A stretch of DNA of 64,000 nucleotides from Bacteroidota bacterium (GTDB lineage: Bacteria; Bacteroidota; Bacteroidia; Bacteroidales; DTGW01). Position numbers and translations under genes: made by a program. The notes beneath the pieces are model-generated. The model was given only the letters and a program-made list of their open reading frames with translations. It was not told the origin of the DNA and did no database searches. Positions 1 to 64,000 of the stretch are shown here, piece after piece (position 1 is the first letter of the stretch; every line of letters starts with the position of its first letter). The stretch lies in contig JAKPGM010000057.1 of assembly GCA_029550865.1 (NCBI GenBank), forward strand, positions 1 to 64,000. The letters run 5' to 3'.

Positions 1-112
1 TCACAAACGAGTATGAAAATATTTATCAGTTTCGTACTTACCTATGTGTAGAAGGCTCATCACATGCGAGTTCCATCCGACCGCTATAAAAAATTAAAAA
101 TATTTTCGGATG
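1..112. repeat. Dispersed hairpin-rich repeat, copy A (left part cut by window edge)
   Basis: This stretch matches copy C near 61.3 kb closely: both contain GAGTATGAAAATATTTATC, then CGTACTT, ATGTGTAG, and ACATGCGAGTTCCATCC, an AT-rich loop and TTCGGATG. The right end forms a 7-bp stem, CATCCGA with TCGGATG, around an AT-rich loop of about 20 bases. The final CGGATG runs directly into copy B, so A and B are in tandem. No ORF is present. The nature of the element (REP-like, MITE-like or other) is inference. Confidence 0.75.
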
Positions 113-250
113 AAACGAGCATGTATAGCAGTATTCACAAACGAGAATGAAAATAATTTTTCATACCTGCTTGATTTTAGAGCACAAAACATATTACATG
201 CGAGTTCCATCCGGCCTTTTAAGAAAAATTTTTAAAATTATTTTCGGATG
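111..250. repeat. Dispersed hairpin-rich repeat, copy B
   Basis: This is a full-length unit of about 140 bp in tandem with copy A. It starts ATGAAACGAGCATGTATAGC, as copy C does, and ends ACATGCGAGTTCCATCCGG, AT-rich loop, TTCGGATG. The left ATGAAACGAGCATGT and the right ACATGCGAGTTCCAT are imperfect inverted repeats (12 of 15 positions by eye). The middle diverges from copies A and C. It ends 29 bases before the stop codon of the convergent-facing DUF262 gene and could form its 3' RNA hairpin. Confidence 0.75.
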
Positions 251-279
251 AAAACAACAACACCAACAGAAATGAACTA

Positions 280-1968
280 TTAATATGGAAAACGCCAAAT
301 AGAAGTAGCTATCCTGGCTAATTGTTCCTGGCGATTTTTAATTTCATCGGCATTCCACTCAGTTTTTTCAGCAAGCTTTCGAGTCATTTCATACTGCGAC
401 TTTAGGTATATTTCTTTTTTCTCGTTAAATGATTTATTACTGCATTCTCTATTTAAACTAGCTTCTAATAGTGCTAAGTTACCAAGACGAGAAATCAATA
501 CCTCGCTCATTTTCTCAGCAGTATTGTCGTAATTTTCTGGAAAAATATGTTCAATGGTTGCATTTGTGTCAAACAAATGGTAGTCCTTATGAAAATTCTT
601 ATTTTCTATGGACAATAAAATATAACGCACCAGCTTTTTGTCTCTTTGCTTATCAGTATTAAAGTAGATTGTGCTGAAAGAATTTTTAAAGATTTCATCA
701 TCAATATAAACATTATTTAATTCCTGCTGAATGGCTTGCGGAGTTAAAATTTCACCATTGTAAACCTTTATCGCTACATTGTTATAAGCTTCTTCCAATC
801 TATTAGGGTTTAATTTACCTATTACATTATACCGAAATGTCAATGCTCTTACTATTCTTAAAGCATCTTCAAAATATTGTCCCATTTTAAAATAAACCGA
901 AAGAAGCAATGACTTATATTGTTGAGCATCGAAAAGAAGAAGTTCGTTTATCATTGTCCTGACATTTTTATTGTTATGCCACAATTCATTATCAGGATCA
1001 TCAAGAGCAACATAAATATCAGCATATCTTTCTAATTCACTCAATAAATTAAATACTTGATCTTTACTGGGGATCCTTGCTTTAATTTCTTTGAACAATC
1101 TTTCTGTTCGTATCATCCTTTGCTGCGAGTTAAAAAAATATCGTAAAAAAACAGGAAATCTTCTATAAGAAACAGTATCAACAATCTTGTTCCATCGTGG
1201 ATGTAGGTTATTAATATCTATTTCGCTATCTAATAATGAAAATAAATAGTTTTTTATTAAATCGGTAGTGGTTAGCTCAACACCTCTCGCATTTAACGTT
1301 TCAAAAACAGTATAAGCTGATAAGCTATCATCAACAACGATTTGAATAAAAATAAGTTTATTTGATAGTATTGATTCGATAAAATCTACAATATCCTCTC
1401 CATTTTTTGCTAAATTCATCGTTTTTAATTTTTCGACAAAGTATTGGAATGCTCTCACCATTAATTGATTCGAAACAGGCAATTTTGAGATATTAAGGGG
1501 GGTATTCAATTGAACTAAATAAGAACTATACAAATCTCTGTCTAAATCATTTAAGATAAGCTTCGACTGATATGTAAGGGCTTTGGGATCTTTGAACCCA
1601 ATATATTGATTAATAAATATTTCCTTCCTTTCTTTGTTTTTTTCAGGTTCTATCTTCTGATTTATCAATTCATCAAGCAACTTTAGGCATGCTAATATAA
1701 GAATGCTCAGGGTAACCATTCGTTGTTGCCCATCAATAATGGTAAAATTTTTACTGTCTTCTGTTTGAAGAACAATAGTTCCAAGATAATGAGTTGACTC
1801 AACATCATTTTTTAGAGCTTCTATATCGAGCCATAAATCTTCCCAGTTTGATTCATCCCACGAATAACTGCGTTGAAATCGTGGAACTTTATAGATTTTT
1901 GAGTTTCCCAGCAATTCTGAAAAAGCTAATGTTTTGGTATCAAATAATGGTTTAAGCATAGTAAACAC
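280..1968 (-). CDS. DUF262/DUF1524 GmrSD-like nuclease (probable anti-phage or type IV restriction protein)
   Basis: The 562-residue protein has the two-part layout of GmrSD-family proteins. An N-terminal DUF262 (ParB/Srx-like) domain shows VPRFQRSYSW and the IDGQQR nucleotide-handling motif (Asp near residue 79). A C-terminal DUF1524 HNH-type nuclease region shows EHIFPENY (His474) followed by a conserved LGNLALL segment. Relatives restrict modified phage DNA or act in other defence systems using NTP-dependent cleavage; which substrate this one recognises cannot be told. The track start is GTG at 1968; an ATG three codons in (1959) is an equally good start. It stands alone, with no methylase, transporter or partner gene visible in the window, and is bordered by tandem repeats. 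The left neighbour is outside the window. Confidence 0.85.
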   Translation of the reverse strand: MFTMLKPLFDTKTLAFSELLGNSKIYKVPRFQRSYSWDESNWEDLWLDIEALKNDVESTHYLGTIVLQTEDSKNFTIIDGQQRMVTLSILILACLKLLDELINQKIEPEKNKERKEIFINQYIGFKDPKALTYQSKLILNDLDRDLYSSYLVQLNTPLNISKLPVSNQLMVRAFQYFVEKLKTMNLAKNGEDIVDFIESILSNKLIFIQIVVDDSLSAYTVFETLNARGVELTTTDLIKNYLFSLLDSEIDINNLHPRWNKIVDTVSYRRFPVFLRYFFNSQQRMIRTERLFKEIKARIPSKDQVFNLLSELERYADIYVALDDPDNELWHNNKNVRTMINELLLFDAQQYKSLLLSVYFKMGQYFEDALRIVRALTFRYNVIGKLNPNRLEEAYNNVAIKVYNGEILTPQAIQQELNNVYIDDEIFKNSFSTIYFNTDKQRDKKLVRYILLSIENKNFHKDYHLFDTNATIEHIFPENYDNTAEKMSEVLISRLGNLALLEASLNRECSNKSFNEKKEIYLKSQYEMTRKLAEKTEWNADEIKNRQEQLARIATSIWRFPY

Positions 1969-2318
1969 TTTTTGAGTAATTCTATTTCAAAATTCTTTCA
2001 TTTTTAATTCTCATACAACTTTCTTTTACAATTATATTTTATTTATGTCATAGCATTCAAAGCTCGTGTTTAATTTAAATGCTTCTTGAATCACTGAACT
2101 TATTATAACCTCAAATTTTCCCGAGGTACACCTATTATTTCATTGTAAACATATTGAAAAAAATCAAGTCACAGTTCGTTAGCTTTTTTAAGTATACAAA
2201 ATGCAGAGAAGAAATAAAGTAACCTCCTTTAAATCGATGATCACAAAAAAGAGAATACCCTTGTACTAAAGCACAGCTTCCTTAGCATAACGATAAAAAT
2301 ATTTTGTACTATTGAGAG
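1969..2318. other. AT-rich intergenic spacer
   Basis: This 350-base gap separates the DUF262 gene from the end of the HTCS gene. It is AT-rich. I see no tRNA, no convincing terminator and no copy of the flanking repeat. It must hold the promoter of the DUF262 gene, but no clear TAnnTTTG box is visible on the minus strand. Confidence 0.6.
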
Positions 2319-5300
2319 TTAGCCCTCTGCCTTTTCCTCCACTTCCTGCCTATCCGACATTGCGGCCAGGTATTCGCTTGGGGTCTTTCCAAAGTGTTCG
2401 CGGAAACACTTGGTGAAATACGAGGGGGACGAAAATCCCGTTTCATATGCAATTTGAGCAAAACTCATACGTCGCTCCAGAATCATCCGAGCTGCAGTTT
2501 TTAGTCGAATAGACGTTATAAATTCGATAACCGACATGCCTGTTATGGCTTTTATCTTTCGATACAGCTGTACTTTACTCAGGAAAGCCTGGTGCGCCAA
2601 CTCATCCACATTCAGGTTGGGATTAGCCAAATTTTTTTCGATATATTGCAGTATCTTTTCAAGGAACTGTTTATCCAGGTCATTATCAATCACTTCAGCT
2701 GGAATAAGATCAGATGCCTTGACAAATTTCCGATAAATGGTTTCCTTAAGCTGTATGAGCTGTTCTACCTGGTTTTTAAGCACCTGTATATGAAAGGGTT
2801 TAACCATATAGATGTTGGCGCCCGCATCGAGACCTTCGGCCTGGTGCTCGGGAGCCGATTTAGCCGATAGAATGATGATGGGAATGTGCGAAGTAGTAAT
2901 ATTGGCACGTAATTGTTTGCAAAGCTCCAAACCATCCATGCCTGGCATAACGATGTCGGTAACGACGATATCCGGAACCATGTCCTGTGAAATCTGGATA
3001 CCCTCCTTTCCGTTTGTGGCTTCATACACCTTGTACAGGGAAGAAAATTCGTTTACAAGATACTGCCGTATTTCGTCGTCATCCTCAACTATCAGAATCT
3101 TGTACAATGTTTGATGTTTTTCTTTGTGCTTATCTTCTCGGGTATCTTTGGCATCGCCACCCACCGATGGGGAGGTAGCAAGCGTATCTACCCGTTCCAC
3201 CTGTTGATAGGGAATGTAAACCTCAAAAGTCGTCTCCGACCCTGGTTGACTGCGTACCTGAATCATCCCATTGTGTAGCTCTACCAACGATTTAACCAGT
3301 GAAAGCCCAATACCCAGTCCCTGATACGATGGGTCGACCTGATAAAATCTATCAAACACCTTATCAATCTTATCGGCAGGAATACCTTCACCCGTATTGG
3401 TTACCGACAGTTTTACGTAACGTTGATTGGACTGTTCCACCTGGGCGACTTCCACTACCACCGAGCCATTCTTTGGAGTAAATTTGAAAGCATTAGAAAG
3501 CAAGTTGAATATCACCTTCTCCATCATCTCCTTGTCGAATCCAGTAATTAGCTGGTCGTAAGGGCTGTACAATTGAAAATCAATACCCATGGTATCGGCC
3601 AGGGTTGAAAACGATTCGGTTATTTCTCTTACCACAGCTACAAAGTCGTAATTCTTAAAGTCGGGTTTAATTAGTTCTTTTTCAATTTTGGTATAATCGG
3701 AAAGCTCGTTGGTGAGTTTTACCAGACGATAGCTATTTTTAAGGGTAGTGGAAAGCTTGTCCTTGAGTTGTTTGTCCAGATCATTTTTCCTCACAAGGCT
3801 TTCTAAGGGGTTGATGATCAGGCTCAAGGGGGTACGAATTTCATGCGCCAAATTGGTTATAAAATTGGTTTTGAGGCGATCCAGTTCCTGTATTTTCATT
3901 TTCTCAAACTGTTCTTTCTCCAACTTTGCCTTTTGGGTAATACGTTGCATGATTAAATTGCGATAGGTGGTAAAAAGTATCAAAAACACGAGAGCGTATG
4001 CAAGGTAAGCCCAGGTAGTTTTCCACCAGGGAGGCAAAAATACCAGCTTGATAGTTCGTGCAGTCGTATATCCCGATGGATGCTGCGCCTGCAATTGCAA
4101 CAGGTATTCGCCGGGATTTTGATTGTAAAAACTTATATTTCGTTGATTACGGTCAAGCGCTATCCATTCGTTCGCATTGATTTTGTACTTATACTTGATT
4201 TTATTTTGATGGATAAAATCTATGGCAGCAAACTCGAGGGTAAGGGTCGCATTGTAAGGAATTTTTATCTCGTTGCAGGAATTTACATTGCACCTAATAA
4301 TTTGTCGCCCACTGATTCGTGTTGCAGGATTTATTTCTTCGTTGTTGATTTTAAGGTTGGTAAAATATAGGGGTAAACTCTTAACCGAATCCTGAAGCGA
4401 ATCGGGATGAAAAAACACCATGACCTTATTGGTCGAAAAAACCAAAATATTGTTGGCTAACGATGCTGCGGCCAGATTGATAAAATAATTGAAGGTACTT
4501 TGCGGTTCGTCAAACAGATAATTTTTGATATTGCCGCTACGAACCTCTATATGCGAAATGCCATACGAGGTCGAAATCCATAGATTTTTTGTTTTGTCGG
4601 CAACGATATAGTTGATATTGTCCGAAGACAACCCATGACTCTCATCGAAATAGTCGAATTTTTTTTGGGAAATATGATAAGCACAAATACCCGCATTGGT
4701 TCCAATCCACAGGACATTATTTTGATAATCCATGTAAAAACATCGAACAAATTTGCTGGGCAGATAATCGTTTATATTTTTTGCGAGGTTAGCAGAAAAC
4801 TTACCGGGGGAACTCTCGACAACTTCAATAATGCCCTCGTCGCGGGTACCTACCAGGTATTTATTGGGGGCTACTTCAATTATGTCCTGAGTGGGGGAGA
4901 TATGAAAAGGAACCACATGGGGATTTGCATCGCTAAAGATGGCTTTGTAGACCGCCCGTTCTTTTAATTCCTGAGCATTTTCAGCTAATTCAAAATTGGG
5001 TTTAAAATCGAGCATGTGCAGGGCCTCCCAATGTCCTATCCATAATCTTCCCTGGGAATCATCATAAAACTTGGTAATATAGCTATTCCCTATCATAAAA
5101 CCCAGCAGGCTATTGGCATCGATGGGGGCAATACTTTTCGACGATTGTTTAATTTTTAACAGCATTTTTGCGGGTACCACATACAATCCCATGATACGAT
5201 GCACCAACCACAAATTACCCTTTCGGTCCTCATATACCAGCGACAGCTCGTTTGAAGCCAGCCTAAGCTTCGAATTGACAGCCGTAGTAAAATGACTAAC

Positions 5301-6476
5301 TTTCTGTTGCTCGAGGTCGTACAACAACAAACCATTACGGGTAGTAGCAATCCATACACTATTAGGGAATACATGCGACCCTGTCAAGCTCACTACCTCC
5401 AGCGATTGGTTGGATATTACCGTTTCAAGAGGAATAGTGCCTATCCTCTCTTTCATGAAATACATTTTTGTAAGAGCAGGCTGATTCATACTTATCCACA
5501 GTATGCCATCCTTGTCGTACAAGATGTGATTGATGATATCGGATTTTATCATGGGCTGACCAGTATTTTGCATCCGGCAACTGAAATGCGAAAATTCGCG
5601 ACGAGTTAAATCGAACTGGAAAAGCCCATCACCATAGGTAGCTATCCACAAGCGGTTGTTATGATCATAGGTGGCGCTGATAACCCTTTTACGCACCAGT
5701 TGTTCATTCATCCAGTTAATCAGGGGATTGCTTATCAGCTTTATGCCTCGGGGATCGACCAGGAATACGCCTCCATCCCAACTACCCACCAGCAGGTTGT
5801 TTTCAAATGGTACCATGGTTCGGATAGCGTTTTGGGGATGCGACAGTATACCTTTCAGCATATAATTGGCCGTGTTAAGCACAAACAACCCACCGTTGGT
5901 ACCTACCCATAAATTCAGCGAATCGTCATGAACATATAAAGCCGTAATCCTATTGCGCTGGTCGGAAGAATTGGCAGGCTCAGGCATAATAATTTTTGCG
6001 TTGTATTGCCGATTACGCTCGAAATTGTTCTCAATATCAAAATAAATAAGCCCGCTATCGGTCGCCAGCCAGACCTTTTGCTTAAATACAAGAATTTTAT
6101 TGATATTGAAAGAAAAATTTATGCCTACCGAAAGGGGAAAAATCTCTTCACCATGAACATTGTAATAAATGATACCTTTTTTGGCAGTAGCAATCCAAAG
6201 ATTACCCCGATTATCTTCGGCAATGTGCAACACCTCGCAGCTTAGGACTTTATCCTTAGTATTGATTTTTTGAAAATGATACCCATCGTATCGATACAAA
6301 CCGTTAATACTGCAAATCCATAAAAAGCCGCGCGAGTCCTTGAATGTCCCATTGACGATATTGGTTGTTAGGCCATCGTAATAGGAGTATTCTTTCAGCA
6401 CCATCCTCTCATTTTCGGTACCTTTGGCCACCAGACCCATCAGGAAAGCCAGTAGTATCAGATAAATTTTTTTCAT
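2319..6476 (-). CDS. Hybrid two-component system sensor/regulator (HTCS, one-component sugar sensor)
   Basis: This is a single-polypeptide glycan sensor. After a signal peptide come roughly 700 residues of Reg_prop beta-propeller repeats (recurring LWIATxxG-type blades), a Y_Y_Y domain, one membrane segment near residues 818-838, then a histidine kinase with the H box AHEIRTPL (His878) and N box NLLSNAFKFTP. A response-regulator receiver follows (DIVMPGMDG, Asp1174), and an AraC-type helix-turn-helix ends at SYFTKCFREHFGKTPSEYL. The track ORF opens at 6500, inside the upstream gene; ATG at 6476 (MKKIYLILL) gives a proper signal peptide and a 10-base gap, and is preferred (1385 residues). It lies directly downstream of the GH2 gene and probably controls the adjoining hexuronate/GH2 locus. 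Confidence 0.93.
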   Translation of the reverse strand: MKKIYLILLAFLMGLVAKGTENERMVLKEYSYYDGLTTNIVNGTFKDSRGFLWICSINGLYRYDGYHFQKINTKDKVLSCEVLHIAEDNRGNLWIATAKKGIIYYNVHGEEIFPLSVGINFSFNINKILVFKQKVWLATDSGLIYFDIENNFERNRQYNAKIIMPEPANSSDQRNRITALYVHDDSLNLWVGTNGGLFVLNTANYMLKGILSHPQNAIRTMVPFENNLLVGSWDGGVFLVDPRGIKLISNPLINWMNEQLVRKRVISATYDHNNRLWIATYGDGLFQFDLTRREFSHFSCRMQNTGQPMIKSDIINHILYDKDGILWISMNQPALTKMYFMKERIGTIPLETVISNQSLEVVSLTGSHVFPNSVWIATTRNGLLLYDLEQQKVSHFTTAVNSKLRLASNELSLVYEDRKGNLWLVHRIMGLYVVPAKMLLKIKQSSKSIAPIDANSLLGFMIGNSYITKFYDDSQGRLWIGHWEALHMLDFKPNFELAENAQELKERAVYKAIFSDANPHVVPFHISPTQDIIEVAPNKYLVGTRDEGIIEVVESSPGKFSANLAKNINDYLPSKFVRCFYMDYQNNVLWIGTNAGICAYHISQKKFDYFDESHGLSSDNINYIVADKTKNLWISTSYGISHIEVRSGNIKNYLFDEPQSTFNYFINLAAASLANNILVFSTNKVMVFFHPDSLQDSVKSLPLYFTNLKINNEEINPATRISGRQIIRCNVNSCNEIKIPYNATLTLEFAAIDFIHQNKIKYKYKINANEWIALDRNQRNISFYNQNPGEYLLQLQAQHPSGYTTARTIKLVFLPPWWKTTWAYLAYALVFLILFTTYRNLIMQRITQKAKLEKEQFEKMKIQELDRLKTNFITNLAHEIRTPLSLIINPLESLVRKNDLDKQLKDKLSTTLKNSYRLVKLTNELSDYTKIEKELIKPDFKNYDFVAVVREITESFSTLADTMGIDFQLYSPYDQLITGFDKEMMEKVIFNLLSNAFKFTPKNGSVVVEVAQVEQSNQRYVKLSVTNTGEGIPADKIDKVFDRFYQVDPSYQGLGIGLSLVKSLVELHNGMIQVRSQPGSETTFEVYIPYQQVERVDTLATSPSVGGDAKDTREDKHKEKHQTLYKILIVEDDDEIRQYLVNEFSSLYKVYEATNGKEGIQISQDMVPDIVVTDIVMPGMDGLELCKQLRANITTSHIPIIILSAKSAPEHQAEGLDAGANIYMVKPFHIQVLKNQVEQLIQLKETIYRKFVKASDLIPAEVIDNDLDKQFLEKILQYIEKNLANPNLNVDELAHQAFLSKVQLYRKIKAITGMSVIEFITSIRLKTAARMILERRMSFAQIAYETGFSSPSYFTKCFREHFGKTPSEYLAAMSDRQEVEEKAEG

Positions 6477-6486
6477 ATCAAGCGGT

Positions 6487-9231
6487 TTATCGGGACACAA
6501 CTACAGTTGATGGATAGATAGTTACTCGGGTATTTTGCAGCCCTTCGGCAGCAATGCTTACGTTAAAAGGCTGCCTTGATTTACGATCATAACGAACAAT
6601 GGCAAGGCAAAGGCCATTAAACGCCTTACGTTCGGCCGATGCAAACGAGGTCATATCGGCAGGATTACCATTGTCGGTAGCCACCAGCATACCCGGGGGG
6701 TCTACTTTAATCTGTACCTTGTTATTTGCGTCGGGTACAGTTCGTCCCTGGGCATCGGCAATGCGAATGGTAATAAATGCAAGATCGTATCCATCGGGAT
6801 GGATAGTATCCCTATCGGCCTGAGCTAATAGTTGCGTGGGCTGGCCGGTAGTTTCCATCGTTTGTTCAGCCCATTTCTGGCCGTTTTTGTAGGCCACAGC
6901 ATACAGTACGCCCGGTTGGTATTTCACGCTGTCCCAGCGCAAGCGATACTCGTAGGCGCCTTTTCTTTTTTTACCCAGTGATTGTCCATTTAAGAACAGC
7001 TCCACCTCATCCCCCGACGTAAAAACGTGCACCGGGGTAATCTGACCAACACGTTCGGGCCAATTCCAATGAGGCAGTATGTGCACCATGGGAAAATCGG
7101 GTCGCCAACGCGACTGATAAAGGTAGAAACGGTCTTTTTTAAATCCTGCCAGATCGATGATTCCCGAATACGAGCTACGAGCCAGGTAGTAGGGGGTGGG
7201 CTCTCCCAGATAATCCCAGCCTGTCCATACAAACTCGCCAGCGACAAAAGGATGAGCGTCGAGTGCCGCAAAAACTTTATCGGGCGATGATCCAAAATCA
7301 ACAGCATACAATTCGTAGGCACTTACATACATATTTTTTTCATCACCTCCCATACCCTCGCGTATGTGCGATGAATTTTTGGGTGTAACAGGGAAAAGAA
7401 AGGTACCACGCGTACTGAGTGCCGAAGCTGTTTCGGTGCTCAAAATAACCTTATCGGGAAATTGTTGATGGAAAGCCTGGTATTGAGGCGGCGTACGAAT
7501 ACGATCGGTACCCTCAAAATCCGGATCCTGCCTTATCCCCTCACCCTGATAATTTAGTCCGATGACGTCGGGTATGCGAGGTAACTCCATATTTGGCTTT
7601 GCATAATTCATGGCGGTAGTAGTAGGGCGTGTCGGATCCTCTTCCCTGATGATATTTTTAAGCTTCCCGGCAATGACAGCACCTTCAGCACCTGTGTACT
7701 GTTCGCCCACCTCATTCCCAAAACTCCAGAGGATAACCGATGGACAGTTTCTATCACGACGTATGAAGGCACGAATATCAGCTTCGTACCAGTCGTCGAA
7801 AATCAGGTGAAAATCGTGAGGTGTTTTTTTGCGCTGCCAGCAGTCGAAAATTTCGTCGATAACCAGAAACCCCATACGGTCGGTGAGTTCCAATAATTCA
7901 GGCGCTGGCGGATTATGAGCCATGCGTATAGCATTACAACCCATTTCGCGCAATATCTCGAGCTGACGCTCAGCAGCCCGATAATTAAAAGCAGCTCCCA
8001 GGGCTCCAAGGTCGTGATGTTGGTTAACACCGCGAATGGGGATGTGCTCGCCATTAACAAATATTCCCCGATCGGGAATAAAGGCAAGCGTTCGGATACC
8101 AAAACGGGTGATATACGTATCAACTATCTTATTGTCGAGCATTACCAACGTTTTCACCACATAAAGATTGGGTTGCTGCGTTGGAGGCGGTCCCCACAAT
8201 CGCGGATTTTTAACCACTAAAGAGTCGATTGCCATAGCATATCTACCCACTGGAATCACAAAGCTTGATCCCGCATACTTAACAAGTGGCTTACCCAAAT
8301 ATTGCCCTTTGGTATTCCAAGGATAAATCTCGTGTATTAATTTTACGTATACGGGTTGGCTGGTTTGATTCTCAAGGGTCGATTCAATGGTTAACAAAGC
8401 TTCTTGCTTATTGGCAGCAATAGTTTTGACAAATGTACCCCACTGTGCTATATGAATCGGATGCACACGAGTAAGCCATACGTTACGATATATGCCACCT
8501 CCGGGATACCAACGAGCTGAATGGTTAGGATTATCGAGTCTTATAGCCAACTGATTTTCGGCACCAAATTTTACATAAGGTGTTATATCAATCTGCCAGG
8601 AGGCATACCCATATGGCCATCCCCCTGCCAGGCTTCCATTGACCCAAACCATGGCATACGACATGGCTCCATCGATTTCGAGGATTATCCTACAGAACGA
8701 ATCAGCTTTATCGATCCATATTTTTTTACGATACCAGCCTACTCCGTTACAGGGCAGCCGTCCCATGCCTCCCCCCACTTCGGCATCCCAGCCTGCCATA
8801 AAAGGACCTTTAATAGCCCAGTCGTGAGGTAAGTCCACAATTTCCCAACCCGAATCATCGAAGTCGGCACGAACCAATGGAAAATCTTGTCCCGGATTCC
8901 CTGCAGGGCGTACGTAATGTTTATTTGTGTCGCTTATGAAGGTATTGGCGGTAGGTAATATCCATGGCTTAAGTACCGTGCGTCGGGTATTAACTTTGAT
9001 TGCCTCAGTGGGCTTACTATCGGCATCCTTTGCATCGTTCCGATCGACCAACGGTGGCCGCACATCGTATATAAGCGTATCAGCAAGATCGGCGTCAGGA
9101 TATTTAAAAAAACGCCATTGGTCGTTCAACAGTACCCGTTCCCGAACACGACCTATCGATTGTCCCTCTAACCCCAATAAGAAGTTATGAACTAACAGAA
9201 AACATGCTATGACAAAGCGCAATCGCCACAT
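6487..9231 (-). CDS. Glycoside hydrolase family 2 (beta-galactosidase/beta-glucuronidase type), exported
   Basis: The 914-residue exo-glycosidase has a signal peptide (to about residue 24), a jelly-roll sugar-binding domain, an immunoglobulin-like domain, a TIM barrel with the family signature GVNQHHDLGALG and MAHNPP, and C-terminal DUF4982-like and Ig-like domains. The catalytic acid/base is in SFGNEVGEQ (Glu507) and the nucleophile in LSTETASA (Glu600), the usual GH2 spacing. An insertion of about 70 residues near the N terminus (residues 50-120) precedes the usual DLPHDW motif. GH2 covers beta-galactosidases, beta-glucuronidases and others. The neighbouring uronate isomerase and hexuronate-type transporter suggest a uronic-acid substrate, but that is inference from context. 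The HTCS gene follows after 10 bases. Confidence 0.92.
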   Translation of the reverse strand: MWRLRFVIACFLLVHNFLLGLEGQSIGRVRERVLLNDQWRFFKYPDADLADTLIYDVRPPLVDRNDAKDADSKPTEAIKVNTRRTVLKPWILPTANTFISDTNKHYVRPAGNPGQDFPLVRADFDDSGWEIVDLPHDWAIKGPFMAGWDAEVGGGMGRLPCNGVGWYRKKIWIDKADSFCRIILEIDGAMSYAMVWVNGSLAGGWPYGYASWQIDITPYVKFGAENQLAIRLDNPNHSARWYPGGGIYRNVWLTRVHPIHIAQWGTFVKTIAANKQEALLTIESTLENQTSQPVYVKLIHEIYPWNTKGQYLGKPLVKYAGSSFVIPVGRYAMAIDSLVVKNPRLWGPPPTQQPNLYVVKTLVMLDNKIVDTYITRFGIRTLAFIPDRGIFVNGEHIPIRGVNQHHDLGALGAAFNYRAAERQLEILREMGCNAIRMAHNPPAPELLELTDRMGFLVIDEIFDCWQRKKTPHDFHLIFDDWYEADIRAFIRRDRNCPSVILWSFGNEVGEQYTGAEGAVIAGKLKNIIREEDPTRPTTTAMNYAKPNMELPRIPDVIGLNYQGEGIRQDPDFEGTDRIRTPPQYQAFHQQFPDKVILSTETASALSTRGTFLFPVTPKNSSHIREGMGGDEKNMYVSAYELYAVDFGSSPDKVFAALDAHPFVAGEFVWTGWDYLGEPTPYYLARSSYSGIIDLAGFKKDRFYLYQSRWRPDFPMVHILPHWNWPERVGQITPVHVFTSGDEVELFLNGQSLGKKRKGAYEYRLRWDSVKYQPGVLYAVAYKNGQKWAEQTMETTGQPTQLLAQADRDTIHPDGYDLAFITIRIADAQGRTVPDANNKVQIKVDPPGMLVATDNGNPADMTSFASAERKAFNGLCLAIVRYDRKSRQPFNVSIAAEGLQNTRVTIYPSTVVVSR

Positions 9232-9439
9232 GAAAATTTAGCCTATAACACCGGAATAAATGTAATAAAAACACTTAAAAAAACGGATGAAAATTATTGC
9301 AACATAGACGATGTTTTTATTATTTGCAACCTCTACCCGTCGACATTATCCATTCAAGAATCTTATTATCAGCAATTTACCTACAATTGTAAACCTTGAT
9401 TTTCAAACACAGGTGTGTTGTTCTTTCTGGGGATTTTTT

Positions 9440-9447
9440 CAAAATTA
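9440..9447 (-). promoter_or_regulatory. Possible -7 box upstream of the GH2 gene
   Basis: On the minus strand the sequence reads TAATTTTG, matching the Bacteroidota TAnnTTTG box, in the 252-base gap between the flavodoxin gene and GH2. It would leave an untranslated leader of about 200 bases. No -33 element is obvious. This is a motif match only. Confidence 0.25.
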
Positions 9448-9483
9448 GCTATAAACCAGTTTTTTAGGGATACAATAATGGGA

Positions 9484-10080
9484 TTATGGATTAACCGTTT
9501 TTAAAATGTCCTGCCCAAAAGCCATACATTCACTTCGTTTCAGGTTATCGTATTCTTCCATATTAGGGAACGATTTCAGCATCTCTCTTACATCGGGCTC
9601 CAACAGTCCCCAGGTAATGCGTCCTAAAAACACCTTAGCGGGTAAACCGCCTACCCCTGTTAATTTAACTAAATGATTATCGATAAATTTATGATATTGT
9701 TCCTGGGATACAGGTTGTCGCATATTACCACATACCGCAAAATAGGCTCTAATCTTATTTTTCAATTCATCGCGGTGAGTAATTAAATAATCCTGTAATT
9801 TTTGTGAGGTAACTCCACTTCGAATAGAACCGCCTACAATTACATGCTTGTATCTGGATAGGTCGGGGTTTTCACGAACATCATAAACATCGGCAATTCC
9901 ATTCATACCCTCAGATATCCATACACTTGCATCGCGAGAAGTGCCACACCAGGTGCTATACAGGATAGCCCACTCTGTATTTTCAACAGTAGGATAATAC
10001 TCCAACGCCCATGCCTTTCGAGGCAAAAGCAATGTCCCCACTGCTACCAGACCAGTTTTGAAAAAGTCGCGCTTATTCAT
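9484..10080 (-). CDS. Flavodoxin-like protein with N-terminal export signal
   Basis: The 198-residue protein begins MNKRDFFKTGLVAVGTLLLP, a Tat-like signal with KR in place of the twin arginine, and continues into a flavodoxin-fold domain (AILYSTWCGTSRDA for the phosphate-binding loop, and VIVGGSIRSG) resembling the HemG/Flavodoxin_5 group. It probably binds FMN and carries out an extracytoplasmic redox step; no substrate can be named. It sits between uxaC (91-base gap) and GH2 (252-base gap) in the same direction. This is an unusual place for a redox protein, so membership of the sugar locus is uncertain. Confidence 0.75.
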   Translation of the reverse strand: MNKRDFFKTGLVAVGTLLLPRKAWALEYYPTVENTEWAILYSTWCGTSRDASVWISEGMNGIADVYDVRENPDLSRYKHVIVGGSIRSGVTSQKLQDYLITHRDELKNKIRAYFAVCGNMRQPVSQEQYHKFIDNHLVKLTGVGGLPAKVFLGRITWGLLEPDVREMLKSFPNMEEYDNLKRSECMAFGQDILKTVNP

Positions 10081-10171
10081 ATCCCTTTGAGTTTATTTTT
10101 GGCTTGACTTTTAAAACAGCTGTTATATGACTCTTGCAACCTGCGTTAAATAATGTATTCAACAGGATAAC

Positions 10172-11575
10172 CTACTTAAACCCAAAATAATGCAAAGCAT
10201 TGAAGTAACAAATATTTTCTACCATTTTGCCCAACCATTCTTTTTCGAAAGGGATTTCCCCTTTTTCCACTTCACTGCCGATGACGTTACACAGGATACG
10301 GCGAAAATACTCGTGTCGTGGATACGAAAGATAGCTTCTCGAATCGGTAAGCATTCCGACAAAACGGCTCAATAGCCCCATATTGGACAACGCATTGATT
10401 TGACGTTCGATGCCCTCTTTCTGGTCGAGGAACCACCAGGCAGCGCCCATCTGGATTTTACCAGGCACCCACCCATCCTGAAAATTCCCAATCATGGTGG
10501 CAATAAGTTCATTATCGGCAGGATTTATATTGTACAGGATGGTTTTAGGCAATTGATTGGTTTGGTCGAGACGGTCAAGGAATAGCGCCAGAGCTTTTCC
10601 GTAACGAGCATCGCCAATAGAATCGAAACCCTTATCAGGTCCCAAAAGCCGGTACATGCGCGTATTATTATTGCGCAAAGGCCCAACATGCCATTGTTGT
10701 ACCCAACCCCGGGCATGATCCATCAGTCCAAACTCGTAGCACATGGCCGATTTGAATTTCGAAATTTCGGCATTACTCAAAACACTTCCAGCACGCACCT
10801 TATTAAAAATAGCCTGAATCTCAGCAGGCGTATACTCGTCGGCATAAAAAGTTTCCACACCGTGGTCGGAAAGTCGACAGCCATTTTCATGAAAATAGTT
10901 GTGCCGTATATGCAGCGCTTCTAACAAATGGTTAAAAGTACGAATGTCAACCCCAGCTGCCATACCTAACCGGTCGAGGTAAGCATTGTAGGTAACAGGA
11001 TTTTCAACTGCCATAGCTGCATCGGGGCGCCAGGTGGGTAAAATACGGATTTCAAACCCATCAGCTTTTATTTTCTGGTGATGTTCCAGCGTATCGGCCG
11101 GATCGTCGGTGGTACATACTACCTCTACTCGCATCTTGCGCAATAGGTTCCGAACCGAATACTCCTTCTGTCGCAACAGATTTGAAGCTGTCTCATAAAT
11201 CTCTTCGGCAGTTGTCGGATTAAGCAACCTATCGATACCAAAATAACGTTTTAGCTCGAGATGAGTCCAGTGAAACAAAGGGTTACGAATTGTGTAAGGC
11301 ACTGTCTCAGCCCATTTTAGAAATTTTTCTCTATCGGGTGCATCACCAGTACAGTATTTTTCTTCCACACCATTTGTTCGCATCGCCCGCCATTTGTAAT
11401 GATCACCACTCAGCCAGGCTTGCGTAAGATTCTCGAAATTAATATCATCAGCTATTTCCTGCGGATTAAGATGACAATGATAGTCGATGATAGGCATTCG
11501 TGCGGCATGCTCATGGTATAGATACTCGGCTACCGACGAATGCAACAAAAAGTTTTCATCGAGAAACTTTTTCAT
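10172..11575 (-). CDS. uxaC: Uronate isomerase (glucuronate/galacturonate isomerase)
   Basis: The 467-residue cytoplasmic enzyme converts D-glucuronate to D-fructuronate and D-galacturonate to D-tagaturonate, the first step of hexuronate breakdown. The amidohydrolase-type start MPIIDYHCHLNPQEIADD carries the HxH metal site, and VVCTTDDPADTLEHH and AMCYEFGLMDHARGWVQQWHVG are recognisable UxaC segments. Length matches the family (about 465-470). It lies 14 bases downstream of the MFS transporter and is evidently cotranscribed with it. The later steps (uxuA/uxuB or uxaA/uxaB, kdgK, kdgA) are not in the window. Confidence 0.95.
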   Translation of the reverse strand: MKKFLDENFLLHSSVAEYLYHEHAARMPIIDYHCHLNPQEIADDINFENLTQAWLSGDHYKWRAMRTNGVEEKYCTGDAPDREKFLKWAETVPYTIRNPLFHWTHLELKRYFGIDRLLNPTTAEEIYETASNLLRQKEYSVRNLLRKMRVEVVCTTDDPADTLEHHQKIKADGFEIRILPTWRPDAAMAVENPVTYNAYLDRLGMAAGVDIRTFNHLLEALHIRHNYFHENGCRLSDHGVETFYADEYTPAEIQAIFNKVRAGSVLSNAEISKFKSAMCYEFGLMDHARGWVQQWHVGPLRNNNTRMYRLLGPDKGFDSIGDARYGKALALFLDRLDQTNQLPKTILYNINPADNELIATMIGNFQDGWVPGKIQMGAAWWFLDQKEGIERQINALSNMGLLSRFVGMLTDSRSYLSYPRHEYFRRILCNVIGSEVEKGEIPFEKEWLGKMVENICYFNALHYFGFK

Positions 11576-11589
11576 AGTTTTCTATCATT

Positions 11590-12867
11590 TTATATTGCTA
11601 CACGTTTCATTTTGGGGACCAACAGGTGATAAACCAACCAGGCCAACAAATAGGCTGTTCCTGCAATGATAAACAGTATTGAATACCCTGTCTCGATATG
11701 TCCCATTTTTTTATAAAATTCGAGAATGTGTCCTGCAAAGAAAGCAATAAGGGTACCTCCCACAGCTCCCGCCATTCCACCCAAACCAGTAACCGAGCTG
11801 ACCACTTTTTTTGGGAACATATCGGACACCGTGGTAAAAATGTTGGCCGACCATGCCTGATGCGAAGCAGCCGCAAGACTGATAAGAAGAATGGCCATCC
11901 ACAGACTTACCCCTTCGGACTGGGTGAATACGATAGGAACCACAAGTAAAGCAAATAACAGCATAGTGATTTTCCGGCTTTTATACACCGGCATACCCTT
12001 CGAGATAAGAAACGACGAAAGCCATCCACCACCAATACTTCCAATGGTGGTAGCTGTATAAATAACTACCATGGGCAGGCCAAAGGATTTCAGATCGAGA
12101 CCCGTCCCCCGAACAGTAGCCAACCAGCCTGGGATCCAGAAAAGGTAAAACCACCAAATCGGGTCGGTAAGAAATTTACCTATGACAAATGCCCATGTTT
12201 GCGGATAATGTAAAAGTCTCCACCACGAGACTTGATCATCACTTTCCTGCTGCTCATCCCTGTCGCTTTTGATGTATGCCAGTTCTTCAGAAGTAACCTT
12301 AGTACTTTTTTCGGGTACCTGGTACCACATGAACCAGAAGATAAGCCAGATAAAGCCTATAGCACCAACCAGCAAAAAAGCACTTTGCCAACCAAGGTGG
12401 TAAGCGAGCCAGGGAACTACCACGGGGGCTAGCAAAGCTCCTACATTAGCCCCTGAATTAAAAATACCCGTAGCTAAAGCCCTTTCTTTTTTCGGAAACC
12501 ATTCGGCTACAGTCTTAATGGCAGCTGGAAAGTTACCCGCCTCCGAGAACCCCAGCAGTGCCCTAAAAACACCAAAGGAAAAAGCGCTACGAGCAAAAGC
12601 ATGCAACATCGCAGCTACACTCCAGAAAATTAACGCCAGGGCATATCCCATACGCGTGCCCACTGCATCGATTAACCTTCCGGCAAATATCATCCCCACA
12701 GCATAGGCAACCTGAAATGCCATGACAACATAGCCATAATCAATTTCATTTAACCCTATTTCTCCTTCCAGTATAGGTTTAAGTATGGCTATTACCTGCC
12801 GATCGAGATAATTAATCGTTGTAGCAAAAAAAACTAAAGCACATATCGTCCATCGAAAATTTTTCAT
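11590..12867 (-). CDS. MFS transporter, hexuronate (ExuT-like) anion:cation symporter family
   Basis: This is a 12-segment major facilitator protein. The N-terminal ATTINYLDRQVIAILKP segment and the following DYGYVVMAFQVAYAVG resemble the ACS family that includes ExuT/UxuT hexuronate permeases, and it directly precedes uxaC. It probably imports glucuronate or galacturonate. The track ORF starts at 12990, but its first 41 residues are not family-like; ATG at 12867 (MKNFRWTICALVFF) places the first membrane helix correctly and gives 425 residues. It appears to be the first gene of the hexuronate operon. Confidence 0.88.
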   Translation of the reverse strand: MKNFRWTICALVFFATTINYLDRQVIAILKPILEGEIGLNEIDYGYVVMAFQVAYAVGMIFAGRLIDAVGTRMGYALALIFWSVAAMLHAFARSAFSFGVFRALLGFSEAGNFPAAIKTVAEWFPKKERALATGIFNSGANVGALLAPVVVPWLAYHLGWQSAFLLVGAIGFIWLIFWFMWYQVPEKSTKVTSEELAYIKSDRDEQQESDDQVSWWRLLHYPQTWAFVIGKFLTDPIWWFYLFWIPGWLATVRGTGLDLKSFGLPMVVIYTATTIGSIGGGWLSSFLISKGMPVYKSRKITMLLFALLVVPIVFTQSEGVSLWMAILLISLAAASHQAWSANIFTTVSDMFPKKVVSSVTGLGGMAGAVGGTLIAFFAGHILEFYKKMGHIETGYSILFIIAGTAYLLAWLVYHLLVPKMKRVAI

Positions 12868-13135
12868 AATGACTGCTAATTTAATCTTTTCCTTATCTTT
12901 TCGATTCACGAAAGTACAAATATTGGGACTCAAAAAGGGGGGTATTTTAGTCGAAAAAGCGTTTTGTAAAGAAAAAACGAATATTTTCAAGAATTCTCAA
13001 CGCGCACTATCGCACATAACAACATAGAGTAAAAACAATTGCTCTTATCTGTCTGTTAAATGATCAAAACACGATTTATGTAACTATGTCGTGGGATGAT
13101 ATAAATGGGTGTTGAACTACATTTTTAATTCACTT

Positions 13136-14113
13136 CTAAAACTTCACTACAAAATCAACATAGGGAATGCCTATAAAAAGAAAATCAAAAATGTCCCTGT
13201 TATTAATGAAAGCCAGATCCACCGCCATTTTTTCACCAAAAAATCGAATGCCATAGGAATACAAACCCATGTAATTATCAACAGGTAGTATCCAATTTTC
13301 TGAAACCAGTCCCAACTTTCGGCTAATGCGTTTCATTCCGGAAATAGTTATAACAGGCCTGTTTTCAAATTCAAAATTGCTAAAAAACTATCCAATACCT
13401 GCTGTGATATTGTTGTTGGTATTGCCATAGGTGGCCATGCCGTAACCAATACCTCCATTGGAATTATCAGGCGCATGAAGATACAAAATGCCCCCGCCTG
13501 CATGAAACCGTTCGCTCACTTGAAAACTTGCTTTAGGGGTAAGATAAAAAATGGGATCGAACTTACCATTAGTCAAACCCCTAAAAGTCGAAATAAACTC
13601 AAGACCACCCCCAAGGGAAATATGGTTTGTTAACCCTACATTAAACGAATTAAGGAAAATCCAGGTATTCTGATAATAGCCTTCACCTTTTTTTAAATTA
13701 AAGGCTGAAGGACCAATTAGATAACGGGTTGCATGTGGATTTTCGAACCAATATTCTCCATTTTTATAATTAGTGGCACTCAACGCTTCAATTTTTGTAA
13801 TTTTATCACGGGGAATGGCAAGACGGGGTATTACCGAAGTCTGCATAACAATCTGCGACGAATCCTGCTCAAGTATCTTACCAATCAACTCCGAACCATC
13901 CATGAGCATGACTTTATACGAATTTGTCGTATCAACAGGAGTCGATTCCTGCGCCATGATATTATGCCAACCCAATAATAATGAGAAGAAAACAAAGCTC
14001 TTTAACACAAATGAAATTGACCACAACATCACGGGAAGAGCTAATTTCCTTGCGATAAAAAATACCATTAAACCTTTACCTTTGTTTGGATTTAAACTAT
14101 TTGCTTGTTGCAT
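13136..14113 (-). pseudogene. Outer-membrane beta-barrel protein gene interrupted by one in-frame amber codon
   Basis: The track lists two ORFs, 13388-14113 and 13136-13336. They are in the same frame and are separated by a single TAG (13388-13390). Reading through gives ITAGIG-stop-FFSNFEFENRPVITISGMKRIS, a continuous protein of about 325 codons that ends in a C-terminal strand, PYVDFVVKF. A tryptophan (TGG to TAG) would fit the position. The N-terminal part has a signal-like helix ending in IMAQ, an SH3-like MLMDGSELIGKILE segment, and then amphipathic strands. The start could be at Met1, Met16 or Met29. I do not recognise a named family or function. Alternatives are a sequencing or assembly error, or translational readthrough. 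Confidence 0.7.
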
Positions 14114-14155
14114 GGATAATTTTTAAGATTTCCCATTTTTCGATACTTATTAGTT

Positions 14156-14163
14156 CAAAACTA
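14156..14163 (-). promoter_or_regulatory. Possible -7 box for the interrupted barrel gene
   Basis: On the minus strand this reads TAGTTTTG, fitting TAnnTTTG, and lies about 43 bases upstream of the longest start of the barrel ORF. It sits inside a small inverted repeat (ATTAGTT...AACTAAT). Confidence 0.4.
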
Positions 14164-14403
14164 ATCAATTTTATTTAAAATCAAAAAATACCGTATTTCA
14201 ATAAACAATTAAAAGTTGAAACAAAAAAGCTTTAAACTGATTGTTCAGTGACTATTAACACCTCACTAAATCCTACGGACAACCCTCTCTTTACAAGGGA
14301 GGGGGAAGGGGGTGAAACGTTATTCAATTGCTACCAAAAGAGCCACCCCTACGGGGACGTGCCTGTATGAATTTTAACGATAGAGCAGGTTATAAAAAAT
14401 ATG

Positions 14404-14411
14404 TACCTTTG
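14404..14411 (+). promoter_or_regulatory. -7 promoter box upstream of the SpoU methyltransferase gene
   Basis: TACCTTTG matches the Bacteroidota TAnnTTTG consensus and is followed by C, about 85 bases before the start codon of the methyltransferase. A clear -33 TTG is not visible. Confidence 0.45.
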
Positions 14412-14495
14412 CTTCACCTCATCAAAAATTCAATATTGTAGGGGAAACATGATTTTTAGGTTCCATTTTTTACTATCCAGTAATGAGCTATTTTT

Positions 14496-15278
14496 ATGAT
14501 TTCACGATTAAGCAACAACGAATGCAAGCAATTGGCTTCACTAAAAATAAAGAAATACAGAGTACAACAGCAACTTTTTCTGGTCGAAGGAGAGAAACTG
14601 GTGGACGAGGCATTGCGATCGGATATTACCGTAAAAGCTATTGTAGCCCTGGAAGACTGGTGGCAAGATAAGAAACAGCTAACAGAAAAAATCAAGTGCC
14701 TGGCAGCATCGCCACAGCAGATGAAACAACTAAGTCAGCTGGTTACTCCGCCGCCTGTGTTGGCAGTGGTGCAGATTCCTGTTCATCCCTTGCAGATAAA
14801 TGACTTACAGCATAAAATTACGATTGTCCTCGAAAATATTCAGGATCCTGGCAATCTTGGTACCATTATTCGCCTGGCCGACTGGTTTGGTATCGATCAT
14901 GTAATTTGCTCCAACGAAAGCGTTGAAGCTTTTAATCCAAAGGTCATACAATCGAGCATGGGCAGTATTTTCCGGATAAAAATTCATTATACCGACCTGA
15001 AATTATTTCTCAAAGAAATTAGTAAGCTACAAATCCCGATAATGGGTACCTTTCTGGAAGGAGAAAACTTATATACCACCCCATTGCCACCTATTGGGGT
15101 TTTGGTCATGGGCAACGAATCAAAAGGGATATCCCCCAACCTGGCTGCTTATATAAAAAGAAAAATTACCATTCCCGCTATTAACCCATCGGAACAACGA
15201 GCAGAATCGCTCAATGTAGCCGTTGCCACTGCCATAGTATGTTCCGAATGGCAAAGAAGAAATCACTGGACTACCTGA
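14496..15278 (+). CDS. SpoU/TrmH-family RNA 2'-O-methyltransferase
   Basis: The 260-residue SPOUT methyltransferase uses S-adenosylmethionine to methylate a ribose in rRNA or tRNA. An N-terminal substrate-binding domain (FLVEGEKLVDEAL) is followed by the knotted catalytic domain, with motif 1 ENIQDPGNLGTIIRLADWFG (near residue 112), motif 2 GVLVMGNESKGIS and motif 3 ESLNVAVATAIVCSEW. The layout fits the TsnR/RlmB-like group; the exact target nucleotide cannot be assigned. ubiE follows about 115 bases later and may be cotranscribed. Confidence 0.9.
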   Translation: MISRLSNNECKQLASLKIKKYRVQQQLFLVEGEKLVDEALRSDITVKAIVALEDWWQDKKQLTEKIKCLAASPQQMKQLSQLVTPPPVLAVVQIPVHPLQINDLQHKITIVLENIQDPGNLGTIIRLADWFGIDHVICSNESVEAFNPKVIQSSMGSIFRIKIHYTDLKLFLKEISKLQIPIMGTFLEGENLYTTPLPPIGVLVMGNESKGISPNLAAYIKRKITIPAINPSEQRAESLNVAVATAIVCSEWQRRNHWTT

Positions 15279-15392
15279 AAGAACTTCAGGAACAAAGACT
15301 TATGCATGGCTTGCATCCATCGAAATACTGTCAACTGTTTATCGTCACTAACTTCCAAAATATTTCTTTTCTTTGCAAAAAAGCAAAAACGA

Positions 15393-16100
15393 ATGACAAC
15401 CCGATCGAAAAAAGAACGCGTCAGAGGCATGTTTAATGCCATCGCACACCAATACGACTTTCTAAATCACTTTTTGTCGCTGGGAATCGACTATTACTGG
15501 AGAAAAAAGGCCATCAAGCAATTATCCTTCAATCCACCGTCGGCCATACTCGATGTTGCAACTGGCACTGCCGATGTTGCCATTATGGCTGCCCGATATT
15601 TCCCTGGGTGCAACATAGTGGGCATCGACATTTCCGAAAAAATGCTGAACATTGGTCAACAAAAGGTTGCGCGACGTAATTTGTCCAGTCGTATTTCTCT
15701 GCAGCTTGCCGACAGCGAAAATATGCCATTTGCCAACAACACTTTCGATGCAGTAATGTCGGCTTTTGGCGTAAGAAACTTCGAAAACCTCGACAGCGGA
15801 CTTGCTGAAATGTTCAGGGTGCTAAAACCCGGAGGAAAAGTGGTAATCCTTGAATTTTCCCAACCTACCCTTTTCCCATTCCGGCAAATTTACCGCTTTT
15901 ACTTCCATAAAATATTACCCTTCATCGGTCGAACAATATCCCGCGATAAAAGAGCGTATACCTACTTGCCCGAATCGGTAGAGATTTTCCCCTTTGGAAA
16001 TAATTTTTTGCATTTGCTTGAAAATGCAGGATTTAAGCAATGTAAGTACTATCCACTTACCCTTGGCATCGCTACCATTTATGTAGGTACAAAAGAATAA
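15393..16100 (+). CDS. ubiE: Demethylmenaquinone methyltransferase
   Basis: This 235-residue class I methyltransferase carries out the final C-methylation of menaquinone biosynthesis. GMFNAIAHQYDFLNHFLSLG and the SAM-binding motif ILDVATGTADVAIMAA (near residue 52) are diagnostic, as is RVLKPGGKVVILEFSQP. The track ORF opens at 15306, but ATG at 15393 (MTTRSKKERVRGMF) matches the family start and is preferred. porT follows after about 70 bases; a ubiE-porT neighbourhood is, to my knowledge, common in Bacteroidota. The organism evidently relies on menaquinone, which fits the cytochrome c biogenesis genes near 48 kb. Confidence 0.93.
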   Translation: MTTRSKKERVRGMFNAIAHQYDFLNHFLSLGIDYYWRKKAIKQLSFNPPSAILDVATGTADVAIMAARYFPGCNIVGIDISEKMLNIGQQKVARRNLSSRISLQLADSENMPFANNTFDAVMSAFGVRNFENLDSGLAEMFRVLKPGGKVVILEFSQPTLFPFRQIYRFYFHKILPFIGRTISRDKRAYTYLPESVEIFPFGNNFLHLLENAGFKQCKYYPLTLGIATIYVGTKE

Positions 16101-16171
16101 GCTTTTGATAAAATTGTAAAAAATAATAATTTAGCCCCAAAAGCCGTTTAGTTGGTACACAAGAAAATTGA

Positions 16172-16900
16172 TTGGTCTTGAGAAAAATTTGCCTCATCAT
16201 AATATTTGCCAGTATTTTAGGCGTTGTTGGGTTTGCCCAAAAGGAAAAGGTCAAACATAATCCCGAATACGACGACAAACCCATTCATTTTGGCTATACA
16301 CTTGGGATCAATGTAATGGACTTTTCCTTTGGTCGATACTACTTACGAAATCCCAATACCGACACTTTATACGCCGATCTTACGCGACTCAATCTGGGCT
16401 TTCAGGTGGGGATGATCGCTGACTTTCGGTTAGGGGAATATCTGAATTTTCGGGTATTGCCCAGTTTTAATTTTGGCCAGCGCGACCTGATTTTTTTTGT
16501 GAATAAAGGAAGGGACGGCATGCAGCCAGTAAAAACTTTTAAAATCGAATCGAGCATGCTCGACCTACCGCTGCAGCTAAAATACAAGGCAAAACGTATT
16601 AACAACTACCGACCCTATTTAATATTTGGCAGCAGCGTTCGTTACGACCTGGCAGCCAAGAAAAAATACAAAATCGACGACGAAGAATTTATTCTCCTTC
16701 GTCCATTCGATATTTACGGCGAATTAGGCTTTGGCATCGACTTTTACCTTCCTTACTTTAAGTTTTCCACCGAACTTAAACTGAGCCTTGGTTTTCTGGA
16801 TATCCTCAACCATACTCCCCCCGAAGTACATCCCGAGTATGTCAACGCACTTCGTAAGCTCAATTCTCAGATGCTCATGCTGTCTTTTCATTTCGAGTAA
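16172..16900 (+). CDS. porT: PorT-family outer-membrane protein (type IX secretion)
   Basis: The 242-residue protein has a signal peptide (IFASILGVVGFAQ) and a small beta-barrel of the PorT family: HFGYTLGINVMDF at the N terminus, then LNLGFQVGMIADFRLGEYLNFRVLPSFNFG, and a final aromatic strand MLMLSFHFE. PorT was found as a component needed for type IX secretion in Porphyromonas. Position after ubiE supports the call. No ATG is available at the start: the frame begins TTG at 16172, with a second TTG at 16178 (MRKICLIII), which may be the true start. Its presence fits the T9SS-type substrate at 23-33 kb. Confidence 0.8.
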   Translation: MVLRKICLIIIFASILGVVGFAQKEKVKHNPEYDDKPIHFGYTLGINVMDFSFGRYYLRNPNTDTLYADLTRLNLGFQVGMIADFRLGEYLNFRVLPSFNFGQRDLIFFVNKGRDGMQPVKTFKIESSMLDLPLQLKYKAKRINNYRPYLIFGSSVRYDLAAKKKYKIDDEEFILLRPFDIYGELGFGIDFYLPYFKFSTELKLSLGFLDILNHTPPEVHPEYVNALRKLNSQMLMLSFHFE

Positions 16901-17064
16901 TCAGTACTGAATCAATAGCAAAAATTTTTATGCAGAAAATTTAACCACCTGTTCCCAAAAGCACAAACAGCGAAACTTGTTTTTGATATCAGTAGCTTCG
17001 AAAAATACAGACAGTCAAAGAAAAATTCAGGATTATCACGAATAACTATTTTTATCCTCCTTGA

Positions 17065-18960
17065 TTACCTCAAATACGGAGGCGCCTTAAGCATATTTAT
17101 CGGAATAATAAGCATATTGCCCACTGGCTGCTTATCCCTATATGCACGCACGCGTAAGGTAATTTGTCCATTAGGAATACTAATGGGTGCAGTATATACG
17201 GGCGCATACAGGGTAGGCATAGTCCCATCAATCGTATAATGAATTTCTAATAGCGGCGCCTCTGCTTCGATTTTAACCTTCAGCTGATTATCTTCATAGT
17301 AGCTGCTCACCATTGGGTCGAAAATAGCCTTCGAATATGCTATACCAGCCCTGTCAAAACGATCAAAATGTATTTCAACCCGATGAATGAAGGAATTCCA
17401 ATCTTTTAATGTATCAAGAGTCCAGTAATTCTCTGCAATAGCCAGGGCACGTGGGTAAGTCATGTAAAAAGCGTATTGCAGGTAGGGCACATTTTCCGTC
17501 CACAAATTGCCCTGACCACCCAATATCATATTTTCCAGTTCGGGATAAGGGCAAGGATTAAAACTATATACTTTGCTAAGCCGAAGCCCTGCATACACTG
17601 GCGGCTCTACCAGATGGTCGCCCTGATAATAATCGAGGTACGAAAAGGCTGTAGGTGCCATCACCACCCGATATCCTTTTCGGGCAGCCTCGTAGCCAAT
17701 ATCCCGATTGCGCCAGCACATCACGGCCGCCTGAGACGAAAGGGAATCCTCGGTAATTTCATCCCAGCCTATCATCTTTTTCCCCAATTTATCTAATATG
17801 CGCTGCACCCGCTGCATAAAATAACCCTGCAACTGTTCCATACGTGTATAATTGTTTTTCCGCATGAGTTCCTGACAGGCTGTATCCTTTGCCCAAAAGC
17901 CCTTGTAACACTCATCGCCACCCACATGAATATATTCCGAAGGAAATAAAGCAGCCAACTCTGTAAATACTTTTTCCAAAAAAACATAAACTTCTTCATT
18001 GGCCGGATTGAGCGTATTATCGACAAACATAGTAAAACTGCCATCGGCGTGCCATTCGGCAAAATTAGTGCCGGGGTCAACTTTTATCGAAGTATCCCCC
18101 GTACAGGATAGATAAGGATAAGCTGCAATGGCAGCCATGCAATGCCCTGGTACGTCTATCTCGGGGACAATTGTTACATGTCGTTCGGCAGCAAAACGTA
18201 CCAGTTCCCGAATATCATCCTGTGTATAATATCCACCGTACGTTGCCTGTTCGCCCGGTCGAGGCTTTTCGCGTGTACCAAACTGACCATGTCGCTCGAC
18301 ACGCCAGGCGCCCACCTCGGTCAACCGTGGCAACGATTTTATCTCAACCCTCCAGCCATGATCATCGGTTAAGTGCAAATGCAAGGTGTTAAATTTGTAT
18401 CGTACCATTTGTTCGATATACTGTTTTACCTCTGCCACCGTAAAAAAATGACGACTCACATCAAGCATCAGCCCCCGCCACCCAAAGCGCGGATAATCTA
18501 CTATATGTTGGCAGGGCAACCGCCAAGTCAGCTGTCCGCTCTTATCCATATTTTCCACATCCGCTGGCAACAACTGTAATAGGGTTTGAATTCCATAAAA
18601 AACACCCGCCGGGGTCGTTGCCGTAATTGCTATATTTTCGATCGAAATTAGCAATTCATATCCTTCAGCATGCGCAACAGCATCATTCTGCTGCGTAATG
18701 ATAAGCTTAAGGCGAGATTTCTTTCCAGGTTTTGTTGTAACAGGTATATCCTTAGCAACCGACTGGCTTAGCCGTTGGGCAAGGTATTGAGCAGCAAATT
18801 TAAGTTCATCACTGTTATAATAAATCTCCATATCCGACCTAAACAAAAAGGTACCCTTCAGCAGTTCTGTTTTCTGGGGTAAAGGAATCACTGTTGACTG
18901 AGGTAAAGCAAATACAGCCATCGACAGCCCTATTATAGTTAAGTACAAGTTTCGAAGCAT
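17065..18960 (-). CDS. Beta-N-acetylhexosaminidase (GH20), exported
   Basis: The 631-residue enzyme removes terminal beta-linked GlcNAc or GalNAc. It has a signal peptide (to about residue 21), a GH20b domain, a GH20 TIM barrel starting at FGWRGLMLDVSRHFF with HLHLTDDHGWR, and the catalytic Asp-Glu pair in HVGGDECYKGFW (Asp349/Glu350). A chitobiase-type C-terminal domain (HYTIDGTMPTLYAPVYTAPI) follows. It acts in the periplasm or at the cell surface. It is the last gene of a three-gene minus-strand operon with gaps of only 3 bases, so it supplies amino sugars to the two upstream gene products. Confidence 0.95.
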   Translation of the reverse strand: MLRNLYLTIIGLSMAVFALPQSTVIPLPQKTELLKGTFLFRSDMEIYYNSDELKFAAQYLAQRLSQSVAKDIPVTTKPGKKSRLKLIITQQNDAVAHAEGYELLISIENIAITATTPAGVFYGIQTLLQLLPADVENMDKSGQLTWRLPCQHIVDYPRFGWRGLMLDVSRHFFTVAEVKQYIEQMVRYKFNTLHLHLTDDHGWRVEIKSLPRLTEVGAWRVERHGQFGTREKPRPGEQATYGGYYTQDDIRELVRFAAERHVTIVPEIDVPGHCMAAIAAYPYLSCTGDTSIKVDPGTNFAEWHADGSFTMFVDNTLNPANEEVYVFLEKVFTELAALFPSEYIHVGGDECYKGFWAKDTACQELMRKNNYTRMEQLQGYFMQRVQRILDKLGKKMIGWDEITEDSLSSQAAVMCWRNRDIGYEAARKGYRVVMAPTAFSYLDYYQGDHLVEPPVYAGLRLSKVYSFNPCPYPELENMILGGQGNLWTENVPYLQYAFYMTYPRALAIAENYWTLDTLKDWNSFIHRVEIHFDRFDRAGIAYSKAIFDPMVSSYYEDNQLKVKIEAEAPLLEIHYTIDGTMPTLYAPVYTAPISIPNGQITLRVRAYRDKQPVGNMLIIPINMLKAPPYLR

Positions 18961-18963
18961 GAA

Positions 18964-20052
18964 TCAAACTTTTAGAAATATTTTTTTACGATAAAGAAAG
19001 TATAAAAACACCCAGCAGGTAAGGATGTAAGTAAAAGTCATAAACGTTTCCTGCATCACTGTGGGCAGATATTTACTTATCCCGGCAAAGAAAAATTGAT
19101 GCGGTGTATACAAACCCAAAATCGGTTGTGCCAGATAAATTGTGATGGAATTCATCCCAATCACCACAAAAGGAAATGCCCATTTTCTTACCTTCCATAC
19201 GTCGATAATCAGATAGAATAAGGTAAGTAACATCACGCTAATACCTCCAGCAAATAGCACAAACGAACTTGTCCAGATATTTTTATTAATAGGAAAAACG
19301 GTATTCCAGATTAATCCCCCGCATATAAGCCCAATGGCAATCCATGTTAGCCGTAAAACTTTTTGATATGCGCCCAGATTCTTTTGTAGTATAAAGCCGC
19401 AAAAAATACCGAGCTGAGCGGTAGCGATAGCTGGAAAAGTCGAAAGTATCCCCTCGGGGTCGTAATGCTCAAAATAAAACCGACCAGGGAGCAGTAGTTG
19501 GTCAACATAGCCAACAAGACACTTATCGGGAGTTAATACCCCCGCTCCCACCCCAGGAACAGGTACAAGCATCAGAACAGCCCAGTAAAGAATCAGTATC
19601 GAACCAAAAACGATGATTTGGATTTTTCTCGACAAAAATACTGCCATCAAAGCTGCTATGCCATAGGCAATGCCAATTCGTCCTAATACGCTCGCATAAC
19701 GAGCAGGAAATTCAAAATTTAAAAAGCCATTGTAAATCATACCCAGAAGCACTAACACAACCATACGTTTGATGATGTGTAGTACAATCTTTCGTGTGGT
19801 TTGTCCCTGCTGCAAACGTTTCTGGTACGAGAACGGAAACGACACACCAGCCAGAAAAAGAAAAAGCGGAAAAATAATATCGTAAAAATGAAAACCATGC
19901 CATGGCACATGTTCCATTTGCGTGGCCAGGGCAGCTGTAAAATCGGTATGCAGCCACTTGTGCAAAGCCATGATAAACTCAGCTCCGCCCATTATCCAGA
20001 GCATGTCAAATCCTCGTAACGCATCGAGTGAGTAAAGACGTTGTTCATTCAT
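18964..20052 (-). CDS. NagX-like multi-pass membrane protein (DUF5009/HGSNAT-related acyltransferase family)
   Basis: The 362-residue integral membrane protein has about ten predicted helices. The N-terminal RLYSLDALRGFDMLWIMGG and IIFPLFLFLAGVSFPFSY segments are typical of the COG4299 family, related to heparan-alpha-glucosaminide N-acetyltransferase and called NagX in amino-sugar clusters. The biochemical role of bacterial members is not settled: transport of amino sugars or transmembrane acetylation have both been considered. It lies 3 bases from each neighbour, between the deaminase fusion and GH20, which ties it to GlcNAc/chitobiose handling. Confidence 0.85.
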   Translation of the reverse strand: MNEQRLYSLDALRGFDMLWIMGGAEFIMALHKWLHTDFTAALATQMEHVPWHGFHFYDIIFPLFLFLAGVSFPFSYQKRLQQGQTTRKIVLHIIKRMVVLVLLGMIYNGFLNFEFPARYASVLGRIGIAYGIAALMAVFLSRKIQIIVFGSILILYWAVLMLVPVPGVGAGVLTPDKCLVGYVDQLLLPGRFYFEHYDPEGILSTFPAIATAQLGIFCGFILQKNLGAYQKVLRLTWIAIGLICGGLIWNTVFPINKNIWTSSFVLFAGGISVMLLTLFYLIIDVWKVRKWAFPFVVIGMNSITIYLAQPILGLYTPHQFFFAGISKYLPTVMQETFMTFTYILTCWVFLYFLYRKKIFLKV

Positions 20053-20055
20053 ACT

Positions 20056-22431
20056 TTAAATTTTATGATTCATACTATCCTTCAATGCAAGCAAACGACG
20101 GATAAACCGCATCTCCTGGCTAAATGCTTCGTAGCTCATTTCTTTGATAAATAAAGCTCCGTAAGCCCTTCTTAGCATAGGATGGTCGCTTGCATAAAAA
20201 TAGCTTTCCCCTAAAAGTTGCTTCAACAGCTGAAACTGATCGACCCAAATTTTCTGAGCCAATTCACTAAAGGTACCATCATGTTCAAAGCTGGGGAAAG
20301 AGGCTTCGCGCTGGCTGATAAAACAGTGGTTAAACATATTGTGCAGAACAGCAAATGAATTAAGCGAAGTGGGGAAAATACGATTGCATTCATAAAGCTC
20401 GAATCGCGACCAGATATTACGATATCCCCATAACGTTAAGTGGGCATCAGGGTATGCCTGCTTATAATGATCGATAGCCTCAGCTATTGCGATAAGCGTT
20501 TTAAAATGGGTATCGGGGCCACTGCCTTCGGGATCAAGTGCCATGGTAATGATGGTAGGATGAATTTGCTCCATGATTTGCAACAAAGGCTTAACATCCT
20601 TGTCGAAATCAGGATATTGCGGAAAAATCTCATCGGAATAAAAGGGAAGCCGCAAATGAAAAATATTTTCGTAATCTACCCCAAAATGTGCCCATACCAG
20701 TTCAGCCTCAAACTCCCGAATCCAACCCTTGATGGTATAAAATATAGCCGGTTCCTTACGACCAGGTTCAATATTTTTAAGGGTATCGATCAGCTCCTGC
20801 AACTTGGTAAACAGATGTTCAAAACTTGAAATACCATAATGCTGAATCAAACACCTGGCAATACGGCAATAAAGGTAAAAATTTTGTAGTTCCTGCTTTT
20901 GTTGTGCCAATCCATTTAAATAACCCGTGATATCGTTATACGCATCTTCGGGGCAGCATACATTTTCCCAGGTAAACCTATTCTGCCAAAAAGAACCTGT
21001 TCGAATGTCATAAATTCCTTGCAAACACGTTAGCAAGTATGCATTGGTCACTGCGGTATATCCGCTGGTACAGTATACAAAATAATTTTTGTTAGATGCC
21101 GAACGTACCAGATGATGTAGCAAAGGGAAATAAGCCAATTCTATATCGTCGTGATGCGGTGCAGTATGTAAGATACGCTGATGGGATGGCATAGTAATTC
21201 CGTTACGAATTGCACTATCCAGGTGTCTAAACAACTGAGTAGCCAGTTCCTGTACCGAAAGATGTTTAATGGATTCAAGTTGCCTTACTGCAGCTGGAAT
21301 AGGTTCAGCCTTTCTTTCCATCCAGTATACAAGAGGCCGATTGTGCTGCACAAAAGTGTCGGTAACAAGCTTTTCAGCAAAGTTGGGATAATAAATACCT
21401 GCTTTCTGTAGCCCCACAAGAGTACTTTCATCCAGTTGCAAATGCTTACACGCACTCAAGGTAAGGTAAAAGCGCGCATGTTTGAGCTTCGCCAACGCTG
21501 TCGCAGGATATCTCACCGATATGCTTTCCTGCAAAGCATCGGCAACCACCTTCGATTTAGCCTCCCCTGCAGCAATAATAATGGCTACCACGTCGGGATT
21601 ACAGGTAATGGTGGATAATCCTATGGTGATGACGGCTTTTTTTCGTATTTCCTCAATACCGCCTAAATCAACAGCTACTGCAGCCTGTGTCTCATAATTC
21701 AATTCTGTCAGCCGGGTAGTACTATAATGACTCGAACCTTTAATATTGAAAGCAATATGCCCATCAGGCCCAATCCCACCAAGAAAAAAACCTATTCCTC
21801 CTACCGCCCTTATCTGTTGCTCATACTGCTGGCAATAATCATCAAAGTATGTAATTACCTCTTGTTGATAATATTCCGACATCGAATTTGGCTTTCTCCA
21901 TCGCAAACGTAAATCCACCTTCTTATTGCCAAAAACCTCATAGGTGTTTGATAAACCTATTTTTTCGCTAAGCTGTCGAGGCAAACTAAACGTGTCGATA
22001 TAATGAACACGTGATGGGTCAAGCCCAAAACCCTCGACATAAAACTTTTTAATAAAATATTGGAACGAACGTTCATGCTGTGGGGATATTGGAAAAAATT
22101 CATCGATCTGAAAAAAAGTCAACGTATGCATCTGTGGTTTTTCCTTGCCTAATCCCAGCAAATGAATAATTCCGTTTTTGGCCTCCTTCTCCCAATGTTC
22201 CAGATAGTACTTCACCCATTGAATAAAAAACTCGGGCGTTTTACCCGTAGGTAACGCTACAACCCCATAGGGATTTTGACATACCCATTCCAGAAATCGC
22301 AAGGCGGTAAGTTGTCCCAGGGTCACATAATTGTCAACAACAAAGGCCCGGATATTAAAAGGTAATTGACCCAAAAAACAGGTAGGTTCTTGTCCACTAA
22401 AATACGCTTCAACTTTAGAAGAAGCATTCAT
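20056..22431 (-). CDS. NagB-like glucosamine-6-phosphate deaminase domain fused to a PIG-L-type deacetylase domain
   Basis: The 791-residue fusion has an N-terminal sugar-phosphate isomerase domain (about residues 30-340): VALPTGKTPEFF for phosphate binding, FFQIDEFFP, and GGIGPDGHIAFN. A PIG-L/LmbE-like domain follows from about residue 415, with the zinc-site motif TAPHHDDIELAYFP (His426 to Asp429) and a later DPEGSGPDTHFK. Such fusions are known in Bacteroidota and are usually annotated as NagB; this one looks longer than most. Together the two domains could turn GlcNAc-6-phosphate into fructose-6-phosphate. An oddity: the glutamate that follows HIAFN in typical NagB (HIAFNEP) is replaced here (HIAFNIKG), which may weaken or change deaminase activity. 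It is the first gene of the GH20 operon. Confidence 0.85.
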   Translation of the reverse strand: MNASSKVEAYFSGQEPTCFLGQLPFNIRAFVVDNYVTLGQLTALRFLEWVCQNPYGVVALPTGKTPEFFIQWVKYYLEHWEKEAKNGIIHLLGLGKEKPQMHTLTFFQIDEFFPISPQHERSFQYFIKKFYVEGFGLDPSRVHYIDTFSLPRQLSEKIGLSNTYEVFGNKKVDLRLRWRKPNSMSEYYQQEVITYFDDYCQQYEQQIRAVGGIGFFLGGIGPDGHIAFNIKGSSHYSTTRLTELNYETQAAVAVDLGGIEEIRKKAVITIGLSTITCNPDVVAIIIAAGEAKSKVVADALQESISVRYPATALAKLKHARFYLTLSACKHLQLDESTLVGLQKAGIYYPNFAEKLVTDTFVQHNRPLVYWMERKAEPIPAAVRQLESIKHLSVQELATQLFRHLDSAIRNGITMPSHQRILHTAPHHDDIELAYFPLLHHLVRSASNKNYFVYCTSGYTAVTNAYLLTCLQGIYDIRTGSFWQNRFTWENVCCPEDAYNDITGYLNGLAQQKQELQNFYLYCRIARCLIQHYGISSFEHLFTKLQELIDTLKNIEPGRKEPAIFYTIKGWIREFEAELVWAHFGVDYENIFHLRLPFYSDEIFPQYPDFDKDVKPLLQIMEQIHPTIITMALDPEGSGPDTHFKTLIAIAEAIDHYKQAYPDAHLTLWGYRNIWSRFELYECNRIFPTSLNSFAVLHNMFNHCFISQREASFPSFEHDGTFSELAQKIWVDQFQLLKQLLGESYFYASDHPMLRRAYGALFIKEMSYEAFSQEMRFIRRLLALKDSMNHKI

Positions 22432-23198
22432 AGTATGTCATGATTTTTTTTTAAAAATAGTAAAGTTGTTGGTCATTTGCTAATTAAAAATTTCTGTTTT
22501 GAAACATGCATTATTGTTAGTAACCCAAAAATGCTTAATAATAGTATTGCTTACCTGCCAGTGAACATTTACATAGTTAAATTTTATGCGAGTTACATAA
22601 TCCCTCATTACAAACCATAATATTGTTTCAGAAGATAACGAACCCCTCATCCCTGCTGCAGGCACCCTCAACTTACAGCGTATAGAGGTAGAGAAAAGTG
22701 GAATACACTATCACCCAAAGATCACCCCTACGAGTTTCTATGAACTATACATTTTTTACCAACTCCCTTCAATCAGACAAAAGCAGTATTACTGCGAATT
22801 TATTCCACCTATTATATTTAAGGTAATAAAAAATTATCATAGCCCAAGAACAAACAAGTTTCCCGAAATACGCTATTTTTGGTCTTTATTTTATGAACAG
22901 CTAATATACTGATTACTAATAATTAATGCTTTTTTGTTAGATAAACATTGAATTGATGGTTTAAACGAATAATATGTAAAATACAATATATTATTGAATT
23001 TGAAACAGTTATGAAACAAAAAATACATTATTAATTTGATATCCAAAGAATTTTATAGAAACTATTTATCAATTTTAACGTAAAAAATACTAAATTTCGC
23101 ACGTTTTATTAATATTGGTCTATTTATACCAAATAACGGCAATGATTTGAGTAGTAGTAAAGGTGCGGTAAGAACTAAAATATCGAAAATAAGCTGAT
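22432..23198. other. Divergent AT-rich intergenic region
   Basis: This 767-base gap separates the amino-sugar operon (minus) from the giant surface-protein gene (plus). It is strongly AT-rich except for 22630-22735, which holds CCCCTCATCCCTGCTGCAGG and a CACCCCTACGAG segment resembling the hairpin near 14346. I see no tRNA, no riboswitch and no convincing exact TAnnTTTG box. The 63- and 61-residue ORFs here lack coding character. Confidence 0.6.
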
Positions 23199-26100
23199 AT
23201 GATAAGGAAATTAATACTTTACATGTCTTTTGCCATTTTCCCGGCAACGGTAATGCATCTGCAGGGGCAGGTTAGCATCGATGATGTTCAGGTCGATTCA
23301 ATAACCTGTAATGGTCTCAGTGATGGTAAAATTCACGTAACCATTTCGGGAGGAATAACACCTTATGTTTACATAATACAACGTGTGTGGCCTAACCCAC
23401 AAACCTATTCACAAACGACGAGCAGTACGACAGTAACTTTTACTGGACTGGAGGCCAGCAATCTATATACCCTAACAGTTCTGGATGACAACGGTAATGG
23501 TGCACCAGTTAATTATGGACCCTATATTGCTGTAAAGCAACCTCCTGTATTGAGCGTTAATATAACCAATGCTTCGCCATTTTGTGTGAACAACAACGTT
23601 CAGCTTCATGGAAACCCTACCGGAGGAAACGGGAGCTATACACACGAATGGAGTGGTACAGGTGCAGTTTTTCTTAATCAGACCGACATTGAGAATCCTA
23701 TATTTAACAGTAATGTAGCAGGAAGTTACACTTTAAAATATAAGGCTGAAGATTTCAAGGGCTGTGCCGATAGCATGGAGATAAACATTACCGTAAACAG
23801 CTTACCTTCGGTTACTTTTGGTGGTTCACTAACCCCACAATGTGCCAACAGCACAACCTATACGCTCACTGGAGGCAGTCCTGCAGGTGGCACGTACAGT
23901 GGTCCAGGGGTCAGTGGAACCAACTTCAATGCTTCGGCCTCGGGTGGCCCAGGTACCAAAATCATCACCTATACCTATACCGATGGCAATGGCTGCTCTA
24001 ACAGTGCAACCAATACCATCGATGTAATGGCATTGCCTACTGCCTCTGCCTCAAACAATGGACCTGTATGCGAGGGAAGCACCTTACAGCTTTTCGGAAG
24101 TGGGAGTGGTACCGCACCCATTAGCTATCAATGGTCAGGACCACTGGGCTATAGCAACAACACCCAGAATCCGATAGTATCGTCCAGTGCAACTACTGCC
24201 ATGTCGGGCACCTACACGCTTACCGTAACCGACGGTAACTCCTGTACTAATCAAGCAACTACCAACGCAAGCGTAATTGCTGCGCCTCCTGCACCAACAG
24301 GCCTTACAAACCAGCAACGCTGTGGCGATGGCACCTTGTCTTTTAACGCATCGGCCGCTAATTCCAACGATAGTATCCAATGGAGTTACGATGGTAGTAC
24401 GATTGTATTTAAAGCCAAAACTCCCTCAACCTTTACTACCGGGGTTCTTACAGCCCCCACCACTATTACAGTATACGCACGTGTAAAAACTCAAAGCGGC
24501 GGTTGCTTAAGCAGTTGGGTAAGTGCAACGGGTAATGTTTACTCCAACCCTACCGCCGTCCCATCATCAAATTCACCCGTTTGTGAGGGAGGTACACTCA
24601 CCCTCTCTGCATTACCCAATGGCATGACATCATACAGCTGGACGGGGCCTAACGGCTATTCCAGCAGCTCTCAGAACCCAACGGTTACTGCCAACGCAAC
24701 TTCCGCACATGCCGGTACTTATACCCTCACCGTGGTAGATGGCAATGGTTGTAGCGACACTAAAAACACTAGCGTTACGGTTAATCCTAAACCTAATACC
24801 TTTAATGTTACCGGTGGCGGAAGCTATTGTGCAGGAGGTAATGGAGTAGCGGTGGGTCTTTCAGGTTCACAGACGGGCGTTAATTATCAACTCAAACGCA
24901 ATGGCGTAAATACAGGATCACCTGTACCAGGGACAGGAAACGCCCTGAATTTTGGCTTACAAACCCTGGCAGGAACCTATACCGTTGAAGCAACCAATAC
25001 CTCAACGGGCTGTACAGCCACCATGAATGGCAGCGCCATTGTAGTAGTAAATACCCCTCCCACTCCTTCGGCCAGCAACAATGGGCCTGTTTGCGAGGGT
25101 AATACACTCTCATTATCAGCATTGCCAGCTTCTGGGGTTACTTACCAATGGACAGGGCCAAATGGATTCAGCAGTACTTCTCAGAATCCTGTTGTTTCAT
25201 CGGCGGCTACTCCAGCCATGAGCGGAAGCTATAAGCTGGTAATCACCGATGGTAATGGCTGTAAGGATAGTACCACAACAACCGCAACCGTTAATCCTAA
25301 ACCAGCGGTAACTGCGTCGTCCAACAGCCCCGTGTGTGGTTTAAATACACTCGAACTATATGGAGGACCCAATGGTATGGCATCCTACTCATGGACCGGT
25401 CCTTTCGGATATACCAGTTCCTCACAAAATCCTACACGTCCCAATGCCCTCCCCTCGTTTGGCGGTACCTATACGCTGACCGTTACTGACATGAACGGCT
25501 GTACTAACACAGCCTCAACTGCAGTCACTGTTTATGCTCCAGCAAATATAAGCTACAACCTTACCGATCCCACAGTTTGTTATTACGAAGATGCAGTAGT
25601 TACGCTATCAGGTTCACAAAATGGCGGCTATCAATATACCATTTTCCGCGAATCGGATAACGTTCAGGTAACCCTTCCCCAGAATGGCAATGGAACGAGC
25701 CTGCAATTTACTATCCCAGCCTCCAGCATCCTAAATGTGGGTAGCAACCAATTCTATTGCCTTATTGTTACCCCTCAGGGATGCCCTTATACAGTTACCA
25801 ACAGAGCTATCGTAACCAAACGTGCCGAAATTCAAAAAAATCTTACCACCAGTAATGCCCTCTGTTTCGGACAAAATGGTACAATAACCTCTGTTCCATC
25901 CAGTGGTACTTCGCCTTATACAATGTCTATTACCGGACCCTCGGGTAGCTTTGGGGCGCTCTCACAATCGGTTACCCCTGGTACCTATCAGGTTGTGGTA
26001 AAAGACGCCAATAGTTGTTTATCCTCAACCACGCCTGTTACCATTACTGAACCTAATCCTATCACGTTTGATATTGATTCTGCAAGTCCTTCCTGTACAG

Positions 26101-29100
26101 GATCCAATGATGGTTATATCAACTTCATTAACGTAGCAGGAGGAACTACGCCCTATCAGTATTCTATTCGGGGAAATGATCCCGGAGAATACACGTCCAA
26201 TCCAAACTTCTCATCCCTGGCTCCCGACGTATATTATGCTATCGTAAAAGATGTTAATGGGTGCTTGAGCGATTCTGTAACGGTACCGCTCAATCAGGGA
26301 GGACAAATATTTGTTAGTCATTCCTTAGCACCAGCTCTGGTATGCTATGGCGACTCCGGTCAGCTAACCCTCTCTGCCTCTGGCGGATCAGGAAATTATC
26401 AATTTTCGGTTTCTACAACCGCTGGCGTACCTGGAACGTGGACTTCCAATACTGTTTTTAAGATTCGTGGTGGAGTGAACTATTATGGTTTTGCACGCGA
26501 TGTAGTTACTGGCTGTATTGGTTATGCCAATAACGGTAACCCCATTAGTATTGCATCAGCACCACCCGTAGTTATTGTAATCAATAGCATAGTAGCTGCA
26601 ACCTGTTACAATACTGCCGATGGAAAAATTCTTTTAGGAAACTCCTCCGGCGGCAAAGGTGGACCATACACTTACTATGTCGATGGCATAAGCAATGGCA
26701 CGCGTAACTTTACCAATCTCTTACCCGGAACCCACACCATCCTGGTGGTTGGCGCTGGAGGTTGCTCTGAAGACAGCGTAGTAAATGTACCTTCGCCACC
26801 TGCCATCGTATACGACAGTATCACAACAGTTGCTCTGCAGTGCCCCGATGATATGACTGGTGAAATCCATATTCATAATCCTTCGGGTGGAACACCGCCT
26901 CTCGAATACACCATTAACAGCCTACCCTATGGTAGTTCTACCGATTTTACCGGCCTCGATGGAGGTACCTACGATGTTAAGATTCGTGATGCGATAGGTT
27001 GTATCAATAGCACACCTATTACCGTAGCTGAACCTGCCCCCATCTCTATTGCCTCGGCTACCGGCGATACGGTATGTAGCGGTGGAATGGGCACCATTAC
27101 GGTGGTTGCTGCCGGTGGAACAGCGCCCTACACTTACACACTCACCCCAGGTCCAGTCGTACAGGGTACAGGCGTATTTACCAATCTTCCGGCTGGTACC
27201 TATAATGTATCGGTTACCGATTCAAAGGGTTGTGCCCCTGCCGATACCGATGTTTCGGTGGTTACTTCTACCGGCGTAAACATTCAGGTAGTCGCTCAAA
27301 ATATCAAATGTAAAGGAGATAATTCGGGCAGTATCAGCATTTTGGCCTCAGGTGGAGTAGAACCTTACCAGTATAGCATTAACGGTGATGTACCATCTCA
27401 GTATCAAAGCAGTCCAATTTTCACTAATTTAACTGCCGGAACATACGATGTTTATGTAAAAGATGCATGTGGTTCTCACTCCTACGGCACTGTCACCCTG
27501 AACGAACCTGCTTCGGCCATCACCATAAGCTCGGTAAATGCCATTCCTGTATCGGGTTGTAAGGGAAGTCCAACCGGAGCAATCGTTATCAATGCCTCAG
27601 GAGGATCGGGTACCTTGCTGTACTCCATTGATGGAGGTATTAACTACCAGGCCAGCAACATTTTTAACAATTTGCTAGCAGGCACTTATAACATAGCGGT
27701 TACCGACGATTCGTTATGTGTTGCAAATACCACAGCCACCATAACCGAACCAAACCCACTTCAAATAGCCAGCATTGCCACCACCAAAGTCAATGGACAC
27801 ATCAAAGGAACTGCTACCGTAGATGTTCCTCCTGCCACATCGGGTGCCGGTAATCTGGTTTATTGGTACGACAACAATCCTCCACAGGCATCAAATATCT
27901 TTACCAATCTCGATACAGGTACTTACATGGCGCATGTACGCGACCAGAATCTTTGTGAAGATTCAATGCAATTCACCATAACCGATACCCTATCGCTCGT
28001 AGTTAACATCACCACCACACCGGTTACCTGCTACGGAGGTACCGATGGACGTATCGATACCAGCATTAGCGGTGGACAACCTCCGTACACTTTCAGTATC
28101 ACCCCCTTTGTAGCCGATCTAACCCAGGTACCTGCTGGTACTTACCAGATTACGGTAACCGATGCTAACCTCTCTACCGTTATCCAAACAGTTAGCGTAA
28201 CCCAACCCAATGCTGTAGGTGCGACATATAACATTGTTGGGTATAACGGTTCCCCAGGAACGGGTAGCATTACTGTCAATGGTACCGGTGGCAATGGAGG
28301 TTACCAATATTCCTTCAATAACGGACCTTTCGGTCCTACCAACACGTTTACCGATTTGATGCCAGGATTTTACCGAATTATTACCCGCGATGGGATGGGT
28401 TGCAGTGGTCCCGATACAACTATCGAAATTGTCGATGAAAGAATATTGTCGCTCTACCCGGTTACCTATTCAGATGTTGCCTGCTACGGCAGTAATTCTG
28501 GTACGGCTACGGTCCACATTAAATCAGGAACACCACCCTTTACCATTCGCTTGCGTAAAGGTTCCGTAACCATTGGCACCATAGTTACGAATCTTAAAGA
28601 TTATACTTTTACCAACCTGTCTGCTGGCAACTATCAGTTTAATGTTCGTCATTTCTACTCTCCTCCTTCAGTAAACTCTGAGGTATTTACCATCAATGAA
28701 TTAGCTACCAGCCTGCTCACCATCACCAATATCACAACCGTTCCACAAACCAACATAATACCTAATGGTGAGATCCATATAACCGCTTCGGGAGGGGTTG
28801 GTTCCATGGCGTCGTACGAATTTTCTATCGACGGGGGAGCAACCTTTACCATGAATGCCGGTAACTTTACTGGACTCGTTGGCGACAGTACTTATCAGAT
28901 TGCTGTCAAAGACCAGGTCGGCTGTATTATCGACAGCATAGCCTATGTTCCCTATGGGTTACCGTTGAATGTTCAATTCTCTAAAACTAACGAAACCTGT
29001 ACAGGATTAGGCGATGGAACAATCCGCTACAAAGTAATTAGCGGACGTAAACCATATTTCTATTCCTTTAATGGTGCACCTTATGTGGCAGCACCCGATA

Positions 29101-32100
29101 GTTTTACTTTTACCATGTTGCCCCCGGGTGCTTACACGCTGTCTATCATCGATTCCAATAACGATACTGCATCGTATGCTACAGTAATAGATCCTGCTTC
29201 ACCAGTAATTATCGATAGTATAGTGGCCACCCCTTCGGATGGTAGTAACGGTACGCTTACGGTATACACCAGTGGCGGATCAGGAATATTCACTTTTACT
29301 GCAACCTCTTACCATCATGGTATTTTTACCAATGGCGGGAATAATATTTTCACAGGTCTTCCGGCCGATACTTTCATTGTCCGTGTAGATGATATATGTT
29401 CTTTTGCCGAACAAACAGCTATTGTGCCGCAAGATACAATACTGTTCGCCAATGTTTCTATCGAGCCTGTAAAATGTATCCAACCCTTCCTGCAGGCATA
29501 CATCAATATCGAGCCTTTAAATGCCGCACCTGGACTTGTTACCTATGAGGCTATACATGCTGTTACAAACGATTATTACGTACAATTTAACAACGGCAAT
29601 GTTGAGGTGAACGATACGGGAACCTATTACATACATGCATTTGATTCGCAGGGCAAACATTTCCGCGACACCGTGACTGTTACCGCTATTGTCACCCCTA
29701 TCCTGGTATCGATTGATCCGATAATTCAACCCTGTTCGGCAGGTGGACAGACCAATATCTTTACAAACACAACAGGCGGACAGGCCCCCTATACCTATCG
29801 CTGGTATAAATTGCCCAATTTCACTACCATTATAGGTACCGAGAAAGACTTGCTCAACGTAGGAGAGGGAAAATACGCCGTAGTTGTTACCGATACATAT
29901 GGTTGCTCTGTACAGATGGTCGACTCTGTGGTAGTAAGCAATGTTCAAATCCTCAACATTGCTACCACCAATTCAACTTGTAATGTTGGGTTAACCGATG
30001 GAACTATTACCGTAACTGCTATTGGGAAAGGCGCCATACAGTACATTTGGAATGGTGGAGTATCTACCAGTCCTGTGATTACCGGTGTAGGTGCAGGCAC
30101 TTACACCGTTACCGCCATCAATGAATCGGGCTGCTCCGATAGCCGTACGGTTACAGTTGCTTCGAACGACTCGCTAATGAATTTGTGGACATTCGACAAT
30201 CAAACCTGTGTGGGCGAAGGATTTATTCAATATGACGTCACAATTGGTCATCCCGATTATACCTTTATCCAGGTAGGTCTCGATACTCTTGTAACTTCCA
30301 ATACAAGTTATCGACGTACACTGGTTCCCGGTAGCTACACATTCAAACTTATCGATCAGAAGGGTTGTTTCGATACCATTCATGTGGATATTCTTCCCAA
30401 ACCCGCATTCGACACCATCGTAATCGATTCTGTAAAGGTAGTTAAATCGACCGGTGCTAATGGCAGCATTACAGTTTATGCAACTGGTTCCTATCCACCA
30501 CTGATTTACAAGATTACTTCAGCAACAACATCCACAACCATCAACAATGGCACCAACAATGTATTTACCGGATTGGTTGCCGATACCTATTATATCGAAG
30601 TTACCGACTTTTCGTCCTGTGCTTTTGCCTACGATACCGTCGAGGTAGGTCTGGATACGGTATTGAATGTTGCCATTACTATTCGCGATAGCGTATGTAA
30701 TGGGGCTGTGGTATATCTAACGCCGCTCAATGCTTATGGCAACGTAAATTACCAGATTACCACCGATTCGGTCAACTTCTTTATCAATCATATCTCCGAC
30801 AGCGTATTTACGGTATCGCATACTGGCTGGTACCACATTGAGGTAAGCGATCAGGCAGGCAAGAGCTTCCAGCTCGATACCTTCATCGTGGTAGCAACCC
30901 CCGGACTCTTTGCAATCGTTGATAGTGCAATCTATCCCGAATGTAACACGGGTACTGTGGGTTCAATTTACATGCGCATTGGAGGTGGAACACCCCCATA
31001 CACCTACTTCTGGCGCAATACTATAACGGGTGATACCATTTCCATCCAACAACTCGGACTGATAGATGCTCCACTGGGTTACTATGCCTTTACCGTAAAC
31101 GATAATGCAGGATGTAGCTTTACCCATCTGGATAGCATTACTGTCTCGCAAGTAAGCATCGTTTCGGTTGATACCGTTAAATCGCATTGTAGCCAGCTCA
31201 ACCCCACCGGTAAGATTACGGTTACCGTTCAAGGGCGCGCTCCCTTCTATTTCCTGTGGCTCAACCTAAGCGATCTGTCAATCGTAAAAGAAGGTATTGT
31301 AGCTACAAATCGCGATTCTATTGTTAATGTACCTGCGGGTCAGTATCTGGTAAGAGTTATTGATGCTAATAATTGCATATTGCCCGACACAGTCATTAAA
31401 CTCGAAGCTTATAACCCATTGCGTGCCACCCTTGCACTGCTCGAAATGCCTAAATGCTACAGTGTAAGCAATCCTTCTTCCGAAGGAATTCTATCTGTAC
31501 AAATGCAAAATGGGGTTGCTCCATATACCTACAACTGGATACTCAACAGCGACACTACCCTAATCCGTCGAGTCGACAGTGTATCTGCCATAGCCGATAC
31601 CCTTACCGGAGCTTTTGCAGCAACCTATAGGATTATTGTACGCGATGGCAATTATTGCTTCTTTGATACGCTGTATAATATTACTGCTAAGGATAGCGTG
31701 GATTTCGATATACAGGTCTTGAACCATGCCACCTGTACCAACCTGGGGAGCGTTGTTATTAAATTTACAAAAGGGGTTGGACCTTTTGCCTACCAGTGGC
31801 TGGGTCAGCCATTTGATACTATTACAGTAGATTCGATAACTAATAATGCTTTAACGGCTGGCAACTATCCTTTCACGCTGGTCGATGATTCCGGTTGTAT
31901 CGTAACTAAACCAGTTATCATCGAACAAAGCGAATACTTCAGGTTAGACTCTGTCATTGCCTACGAAAAATGTAATGCTTTTGGTTCTGTAGCCCTTCAA
32001 CTCTCTCAAACAGCTTACCCAGCCTATCTCAAATGGATCGATGAAGGCGACACGCTTGTATTGAACAGTATTTCCGACATTATTCCAACAAAGGATGGGT

Positions 32101-33227
32101 TAAGAGCAGGTATTTATCAGGTAAGGGTATGGAACAATATCGGTTGCGATACGGTTAAAACTTTCCAGGTCAAAATGGACGATACCTTACGCATCGACAC
32201 GGTGATTATCCCTGAAAGCTGTACCGGTGACGGGTCAATTGAGATTAAAGTACTTAATTCTTCCTACCCCTTCCGTTATCAGTGGCTCAATTCCGATACA
32301 GTCATCACTAAGGTGGATAGCGATACTATTCAATACCAGGGCAAGCAAGGTACATACGTACTTGCTATCTGGACACAGGATCATGTAGGCTGCGACCGGT
32401 TAGATACGCTGGTAATACCTTTCGATAATCCGCTGATGGTAGATGCTGGACCCGACACCACCATTTGTCGTGGCAAAGAATATATGTTACAGGGAAAAGC
32501 TTATTCGGGTCGTCTGTTGGGTGCTAATGAAGCCTTATACAACTGGTCACCTGTTCAAAATCTTGTAAACAATAAGGGCAACATACCCAATCCTGTAATT
32601 AAGCCCTATATTCCTAACAGCTACAACATTGATCAGGTAGCTTATGTATTGAATGTAACACTCGATCGTTGTCATCAAAGTGATACTGTAGTAATAACCT
32701 ACTATCCTTCTAATGGCGTATGGCTGCCAGCTGTCGATACCGCTGCTAAAGGGGAATATCAGATTATTCCAGTCATAGGCGGTACAGGCACCTATGTTCG
32801 TTACATGTGGACTCCACGGATGTATGTGCTATACAACAGCGACACTGCGAGAGTACTAACCCTTAACTTCCAGGGCGACTCATTAACCTATTACTTTACG
32901 GGAATTACTGCCGATGGTTGCTACGAGAAGGCATCCGTTTTGATCGTAGCCAGCCCCGATATCAAGCCCGATGATGCCTTTACGCCCAACGGCGATGGTA
33001 TCAACGACTTCTGGTATATCCCAAGAGCCGAATATTTCCCCGACATACACGTTAGGGTATTCAACCGCTGGGGTGACATCGTATATGAATCGATTGGCTA
33101 CAATAACGCCGACAAAGTTTGGAATGGCAAACGTAAAGGAAAAGACCTCCCCATTGGTACGTACTACTATGTGATAACTATGAGTGGTGGAAAGACGGCC
33201 AAGGGAACCGTAGCTATAATTAGATAA
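23199..33227 (+). CDS. Giant SprB-repeat surface protein with type-B T9SS C-terminal domain
   Basis: The 3342-residue protein is secreted. It has a signal peptide (to about residue 24), several Ig/PKD-like modules (about residues 100-780) including four closely related GPVCEGxTL...GTYTLTVTDGNGC units, and then more than a dozen SprB-type repeats (GTYxVxVTDxxGC with GGTPPYTY) to about residue 3000. The C-terminal domain (from about residue 3255) reads AFTPNGDGINDFWYIP, FNRWGDIVYES, LPIGTYYYVITMSGGKTAKG, the gliding-motility-associated type-B sorting signal. Relatives include SprB of Flavobacterium johnsoniae. It probably acts as a surface adhesin or filament. Many cysteines occur at fixed repeat positions. 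The PorP/SprF gene follows 12 bases later and is its likely secretion partner. The exact ligand is unknown. Confidence 0.93.
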   Translation: MIRKLILYMSFAIFPATVMHLQGQVSIDDVQVDSITCNGLSDGKIHVTISGGITPYVYIIQRVWPNPQTYSQTTSSTTVTFTGLEASNLYTLTVLDDNGNGAPVNYGPYIAVKQPPVLSVNITNASPFCVNNNVQLHGNPTGGNGSYTHEWSGTGAVFLNQTDIENPIFNSNVAGSYTLKYKAEDFKGCADSMEINITVNSLPSVTFGGSLTPQCANSTTYTLTGGSPAGGTYSGPGVSGTNFNASASGGPGTKIITYTYTDGNGCSNSATNTIDVMALPTASASNNGPVCEGSTLQLFGSGSGTAPISYQWSGPLGYSNNTQNPIVSSSATTAMSGTYTLTVTDGNSCTNQATTNASVIAAPPAPTGLTNQQRCGDGTLSFNASAANSNDSIQWSYDGSTIVFKAKTPSTFTTGVLTAPTTITVYARVKTQSGGCLSSWVSATGNVYSNPTAVPSSNSPVCEGGTLTLSALPNGMTSYSWTGPNGYSSSSQNPTVTANATSAHAGTYTLTVVDGNGCSDTKNTSVTVNPKPNTFNVTGGGSYCAGGNGVAVGLSGSQTGVNYQLKRNGVNTGSPVPGTGNALNFGLQTLAGTYTVEATNTSTGCTATMNGSAIVVVNTPPTPSASNNGPVCEGNTLSLSALPASGVTYQWTGPNGFSSTSQNPVVSSAATPAMSGSYKLVITDGNGCKDSTTTTATVNPKPAVTASSNSPVCGLNTLELYGGPNGMASYSWTGPFGYTSSSQNPTRPNALPSFGGTYTLTVTDMNGCTNTASTAVTVYAPANISYNLTDPTVCYYEDAVVTLSGSQNGGYQYTIFRESDNVQVTLPQNGNGTSLQFTIPASSILNVGSNQFYCLIVTPQGCPYTVTNRAIVTKRAEIQKNLTTSNALCFGQNGTITSVPSSGTSPYTMSITGPSGSFGALSQSVTPGTYQVVVKDANSCLSSTTPVTITEPNPITFDIDSASPSCTGSNDGYINFINVAGGTTPYQYSIRGNDPGEYTSNPNFSSLAPDVYYAIVKDVNGCLSDSVTVPLNQGGQIFVSHSLAPALVCYGDSGQLTLSASGGSGNYQFSVSTTAGVPGTWTSNTVFKIRGGVNYYGFARDVVTGCIGYANNGNPISIASAPPVVIVINSIVAATCYNTADGKILLGNSSGGKGGPYTYYVDGISNGTRNFTNLLPGTHTILVVGAGGCSEDSVVNVPSPPAIVYDSITTVALQCPDDMTGEIHIHNPSGGTPPLEYTINSLPYGSSTDFTGLDGGTYDVKIRDAIGCINSTPITVAEPAPISIASATGDTVCSGGMGTITVVAAGGTAPYTYTLTPGPVVQGTGVFTNLPAGTYNVSVTDSKGCAPADTDVSVVTSTGVNIQVVAQNIKCKGDNSGSISILASGGVEPYQYSINGDVPSQYQSSPIFTNLTAGTYDVYVKDACGSHSYGTVTLNEPASAITISSVNAIPVSGCKGSPTGAIVINASGGSGTLLYSIDGGINYQASNIFNNLLAGTYNIAVTDDSLCVANTTATITEPNPLQIASIATTKVNGHIKGTATVDVPPATSGAGNLVYWYDNNPPQASNIFTNLDTGTYMAHVRDQNLCEDSMQFTITDTLSLVVNITTTPVTCYGGTDGRIDTSISGGQPPYTFSITPFVADLTQVPAGTYQITVTDANLSTVIQTVSVTQPNAVGATYNIVGYNGSPGTGSITVNGTGGNGGYQYSFNNGPFGPTNTFTDLMPGFYRIITRDGMGCSGPDTTIEIVDERILSLYPVTYSDVACYGSNSGTATVHIKSGTPPFTIRLRKGSVTIGTIVTNLKDYTFTNLSAGNYQFNVRHFYSPPSVNSEVFTINELATSLLTITNITTVPQTNIIPNGEIHITASGGVGSMASYEFSIDGGATFTMNAGNFTGLVGDSTYQIAVKDQVGCIIDSIAYVPYGLPLNVQFSKTNETCTGLGDGTIRYKVISGRKPYFYSFNGAPYVAAPDSFTFTMLPPGAYTLSIIDSNNDTASYATVIDPASPVIIDSIVATPSDGSNGTLTVYTSGGSGIFTFTATSYHHGIFTNGGNNIFTGLPADTFIVRVDDICSFAEQTAIVPQDTILFANVSIEPVKCIQPFLQAYINIEPLNAAPGLVTYEAIHAVTNDYYVQFNNGNVEVNDTGTYYIHAFDSQGKHFRDTVTVTAIVTPILVSIDPIIQPCSAGGQTNIFTNTTGGQAPYTYRWYKLPNFTTIIGTEKDLLNVGEGKYAVVVTDTYGCSVQMVDSVVVSNVQILNIATTNSTCNVGLTDGTITVTAIGKGAIQYIWNGGVSTSPVITGVGAGTYTVTAINESGCSDSRTVTVASNDSLMNLWTFDNQTCVGEGFIQYDVTIGHPDYTFIQVGLDTLVTSNTSYRRTLVPGSYTFKLIDQKGCFDTIHVDILPKPAFDTIVIDSVKVVKSTGANGSITVYATGSYPPLIYKITSATTSTTINNGTNNVFTGLVADTYYIEVTDFSSCAFAYDTVEVGLDTVLNVAITIRDSVCNGAVVYLTPLNAYGNVNYQITTDSVNFFINHISDSVFTVSHTGWYHIEVSDQAGKSFQLDTFIVVATPGLFAIVDSAIYPECNTGTVGSIYMRIGGGTPPYTYFWRNTITGDTISIQQLGLIDAPLGYYAFTVNDNAGCSFTHLDSITVSQVSIVSVDTVKSHCSQLNPTGKITVTVQGRAPFYFLWLNLSDLSIVKEGIVATNRDSIVNVPAGQYLVRVIDANNCILPDTVIKLEAYNPLRATLALLEMPKCYSVSNPSSEGILSVQMQNGVAPYTYNWILNSDTTLIRRVDSVSAIADTLTGAFAATYRIIVRDGNYCFFDTLYNITAKDSVDFDIQVLNHATCTNLGSVVIKFTKGVGPFAYQWLGQPFDTITVDSITNNALTAGNYPFTLVDDSGCIVTKPVIIEQSEYFRLDSVIAYEKCNAFGSVALQLSQTAYPAYLKWIDEGDTLVLNSISDIIPTKDGLRAGIYQVRVWNNIGCDTVKTFQVKMDDTLRIDTVIIPESCTGDGSIEIKVLNSSYPFRYQWLNSDTVITKVDSDTIQYQGKQGTYVLAIWTQDHVGCDRLDTLVIPFDNPLMVDAGPDTTICRGKEYMLQGKAYSGRLLGANEALYNWSPVQNLVNNKGNIPNPVIKPYIPNSYNIDQVAYVLNVTLDRCHQSDTVVITYYPSNGVWLPAVDTAAKGEYQIIPVIGGTGTYVRYMWTPRMYVLYNSDTARVLTLNFQGDSLTYYFTGITADGCYEKASVLIVASPDIKPDDAFTPNGDGINDFWYIPRAEYFPDIHVRVFNRWGDIVYESIGYNNADKVWNGKRKGKDLPIGTYYYVITMSGGKTAKGTVAIIR
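24044..25538 (+). repeat. Four related Ig/PKD-like modules inside the giant surface protein
   Basis: Units begin near 24044, 24561, 25063 and 25312 and share PVC-G-TL, a central SYxWTGPxGYSSSSQNP, GTYTLTVTDGNGC and, in two, VNPKP. They are clearly more alike to each other than to the rest of the protein, which points to duplication inside the gene. The second and third are separated from their predecessors by unlike modules. Confidence 0.8.
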
Positions 33228-33239
33228 TCTCGAAATTAA

Positions 33240-34157
33240 GTGACTATGAAACGGAGTGTATTGATATTTTTTGTGATGGCAATGTGTGGAAAATATATTT
33301 ACTCACAGCAATTGCCCTTATATTCGCAGTACATGCATAATCCATTTATATTAAACCCTGCAGTTGCTGGGACGTATCATTATTTTCAGGCCAGGTTGAT
33401 GTCGCGATTGCAATGGATTGGTTTTCCCGATGCACCAGTTACCAACTCATTAAGTGTATTTGGTCCGTTTAGTGGGAAAAACAAAGACATGGGATATGGA
33501 GTTACTCTTTATAGTGATATTACCTCACCCACCAGTAGATTGGGAATGAAAGGAGCGTACGCCTATAATATTGCGTTGAATGACCACATTCGCATGTCGT
33601 TTGCAGCTGCCCTTGGATTTTTTCAATTTAAATACGATGGTACCAACCTACAAATGTATGCTCCCGACCCCGTAGCACCAAAAGCGGTAAAGTCGGAGTT
33701 CGAACCCGATGGTATGCTTGGCGTATTGGTATATTCCGGCCTCTTTCAGGTGGGTCTCTCGGTGGATAATCTTTTCAACAATAAATTTAACGTTAATCCC
33801 GACCAAACCAATGTGACCAGTTTTGGTAAACTTTTACGCCATTATTACCTATTAGGTTCTTACAACTGGATTCATAACCGTCGTTGGACGACCGAATGCA
33901 GTGCTGTAGTGAAGGCAGTTGAAGGATTTAATGTACCTGTGCAGTTTGACCTCAACGTAAGGGAATGGTATCGAAATACTGCATGGTTTGGAATGTCGTA
34001 TCGTTCGATGGATGCTATTGCAGTATTGGTTGGCTATATCTTCAACAAACGCATTTATGCGGGTTATGCATTCGACTTCAACCTATCGGCTATCAGAGCC
34101 TATAACTTTGGTAGTCACGAAATTATGCTGGGATACCGTTTTAACACGCTTAAGTAG
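33240..34157 (+). CDS. PorP/SprF-family type IX secretion membrane protein
   Basis: The 305-residue outer-membrane protein has a signal peptide ending near SQQ and the family hallmark LPLYSQYMHNPFILNPAVAG, followed by a beta-barrel (GYGVTLYSDITSPTSRLGMKGAYAY) and a final strand HEIMLGYRFN. In Flavobacterium SprF is needed for export of SprB; type-B T9SS substrates are commonly paired with a PorP/SprF gene. Here it follows the giant protein after 12 bases and is almost certainly cotranscribed. Its last 8 bases overlap the 3' end of nadB on the other strand. Confidence 0.93.
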   Translation: MTMKRSVLIFFVMAMCGKYIYSQQLPLYSQYMHNPFILNPAVAGTYHYFQARLMSRLQWIGFPDAPVTNSLSVFGPFSGKNKDMGYGVTLYSDITSPTSRLGMKGAYAYNIALNDHIRMSFAAALGFFQFKYDGTNLQMYAPDPVAPKAVKSEFEPDGMLGVLVYSGLFQVGLSVDNLFNNKFNVNPDQTNVTSFGKLLRHYYLLGSYNWIHNRRWTTECSAVVKAVEGFNVPVQFDLNVREWYRNTAWFGMSYRSMDAIAVLVGYIFNKRIYAGYAFDFNLSAIRAYNFGSHEIMLGYRFNTLK

Positions 34158-35730
34158 GGGTACCTTTTTTGCGGGGGGGATAGTCAACGTTATAATGCAA
34201 GCCAACGCTTTGCTTGCGTTGTTGTGCGCTTTTGATAATTAGATAGCTAACCTCCACAAGGTTGCGCAGTTCGCATAGCATACGCGAAACCTTCGAACGT
34301 TTGTACAACTCCTCAGTTTCTTCAAAAATCAGGTTTATTCGCTGAGCCGCACGTTGAAGTCGCAAATTGCTTCGAACAATCGCCACATAGCTACTCATGA
34401 TTTGTTGCGTTTCCTTCATGCTCTGCGTGATAAGAATCATTTCCTCGGGATTAGTGGTACCCTCGTCGTTCCAGGGGGGAATTCCCTCGGGAATATGGTA
34501 GTTTTTGAAATGGCTTATTGCATCTATAGCAGCCCGATGCCCAAATACAGCAGCCTCCAGCAAAGAATTAGAAGCTAACCTGTTGGCACCATGTAAACCT
34601 GTACAGGCTGTTTCCCCAGCAGCATACAAGCGATTGATCCACGAACGTCCATTCATGTCTACCTTTATTCCGCCACAGAGGTAATGTGCGGCGGGCGCTA
34701 CCGGTATCATATCCTTCGACATATCAATGCCAATGGAAAGACATTTTTGATAAATATTGGGGAAATGTTCAAACAAAGCCTTTTTCTCGATATGACGGGC
34801 ATCGAGGTACACATAATCGTGCCCCGACAACTTCATTTCGCTGTCGATAGCACGAGCTACTATATCACGTGGAGCCAGAGAACCGCGAGGGTCATATTTA
34901 TGCATAAATTCTTCACCATTTTGATTGCGAAGGATAGCGCCGAAGCCTCTTAAAGCCTCTGTGATTAAAAATGAGGGACGTTCGCCAGGATTATACAACG
35001 CTGTGGGATGGAATTGGACAAATTCCATATCTTCCACAATTCCTTTCGCACGATATACCATAGCTATACCATCGCCTGTTGCCGTAGGGGGATTGGTAGT
35101 GGTGTGATATACATTGCCAATACCACCGGTGGCCATAAGCGTTACCCTGGCCAGGATGGTTTTTACCTGTCCACTTTCACAGTCCAGTACATAAGCTCCG
35201 TAACACTCAATGTTATTGTAGTACCTTTTAACCAACACACCCAGATGGTGTTGCGTAATGATATCGATGGCAAAATGATTTTCATACACGGTAATATTAG
35301 GGTGCTCACTTACCTGTTTAACCAGAGCACGTTGAATTTCAGCACCCGTTATATCTTTATAGTGTAATATTCGATTTTCGGAATGTCCTCCTTCTCTACC
35401 CAAATCAAAATTTCCATCGCTGGTTTTGTCGAATTTTACCCCCCATTCTATCAACTCTTTAATGCGTGCAGGAGCTTCCTCGACTACCATTCTTACTACA
35501 TCGACATTACATAGCCCATCCCCACAAATAAGGGTATCCTCAATATGTTTTTCGAAACTATCGGGTTCGTATGTTACAGCCGCTATTCCTCCTTGAGCAT
35601 AGCTGGTATTAGTCTCGGTTATTTTCGACTTGGTAATAACGCAAACTTTACCATGGTCGGCAACTTTTAGGGCAAAGGACAACCCCGCCAGTCCCGAACC
35701 TATTACCAGAAAATCAAACCTTTCTTCCAT
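34150..35730 (-). CDS. nadB: L-aspartate oxidase
   Basis: This 526-residue flavoprotein oxidises L-aspartate to iminoaspartate, the first step of de novo NAD synthesis. It shows the FAD-binding FLVIGSGLAGLSFAL, the substrate loop TNTSYAQGGIAAV, the QFHPTALYNPGERPSFLITEALRGFGA segment with active-site His/Arg residues, and the C-terminal helical domain. Length is normal. nadA and nadC are not next to it. The 3' end overlaps the convergent PorP/SprF gene by 8 bases. bamA lies upstream on the same strand with a gap of 60 bases. Confidence 0.96.
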   Translation of the reverse strand: MEERFDFLVIGSGLAGLSFALKVADHGKVCVITKSKITETNTSYAQGGIAAVTYEPDSFEKHIEDTLICGDGLCNVDVVRMVVEEAPARIKELIEWGVKFDKTSDGNFDLGREGGHSENRILHYKDITGAEIQRALVKQVSEHPNITVYENHFAIDIITQHHLGVLVKRYYNNIECYGAYVLDCESGQVKTILARVTLMATGGIGNVYHTTTNPPTATGDGIAMVYRAKGIVEDMEFVQFHPTALYNPGERPSFLITEALRGFGAILRNQNGEEFMHKYDPRGSLAPRDIVARAIDSEMKLSGHDYVYLDARHIEKKALFEHFPNIYQKCLSIGIDMSKDMIPVAPAAHYLCGGIKVDMNGRSWINRLYAAGETACTGLHGANRLASNSLLEAAVFGHRAAIDAISHFKNYHIPEGIPPWNDEGTTNPEEMILITQSMKETQQIMSSYVAIVRSNLRLQRAAQRINLIFEETEELYKRSKVSRMLCELRNLVEVSYLIIKSAQQRKQSVGLHYNVDYPPRKKGTPT

Positions 35731-35790
35731 ACCCCTATATTGAATTATCCTCGGACGAAGAAAAATGCTCCTACATGTACATTTTCAGCC

Positions 35791-38286
35791 TCAGAACTGC
35801 TGTCCCATGATAAACTGGGGTTGCCAACCGGATCTTTGACCTCCAATTTTATCAAACCCATACCCCATATCGAAACCTATCATGCCGAGCATTGGCAGGA
35901 AAATTCGTATCCCCACACCAGCTGCACGCTTTACATCAAACGGATTAAAGTACCGTATATCCGACCAGCAATTGCCCGCTTCGGCAAAGAGCGTTCCATA
36001 TATAGTTGCCTGTTCTTTAAGGGTAATAGGATAACGCAGTTCGGCAGTAAAACGATCGTAAATACGACCTGCCCTTATACCATTCTCAGTAGGAGTAAGC
36101 GCATCGTCGGTATATCCACGCATTGGGATAATTTCCGAGTTAGTAATACTGTAACCTATCATACCACTCCCCCCCATGGTATATTGCTCAATGGGGGTAT
36201 ATCCCGTCGATTTTTTATATCGTCCAAGAATTCCAAAATTGGCACGTGTCATAAACACCAGATTGCCTACAATAGACATATAAGTTTCTGCCCGAATAGT
36301 CCATTTATGGAATTCTGCCCATTTATATTTCTCGGCTGTAGACAAAGTAGAATAATCCTTACCGTTGAACAACGAATAAGGGGGCGTAAGTTTCAGACCA
36401 ATAGAGAACCACGAACCCGACCTTGGATAAATATACTGATCAAGTGAATTACGACCAAAATTAATACTATAGTAAAAACTATTGATGCTCCCTGTAGAAT
36501 CGTTATAAACAATGGGGTACTTCTTAAACTTGTAACGATCTATCCCAACCGATTGTTGCAAAGTAAAATAATCATCAGGCCATTTAAGCCGCTTTCCAAG
36601 GCTAATGGTTGCCCCCATGATATCGAAATAAGACTCGGTTGGCTGCAGCAAGCCTTTCAAACTATTATATTCCATAGCATTGTAATGGCTATAAAAAAGG
36701 CTTAACGAAAAAGCATTAGGTTTTTTTCCACCAAACCATGGGTCGGAAAAGGTAGAACTTAAAGACATGTATTGTTTGCCATTAGTCTGGAATCGGAAGC
36801 TCAACGTTTGAGCATCGCCCGAGGGTACAGGTCGCCACTCTTTCCAGTTGAAAAAGTTACGATACGAAAAATTGTTGAAACTTATCCCAATAGAACCTAT
36901 AAATCCATAATATCCACCCCATCCTCCCGAAAGTTCGAGTTGGTCGCTGGCTCGCTCACTAAGCTTGTACTGAAGATCAACGGTACTGTTGGCTGGATTA
37001 GGAATAGGAACCGGCTCAATCTTCTCGGGTTCGAATAATCCCAGTGTAGCCAACTCACGGACACTACGCACAATATCAGACTTACTAAACAATTCCCCAG
37101 GTAAAGTTCTCAGCTCTCGACGCGCTACATGCTCGTTTGTCTTTGTATTTCCGGTAATTATTATATTGTTGAAGGTAGCCTGTTTCCCCTCGTATATTCG
37201 CATTTCAAAATCAATAGAATCGTTTTCGATTTTTGTTTCTACAGGCGTTACGTTAAAAAATAGATACCCATTATCGAGATATAACGACGATACTGCATCA
37301 TCATCGGTCTGTAAACGCTTATCCAGAGTTTTCTGATTAAAAACATCCCCTTTCTTAATACCTAAAATATTGGAAAGAAGCTCCGAAGGATATTTTGTGT
37401 TACCCACCCAGGTGATATTACGAAAGTAATACTTATGACCCTCGTAAATGTTGATATACAGAATTATACGATTCGGAGCCGCAAATCCGATAGAATCGGA
37501 AACAATCTTGGCATCACGATACCCTTTTTCATTGTATAAATCAATGATTTTAGCCTTATCATCCTGATATTTGGGTTCGATGTATTTGGAAGAATTCCAG
37601 AATTTCCAATCGCGTCTTTTGGTATCTTTCATCGCCCTGCGTAACGCAGAAGCCTTGATGTTATTGTTGCCTGTAAAAACAATGTCTTTGATTTTTACCC
37701 GCTTGTTCTTGGTAATTTTTAGCTTAAGATCCACTGCATTGGGACGCGTCGTATCGGGTTTATGCTCAACCTCAACCTGTACATTAAAAAATCCTTTTTC
37801 CCGATAAAATTTTTTCACAATAGTAATCGCATCATTAATTACATTTTCAGTAAGCTGACTTCCCACACGAAAATTGAGTTTTTCCTTCAAATCTTTCTGA
37901 TCCGATTTGCTTACCCCTTCAATGGAAAAATTAGCAATACGAGGTCTTTCCTTTAGATATATATCTATCGCCACATGATTCCCGGAGGTAATGCGATAAG
38001 AAACCTGCACATCCTCAAAGAGGCCATGTTCCCAGAATTTTTTCACAATTTTACTTACCTCATCACCGGGAAGGGTGATAGGAGTACCTGTTGCTAACCC
38101 CGACATATTGGCCAAAACATGTTGATCGAGATAACGAACTCCTGAAATCGTTACCGTATCAATGATATATTCCCGGGGCCTGCTATAATCAGCAATGATC
38201 AGCGAATCAGCAGCGTTTTGAGCAGAAATTCCTGAAGCAAAAACAAACGAAAAAGAAAAAAACAAAAAAAATCTTGAGAACTTCAT
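35791..38286 (-). CDS. bamA: Outer-membrane protein assembly factor BamA
   Basis: This Omp85-family protein inserts beta-barrel proteins into the outer membrane. A signal peptide (FFLFFSFSFVFASGISAQ) is followed by POTRA domains (YIIDTVTISGVRYLDQHVLANMSGL, INIYEGHKYYFRNITWVGN and others) and a C-terminal barrel with RAGRIYDRFTAELRYPI and IGFDMGYGFD. The track ORF opens at 38454 inside uppS; ATG at 38286 (MKFSRFFLFF) starts the signal peptide and gives 831 residues. It is in the minus-strand cluster DUF6089-uppS-bamA, a neighbourhood often seen in Bacteroidota. Confidence 0.95.
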   Translation of the reverse strand: MKFSRFFLFFSFSFVFASGISAQNAADSLIIADYSRPREYIIDTVTISGVRYLDQHVLANMSGLATGTPITLPGDEVSKIVKKFWEHGLFEDVQVSYRITSGNHVAIDIYLKERPRIANFSIEGVSKSDQKDLKEKLNFRVGSQLTENVINDAITIVKKFYREKGFFNVQVEVEHKPDTTRPNAVDLKLKITKNKRVKIKDIVFTGNNNIKASALRRAMKDTKRRDWKFWNSSKYIEPKYQDDKAKIIDLYNEKGYRDAKIVSDSIGFAAPNRIILYINIYEGHKYYFRNITWVGNTKYPSELLSNILGIKKGDVFNQKTLDKRLQTDDDAVSSLYLDNGYLFFNVTPVETKIENDSIDFEMRIYEGKQATFNNIIITGNTKTNEHVARRELRTLPGELFSKSDIVRSVRELATLGLFEPEKIEPVPIPNPANSTVDLQYKLSERASDQLELSGGWGGYYGFIGSIGISFNNFSYRNFFNWKEWRPVPSGDAQTLSFRFQTNGKQYMSLSSTFSDPWFGGKKPNAFSLSLFYSHYNAMEYNSLKGLLQPTESYFDIMGATISLGKRLKWPDDYFTLQQSVGIDRYKFKKYPIVYNDSTGSINSFYYSINFGRNSLDQYIYPRSGSWFSIGLKLTPPYSLFNGKDYSTLSTAEKYKWAEFHKWTIRAETYMSIVGNLVFMTRANFGILGRYKKSTGYTPIEQYTMGGSGMIGYSITNSEIIPMRGYTDDALTPTENGIRAGRIYDRFTAELRYPITLKEQATIYGTLFAEAGNCWSDIRYFNPFDVKRAAGVGIRIFLPMLGMIGFDMGYGFDKIGGQRSGWQPQFIMGQQF

Positions 38287-38365
38287 TTGAATGGATTTAA
38301 GCATATAATAGCACATATAAAACGCAAACATAATGGAAAAAATATTACCATCCTCCACAAAAACG

Positions 38366-39139
38366 TTAAGAGTTGTTATTTGCATTGGGGGTAACTTCAC
38401 TAACCAACTGGTCACTTGTTTTTCCAAAACGTCGTTCGCGTTTTTGAAAATCAAGGATGGCCTCGAAAAAATGCTCCTTACGGAAGTCGGGCCATAGAAT
38501 AGGAGTAAAGTATAATTCTGTGTAAGCTATTTGCCAAAGTAAAAAGTTACTTATTCGATACTCGCCACTGGTACGAATAAGCAATTCGGGATAAGGCATG
38601 AAGCTGCTCTGCATGTACTGATAAAAAGTCTCGTCGTTGAGCTGTTCGGGGGTAATTTTTCCTTCACAGGCAAGCTGCACTATATTTTTTATCGCATGCA
38701 AAAGTTCCCAGCGACCACTATAACTTAACGCCAACACCAGAGAAAGACCGGTATTGCTTGCGGTAAGCTCAATGGTATTGTTTAATTGCTTATGAACATT
38801 TGCAGGGAGGCTATCCAGGTCACCAATAGCAAGAAGTCGTACATTATTATCCTGAAGCGTTTTAATCTCGGTATTGAGAGTAGAAATGAGCAAATGCATA
38901 AGCGCATTGACCTCGTTTTGAGGTCGTTTCCAATTTTCGGTCGAAAATGCATAAAGGGTAAGAAACTTAATACCCAGCTCGGCAGCTGCTTCTACCGTTT
39001 CACGAACGGCTTTTACCCCATTCTGGTGCCCAAAAATCCGCTGGTTGCCTTTTTTCTTTGCCCAACGGCCATTACCATCCATGATTACAGCTACATGCTG
39101 GGGTAATTTGTTACGGTCGATCTTGTCCTTGAGTTCCAT
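38366..39139 (-). CDS. uppS: Undecaprenyl diphosphate synthase (isoprenyl transferase)
   Basis: The 257-residue cis-prenyltransferase makes the C55 lipid carrier used in peptidoglycan and O-antigen synthesis. The catalytic Asp21 lies in VAVIMDGNGRWAKKKG, and TLYAFSTENWKRP and LLIRTSGEYRISNFLLWQ are the other conserved segments. The start codon abuts the stop of the DUF6089 gene with no gap, and bamA follows about 80 bases later. The three genes are clearly one operon for envelope biogenesis. Confidence 0.96.
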   Translation of the reverse strand: MELKDKIDRNKLPQHVAVIMDGNGRWAKKKGNQRIFGHQNGVKAVRETVEAAAELGIKFLTLYAFSTENWKRPQNEVNALMHLLISTLNTEIKTLQDNNVRLLAIGDLDSLPANVHKQLNNTIELTASNTGLSLVLALSYSGRWELLHAIKNIVQLACEGKITPEQLNDETFYQYMQSSFMPYPELLIRTSGEYRISNFLLWQIAYTELYFTPILWPDFRKEHFFEAILDFQKRERRFGKTSDQLVSEVTPNANNNS

Positions 39140-39802
39140 TTATTCTTTTTTATATGCTGGACATTCCTGCTTGGTAGTGAATACTTTGTAAGTAACGAAT
39201 ACGTTTGCGAATGAGATCCAATCGTTGTTGTGCCAAATCGACTTCATGTTGGCCGGTACCTCATTTTCTACCCCATCGAGCCGATCGTTGAAAAGCTTGC
39301 GATAGTTCCACTGAACCCCCATACTCCAGTATTTCCCAATGGTTGTACGAACCCCTACCGCAAAAGGCCACGATAGCATTAAACTTTTTACCTGCGAACG
39401 GGTAGCAAAATCCAGTGCTAATCCACTGGATACAAAAGGGCTAAACGATATCTTTCGCGGTGCAAATTTAAGGGGTAAAAAGTTAAATTCAAACTGAAGT
39501 GCAAAATCAAAAGCAGGTGTGGCAAAAGAAGCATTCCGACGCTGTTGATAATCATCGGAAAAATCAGCATCATTGGCTCGCAAACGAACATAGTTAGCTT
39601 CAAACTTAATTACATGCCGCATGTTCAAATTGTGCCTGAAAACAATACCCAAATCTATTCCCGGTGCATAAAAAGGAACCGTAGGATTGATATCGCCCAT
39701 ATAATACCCACCTCCCACAGCCAGTCCTAGGTCTACCTTCGATTGGGACAACAGGAACAACGTAACACACTGAAATGCAAGCAATACAACAACTTTTTTC
39801 AC
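39140..39802 (-). CDS. DUF6089-like outer-membrane beta-barrel protein
   Basis: The 220-residue protein has a signal peptide ending near LLSQS and a small barrel: DLGLAVGGGYYMGDINP, YAPGIDLGIVFRHNLNMRHVIKFEANY, and PFAVGVRTTIGKYWSMGVQWNYRKLF. The phrase YYMGDINP with the following barrel is typical of the DUF6089 family found beside uppS and bamA in Bacteroidota. Function is unknown; an envelope or secretion role is inferred from context. A -7 box lies just upstream of the start. Confidence 0.8.
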   Translation of the reverse strand: MKKVVVLLAFQCVTLFLLSQSKVDLGLAVGGGYYMGDINPTVPFYAPGIDLGIVFRHNLNMRHVIKFEANYVRLRANDADFSDDYQQRRNASFATPAFDFALQFEFNFLPLKFAPRKISFSPFVSSGLALDFATRSQVKSLMLSWPFAVGVRTTIGKYWSMGVQWNYRKLFNDRLDGVENEVPANMKSIWHNNDWISFANVFVTYKVFTTKQECPAYKKE

Positions 39803-39816
39803 CCTTCGTTTTTTTG

Positions 39817-39824
39817 CAAATGTA
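39817..39824 (-). promoter_or_regulatory. -7 box for the DUF6089-uppS-bamA operon
   Basis: On the minus strand this reads TACATTTGC, an exact TAnnTTTG match, 14 bases before the start codon of the DUF6089 gene. The predicted transcript would have a very short leader. Confidence 0.5.
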
Positions 39825-39935
39825 ATGTTAAATTAAACAAAAACCGTACTGTGTGATTTTTAAACGTTTAAGAATAGCAAAATATTCTTTCATGCAAATT
39901 TTATTGTTTACTTTTAAAGATTTTTTGAATTACCC

Positions 39936-39943
39936 TATTTTTG
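39936..39943 (+). promoter_or_regulatory. -7 box upstream of ftsK
   Basis: TATTTTTG fits TAnnTTTG and lies about 52 bases before the ftsK start codon. No -33 element at normal spacing is clear. Confidence 0.4.
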
Positions 39944-39995
39944 GACAAATTTATTTTGAAATTGCAATAATTTTCCCTTAGTACTCAAGCATATT

Positions 39996-42410
39996 ATGGC
40001 CAAAAAGAAAAAAACAAAGGATAAGCTGGTAGAGGAAAACGAAAAGGATACCGTTGGACGACAGGAAAAATTCCGGGTAATAACGGGAATACTCCTGCTG
40101 TTTATTGCCCTATTTCTTTTTCTTTCTTTAATCTCTTACTTTTTTAGCTGGAAGAATGATCAAAGCTTTGCTAAACAGGACATAGGCTCCGAAGCAGTTG
40201 TTCATAACTGGGGTGGTAAACTTGGAGCTAAAATTGCCTACATACTTTTCGAACGTACTTTTGGAATTTCCTGCCTGGGAATACCATTACTATTGCTGAT
40301 TATTGGATTAAAGTTTCTAGGCTATAAAAAATTTTCATTAAAGCGAACATTAATCATTATCCCCATTGGTGTCCTGCTTTTTTCGATATCGTTGGGATAT
40401 TTTCTAGGCGACATGGAAGGTTTTTTGGGCAGTGGTTTGGGGGGAGCCATGGGTTACTATGTTTCGCACCAATGGCTCAATGAACTTTTGGGTAAAGCAG
40501 GTGCAGGATTACTGGTAGTATTTATTCTTATTCTATATTTTACACTTTCCTCTGCAGCATTTTCCCGTTGGTTTACCCATCATGTACTTTTACTTTTCAA
40601 AACACGTCCGCAACAAATTACAGCGACCGATGGAACCACTGAAGTGAATCAATCCAATACACCCGTTACAGAATCATTTACCGAAGATGTTACTCGTCAA
40701 ATATCTGGTGAGGGGCTGGAAATAGTGTTCCATCATGCCGATGGAGAAGAACCCTCTCATGACAAAGATGAATCAATGCCAACCACCAACGATCATGATG
40801 ATGTCAATGAATCTGAAGACGAGGAAATAGAAATGGAAATTGAAGAAAATGAAAGCGACGAATCGGCCCCCGACGAGGTAGCACGTTTGTTATCAGAGCT
40901 TGGTCCGTACGATCCAAAAATAGATTTGCCTCGCTACCAATATCCTACCATCGACTTACTCGAAGATCATAAATCGGGCAACCCGGAAGTTACGCAGGAA
41001 GAACTCATTAGCAACAAAAATAAGATTGTTGAAACGCTAAAAAATTATAAGATAGAAATTTCGCATATCAAGGCTACCATAGGTCCTACGGTAACCCTGT
41101 ACGAAATCATCCCTGCCCCAGGTATTCGCATATCCAAAATAAAAAGTCTGGAAGACGATATTGCCTTAAGCCTTGCTGCGCTGGGTATCCGCATCATTGC
41201 ACCTATTCCCGGCAAGGGGACCATCGGTATTGAGGTTCCCAATCGTAATCCCGAGGTTGTTTCGATGCGTTCGGTAATTTCGAACAAGCGATTCCTCGAA
41301 TCCAACGCCGATCTGGCTATTGTATTGGGCAAAACCATTTCGAACGAGACCTATGTGGTCGATCTGGCTAAAATGCCTCACCTACTGGTAGCGGGGGCAA
41401 CCGGTCAGGGTAAATCAGTAGGTTTGAATGCTATCATCACCTCGCTGCTTTATAAAAAGCACCCCAGCGAAATTAAGTTTGTACTGATTGATCCGAAGAA
41501 AGTAGAGCTAACCCCCTACGCCCGGCTCGAACGGCATTTTCTGGCAAAACTGCCCAATACCGAAGAGCCCATCATCACCGACACCCAGAAAGTCATCTAT
41601 ACCCTTAATTCTCTTACCGTAGAGATGGATACCCGTTACGAACTTCTTAAAAAAGCCCATGTACGAAACATCAAGGAGTATAATGCAAAATTCAAAGAAC
41701 GTCGACTCAATCCAGAGCATGGACATCGATTTTTACCTTACATTATTTTGGTCATCGACGAATTTGCTGACCTTATCATGACTGCTGGACGTGAAGTGGA
41801 AACGCCAATAGCGCGTTTGGCACAACTTGCCCGTGCTGTAGGTATCCATCTAATTATAGCTACTCAACGTCCTACCACTAACATCATTACCGGCGTAATA
41901 AAGGCCAACTTTCCTGCGCGTATAGCCTTTCGCGTTACTTCGATGATCGACTCACGCACCATACTCGATGCCCCTGGGGCCAACCAATTGGTTGGACGCG
42001 GCGACATGCTTGTTTCCACTGGTGGCGACCTCATTCGCGTGCAATGTGCTTTTATCGATACTCCAGAAATTGAACGCATCGTCGATTTTATCAGCCAACA
42101 ACAGGGCTACCCTTCGGCCTTTATCCTCCCCGAAGCTCCCTCGGAAAACGGTGAAGCATTGGCCGATATCGACCTAAATGTGCGGGATAGCCTATTTGAA
42201 GAAGCTGCGCGACTTGTGGTACTGCACCAACAAGGTTCAACTTCGCTTATTCAGCGAAAATTCTCCATTGGATACAACCGTGCAGGACGAATTATGGACC
42301 AACTCGAAAAAGCAGGAATCGTGGGACCTGCCGAGGGAAGCAAACCCCGTCAGGTGCTCATCGTCGATGAACACTCCCTTGAACAACTGTTGCAACAACT
42401 AAATAAATAA
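39996..42410 (+). CDS. ftsK: DNA translocase FtsK/SpoIIIE
   Basis: The 804-residue protein is the septal motor that clears and resolves chromosome ends at division. Four N-terminal membrane helices (residues about 25-190) are followed by an acidic linker (SEDEEIEMEIEENESDE), the alpha domain, the RecA-like motor with Walker A VAGATGQGKSVGLN (near residue 467) and Walker B LVIDEFADLI (near 583), ATQRPTTNIITG, and a C-terminal winged-helix gamma domain (HQQGSTSLIQRKFSIGYNRA, from about 731). The stop codon overlaps the start of the next gene (TAATG). Confidence 0.96.
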   Translation: MAKKKKTKDKLVEENEKDTVGRQEKFRVITGILLLFIALFLFLSLISYFFSWKNDQSFAKQDIGSEAVVHNWGGKLGAKIAYILFERTFGISCLGIPLLLLIIGLKFLGYKKFSLKRTLIIIPIGVLLFSISLGYFLGDMEGFLGSGLGGAMGYYVSHQWLNELLGKAGAGLLVVFILILYFTLSSAAFSRWFTHHVLLLFKTRPQQITATDGTTEVNQSNTPVTESFTEDVTRQISGEGLEIVFHHADGEEPSHDKDESMPTTNDHDDVNESEDEEIEMEIEENESDESAPDEVARLLSELGPYDPKIDLPRYQYPTIDLLEDHKSGNPEVTQEELISNKNKIVETLKNYKIEISHIKATIGPTVTLYEIIPAPGIRISKIKSLEDDIALSLAALGIRIIAPIPGKGTIGIEVPNRNPEVVSMRSVISNKRFLESNADLAIVLGKTISNETYVVDLAKMPHLLVAGATGQGKSVGLNAIITSLLYKKHPSEIKFVLIDPKKVELTPYARLERHFLAKLPNTEEPIITDTQKVIYTLNSLTVEMDTRYELLKKAHVRNIKEYNAKFKERRLNPEHGHRFLPYIILVIDEFADLIMTAGREVETPIARLAQLARAVGIHLIIATQRPTTNIITGVIKANFPARIAFRVTSMIDSRTILDAPGANQLVGRGDMLVSTGGDLIRVQCAFIDTPEIERIVDFISQQQGYPSAFILPEAPSENGEALADIDLNVRDSLFEEAARLVVLHQQGSTSLIQRKFSIGYNRAGRIMDQLEKAGIVGPAEGSKPRQVLIVDEHSLEQLLQQLNK

Positions 42411-43069
42411 TGATACCCATGAAAGTTTTACTCATCACACTACTATTCCTCGCCCCTATTTTTCAGAAAAACGTTCAAGACCCCGAAGCAAGGCAAATTC
42501 TTGATATGTTCTCGAAGAAAGCCAAAAATGCTGCAAGCTTGAAGATAAATTTTACTTTTATTACCGAAAATCACCAGGATAACACCAGCCAACAAACAAA
42601 AGGGGAACTCTGGATTAAGGGCGATAAGTATAAGCTGGTACTCGATAAAACCGTAACCTATTTCGACGGGAAAAACCTTTACACTTATATGCCTCAGGCT
42701 AAAGAAGTTACCATATCAAAACCATCCGACAAAGACGATGACATGTTTCTAAAAAATCCTTCAAAAATTTTTACCCTTTATCAGCAAAATTTTAAATTTC
42801 GTTATCTGGGGCAAACCACTTACAATCGCTACAATTGCCATGAGGTTGATTTATATCCATTTGATATCAACAAAAAGTACAGCATTATCAAGTTATTGAT
42901 TCAGGAAGACGAGTATCGACTGGTTGCCGCCAAAATGATTATGAAATCGGGGATACACTATATTTTTTATGTCGACAAGTTTGACAGTTCGGCTCGTCTT
43001 TCCGATAGCGAATTTACCTTTGATGTCAAAGCGCATAAGGATGTCGAGGTAGTTGATTTACGCAAATAA
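42410..43069 (+). CDS. LolA-like outer-membrane lipoprotein carrier protein
   Basis: The 219-residue periplasmic protein has a signal peptide (MKVLLITLLFLAPIFQ) and a LolA/LppM-like fold: AASLKINFTFITE, GELWIKGDKYKLVLDKTVTYFDGKNLYTYMPQAKEV. It probably carries lipoproteins across the periplasm. The start ATG overlaps the ftsK stop; a second ATG at 42419 (MKVLLIT) would give a cleaner signal peptide. It sits between ftsK and recN, evidently cotranscribed with ftsK. Confidence 0.85.
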   Translation: MIPMKVLLITLLFLAPIFQKNVQDPEARQILDMFSKKAKNAASLKINFTFITENHQDNTSQQTKGELWIKGDKYKLVLDKTVTYFDGKNLYTYMPQAKEVTISKPSDKDDDMFLKNPSKIFTLYQQNFKFRYLGQTTYNRYNCHEVDLYPFDINKKYSIIKLLIQEDEYRLVAAKMIMKSGIHYIFYVDKFDSSARLSDSEFTFDVKAHKDVEVVDLRK

Positions 43070-43102
43070 CTGTAATTTTGCCTATGCGAAAACATTGAAC
43101 CG

Positions 43103-44761
43103 ATGCTCAAGTCGCTTACCATACAAAATTATGCGTTAATAGATTCGCTGCACATTGAACTTGGCGAAGGTTTTTCCACCATAACGGGCGAAACGGGTGC
43201 CGGTAAATCGATTTTGCTGGGAGCGCTTTCGTTGTTGGTGGGTCAACGAGCGGATACGGATGCCTTACTTGATAAAAATCGTAAGTGCATTGTTGAAGCT
43301 ACGTTTGACATCAGTCCCTACCACCTCGAGACTTTCTTTGAACAAAATGAAATTGATTATGCCCAGCTTGCAATTATCCGACGAGAGATTCTTGAAACCG
43401 GACGTTCAAGAGCTTTTGTTAACGATACACCCGTTAACTTAAGCGTTCTCAAAGAACTGGGTGAAAAATTAATTGACATTCATTCCCAACACCAAAATTC
43501 CTATCTGACTGAATGGGGATTTCAACTGAAGGTACTGGACATCATTGCTGGCAATCAGGCATTACTTCAGCAGTACCGCGAATCGTTCCGTCGGTATCAT
43601 GAATTAAAAAAAGAGCTGACTGAGTTGATAGCGCTATCGGAGAAAGGGCAACAGGAGCTTGATTACCTTCAACACCAATTCAATGAACTGGAACAGGCAA
43701 AACTTCGTCAGGGCGAACAACAGGAGCTGGAAGACGAAGTGAAATTACTGAGCAATGCTGAAGAAATAAAGCAGTATCTTGGTTATGCAGTAGCTGCCCT
43801 TAACGCTGAAGAACGGGGTACGCTGATCCAACTCAAGGAAATTATCCACTACCTTACACGTATTAAAGGCCTTTTCCCTAAAACAGAGCCTTTGTTACAG
43901 CGCCTGGATGCCTTATATATTGAGGCGCGTGATATAGCAAATGAACTGGAACGCCTCGACGAGTCGGTGGAACTTGACCCCGAAAAACTTGAGACTGTAA
44001 GGCAAAGGCTCGACTACCTTTACACACTTTGCCAGAAACATCGTGTACAAAATGCCGACGCTCTGCTCGAACTACAACAACAGTTGGGTGAAAGACTAAA
44101 AAATATTCAGTCTTTTGGCGAAGCAATTGAAAAAGTTCGCCAGCAGCATGAAGAGGAAACGCGTCGGTTAACCGAAATAGCAGAACAGCTACGTGCAAAC
44201 CGACAAAAAATTGTTCCAGCCTTTGAAGAAGAAATCATGCAGATATTACGCCAGCTGGGTATGCCACATGCCGTTTTTTCGGTTGCTTTTGAGCAGCTAC
44301 CCGAGTTTCATACAACAGGACTCGACGCAGTAACGTATCTATTCTCGGCCAATCGTCAAATTCCACCTCAGGACATTGCCAAGGTAGCATCGGGGGGTGA
44401 AATTTCACGGGTTATGCTTGCCTTAAAATCGGTTATTGCCCGGTCGTTGGCGATGCCTACCATCATTTTTGACGAAATAGATACCGGAGTATCGGGTGAG
44501 ATTGCCGATAAAATGGGGCAAATCATGAAATCTATGGCAGCTCACATGCAAGTAATCAGCATCACACACCTACCGCAGGTAGCTGCAAAAGGAAAAAATC
44601 ATTACCTGGTTTACAAGTCCGACAGCGAAAAAGGCACCCACACGCAAATCAAGCTTCTTTCACCCGATGAAAGGGTAATGGAAATAGCTAAAATGCTTAG
44701 TGGAAAAGAAATATCCGAAGCAGCGGTCGATAATGCACGTGTATTACTACAAACTGAGTAA
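43103..44761 (+). CDS. recN: DNA repair protein RecN
   Basis: The 552-residue SMC-like ATPase acts in double-strand-break repair. Walker A is TGETGAGKSILLGALSLL (near residue 29), followed by a long coiled coil with an internal Q-rich segment, the signature motif VASGGEISRVMLALKS (near residue 429), Walker B IIFDEIDTGVSGEIA (near 456) and the conserved ISITHLPQVAAKG. Length is normal. It starts 33 bases after the LolA-like gene, so the three genes may share a transcript. The tRNA-Arg gene follows with its own promoter box. Confidence 0.96.
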   Translation: MLKSLTIQNYALIDSLHIELGEGFSTITGETGAGKSILLGALSLLVGQRADTDALLDKNRKCIVEATFDISPYHLETFFEQNEIDYAQLAIIRREILETGRSRAFVNDTPVNLSVLKELGEKLIDIHSQHQNSYLTEWGFQLKVLDIIAGNQALLQQYRESFRRYHELKKELTELIALSEKGQQELDYLQHQFNELEQAKLRQGEQQELEDEVKLLSNAEEIKQYLGYAVAALNAEERGTLIQLKEIIHYLTRIKGLFPKTEPLLQRLDALYIEARDIANELERLDESVELDPEKLETVRQRLDYLYTLCQKHRVQNADALLELQQQLGERLKNIQSFGEAIEKVRQQHEEETRRLTEIAEQLRANRQKIVPAFEEEIMQILRQLGMPHAVFSVAFEQLPEFHTTGLDAVTYLFSANRQIPPQDIAKVASGGEISRVMLALKSVIARSLAMPTIIFDEIDTGVSGEIADKMGQIMKSMAAHMQVISITHLPQVAAKGKNHYLVYKSDSEKGTHTQIKLLSPDERVMEIAKMLSGKEISEAAVDNARVLLQTE

Positions 44762-44810
44762 ATTTTTCAATTTTTCTTTGGCCATAATAATAAGAAGCAC
44801 TATCTTTGCA

Positions 44811-44818
44811 ATCCGAAA
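44811..44818 (+). promoter_or_regulatory. -7 box of tRNA-Arg
   Basis: TATCTTTG (TAnnTTTG) ends 10 bases before the 5' end of the tRNA, the spacing expected for a tRNA promoter. Confidence 0.55.
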
Positions 44819-44828
44819 AAAATATTTT

Positions 44829-44902
44829 GGCTCCGTAGCTTAACTGAATAGAGCATCTGACTACGGATCAGAAGGTTGGGGGTTTGAGTCCCTCCGGAGT
44901 CA
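44829..44902 (+). tRNA. tRNA-Arg (anticodon ACG)
   Basis: The cloverleaf folds by eye. The acceptor stem is GGCTCCG with CGGAGTC (one G-T pair), the anticodon stem TCTGA/TCAGA flanks the loop CTACGGA with anticodon ACG, and the T arm is GGGGG-TTTGAGT-CCCTC. The length is 74 bases with discriminator A. CCA is not encoded. ACG is expected to be edited to ICG and read CGU, CGC and CGA. Confidence 0.95.
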
Positions 44903-44913
44903 CTCAAAAATTG

Positions 44914-44948
44914 AAGGGTTTAGTAAAAAGTACTAAACCCTTTTTTTA
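44914..44948 (+). terminator. Intrinsic terminator after tRNA-Arg
   Basis: AAGGGTTTAGTA and TACTAAACCC form a perfect stem around a five-base loop and run into TTTTTTT. Confidence 0.9.
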
Positions 44949-44957
44949 TTCTTTAAA

Positions 44958-44986
44958 ATCGGAGTGAGCTTTTAACTCACCCCGAT
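44958..44986. terminator. Hairpin between tRNA-Arg and the TonB receptor gene
   Basis: ATCGGAGTGAG and CTCACCCCGAT pair with one mismatch around a short loop. It lies just after the stop codon of the minus-strand TonB receptor, so it probably ends that transcript. Confidence 0.55.
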
Positions 44987-45004
44987 GAGAAATTTCCCTG
45001 TTGA

Positions 45005-46963
45005 TCAGAAATTAAATTTTACCCCCCCTGCCATCCATCTTCCAGGCATTTCGGCGCCCACAAAATCGGAATATTGCATATCAAAAACATTGTGAACGGA
45101 TAGGTTGATAAAAAGGTTATTCTTCAACACAGGATAATCGAGAGAGGTATTCCATACGGCATACGATTTTTTAAGATACCGGTCGATAGTAGCCACATAT
45201 TGCGAGGATTCGCGCACCCTGTAATTGCCCGTCAGGTTAAGTAATGCCTTAAATACCTTTAACGAAAGAGAGGTGCTAATCAAATGTTTGCTATGCAATA
45301 GAAGATACAATGGCTGAGCATTTGAATTGACATCGATGTCGACATAAGAATACCCAACGGTAAACTGCGATTGAATATTAGAGGAAAAACGCAGGTGATA
45401 GTTCAGGCGGGTATCCAGGCCAAGTGTATTTACCTTGCTATTGTTAAAAGCACGCCAATAGTTGGCATCGGGTGTCAGGTTAGTTAAATCGGTAATGGTA
45501 TTGGAATTAACAGCAATGTAATCGATCTGGTTTTTGGTTTGACGGTAAAAGAGCGTAGTGGAGAACCACAGGGCTGGTAAAATTCGAATATCAGTCCCTG
45601 CCTCATAATTCCATGCCGACTCAGCTTTAAGCTGTGGATTACCTAACCGATTGTTTGGGTTGACATGAGTTGCAAAATTATTGTAATACAATTCTGTATA
45701 ATCGGGTATTCGAAGCGCCTTACCGGCCGCCAATCGAAGGTTAACCTTTTTTGAAGCAGCATAGCTCAAGCTCAACTGAGGCAGCAAATAAAACTTGTTC
45801 CATTCGTCATAATCAGCACGTAATGATGGGTTGATAACCACCTTCGACACTGGTTTATACGATACAAGTAAAAACAATGCACCATGCCAAAGATTATGAT
45901 TACCTCTGTTGTTGCTTTCAATAGCCCGTTGATTGTATTCGGCACCCATTAATGCGGTAAACTTGTCCGAAAAGGTCAATTGGTGGGTTAAACGGGCGAG
46001 ACCATATGTAGTTTTGTTGTTGGCCGTGCTACTGCTATTAAACACAAACTTGTCGTCGGTAGCCATATAACTACCTGAGAGCACGGTTTTATGTATTCCC
46101 GCCTCGTGCACCAGTTGCAAATGATGTCGATTGCGGTTGACAGTTTCAAAAGCACTATCAAAACGTGAAGTACTATAATACCACTGCGCATTAAAATCGC
46201 GATAATCGTAACCATAGCGGTAGGCGACAGAGGTATTTGGGGAAAGCTGATAGGCCAGCGAACCCGAGTAAGTCTGATTGTTAAAAAAATTTTTTCGACC
46301 CGACAACAGTGGATTGCCATCGGATTTATTGATAAGCGCGCCCGCACTTACTGCCAGTTTGTCCCAAACTTTATAAATACCGGGGTCGGCAGATATTAAA
46401 TTGTATTCACCATACAAAATTTTACTGGTAGCATCGAATTGGTTTTGAGGAAGCTTTCGGGCAAATGTTTTAGTCACAATATTAACCACGCCCCCCATAG
46501 CATCCGGTCCAAATTCGGAGGAGGCTGGACCATAAATTACTTCGATACGATCAATTTCGGAAGTTGTTAAAGGAATGTTACTGTTGAAATGCCCAGTAAC
46601 AGGGTCGTTGATTTTGTGCCCATCGATGAGCACGAGCATCTGGCTGAAATTAGCGCCACGAAGGCTGAAGTCGGCCTGGGTACCAAAAGCCCCACGCGAT
46701 TGGGTTTCGATGTTGGGTAGGTAACGTAATAGCTCATCTATACTACTTACAGGAGCCAGCTGTAACTGGGCAGCAGTAACAATTTCGACCTGACGTCCTA
46801 GCTCAGCACTCTTTAACTCAAGCAGCGATGCCTGGACTGTTACCTCATCAATGGCTGTTACTTTACTCTGGGTAGTGTCAACTTCCTGTGCCCTTCCCTG
46901 TTTGGGCGAGGTTACCAACGAATAAGCCAATGCCAGCGTACAGATTTTAATTACCCGATGCAT
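45005..46963 (-). CDS. TonB-dependent outer-membrane receptor (BtuB/CirA-like)
   Basis: This 22-strand type receptor of about 652 residues has a signal peptide (MHRVIKICTLALAYSL), a plug domain with DEVTVQASLLELK, SSIDELLRYLPNIETQSRGAFG and GPASSEFGPDAMGGVVNIVTK, and a barrel ending in a C-terminal aromatic residue (MAGGVKFNF). It lacks the carboxypeptidase-like N-terminal domain of SusC proteins, so it is more like vitamin B12, siderophore or metal receptors; the substrate cannot be read from the sequence. The track ORF starts at 47044; ATG at 46963 puts the signal peptide at the N terminus and is preferred. Confidence 0.9.
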   Translation of the reverse strand: MHRVIKICTLALAYSLVTSPKQGRAQEVDTTQSKVTAIDEVTVQASLLELKSAELGRQVEIVTAAQLQLAPVSSIDELLRYLPNIETQSRGAFGTQADFSLRGANFSQMLVLIDGHKINDPVTGHFNSNIPLTTSEIDRIEVIYGPASSEFGPDAMGGVVNIVTKTFARKLPQNQFDATSKILYGEYNLISADPGIYKVWDKLAVSAGALINKSDGNPLLSGRKNFFNNQTYSGSLAYQLSPNTSVAYRYGYDYRDFNAQWYYSTSRFDSAFETVNRNRHHLQLVHEAGIHKTVLSGSYMATDDKFVFNSSSTANNKTTYGLARLTHQLTFSDKFTALMGAEYNQRAIESNNRGNHNLWHGALFLLVSYKPVSKVVINPSLRADYDEWNKFYLLPQLSLSYAASKKVNLRLAAGKALRIPDYTELYYNNFATHVNPNNRLGNPQLKAESAWNYEAGTDIRILPALWFSTTLFYRQTKNQIDYIAVNSNTITDLTNLTPDANYWRAFNNSKVNTLGLDTRLNYHLRFSSNIQSQFTVGYSYVDIDVNSNAQPLYLLLHSKHLISTSLSLKVFKALLNLTGNYRVRESSQYVATIDRYLKKSYAVWNTSLDYPVLKNNLFINLSVHNVFDMQYSDFVGAEMPGRWMAGGVKFNF

Positions 46964-47148
46964 GCTGTTAAATACAGCAAACTTTTTATTGGTCCATTGT
47001 CTGAAATGAACCAACCGAACCGAAAATTTTAATCTTTGTCTCATAAAATTTAATTTTTAGTTAAACACCGGGCGAAACTAAAAAAAATATTTTTTTGTAC
47101 AGTAAAACGTTAATTTATTAAAGACTTTTTTGTCTTAAAATTATTTGA

Positions 47149-47156
47149 TAAACTTG
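47149..47156 (+). promoter_or_regulatory. Possible promoter for the ResB/CcsA pair
   Basis: TAAACTTG matches TAnnTTTG at 7 of 8 positions, about 24 bases before the ATG at 47180. A TTTG at 47129-47132 could be the -33 element (gap of 16 bases). Confidence 0.35.
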
Positions 47157-47179
47157 CAAGTAAATTGTTTCATCTTGTT

Positions 47180-48427
47180 ATGACAAACGAAAGAACGATA
47201 TGGCAAAAACCCTGGAGCTATAAAGAAGGATTTACCATTGCAGCAGGAATACTGCTTATAGGTTTATTGCTCAATGAATTTACCACCCTTCATTTTCAGC
47301 TACCCCAATGGCCTTGGAATATCATTTTGGGCTTAATCTATTTATCTATTTTGTTACTGGCTAAGTTTGTTTTCGGACGAACATACTTTGTTCAATGGCT
47401 TTCGTCGTTACCAGCTGCTATCAGTGCCATTTTACTTTTTCTGCTGGTAGTATTGACCATGGGTTTAATACCCCAGCAAGAGATACATGCGGCTACACCA
47501 TACCTCTTCGATTTGAACACCCTGAAAAACAGCTGGCTTTTCTTTCTTTGTCTGATATATTTACTCACTGTACTTGGCTTAACCATTTTTCGCAGAATTT
47601 ATCCATTTACAGTACGTAACATTGCTTTTACGCTGCAACATGGAGGTTTATGGATTTTGGCCTTTACTGCAGGATTGGCTTCGGCCGATGTAGAGCGTTA
47701 CCAGATACCTGTTTACGAAAATCAAACGGTGGAGTATGGTTACAGTGTCCAGGGACATACCATCCAGTTCCCGTTTAAAATTCATCTGATCGATTTCTCT
47801 ATCGATGAGTTCCCAGCAAAACTCGCTGTAGTGGATGCCAAAACCAATGATATCGACCAGAGCGACCGCAATAATCTGAGTCTTATCACCGAAGGGCTTA
47901 CCGTTAACATTCGACATTTTACCATAAAAGTGCTAAAATATTATCCTTCGGCACTTGAGCAAGGGGATACAACGTATGTCCCTTCAAAGGATTCCTTAAG
48001 TGGGCAGGCTGCTTTTCTGGAAATAACCGACCGCCGTAATGGAAAAGTACATACAGGGTGGATAAGCAGTGGCAGCCCATTATTCGCTGCATCGTACATT
48101 CAAATCGACGATTATTATATTGCCATGACCATACCGCAACCCAAAAAATTCAGCTCAACAGTAAAAATACTGATGCCCGATCGTCAAGCGCAGGTGTATC
48201 GAATTGCAGTAAACCAACCTATCCGCATAGCAGGATGGAAGCTATATCAAATTGGCTACGATGAAAATATGGGCAAATACTCAAAACTGAGTGTACTGGA
48301 AGCAGTAAGGGACCCCTGGCTACCCTTCGTTTATGTGGGTATCATACTACTTATGCTGGGTACATCCTATCTATTCTGGAAGGGCAATCAAATTAATGTA
48401 AAAGAAGAAGACCATGAGTTGGCATGA
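47180..48427 (+). CDS. ResB-like cytochrome c biogenesis protein (CcsB type)
   Basis: This membrane protein of about 415 residues has several N-terminal helices, a long extracytoplasmic region (about residues 170-385), and a last helix (LPFVYVGIILLMLGTSYLFWKG). This is the layout of ResB/CcsB, half of the system II machinery that delivers and attaches heme to c-type cytochromes. The motif PWLPFVYVGIILLMLG is typical of ResB-like C termini. The track ORF starts with TTG at 47165; ATG at 47180 (MTNERTIW) is more likely. The ccsA start overlaps its end by 14 bases, which supports a joint function. Confidence 0.85.
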   Translation: MTNERTIWQKPWSYKEGFTIAAGILLIGLLLNEFTTLHFQLPQWPWNIILGLIYLSILLLAKFVFGRTYFVQWLSSLPAAISAILLFLLVVLTMGLIPQQEIHAATPYLFDLNTLKNSWLFFLCLIYLLTVLGLTIFRRIYPFTVRNIAFTLQHGGLWILAFTAGLASADVERYQIPVYENQTVEYGYSVQGHTIQFPFKIHLIDFSIDEFPAKLAVVDAKTNDIDQSDRNNLSLITEGLTVNIRHFTIKVLKYYPSALEQGDTTYVPSKDSLSGQAAFLEITDRRNGKVHTGWISSGSPLFAASYIQIDDYYIAMTIPQPKKFSSTVKILMPDRQAQVYRIAVNQPIRIAGWKLYQIGYDENMGKYSKLSVLEAVRDPWLPFVYVGIILLMLGTSYLFWKGNQINVKEEDHELA

Positions 48428-49214
48428 ATATACCTATATAGCAATTTTTTGCATCATTGCCTTTGTAACTGGTAGCGCCCTGATTTTTATGCCCAAAAAA
48501 CAAAAATGGGGTGATATCTTAATTTTACTAGGCATCGTAGCGATTGCGTTTTTCATTGTTTCGTTCTGGGTGTTTCTTACACGTCCGCCACTGAGAACAT
48601 TAGGCGAGACGCGGCTATGGTACACTTTTTTTATCTCACTGGCCGGCTTCATTACCTATAAACGGTGGAAGCAAAGATGGATTGCTGCCTATAGTAATGC
48701 ATTTGCTATTTTATTTATCCTGCTTAATTTACTCAATCCCGAATCGCACGACAAAACATTGATGCCAGCCTTACAAAGTCCGTTCTTTCCACCCCATGTA
48801 ATTGTCTACCTGCTTGGTTATTCCATCTCAGGAGCATCGTCGCTGGTAGCCATTCGCGGATTAGTATTGCATCTGCGCAAAGCTGATGAAGAAAAACTAA
48901 AAAACCTGCTTCCCCTGGCCGATACTTTAGTTTACACAGGATTTTCTTTTTTAACTTTTGGCTTATTATTAGGAGCACTCTGGGCAAAAGAAGCCTGGGG
49001 GCATTACTGGACATGGGATCCTAAGGAAACGTGGGCACTCATTACCTGGCTGGCCTACCTGCTTTACATACACGTTAGACAACACAAAACTCAGAATTAT
49101 AAGCTTGCTTACCAAATCCTTGCGGTATCATTTATTTTATTGCTTGTAGCATGGTTTGGTGTAAATTATTTACCGGCTGCCCAAAGTAGTGTACACGTAT
49201 ATTCACGTCAATAA
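48414..49214 (+). CDS. ccsA: Cytochrome c biogenesis protein CcsA (heme handling, system II)
   Basis: The 266-residue protein has eight or so helices and the tryptophan-rich heme-handling motif WGHYWTWDPKETWALITW, with conserved histidines in nearby loops (HVIVYLLGYSISG and HVRQHKTQ). With ResB it forms the system II cytochrome c synthase. It overlaps the ResB gene by 14 bases (ATGAGTTGGCATGA). No c-type cytochrome gene with CxxCH is seen beside it, although in many Bacteroidota these genes accompany nrfHA. Confidence 0.93.
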   Translation: MSWHEYTYIAIFCIIAFVTGSALIFMPKKQKWGDILILLGIVAIAFFIVSFWVFLTRPPLRTLGETRLWYTFFISLAGFITYKRWKQRWIAAYSNAFAILFILLNLLNPESHDKTLMPALQSPFFPPHVIVYLLGYSISGASSLVAIRGLVLHLRKADEEKLKNLLPLADTLVYTGFSFLTFGLLLGALWAKEAWGHYWTWDPKETWALITWLAYLLYIHVRQHKTQNYKLAYQILAVSFILLLVAWFGVNYLPAAQSSVHVYSRQ

Positions 49215-49280
49215 ACAATTGATTATCAGCCACCTGAATCTTTTTATAGACCAGTGGCAATTTGTTTATTTAAAAAACAT

Positions 49281-49288
49281 TACATTTG
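49281..49288 (+). promoter_or_regulatory. -7 box of metK
   Basis: TACATTTG is an exact TAnnTTTG match. A TTTG at 49261-49264 may be the -33 element (gap of 16 bases). Transcription would start near 49295 and leave a leader of about 140 bases. Confidence 0.55.
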
Positions 49289-49295
49289 CAAAACA

Positions 49296-49368
49296 AAAGT
49301 GGAAAGATTTGTGTCTGATTGCAACCACGGTAAAAAATGCTAAAATGACAGCGAAGCTGCATTTTTTT
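49296..49368 (+). promoter_or_regulatory. Candidate SAM-responsive leader (SAM-II/V-like core) with overlapping terminator hairpin
   Basis: Between the promoter and metK the leader reads CTGATT-GCAACC, then AATGCTAAAATG. The order CTGATT...AACC...GCTAAA resembles, from memory, the conserved core of SAM-II/SAM-V riboswitches. It is followed at once by TG(A)CAGC-GAA-GCTGCA and seven T residues (49346-49368), a terminator-like hairpin. AGTGG (49298-49302) could pair with either CCAC (49325-49328) or CCACT (49371-49375), which would allow two alternative folds. I could not complete a full consensus P1 stem by eye, so this is a candidate only. Confidence 0.33.
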
Positions 49369-49436
49369 ATCCACTGTAATCAAACCATTTACCCCTTTCC
49401 CTGTTTTTTAAGTTTAAAAATCTAAAATTTGGAGTT

Positions 49437-50756
49437 ATGGGATATTTATTTACGTCGGAATCGGTTTCGGAGGGGCATCCCGACAAAGTAGCCGATCAGA
49501 TTTCAGATGCATTGCTCGATGAATTTCTTCGTGCTGATCCTAATTCGAAAGTAGCCTGTGAAACCCTGTGTACTACGGGTTTGGTTGTTCTCAGTGGAGA
49601 AGTCAAAACAGAAGCTTATGTTGATGTACAGCAAGTTACCCGTAGGGTCATCGAACGCATTGGGTATAACAAGGGCGAATACATGTTCGAGAGTAACTCT
49701 TGCGGAATAATTTCGAGTATACACGAGCAAAGCCCCGATATTCGAATGGGGGTAGTTCGCACCACCGAGGAAGAGCAGGGGGCAGGCGACCAGGGAATGA
49801 TGTTTGGTTACGCTACTAACGAAACAGAAAATTACATGCCGTTGCCCATTGAATTAGCCCATCGGTTGCTTCGAGAGCTATCGAAGATACGTCGAGAAGG
49901 AAAGGAAATGACTTATCTTCGTCCCGATGCTAAATCACAGGTTACCATTGAATACGACGACAACAATAAACCCCTTCGAGTACATACGATAGTAATCTCC
50001 ACCCAGCACGATGAGTTTGTCCTTCCCGATTCAGATTTACCCGATGCACGTCATGCGGCTGAAAAAAAGATGCAGCAAACCATTAAGGAAGACATTCAGA
50101 AAATTTTGATACCCCGTGTGGTAAGTCAACTATCACCAAGGCTACAAAAGCTATTCGATACCAACTATATACTGCATGTAAATCCAACGGGCAAATTTGT
50201 CATTGGTGGACCACATGGTGATACTGGACTTACAGGGCGCAAGATTATAGTCGATACCTATGGAGGCAAAGGTGCTCATGGGGGAGGTGCTTTTTCCGGA
50301 AAAGACTCATCAAAGGTCGACCGTTCGGCCGCCTACGCAGCACGTCATATTGCTAAAAATATGGTTGCTGCAGGTATTGCCGACGAAGTACTTATTCAGC
50401 TCGCGTATGCTATTGGTATTGCACAACCGGTAAGTTTGTTCGTTAATACCTATGGAACCGCAAAAGTTAAACTTACCGATGCGCAAATTGCCGAAAAAAT
50501 TTCCAAAATCTTCGACAACCGTCCTTACGCTATTGTCAAACGTTTTGGACTGAAAAATCCTATCTTCCTCGAAACAGCCGCATACGGACACTTTGGTCGT
50601 GAGTGTTTCGAAGATGAGGTCGAAGTTTTCTACAAGGACAACGAAACCTACACTATTCAGCAAAACGGCCACGAACGTATTTTTAAGAAGGTTAAATTTT
50701 TCGGTTGGGAAGAACTAAATTACGTCGATATTCTTAGAAAAGAATTTGGTTTATAA
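49437..50756 (+). CDS. metK: S-adenosylmethionine synthetase
   Basis: The 439-residue enzyme makes S-adenosylmethionine from ATP and methionine. It begins [23 protein letters not shown], has the [12 protein letters not shown] signature near residue 115 and the [22 protein letters not shown] phosphate-binding segment near residue 281. It is slightly longer than the E. coli enzyme, with an insertion of about 40 residues in the central part, as is usual in Bacteroidota. It has its own promoter and a strong terminator, and so forms a single-gene transcript. Confidence 0.97.
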
Positions 50757-50765
50757 ACATGAATG

Positions 50766-50797
50766 ACCGGTTGGAAAGAATGCCAACCGGTTTTTTT
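50766..50797 (+). terminator. Intrinsic terminator after metK
   Basis: ACCGGTTGG and CCAACCGGT form a perfect 9-bp stem around an eight-base loop, followed by TTTTTT. Confidence 0.92.
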
Positions 50798-50892
50798 ATC
50801 TTATTTTTATATCCAGAAACATTCAAAAATGTTTTCATTGTTTAAATTACTGCCAGAATTTACATTCAGTGTAAATTAAAAAATATCTTCGG

Positions 50893-52011
50893 ATGAGACC
50901 CATTGTAATGGTCGATTTACATAGTCAGTATATGGCCATCAAGAACGATATAGATGCGGCCATTCAAAGGGTAATAGATTCAACACAGTTTATCAAAGGG
51001 CAAGAAGTGGAAGCTTTTGAACAAGAACTTGCCGATTACTTGAATATCCCCCATGTAATTTCATGCGCTAATGGTACCGATGCTTTGATGATCTCATTAC
51101 GTGCGCTAGGAATACAACCGGGGGATGAAGTCATTGTACCAACCTTTACCTTTATAGCATCGGCCGAAGTTATTACGTTACTTGGCGCAGTTCCTGTATT
51201 TGCCGATATTGATCCCGATACTTTCAACATCGACACACGTCAGGTGGAATCGCTAATCACTCCGCGTACCCGAGCTATTATGCCTGTGCATCTGTTTGGT
51301 TTATGCGCAGATATGGAAAAAATTATGCACCTAGCCCAAAAACATAATCTTTACGTAATCGAAGACGTTGCTCAGGCTTTGGGGGCTACCTGCAACTATA
51401 ACGGAAAGGCTTGTAAAGCAGGTACTATTGGACACATAGCGGCCACCTCTTTTTTCCCATCTAAAAACTTGGGCTGTTTTGGCGATGGAGGCGCTATTTT
51501 TACCCGAGATGCCACATTGGCCTATAAGGCACGTTTAATTGCAAATCATGGAGCTGAAAAAAAATATTATCATTTAATGCCAGGCGTAAATTCCCGCCTC
51601 GATGCCTTACAGGCAGCCATTCTAAGAGTAAAACTCCCGCATCTCGACGAGTACATTAGTAAACGCCAAGCAGCTGCCATGCAATACCATAAATTGCTTG
51701 CAGAAGTAAAATCGATTCAATTGCCCGTGTCAACACCTTCTCACACCTTCAACCAGTATACCCTCATTGTTAAAAACGGACAACGCAATACACTCCAGCA
51801 TTACCTACAAGAGAAAAAAATACCAACCGCTATATACTACCCTGTTCCGTTGCACCTTCAACCTGCTTTTTCATATCTCAAATATTCGGAAGGTTCCTTC
51901 CCTGTAGCCGAGCGTTTGTCTCACCAGGTAATATCTCTACCCATGCATACCGAACTGGATGAAGAACAAATCGGGTATATTGCAAAAAGTGTCAGAGATT
52001 TTCTGTTTTAA
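50893..52011 (+). CDS. DegT/DnrJ/EryC1/StrS-family sugar aminotransferase
   Basis: This 372-residue PLP enzyme aminates nucleotide-linked keto-sugars for surface polysaccharide synthesis. It shows the family start MVDLHSQYMAIKNDIDAAI, SCANGTDALMISLRALGI, EDVAQALGA and the PLP-lysine motif SFFPSKNLGCFGDGG (Lys191). Overall it resembles WbpE/ArnB-type enzymes acting on UDP-sugars. It is a single-gene unit between the metK terminator and a bidirectional terminator, with no other polysaccharide genes alongside; a glycosyltransferase lies 5.6 kb away. Confidence 0.92.
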   Translation: MRPIVMVDLHSQYMAIKNDIDAAIQRVIDSTQFIKGQEVEAFEQELADYLNIPHVISCANGTDALMISLRALGIQPGDEVIVPTFTFIASAEVITLLGAVPVFADIDPDTFNIDTRQVESLITPRTRAIMPVHLFGLCADMEKIMHLAQKHNLYVIEDVAQALGATCNYNGKACKAGTIGHIAATSFFPSKNLGCFGDGGAIFTRDATLAYKARLIANHGAEKKYYHLMPGVNSRLDALQAAILRVKLPHLDEYISKRQAAAMQYHKLLAEVKSIQLPVSTPSHTFNQYTLIVKNGQRNTLQHYLQEKKIPTAIYYPVPLHLQPAFSYLKYSEGSFPVAERLSHQVISLPMHTELDEEQIGYIAKSVRDFLF

Positions 52012-52104
52012 TTGCGCTGATTTAACAACAAAGCAATTGTAAGCAATAACAAGGAATCGCTACCACCTTAAAATATGGGATCCGTATAACTTGCTGGAAT
52101 AAAA

Positions 52105-52130
52105 AAAAGGAGAGGGTGTCCTCTCCTTTT
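52105..52130. terminator. Bidirectional intrinsic terminator
   Basis: AAAAGGAGAGG and CCTCTCCTTTT form a perfect 11-bp stem around GTGT, with T-rich ends on both strands. It serves the aminotransferase gene (plus) and the susD gene (minus). Confidence 0.92.
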
Positions 52131-52153
52131 TAATTTTTATTTTAATAAGAGTA

Positions 52154-53710
52154 TTAATATCCAGGATTTTGCTTCAGATTGGGGTCAACAGCAAGCTGGT
52201 TCAATGGGAAAGGCCACAAACCTTTTCGATCGACTCTAAAGCCAGGAATTTCTGTAGCAGCAGTACCCCAACGAATTAAGTCCCAATATCTTACCGATTC
52301 CAGCGCCAACTCCATTTGTTTTTCTTTTACGATGTCATTCCAGAGCTGTTCACCGGAGGAATTTTTAGCAGGTAATTTTACACGTGCACGAATTTGATTC
52401 ATGTAATCACGAGCTTTTGCCTCATTTCCTAAACGATATTCGGCTTCTGCTAAAAGTAACAGAACTTCAGCATAGCGCATAATGATTTCGTTCTGAGCGT
52501 ACATTTGGGCATTTATGGGATGTTCGTCCTGGCGATATTTTCCATTCCAGTATCCCGTACCATCATAAGGATCGGAATAGGTAGCTCCTGCCGTTTTCAA
52601 CGACTTATGGAGTTTTCCTTGAGTTTCCCAACTCTTAGCAACATCAGGCCAATCTTCTGCCACAACAGTTACATCGAGGCGGATTGAGTCATTTTCGCTA
52701 ATAAAAGCATCGACTAACTTTTTAGTCGGACGACAGAAGCCCCAGCCACCATCAAGGCCTGGATAGTTCGTAAGGTCACGTATACCCATCAATTGCATGT
52801 CGAGATTACCGCGAGGAACCCCACTCCAACCCCATCCAAATTCATCGGTATAGTATGCTTCGAAAATATTTTCTGGGTTACCATCTTTCATCTCATTCGT
52901 GCTTGACCACAAGCTACGAAAATCGCTTACTAACTGATACTCACCAGAATTAACTACAGCATCCAGCTGAGCTTTAGCTTCAGCCCACTTATTGGCACCC
53001 AGCATAGTGGAATGATAAACATAAACTTTCCCAAGTAAGGCCCGTGCAGTATTCTTAGTAGCGCGCGTAATAAGTAGGTCATCAGGAGTTAAATCAGCCT
53101 TACTTGCAGGAAGATCGTTGATAGCCTCAAGAAGGTCTTTTTCTATTTGTGCATATACAGTATCCCTTGGCACTTGTGGCAGATCCCCCGGAGCGGTAGA
53201 AGACAGCGGCAAAGGAATATCACCATACAAATTCACAAGATAAAAATAGTAAAATGCTCTGAGGAATTTTGCCTCGGCCCGGCAACGTAAAACGGTATCC
53301 TTGTCTCTTTCGGGATATGAATCAAGAAACTTGTTACACTTTGCCACACCACCATAGAACCTTGAAAACAAGGCAATAGTGCCCTGATTGTTAGGATCAA
53401 GAGTAAACTTTTCAGCAGCCTCGTATTCAGGACGGTCGCCTGCCGAAGCACCACCAGAGACAGCATCATCAGAAGCTACATTAAGCGTTACATAGGTAGA
53501 GTAACCCCATCCATTATTATAACACATATTGACATAACTATACAATCCGATCGCTTCCCCATTGACCATAGCATAATCCATTGGAGCATTCGGATCGGGA
53601 TCGCCCACATACCTACCCAAAGCAGGTACATCCAAGATATCTTCCGAGCACGAACCTAATATCAGCATGCCCGAAATAATGGCAACTATTGAAAACTTAT
53701 ATTTTTTCAT
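52154..53710 (-). CDS. susD: SusD/RagB-family nutrient-binding lipoprotein
   Basis: The 518-residue surface lipoprotein has a lipobox at ISGMLILGSCSEDILDV (Cys21), tetratricopeptide-like helices (RCRAEAKFLRAFYYFYLVNLYGDIPL), and the family's C-terminal part (IMRYAEVLLLLAEAEYRLGNEAKARDYMNQIRAR, ending DPNLKQNPGY). It forms the lid of a SusCD nutrient importer. It follows susC by 19 bases. The ligand is unknown; no glycosidase, protease or regulator is adjacent. Confidence 0.95.
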   Translation of the reverse strand: MKKYKFSIVAIISGMLILGSCSEDILDVPALGRYVGDPDPNAPMDYAMVNGEAIGLYSYVNMCYNNGWGYSTYVTLNVASDDAVSGGASAGDRPEYEAAEKFTLDPNNQGTIALFSRFYGGVAKCNKFLDSYPERDKDTVLRCRAEAKFLRAFYYFYLVNLYGDIPLPLSSTAPGDLPQVPRDTVYAQIEKDLLEAINDLPASKADLTPDDLLITRATKNTARALLGKVYVYHSTMLGANKWAEAKAQLDAVVNSGEYQLVSDFRSLWSSTNEMKDGNPENIFEAYYTDEFGWGWSGVPRGNLDMQLMGIRDLTNYPGLDGGWGFCRPTKKLVDAFISENDSIRLDVTVVAEDWPDVAKSWETQGKLHKSLKTAGATYSDPYDGTGYWNGKYRQDEHPINAQMYAQNEIIMRYAEVLLLLAEAEYRLGNEAKARDYMNQIRARVKLPAKNSSGEQLWNDIVKEKQMELALESVRYWDLIRWGTAATEIPGFRVDRKGLWPFPLNQLAVDPNLKQNPGY

Positions 53711-53729
53711 AGATTCTTCTTTTTAATGG

Positions 53730-56700
53730 TTAGAAAGTTAAATTCATACCGATAGTATAGGTTTTTGCAGCAGGATACATTCCACGGTCAACTCCGTAAG
53801 AATTAACATTTCCGGTAATGCCAATTTCTGGGTCTGAACCCTTATATTTAGTGATCGTAAGCAAGTTGGCGACACTTACATAGACACGCAGTTTACCAAT
53901 CTGGAGACGTTGAGAGATGCTAGCCGGTAAAGTATAACCCAACTGGATGTTTTTTAGTCTCAGAAAACTTCCATCTTCAAAGAACAAGCTATTAAATCCT
54001 ATTTGTGTACTACCTGTTGTAGGATCCTGATAACGTGCACGGAACCACTCGTTGGTATGATTATTGGGTGTCCAACGTTCGGTGTAAAAGTATTCCGGGC
54101 GGTTGAGGTGCAGGAAGTCGTTTCGTAAAGTATTATTGTAAATTTCCTTATCCAGCTCAGCATACCAGAACATGCTTAAATCAAAGCCTTTGTATTCAAG
54201 GTCAATATTCAAACCCAGTAACCACGTCGGGAGTGGTTTCCCTAAAGCTGTAAAGTCGTTAGCATCAATCTTACCATCAGGTAGTGTAGGTTTACCCGTT
54301 GCCGGATCGATTCTTCCACCTACATCAGCTATTTTTACATCTCCAGGAACAGCATCGGGCTGAATAAGCGTTTTCTTGCCCGTAACGGGATCGGTATAGG
54401 TATAATTTCGTATTTCTTCCCAGCTCTGGAAGATACCCAATGCTTTGTATCCTCGGAAATACCAAACAGGTTGTCCTACCTCGAATGCTGTTTCTTCAGC
54501 GGGGGAACCATGAGCCGAATACCCCTGTAACTTAGCAGCATTAAATTCTTTTACCTCATTGGTTTGATAGGTACCCGTTAACTTAACCGAATACTTAAGT
54601 TCCGATTCACGCTGAGCGTATGTAACTTCTAAATCCACGCCATTATTGTCAATTCGACCAACATTATAATATGGAACTTCGTCGGTCCATGTAGCTTTAA
54701 TAGGCCGTGCCAGAAGGTCCTTAGTGCGCTTGGAGTATACATCGAAGCCAATTACCAAACGATTTTTAAATAACCCTAAGTCAAATCCTCCGTCAATTTG
54801 TTCGGATGTTTCCCAGTGGAGTTTAGGGTTTTTAACCACACCAGTGATAATCGTTTTCGTACCCCCCAATATCGAAGCAGTCCTTGTGGAAATCCATTGC
54901 CAGGGATCGGCAGAAACATGACTACCATTCCGACCCCAGCTAGCCCTAATCTTTAATTGCGAAATAGCAGGCACATTAAAGAATGGTTCATTATGGACAT
55001 TCCACCCGGCAGAAATGGAGGGGAAATAACCAAAACGATAGTCAGGGGCAAACTTCGATACACCGTCCCTACGGAGTGTAGCATTAACCATATATTTTTC
55101 ATTATAGTTATAGCTTACACGCCCGAAATACCCCATTTGAGTTAGAATATCCTTAAACCCTCCATTGGTACGGTTATATACATATATCGAGTCACCCGAT
55201 TCCGGAACAGCATCGAGGAATGCCCAGTCTTCATTAGCCTCCTGCAAATTGATTCGCTGACCTTGAACGCTATAAGCCAGATATTTCTCAACTGACTGAC
55301 CCGCCATCACCGTAATATCGTGTCCATTTAAATTCTTATTAAAAGTAATCACATTATCGATCTGATATTTATAATATCTGGCTATTCTTTTAAATACATA
55401 ACTATGGTCCCTAAAACGAGTATTGTTTATATAATACTTATCCCCCCAATTATCATTGGTAACATAGGATACCTCTGCGCTATAACTGGTTCGATAGTTT
55501 AAGAATTCAAATGGCTTAATTTCTGCATAGGTCGTTCCTATCAAACGTTCTGTGGTAGCTTTATCATTTTCAGCCAGTTTTATTTTAGCCAATGGATTAA
55601 AGCGTTCATTTACCGGCATAGCCGTATTGGAATACCATCTACCATCATCAGTTTTTATTAAACCTTGCAAATAAGTCTGACGAGCAGCGGCAGTTTTGGG
55701 ATACTGACCCACTCTTCGCAAATATGACCATATTTCAGAAGTATCGTTCCAAATAGCAGGAATGGTGGGATCGTGCGACATTGCAGCACTTATTACACCA
55801 TCATAAAGGTCGTTAACCGGTATATTGCGTTGTTCAGAATGAGCAACATTAGCATTAGCACCAAGTTTCAACCATTTGTTAGCCTGAACATCACCATTTA
55901 CTTTAAATGTGTAACGGGTAAAATTATTTCGTTCCTGCCCAACTACCCCATCCTGAGAAAAATAGGAAGCAGAGAGGTATAGATTAGCAGCTTCATTTCC
56001 CGTCATAGCGGAAACCGTATGACTTTGTATCGGAGCCGTATTAAATATTTCTTTCATCCAATCTGTCCCAGCATAAGTGGTATCAACATATTTACGTAGA
56101 ATATTATACCCTGCATCGGGTGCTGTAGGACTAAATAGTTGAGACTTGTATTGCTCAAACGAGAGTGGTACATTTTTGTTTAAAGCCCAACTGTTATATT
56201 GTGCTGAAGTAATTGTGCCATTCGATAGGGCTTCATCAGCTTTGGACTTTAAATATGCTTGCAAAGATGCAGGATCTTGGTACAAAACAGCTAAACTATC
56301 GTCAGCAGACGACCAAAGTGGGACATTGGCCCCATACATCATGGTTGCAATTGCACGCAATTTGCCTAAACCGCCATTAAGATTGCCATACATTCTATCG
56401 TAGGCATAGGCTTCTCTAAAGTAATCGATATACTGACTTGCACTCATGACCGGAGCATAACTGGCCTGCTGCCAACCATAATATCCGTCGTATGAAACGC
56501 TAGCTTTGCCTTTTTTGTCCTTGCCCGACTTGGTTGTTACAATTATTACCCCATTGGCACCTTCAGAACCATAAATAGCAGCTGAAGCAGCGTCTTTAAG
56601 AACTTCTACCGATTCAATATCATTGGGGTTAATTTCATTAAACACATACTTTGAAACCTTCATTCCATCGATGATAAACAAGGGGTCTGCATTTCCATTA

Positions 56701-57206
56701 GAAGAAACCCCACGAATACGGACTGTGACTTGTGCACCAGGATTCCCAGAAGTTTTGTTGAAAACAACTCCTGCAGTTCTTCCCTGCAACGACTGTTCTA
56801 ATCGTGAAGAAGGTTGTCCTACCATTTCATCACTTTTAACTTTTGCTATCGCCCCCGTAACCAGGCTCTTTTTCTGTACACCATACCCGATGACCACTAC
56901 TTCACTCATTTCGGTGACTTCGGGACTCATGGCTACATCTATTACATTGCTTTCGCCCACTGTAATTTCTTGCGTAGCATAGCCCACGTAAGAAAATACC
57001 AGGGTAGACCCAGTTGCTGCTGTAATGGAATACGTTCCATTCACATCGGTCACTACCGCCTTGTCGGTTCCTTTGATTTTGACCGTAGCGCCCGGAAGCG
57101 ACGCCCCCGTTTCATCCACAACTTTCCCCGTAATTGGCTTTTCCTGCGCAAATGCAGCTGCCATTCCCATCAGGAAAGTGGCAAGAAGGAATACTTTTTT
57201 TACCAT
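53730..57206 (-). CDS. susC: SusC/RagA-family TonB-linked outer-membrane transporter
   Basis: The 1158-residue transporter has a signal peptide (MVKKVFLLATFLMGMAAAFAQ), a CarboxypepD_reg-like domain (ITGKVVDETGASLPGATVKIKGT, residues about 24-105), a TonB box region (EVVVIGYGVQKKS), a plug with RIRGVSSNGNADPLFIIDGMK and EVLKDAASAAIYGSEGANGVIIVTTK, and a large barrel ending in TYTIGMNLTF. With the downstream SusD it imports oligosaccharides or peptides. There is no N-terminal sigma-factor-signalling (STN) domain, so it is not of the anti-sigma-regulated kind. Confidence 0.96.
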   Translation of the reverse strand: MVKKVFLLATFLMGMAAAFAQEKPITGKVVDETGASLPGATVKIKGTDKAVVTDVNGTYSITAATGSTLVFSYVGYATQEITVGESNVIDVAMSPEVTEMSEVVVIGYGVQKKSLVTGAIAKVKSDEMVGQPSSRLEQSLQGRTAGVVFNKTSGNPGAQVTVRIRGVSSNGNADPLFIIDGMKVSKYVFNEINPNDIESVEVLKDAASAAIYGSEGANGVIIVTTKSGKDKKGKASVSYDGYYGWQQASYAPVMSASQYIDYFREAYAYDRMYGNLNGGLGKLRAIATMMYGANVPLWSSADDSLAVLYQDPASLQAYLKSKADEALSNGTITSAQYNSWALNKNVPLSFEQYKSQLFSPTAPDAGYNILRKYVDTTYAGTDWMKEIFNTAPIQSHTVSAMTGNEAANLYLSASYFSQDGVVGQERNNFTRYTFKVNGDVQANKWLKLGANANVAHSEQRNIPVNDLYDGVISAAMSHDPTIPAIWNDTSEIWSYLRRVGQYPKTAAARQTYLQGLIKTDDGRWYSNTAMPVNERFNPLAKIKLAENDKATTERLIGTTYAEIKPFEFLNYRTSYSAEVSYVTNDNWGDKYYINNTRFRDHSYVFKRIARYYKYQIDNVITFNKNLNGHDITVMAGQSVEKYLAYSVQGQRINLQEANEDWAFLDAVPESGDSIYVYNRTNGGFKDILTQMGYFGRVSYNYNEKYMVNATLRRDGVSKFAPDYRFGYFPSISAGWNVHNEPFFNVPAISQLKIRASWGRNGSHVSADPWQWISTRTASILGGTKTIITGVVKNPKLHWETSEQIDGGFDLGLFKNRLVIGFDVYSKRTKDLLARPIKATWTDEVPYYNVGRIDNNGVDLEVTYAQRESELKYSVKLTGTYQTNEVKEFNAAKLQGYSAHGSPAEETAFEVGQPVWYFRGYKALGIFQSWEEIRNYTYTDPVTGKKTLIQPDAVPGDVKIADVGGRIDPATGKPTLPDGKIDANDFTALGKPLPTWLLGLNIDLEYKGFDLSMFWYAELDKEIYNNTLRNDFLHLNRPEYFYTERWTPNNHTNEWFRARYQDPTTGSTQIGFNSLFFEDGSFLRLKNIQLGYTLPASISQRLQIGKLRVYVSVANLLTITKYKGSDPEIGITGNVNSYGVDRGMYPAAKTYTIGMNLTF

Positions 57207-57216
57207 ACGTTTGTTG

Positions 57217-57249
57217 TTTAATAGTTAATTAGTTAATAGTTAATAGTTT
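57217..57249. repeat. Short tandem TAGTTAAT-type repeats in the susC leader
   Basis: On the minus strand the leader reads AACTATTAACTATTAACTAA followed by TTAACTATTAA, three to four copies of an AACTATT/AACTAAT unit, starting about 11 bases before the susC ATG. Its effect on translation or transcript stability is unknown. Confidence 0.6.
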
Positions 57250-57281
57250 TGTTTGAAAGTCAATTGAAAACAAACTTCCTC

Positions 57282-57289
57282 CAAATGTA
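57282..57289 (-). promoter_or_regulatory. -7 box of the susCD operon
   Basis: On the minus strand this reads TACATTTG, an exact TAnnTTTG match, 76 bases upstream of the susC start codon. The -33 element is unclear. Confidence 0.5.
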
Positions 57290-57633
57290 GAGGCATTCGC
57301 CCATTTTCCTATATTTAAATATACGTAAAATTTACGACATCCCTACTATTTATGTACCACATTTTTTTATTTTGCTAATTATCAGCATATTAACAAGTGT
57401 TATTTTTACATTTATTTTAACGTATAGCATTTTATGTTATGCCTAAATCTAAAAGTTATTTACTGTCGCAAACTTGGTTGGATAGTTTATCATCACCTGA
57501 GAAAAAATGAATTATCGTAACGAAGCAAAATTTGATTATTTTCTTTGTTAAAGTTGATATTTGAAGTAATTTAGCCCTTTACTAAGGTCAACACGATTTT
57601 TATTGACCCGATTAAAAATAAATATACGCTGAC

Positions 57634-58767
57634 ATGAAGGCAATTTTGATAGGCCCTGCTCATCCGTTACGCGGAGGAATTGCAAACTTTAACGAGTCGC
57701 TGGCCATCGCATTTATCAAAAACTCAATAGAAACAACTATTGTCTCATACTACTATCAATATCCACGATTCCTGTTCCCAGGTGAAACCCAAACAGTAGA
57801 AGGGAAACCCACCTATCTACTAAAAATCAAGCCACTGATAAGTAGTATAAATCCTTTTTCATGGCTAAAAACTGCTCGTTATCTTTCGCACGAATCACCC
57901 GACATTGTTGTAGTACAGTTCTGGCTACCCTATTTGGCGCCTGCCCTGGGATCGATTCTACGCCTTTTTAGAGGTCGTAACACCAAAATTATTGGCATTA
58001 TGCACAATGTTTTTCCGCACGAAAAACGTTTTGCCGATAAATTGCTTACTCGATACTTTATCAATAGCTGTCATGGTTTTATTTGTCTTTCAAAGTCGGT
58101 GCTGCTACAATTAGAAACGCTAACCCCAAATCCTAACAAACTTTTTGTTCCACATCCCATTTACGATATTTTTGGGGATAAAGTGTCTAAAACCGAAGCC
58201 CGGAAGCATTTAGGGCTGTCGGACGCTGATAAAGTATTGCTTTTCTTTGGGATTATCCGCAAATACAAAGGGCTGGAATTACTTTTACGTGCGATAGCTA
58301 CCGACAGGGTAAAAAAGCTAAACGTTAAACTCATTGTTGCCGGAGAGTTTTACGAGGACAAACGTTACTACTTCCAGTTGGCCGAGCAGCTCAACATAAA
58401 GCACCAGATTGTTTTCACCGATCGTTTCATCCCCAACGACGAGGTAAAATATTATTTCTGTGCAGCCGATATGGTGGTGCAGCCCTATTTATCGGCAACA
58501 CAAAGCGGAGTTACGCAAGTAGCTTACAACTTTGAACGTCCTATGTTGGTAACCAATGTAGGAGGATTATCGGAAATAGTTTTTGACCGACGCACAGGAT
58601 ATGTAACCGAAGTAAATGCCGAGGCTATAGCCCAGGCTATTGAAGACTTTTATGTAAACAATCGGGAAGATGAAATGGCTGCTAATGTTCTGGCCGAACA
58701 ATATCGCTTTTCCTGGCACGCAATGGTAGACTCATTGCTACAATTGGCCGAATCGATCAAAAAATAA
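57634..58767 (+). CDS. Glycosyltransferase family 4
   Basis: This 377-residue GT-B enzyme uses a nucleotide sugar to extend a surface glycan or glycolipid. The N-terminal domain starts MKAILIGPAHPLRGGIANFN (the GG acceptor loop), and the C-terminal domain has LLFFGIIRKYKGLELLLRAI, VAADMVVQPY-like CAADMVVQPYLSATQSGV and MLVTNVGGLSEIV, the donor-binding EX7E-like region of GT4. Substrate cannot be assigned. It stands alone; the next gene on the other strand ends 11 bases after it. Confidence 0.9.
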   Translation: MKAILIGPAHPLRGGIANFNESLAIAFIKNSIETTIVSYYYQYPRFLFPGETQTVEGKPTYLLKIKPLISSINPFSWLKTARYLSHESPDIVVVQFWLPYLAPALGSILRLFRGRNTKIIGIMHNVFPHEKRFADKLLTRYFINSCHGFICLSKSVLLQLETLTPNPNKLFVPHPIYDIFGDKVSKTEARKHLGLSDADKVLLFFGIIRKYKGLELLLRAIATDRVKKLNVKLIVAGEFYEDKRYYFQLAEQLNIKHQIVFTDRFIPNDEVKYYFCAADMVVQPYLSATQSGVTQVAYNFERPMLVTNVGGLSEIVFDRRTGYVTEVNAEAIAQAIEDFYVNNREDEMAANVLAEQYRFSWHAMVDSLLQLAESIKK

Positions 58768-58778
58768 GTAAATTAAAG

Positions 58779-59219
58779 TCACTTGCTTTCTTTAAACCCA
58801 AACATGATTGCCACACAGCCACTTTGAACATTTTCGACATTCGTAGTAGATGTGAGCACTTTTATCACAATTTTAAGTTGCTGACTAGACGAAAGCCTGA
58901 AGTCCCAGGTAGTAGCATAATTATGCTCCTTGTTAGAATATAGAACATTATTGTTGGCATCGACGACTTTAAACTCAATTTTGGGCAATTGTTCCGAACC
59001 ACATACGGCAATACGATATTCGGTATCAGAATAAAAAGTTTTATAGAGTTCGGCCTCTTCCCCTTCGGTAAGAACAGCTGCATGAAAATTGCCATCATGA
59101 ATGTATGGATCGAGTGCTGCCTTACAAATCTTCTTTGCAAAGCCCTTACACTGTGCACTGGCATCAAACGCACCCAGAGTGACAATGAAAAGCAATACAA
59201 TAGAAAAAATTTTTTTCAT
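58779..59219 (-). CDS. Exported hypothetical protein
   Basis: The 146-residue protein has a clear signal peptide (MKKIFSIVLLFIVTLGAFDA, cut near SAQ) and a mature part with four cysteines: QCKGFAKKICKAALDPYIHD, VCGSEQLPKIEFKVVDANNN, and SGCVAIMFGFKE. The VVDANNNVLYSN and LKIVIKVL segments suggest a beta-sandwich. I do not recognise the family. It lies 45 bases downstream of another exported protein on the same strand and may be cotranscribed with it. Confidence 0.75.
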   Translation of the reverse strand: MKKIFSIVLLFIVTLGAFDASAQCKGFAKKICKAALDPYIHDGNFHAAVLTEGEEAELYKTFYSDTEYRIAVCGSEQLPKIEFKVVDANNNVLYSNKEHNYATTWDFRLSSSQQLKIVIKVLTSTTNVENVQSGCVAIMFGFKESK

Positions 59220-59264
59220 AGGATGCTTGGTTTTATAGTATAAATTCGTTGCACATTTTTCAAA

Positions 59265-60161
59265 TTACATAATAAAATTACTCCGTATCGAGCGAATTTT
59301 TTCCGTCAATTCCTTAAAGACCTCAGGTGTCACTATCTGTTTTGAAGTTGACTTCAATGTAGTAACATTGGTGGCCTTATCAGTAACTGCCTCAACTTTT
59401 GAGGTTTTTATTTCAATTTTGTCAAATATTTTTTTAAGCTCATTCATTTCAACATATACGGAAGCAACGTCCGGATTGTTTTTATTTTCTTCAAGAAGTT
59501 TTAACACAATATCGAGTGAAAGCTTTTGATCGACAACTCTTTCCACAAGTTTGTTATCTTTTAGGTTATTCGGATCAATAAGGGATGTACCAATATATAA
59601 TCCCTCAATCCACCCCCCTACCAACACTATAGAGGCAACTGCTGTCCTGTCATTTTCTTTTAAGAAGCTACTGGTTGACATAAAAGTCTCGGATATAATA
59701 TCCATGATAACATCGCGGTTATTGATATTTTCTTCCAACCGTTGGATGGTTTTATTGTCAATTGCATCAAGTATACCCAGCCCATTGGCTAATTTCTTTG
59801 CAGCTTGCATGTAATTGATGGCTGTTTGCGTTTGGTCGAACAAACTAGCAAAGCTTAAATCGGTAGTATATATGCCCAGATTCAAAGCCATACTCTTGGT
59901 GGTAGTATAATTAGTAACATTGCTTAAAGGGTTAAGTAATTTTTCGTTATAAGTAGCCCCTGCAGTCTTAATAAGCATGGCTGTTTCCAGCGGAGAAGGC
60001 AATGAATAAAAAATCTTTTTTGCCTGATTTATATTTTCAATTATCTCTGTATCCACCTCTACCTGTACCTCGGGGACCTTCTTTTTGTTACATGAATTGC
60101 AACTACTTATCATTCCCGCAAGGAATAGGACGACTATCCAGATAACTTTGAAATGTTTCAT
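59265..60161 (-). CDS. Putative lipoprotein of unknown function
   Basis: The 298-residue protein has a lipoprotein signal (LAGMISSCNSCNKKK) and a largely helical mature part: ENINQAKKIFYSLPSPLETAMLIKTAG, YTTTKSMALNLGIYTTDLSFASLFDQTQTAINYM. The phrase YSLPSPLETA recurs, to my recollection, in uncharacterised Bacteroidota lipoproteins. No enzyme motif is visible. Downstream (45 bases) is a small exported protein. Probably a periplasmic or outer-membrane lipoprotein; function unknown. Confidence 0.8.
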   Translation of the reverse strand: MKHFKVIWIVVLFLAGMISSCNSCNKKKVPEVQVEVDTEIIENINQAKKIFYSLPSPLETAMLIKTAGATYNEKLLNPLSNVTNYTTTKSMALNLGIYTTDLSFASLFDQTQTAINYMQAAKKLANGLGILDAIDNKTIQRLEENINNRDVIMDIISETFMSTSSFLKENDRTAVASIVLVGGWIEGLYIGTSLIDPNNLKDNKLVERVVDQKLSLDIVLKLLEENKNNPDVASVYVEMNELKKIFDKIEIKTSKVEAVTDKATNVTTLKSTSKQIVTPEVFKELTEKIRSIRSNFIM

Positions 60162-60349
60162 TGTACTGATGTTTTATTTTTTAAACCTATGTATTTTCAT
60201 TTATTACAAAAACAAAAGTTAATATTTACAGTGGAAAATAAATAGGTTGTCCAAATATACAATATATTATTATAAGACCGATAAATTTAATTTGTTTTTT
60301 TTTAAACATTTATAAAATGCTACTCAGTACGCAAGAAGTTTGATAGCGT

Positions 60350-61123
60350 TTATTCAATATTTTTTCGTACTTTTTCAAAGAAATCATGTAAAGCAGGCGT
60401 ATTTTTTTGTTGAATCAACTCAGAAAGATGCTCCAGTACTTTTTTCATAGCATCAATCTGTTCGGCAGAATAGGGGCTACACAATACTTCCGAAAGCAAA
60501 TAATTATTTTCCGACATCAACCCTCTGGCTATCTGCATATGTTTCTGAAAGGTTGTCCCAGGTGCTTTTTGCTTTTTAATACTTGCGCCAAATAACAAAG
60601 TAGTAACAAAAGGTATAGTGAGAGAATAGGCAATGGTACGATCATGCTCATCGAATGAATATTCAAAAATATTCAAATGGAGAGACTCGTAAAAACTCCG
60701 GAAGAACTGCTTACCCTCTTCATCGCCCTCGGTTATAATTATAGCATTTTGCCTGGCTAATTCCTTAATATTAGCAAATGTGGGTCCAAACATTGGATGG
60801 GTAGAAACAAACCTACGTCCTGTTTTTTGATAATATGCGTGTAATCCATTTTTCACGCTGGCAATGTCGGACAAAATACAATCATCGGGGAGCACTGGTA
60901 GAAGCTCGTCAAATGCCTCGAAAGTATGTTGAAGACTCACCGCATTGATTACCATCTGTGGTTGAAATTCTCTAACTTCCTCTAGCGTAGTAAAACGATG
61001 ACAGCTGAATAAAAATTTTAGACGTTGCTTGTTTTTATCCATTACCGCAATGTCATGGTCGAGGCAAAGAGCATCCACCAACCATGCCCCCATATTTCCA
61101 GCTCCTACGATTAATATTTTCAT
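60350..61123 (-). CDS. tyrA: Prephenate dehydrogenase
   Basis: The 257-residue NAD-dependent enzyme of tyrosine synthesis turns prephenate into 4-hydroxyphenylpyruvate. It has the Rossmann motif ILIVGAGNMGAWL (residues 3-15), AVSLQHTFEAFDELLPVLPDDCILSDIASVKNG, and the catalytic-histidine region VSTHPMFGPTFAN, then the helical dimer domain. It is short, with no chorismate mutase or ACT domain. It stands apart from other aromatic-pathway genes in the window. Confidence 0.92.
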   Translation of the reverse strand: MKILIVGAGNMGAWLVDALCLDHDIAVMDKNKQRLKFLFSCHRFTTLEEVREFQPQMVINAVSLQHTFEAFDELLPVLPDDCILSDIASVKNGLHAYYQKTGRRFVSTHPMFGPTFANIKELARQNAIIITEGDEEGKQFFRSFYESLHLNIFEYSFDEHDRTIAYSLTIPFVTTLLFGASIKKQKAPGTTFQKHMQIARGLMSENNYLLSEVLCSPYSAEQIDAMKKVLEHLSELIQQKNTPALHDFFEKVRKNIE

Positions 61124-61290
61124 GCAATGCCAAGTATTTTAATCATGCAAATGTCTTTTGCTTAAATCTCAACGACCAGTATACCCATCTGTAAACGTTG
61201 TATCGCTAATTATTATCCTATAAATTAGAAAACAAAAGTAATATTTTGTAGGCTTTTTCCTCGAAAAATATTTTTTTATTATTGGTCTTC

Positions 61291-61426
61291 ATGAAACGAG
61301 CATGTATAGCAGTATACACAAATGAGTATGAAAATATTTATCCTTTACGTACTTGCCATGTGTAGGAAACTCATAACATGCGAGTTCCATCCAACCTTTA
61401 CAAAAAATTAATAATATCTTCGGATG
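61291..61426. repeat. Dispersed hairpin-rich repeat, copy C
   Basis: This is a 136-bp unit with the same ends and order as copies A and B 61 kb away: ATGAAACGAGCATGTATAGC, then GAGTATGAAAATATTTATC, CGTACTT, ATGTGTAG, ACATGCGAGTTCCATCC, an AT-rich loop and TTCGGATG. Its right-hand stem is reduced to CATCC/GGATG. It lies between tyrA and glnN and carries no ORF. Confidence 0.8.
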
Positions 61427-61770
61427 TATAAAAGTTTTAGCCAAAATACCAACATTTGTTAAAATTGTTTTCCTTCTTTATTTATATAATAATAGTCTTC
61501 TTCGTTATAAAATCAAAGTAATAAATATCTGGATAAAAATTCAAATATCTCGATGCCTGCCTTAAATTATTCCTTCGAAAAAGTATTTATTATTTTTAGT
61601 ACTATAATAAATTATAAGGTGTTTTATTAGAAATACACCAATTTTATATAAACACTCATTAATATTTTATATTTTTTATAATTATTACAATTTTTTATTA
61701 CATATTATCATTATATTAAAATAATTTTGATAAAATTTTCTATAAAATATAATTTTTTAAAAACTTTTAT

Positions 61771-61778
61771 TATTTTTG
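61771..61778 (+). promoter_or_regulatory. -7 box of glnN
   Basis: TATTTTTG fits TAnnTTTG, about 45 bases before the glnN start. An ATGTT-AA-AACAT inverted repeat follows at 61781-61792 and could be an operator. Confidence 0.4.
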
Positions 61779-61823
61779 CCATGTTAAAACATATAAAATA
61801 TATTTTTTAAACAAAAAAGTGGT

Positions 61824-64000
61824 ATGGAAACATTAAGACAGAAAGCATTAGAGCAGGTTTTTTCGCGCAAACCACAAATTGCCACACCACCTGCAGCCAA
61901 AACATCTGAATATTTTGGAATGTATGTATTCGATAAGCCTAAGATGATGAAATATTTATCGAAAGAGGCTTATCGTGCGGTTGAATTAGCTATCGAGAAA
62001 GGCATCCGCATTGAACGTAGAATGGCTGACCAGATTGCTGCTGGGATGAAAGCCTGGGCGCTGGAAATGGGCGCCACCCACTACACCCATTGGTTTCATC
62101 CATTAACGGAAGGAACTGCTGAAAAACATGATGCCTTCATGGAACCAGTAGGCAATGGAGAGGTCATAGAAGAGTTTACCGGAAAATTACTGGTACAGCA
62201 GGAACCGGATGCCTCCAGCTTCCCAAGTGGTGGTATACGTAGCACCTTTGAAGCAAGAGGCTACACGGCATGGGCTCCTTCATCACCCGCCTTCATCCTC
62301 GATCGTACCCTATGTATTCCCACAATCTTCATCTCGTACACTGGCGAAATGCTCGACAACAAAGGGCCTCTGTTAAAAGCTCTTCATGCTGTCGACCAGG
62401 CTGCCACAGCTGTATGTCAGTATTTCGACAAAAATGTACAAAGAGTTTTCGCCTACCTGGGATGGGAACAGGAATATTTCCTGATTGACGAAGCGCTATA
62501 CTGGGCTCGTCCCGACCTGGTGATGACCGAACGTACGCTGATGGGACATGAATCGGCTAAAAACCAACAGCTTGAGGATCAATATTTTGGCTCCATCCCC
62601 GAACGGGTAAAAGCCTTCATGGCTGAGCTCGAGTACGAAGCATGGAAGTTGGGAATCCCTGCAAAGACCCGTCACAACGAAATAGCACCCAATCAGTTTG
62701 AGGTTGCACCGGTGCACGAAGAATGCAATTTGGCTGTTGACCACAACCTTCTGATTATGGAATTAATGCGTCGGGTTGCACGCAAACATAATTTCCGCGT
62801 ATTGCTGCATGAGAAACCATTTAAGGGTGTAAACGGTTCGGGTAAGCATAACAACTGGTCACTGGGAACCGACACAGGGGTAAACCTGCTTTCTCCTACC
62901 AAAACCCCAAAAGGTAATTTACAATTCCTGACATTTTTGGTGAATATACTGAAGGCAGTACATAATAACGATGATTTATTGAAAGCTTCTATTGTTTCGG
63001 CAGGTAATGCCCATCGTTTGGGTGCCAATGAAGCTCCACCTGCTATTATCTCGGTATTTCTTGGCAACCAGGTAAGCCGGATGCTCGACGAAATTGAAAA
63101 AAAGGTCACCGGCGCTAAAATGACCGCTGAAGAAAAAACTGCATTAAAGCTCGACATTGGTCGTATTCCTGAGATACTCCTGGATAATACCGATCGCAAC
63201 CGCACATCACCTTTCGCCTTCACTGGTAATCGTTTCGAATATCGGGCGGTAGGCTCATCGGCAAACTGTGCCTCGGCCATGACCACTCTCAATGCTGCAG
63301 TTGCTCAACAGCTGACAATCTTCAAAAAAGATGTCGATGCTCTCATCAAGAAAGGCGTTAAAAAGGATGAAGCTATCCTGCAGGTTTTAGCCCGCTATAT
63401 CAAAGAATCAAAGCCCATTCGTTTTGAGGGTAATAACTATAGTGAGGAATGGAAGAAAGAAGCCAAAAAACGCGGCCTGAACGTTGATGGTACCGTACAT
63501 ATCCTGAATCGTCTCTGGGCCTCACCAAAAGCTCTTAAACTATTTGAAGATACTAAAGTATTTAATCACAAAGAACTTGAAGCAAGAGCCGAAATTCGAC
63601 AGGATATTTATGTAAAAAAGATTCAAATTGAATCTCGCGTACTGGGCGATCTGGCTATGAATCATATCGTACCGGTGGCCATCGACTACCAGACCTCTTT
63701 GCTCGAGAATATTAAGGCCATGAAAGAAATTTTTAGTGAAAAAGAATTTCAGGAATTGGCATCCGCTCGCATCGAGCTGGTAAAGGAAATCAACCATCAT
63801 ATCTCGACCATTAAGGCCAAAGTAAACGAGATGATTGAAGCACGGAAGGTAGCAAATAAACTCGAAGATATCAACGACAGAGCAAAGTCGTACCACGAAA
63901 ATGTGGAACCTTACTTCGAAGAAATACGCTACCACATCGATAAGCTTGAACTCATTGTTGACGATGTTAAATGGCCTTTGCCCAAATATCGTGAGTTATT
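61824..64000 (+). CDS. glnN: Glutamine synthetase type III (3' end beyond window)
   Basis: This gene is not in the ORF track because it runs off the window. From ATG at 61824 (METLRQKALEQVFSRKP) the frame stays open to the end, about 725 codons, close to the full length of GSIII (about 730). It shows FPSGGIRSTFEARGYTAW, the type III signature NEIAPNQFEVAPVHEECN (near residue 286) and the ATP/glutamate-site segment GSGKHNNWSLGTDTGVNL (near residue 340). It assimilates ammonium into glutamine. The antisense ORFs listed in the track over this region are shadows. Confidence 0.96.
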   Translation, partial: METLRQKALEQVFSRKPQIATPPAAKTSEYFGMYVFDKPKMMKYLSKEAYRAVELAIEKGIRIERRMADQIAAGMKAWALEMGATHYTHWFHPLTEGTAEKHDAFMEPVGNGEVIEEFTGKLLVQQEPDASSFPSGGIRSTFEARGYTAWAPSSPAFILDRTLCIPTIFISYTGEMLDNKGPLLKALHAVDQAATAVCQYFDKNVQRVFAYLGWEQEYFLIDEALYWARPDLVMTERTLMGHESAKNQQLEDQYFGSIPERVKAFMAELEYEAWKLGIPAKTRHNEIAPNQFEVAPVHEECNLAVDHNLLIMELMRRVARKHNFRVLLHEKPFKGVNGSGKHNNWSLGTDTGVNLLSPTKTPKGNLQFLTFLVNILKAVHNNDDLLKASIVSAGNAHRLGANEAPPAIISVFLGNQVSRMLDEIEKKVTGAKMTAEEKTALKLDIGRIPEILLDNTDRNRTSPFAFTGNRFEYRAVGSSANCASAMTTLNAAVAQQLTIFKKDVDALIKKGVKKDEAILQVLARYIKESKPIRFEGNNYSEEWKKEAKKRGLNVDGTVHILNRLWASPKALKLFEDTKVFNHKELEARAEIRQDIYVKKIQIESRVLGDLAMNHIVPVAIDYQTSLLENIKAMKEIFSEKEFQELASARIELVKEINHHISTIKAKVNEMIEARKVANKLEDINDRAKSYHENVEPYFEEIRYHIDKLELIVDDVKWPLPKYREL

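Follow-up and report, generated by a model that had tools for sequence, protein, structure and literature searches.

The window analysed here, the first 64 kb (64,000 nucleotides) of an 89.7-kb contig from a Bacteroidales-like genome of 2.5 Mb (84% complete), opens with tandem repeat units lying beside a defence gene. The question raised by this locus is whether such units are a mobile or structured non-coding element, as the original prediction had it, and, if so, where they insert, what becomes of the genes they enter and which enzyme could move them.

Repeat units in the window

Copies A and B are real head-to-tail tandem units with a period of about 138 nt, as indicated by the sequence, the alignment and the covariance model. 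Copy A (positions 1-112, plus strand; nhmmer 78 bits, model positions 29-139) has a middle of subtype 2 and lacks its 5' part, starting only at model position 29, because the contig itself, and not only the window, begins within it. Copy B (110-253 with covariance model R1, 82.4 bits, E 7e-12) consists of the element proper at 115-252 on the plus strand, running from ACGAGC to CGGATGAA around a subtype-1 middle, preceded by an ATGAA junction (110-114, plus strand) that is common to both copies, being at once the right end of A and the target position of B if the insertion point is placed according to the empty sites described below. Copy C, which is solitary and of subtype 2, lies on the plus strand at 61291-61429 (covariance model, 77.1 bits), its right end being slightly decayed (CGGATGTA). 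The segment ACATGCGAGTTCCATCCG occurs four times in the window when up to 3 mismatches are allowed, a number reached in none of 100 shuffles. A weak profile match at 22500-22630 (21.5 bits) was rejected as a further copy, as the covariance model did not confirm it. The window also carries a tRNA (44829-44902) and a SAM-II riboswitch (49293-49353).

The defence gene, of the GmrSD/HEC-06 type (DUF262+DUF1524, from Pfam and PADLOC), lies outside the element at 280-1968 on the minus strand, and its stop codon is 29 nt from copy B, exactly as first described. It is a convergent neighbour, but at one of many sites, and the association is incidental since the neighbours of other copies are ordinary genes.

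A widespread family of units

The repeat extends well beyond the three copies of the window: BLAST with copy B finds at least 62 places in the source genome (G000), an iterated profile about 82 matches in the parts of it that were searched, and the covariance model adds further places. Of its full copies, which number 49, 16 are at least 97% identical to a neighbour copy, and the spread is therefore recent. Across the order, the family was detected in 111 of 393 sampled genomes (covariance model, E <= 1e-4), with 58 copies in G263, 38 in G360, 27 in G221 and 10 in G202. A scan of named genomes with a 20-base core returned at least 92 stretches among the matches listed, the hosts among these being Anaerophaga, Marinilabilia, Thermophagus, Prolixibacteraceae, other Bacteroidota MAGs and one Elizabethkingia. 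Plasmid and phage collections gave no match to an Anaerophaga copy; one viral contig carries a copy. No Rfam family reaches its gathering threshold for the element, no insertion sequence with these ends was seen and no description of it turned up in the papers searched; the element, widespread in the order, is apparently undescribed.

Units range from about 95 to 145 bp, those of relatives being shorter (95-105 nt) because their middle is shorter, and two main middle subtypes are apparent in the alignment of source-genome copies. An additional and more diverged unit type of about 127 nt (ATGAAACCTTCATGATTGTGCTCAAGCACAAACAC...ATTTTATTCGGATGAAAC, also ATGAAACCTTCATGATTGTGCTCAAGCACAAACAC...CGGATGAAAC) often lies directly downstream of copies, in tandem at the same ATGAA junction and with a different left end, as on the right flank of copies on contigs C10, C19, C21, C25, C35 and C46 of the source genome. 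The ACAAACAC motif is present in this type too, as is an end-to-end pairing (GAATAAAAT/ATTTTATTC) of the P2 type discussed below. Some Anaerophaga and Thermophagus units conserve only about 43 nt on the left and about 18-40 nt on the right around unrelated contents; the large Anaerophaga units L129, L119 and L164 carry a CATTCTGAGCGGAGCGAAGAATCT repeat between the conserved ends. Head-to-tail joining at ATGAA is found in all unit types. Many contigs of the source assembly end within copies (C76:1, C76:89709, C5:1, C42:1 and 8069, C47:1, C61:1), the far end of the window's own contig (89,709) among them.

Empty sites and the insertion target

To locate empty sites, the joined flanks of copies from Marinilabilia MSL42 were compared with strain JCM 21150. 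Three loci (L138, L145 and L093) align to empty sites reading TTTTTA-ATGAA-ATACTT, GTTAA-TTGAA-TAAAGAGG (occupied by a dimer in the other strain) and GA-ACGAA-ATATTTATT (with a less clean alignment of the right flank). A fourth occupied/empty pair, at a start codon, comes from Anaerophaga strains (L154). Such sites are few, two strain pairs contributing three and one respectively, and all agree. In the occupied Marinilabilia sites, the left side keeps the target bases (ATGAA, TTGAA or ACGAA) and the right side is always ATGAA; the cut therefore falls directly after GAA, and the right-hand ATGAA is the element's own. In all four pairs the element, ACGAGC...CGGATGAA, lies directly 3' of (T)GAA, and target-site duplications, suggested as a check of mobility, are absent in that nothing beyond GAA is duplicated. 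The left flank over all copies reads T90-98 G91-96 A A, the flanks outside the left and right ATGAA are free, and one ATGAA separates tandem units.

We are very confident that these copies represent a real and widespread mobile element, structured and non-autonomous, whose target is exactly ATGAA and whose right end rebuilds start codons. The initial view, which took the repeat for something mobile or for structured non-coding DNA and not for chance, is borne out by the copy number, the precise empty sites, the covariation presented next and the lack of an Rfam match; none of the outcomes named beforehand as refuting it was observed.

Fold and covariation

Two helices covary in an alignment (A1) of 47 diverse copies: the right-end hairpin with the terminal ATG, and an end-to-end pseudoknot pairing. 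The former, P3 (CATNNG/CNNATG), corresponds in copy B to CATCCG at 208-213 and CGGATG, containing the terminal ATG, at 245-250 (plus strand), and has 15 cells changed on both sides as against 2.8 in shuffles (0/500). The latter, P2, pairs the last bases of the conserved left block with those immediately preceding the terminal CNNATG, its variants including GTATAAAAT/ATTTTATAC, GAACAAAAT/ATTTTGTTC and, in copy B, GAAAATAAT/ATTATTTTC (149-157 and 237-245, plus strand); it is 82.6% paired over the 47 copies, with 4 of 6 pairs changed on both sides. The covariation of P2 and P3 exceeds that of all 500 shuffles and of all slid controls. P2 crosses the other helices, which makes the fold a pseudoknot or kissing loop.

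The right-end stem had been correctly pointed out from the window, as had the internal repeat AAACGAG(N)ATG. The inverted repeats placed at the termini fare differently: the imperfect inverted segments (P1) exist, but they are not terminal, the true right end lying about 39 nt past the "right inverted repeat". In copy B, the 5' arm of P1 covers the unit junction, CGGATGAA followed by ACGAGCATGT (107-124, plus strand), and is complementary to the 3' arm, an internal guide-like segment ACATGCGAGTTCCATCCG at 196-213 (plus strand), with one A.C and tandem G.A mismatches. P1 hardly varies: almost every copy has the same A.C mismatch, and the G.A opposition is found in 47/47, so that covariation speaks neither for nor against this helix. 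The 3' strand of P1, GCGAGTTCCATCCG, complements the junction of CGGATGAA with ACGAGC and hence each end separately. A left subterminal hairpin is visible by eye in the alignments (pairs uncounted), and copy B folds better than shuffled sequences, both as RNA (z -3.5) and as DNA (z -3.3).

Insertion at start codons

Among the 182 right ends that are not in tandem, 77 have a terminal ATG that is also the first codon of an open reading frame of at least 90 aa (78 with a cut-off of at least 80 aa, 73 with at least 150 aa, the lengths being bimodal), and the proteins opening there resemble real N-termini, many with signal peptides. In Anaerophaga DSM 12881, for instance, the element lies at the start of a 948-aa gene, the orthologue of which in strain Valhall (AATCAAATGAAACC) is without it. 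The coding sequence is kept, with the covarying hairpin now providing the start codon. The old start opens an upstream frame that usually stops before the new start or overlaps it, and the peptide of which is not conserved; a few relatives have this frame open and in phase with the gene, which yields apparent N-terminal extensions. A protein-coding element was rejected, the frame from the left ATG being blocked or shifted in most copies and both open and in-frame in only 6 of 61 start-site copies. At L088, L085, L086 and L080, the element and the downstream gene form one open frame, MKRAC/MNRAC...ASSIRP...VR-MK.

A strong preference for start codons was also rejected: 42% use against 23% for all tolerated ATGAA sites shrinks to 39% against 29% (39/101 vs 95/328, p = 0.085) under the proper control of ATGAAA sites, the motif actually used. 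Insertions at start codons are mostly explained by this ATGAAA target motif together with the loss of within-gene insertions, the sober reading being that the motif is a very common gene start here.

Likeness to known elements and the search for an enzyme

The insertion chemistry looks like that of the IS200/IS605 elements and their PATE/MITE derivatives. Both insert 3' of a short fixed sequence that is kept on the left with no duplication (as in the four pairs above), carry subterminal hairpins at both ends (here P3 by covariation and the left one by eye), and have tandem junctions and an internal segment that can base-pair with the sites of cleavage. The element differs in its target, which coincides with Met-Lys start codons, and in the covarying pseudoknot that joins its left and right ends; to our knowledge, such a linking of the two ends is no known IS200/IS605 feature. 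Membership in this group fails on the enzyme, as no tnpA or tnpB copy with the element's ends was seen and Y1 was undetected in some hosts.

No copies of the element ends lie beside the Y1 genes of the source genome and five named hosts, and no parent element, with tnpA (Y1) enclosed by these ends, was found in those genomes or among the neighbour genes of copies, where no transposase recurs, only ordinary families. Y1_Tnp has no match in three of 24 element-rich genomes. A profile made from local Y1 proteins gave nothing in G263 (58 copies), nothing credible in G360 (38 copies) and, in G067, no more than a 51-aa remnant. The copies in Y1-less hosts may be relics, a divergent enzyme may have been missed, or, in G360 (89% complete), the gene may fall in an assembly gap. 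Some PF01797 (Y1_Tnp) matches lie within open frames longer than 1000 codons (G099:C198, G100:C335, G101:C10, G183, G046), possible fusions of Y1 domains into large proteins. In a search for Y2 (IS91/Helitron-type) enzymes the controls themselves gave no match. Copies show no clear strand bias with replication, the one apparent bias being confounded by gene strand, and the left flank of a copy is not significantly predicted by that copy's guide trinucleotide (p = 0.065).

REP and REPIN sequences of RAYT (TnpA-REP) are likewise short, structured, present in high copy number and presumably moved in trans. The element is 3-5 times longer, is arranged head to tail whereas REPINs are inverted pairs, has no GTAG/GTGG tetranucleotide at a hairpin foot in the family alignments, and its copies do not flank a RAYT gene, the RAYT-like gene on G000:C65 having its own GGTAG arrays. 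That gene (L091:2000-2896) is followed by a long GGTAGTCCCGTAGGGACGAC array, a separate REP family in the same genome. The nearest literature lead is Y1 subclass 2.6, a Bacteroidetes group whose flanking "atypical secondary structures" have copies at other places in the genome (PMC6006769). No copies lie within 1.5 kb of the subclass-2.6-like genes found, except for one degenerate copy 1.1 kb away, and no gene of this type was seen in the source genome.

Alternative explanations

The modular tandem arrays with differing middles, the imperfect hairpin that spans the unit junction in the alignments with the variable region in its loop, and the hosts in which Y1 was undetected would all suit a tyrosine recombinase acting on a folded attC-like site, circles with the junction of CGGATGAA and ACGAGC recombining with ATGAA sites to give head-to-tail arrays with variable middles in the style of integron cassettes. 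An attC site is also an imperfect folded site with a variable terminal part, in head-to-tail arrays of modular contents. Integron R boxes read RYYYAAC (R'') and GTTRRRY (R'), however, and the conserved arms of the element, GTTCCAT and ATGAAAC, do not match this consensus; the exchange point, after GAA (L145), is not the integron position, and the targets are dispersed. We consider this recombinase unlikely. About as unlikely is a view of the copies as now mainly stationary cis-acting RNAs, AUG-sequestering 5' leaders that spread long ago and whose fold is kept for regulation. The start codon held in a covarying hairpin, the copies upstream of intact housekeeping open reading frames (miaA-, purA- and aroA-like, named by eye) and two orthologous gene pairs carrying the element in different MAGs (L101/L134 and L139/L162) speak for it; the empty sites in sister strains, the near-identical copies and the more than half of all copies without an open reading frame at their own ATG speak against it.

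The presence of GAA on both flanks could also suggest a classical MITE, derived from a DDE insertion sequence that duplicates a fixed 3 bp, GAA. This is quite improbable, as the ends proper, ACGAGC.. and ..CGGAT, do not form inverted repeats with each other, the target is a strict GAA rather than a duplication of variable sequence, the internal fold covaries and no insertion sequence with these ends was seen. Least probable of all is a SINE-like retroelement spreading through target-primed reverse transcription: the RNA-like pseudoknot and the 3' end matching the target would fit it, but reverse transcriptase (PF00078) was undetected in 7 of 11 element-bearing genomes, including the source genome, the single-contig G202 and Thermophagus, which disfavours it.

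A model for movement

We favour a non-autonomous mobile element that would be mobilised as a folded single strand, much as IS200/IS605 elements are, with a transposase supplied in trans, and give this explanation as a whole a probability of about 0.5; single-strand movement, taken on its own, is tentative, with even odds at best. The left subterminal hairpin and the covarying P3 hairpin would mark the element ends, P2 would bring them together, the internal GCGAGTTCCATCCG would pair with the junction of right and left ends and with either end, and the transposase would cut. As the empty sites show, the (A)TGAA of the target remains on the left and the right-hand ATGAA comes from the element; with a start codon (ATG-AA) as target, the right end supplies a new one and the old one begins a usually short upstream reading frame. 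Retention of the target on the left, guide pairing and hairpins follow the published logic of IS608 (PMC5934647). At start codons, the P3 hairpin would hold the AUG and probably tune translation. It is doubtful that this amounts to a new kind of mobile element, in which the mover would belong to a class not yet linked to transposition, target and right end would together spell a Met-Lys start, and the element, placed in live genes as their 5' leader, would act as a transposable device for translational control by rebuilding the start codon within a covarying hairpin.

Implications

The repeat breaks assemblies, both ends of the window's contig falling in copies, and in element-bearing genomes translation of the element may have given annotated proteins spurious N-terminal extensions (MKRAC...ASSIRP...VRMK). 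Where it enters at gene starts, including those of apparently essential genes, the coding sequence stays intact and the 5' leader is replaced. Two questions are now directly testable: which enzyme moves the element, and whether translation is controlled by the hairpin that encloses the rebuilt AUG.
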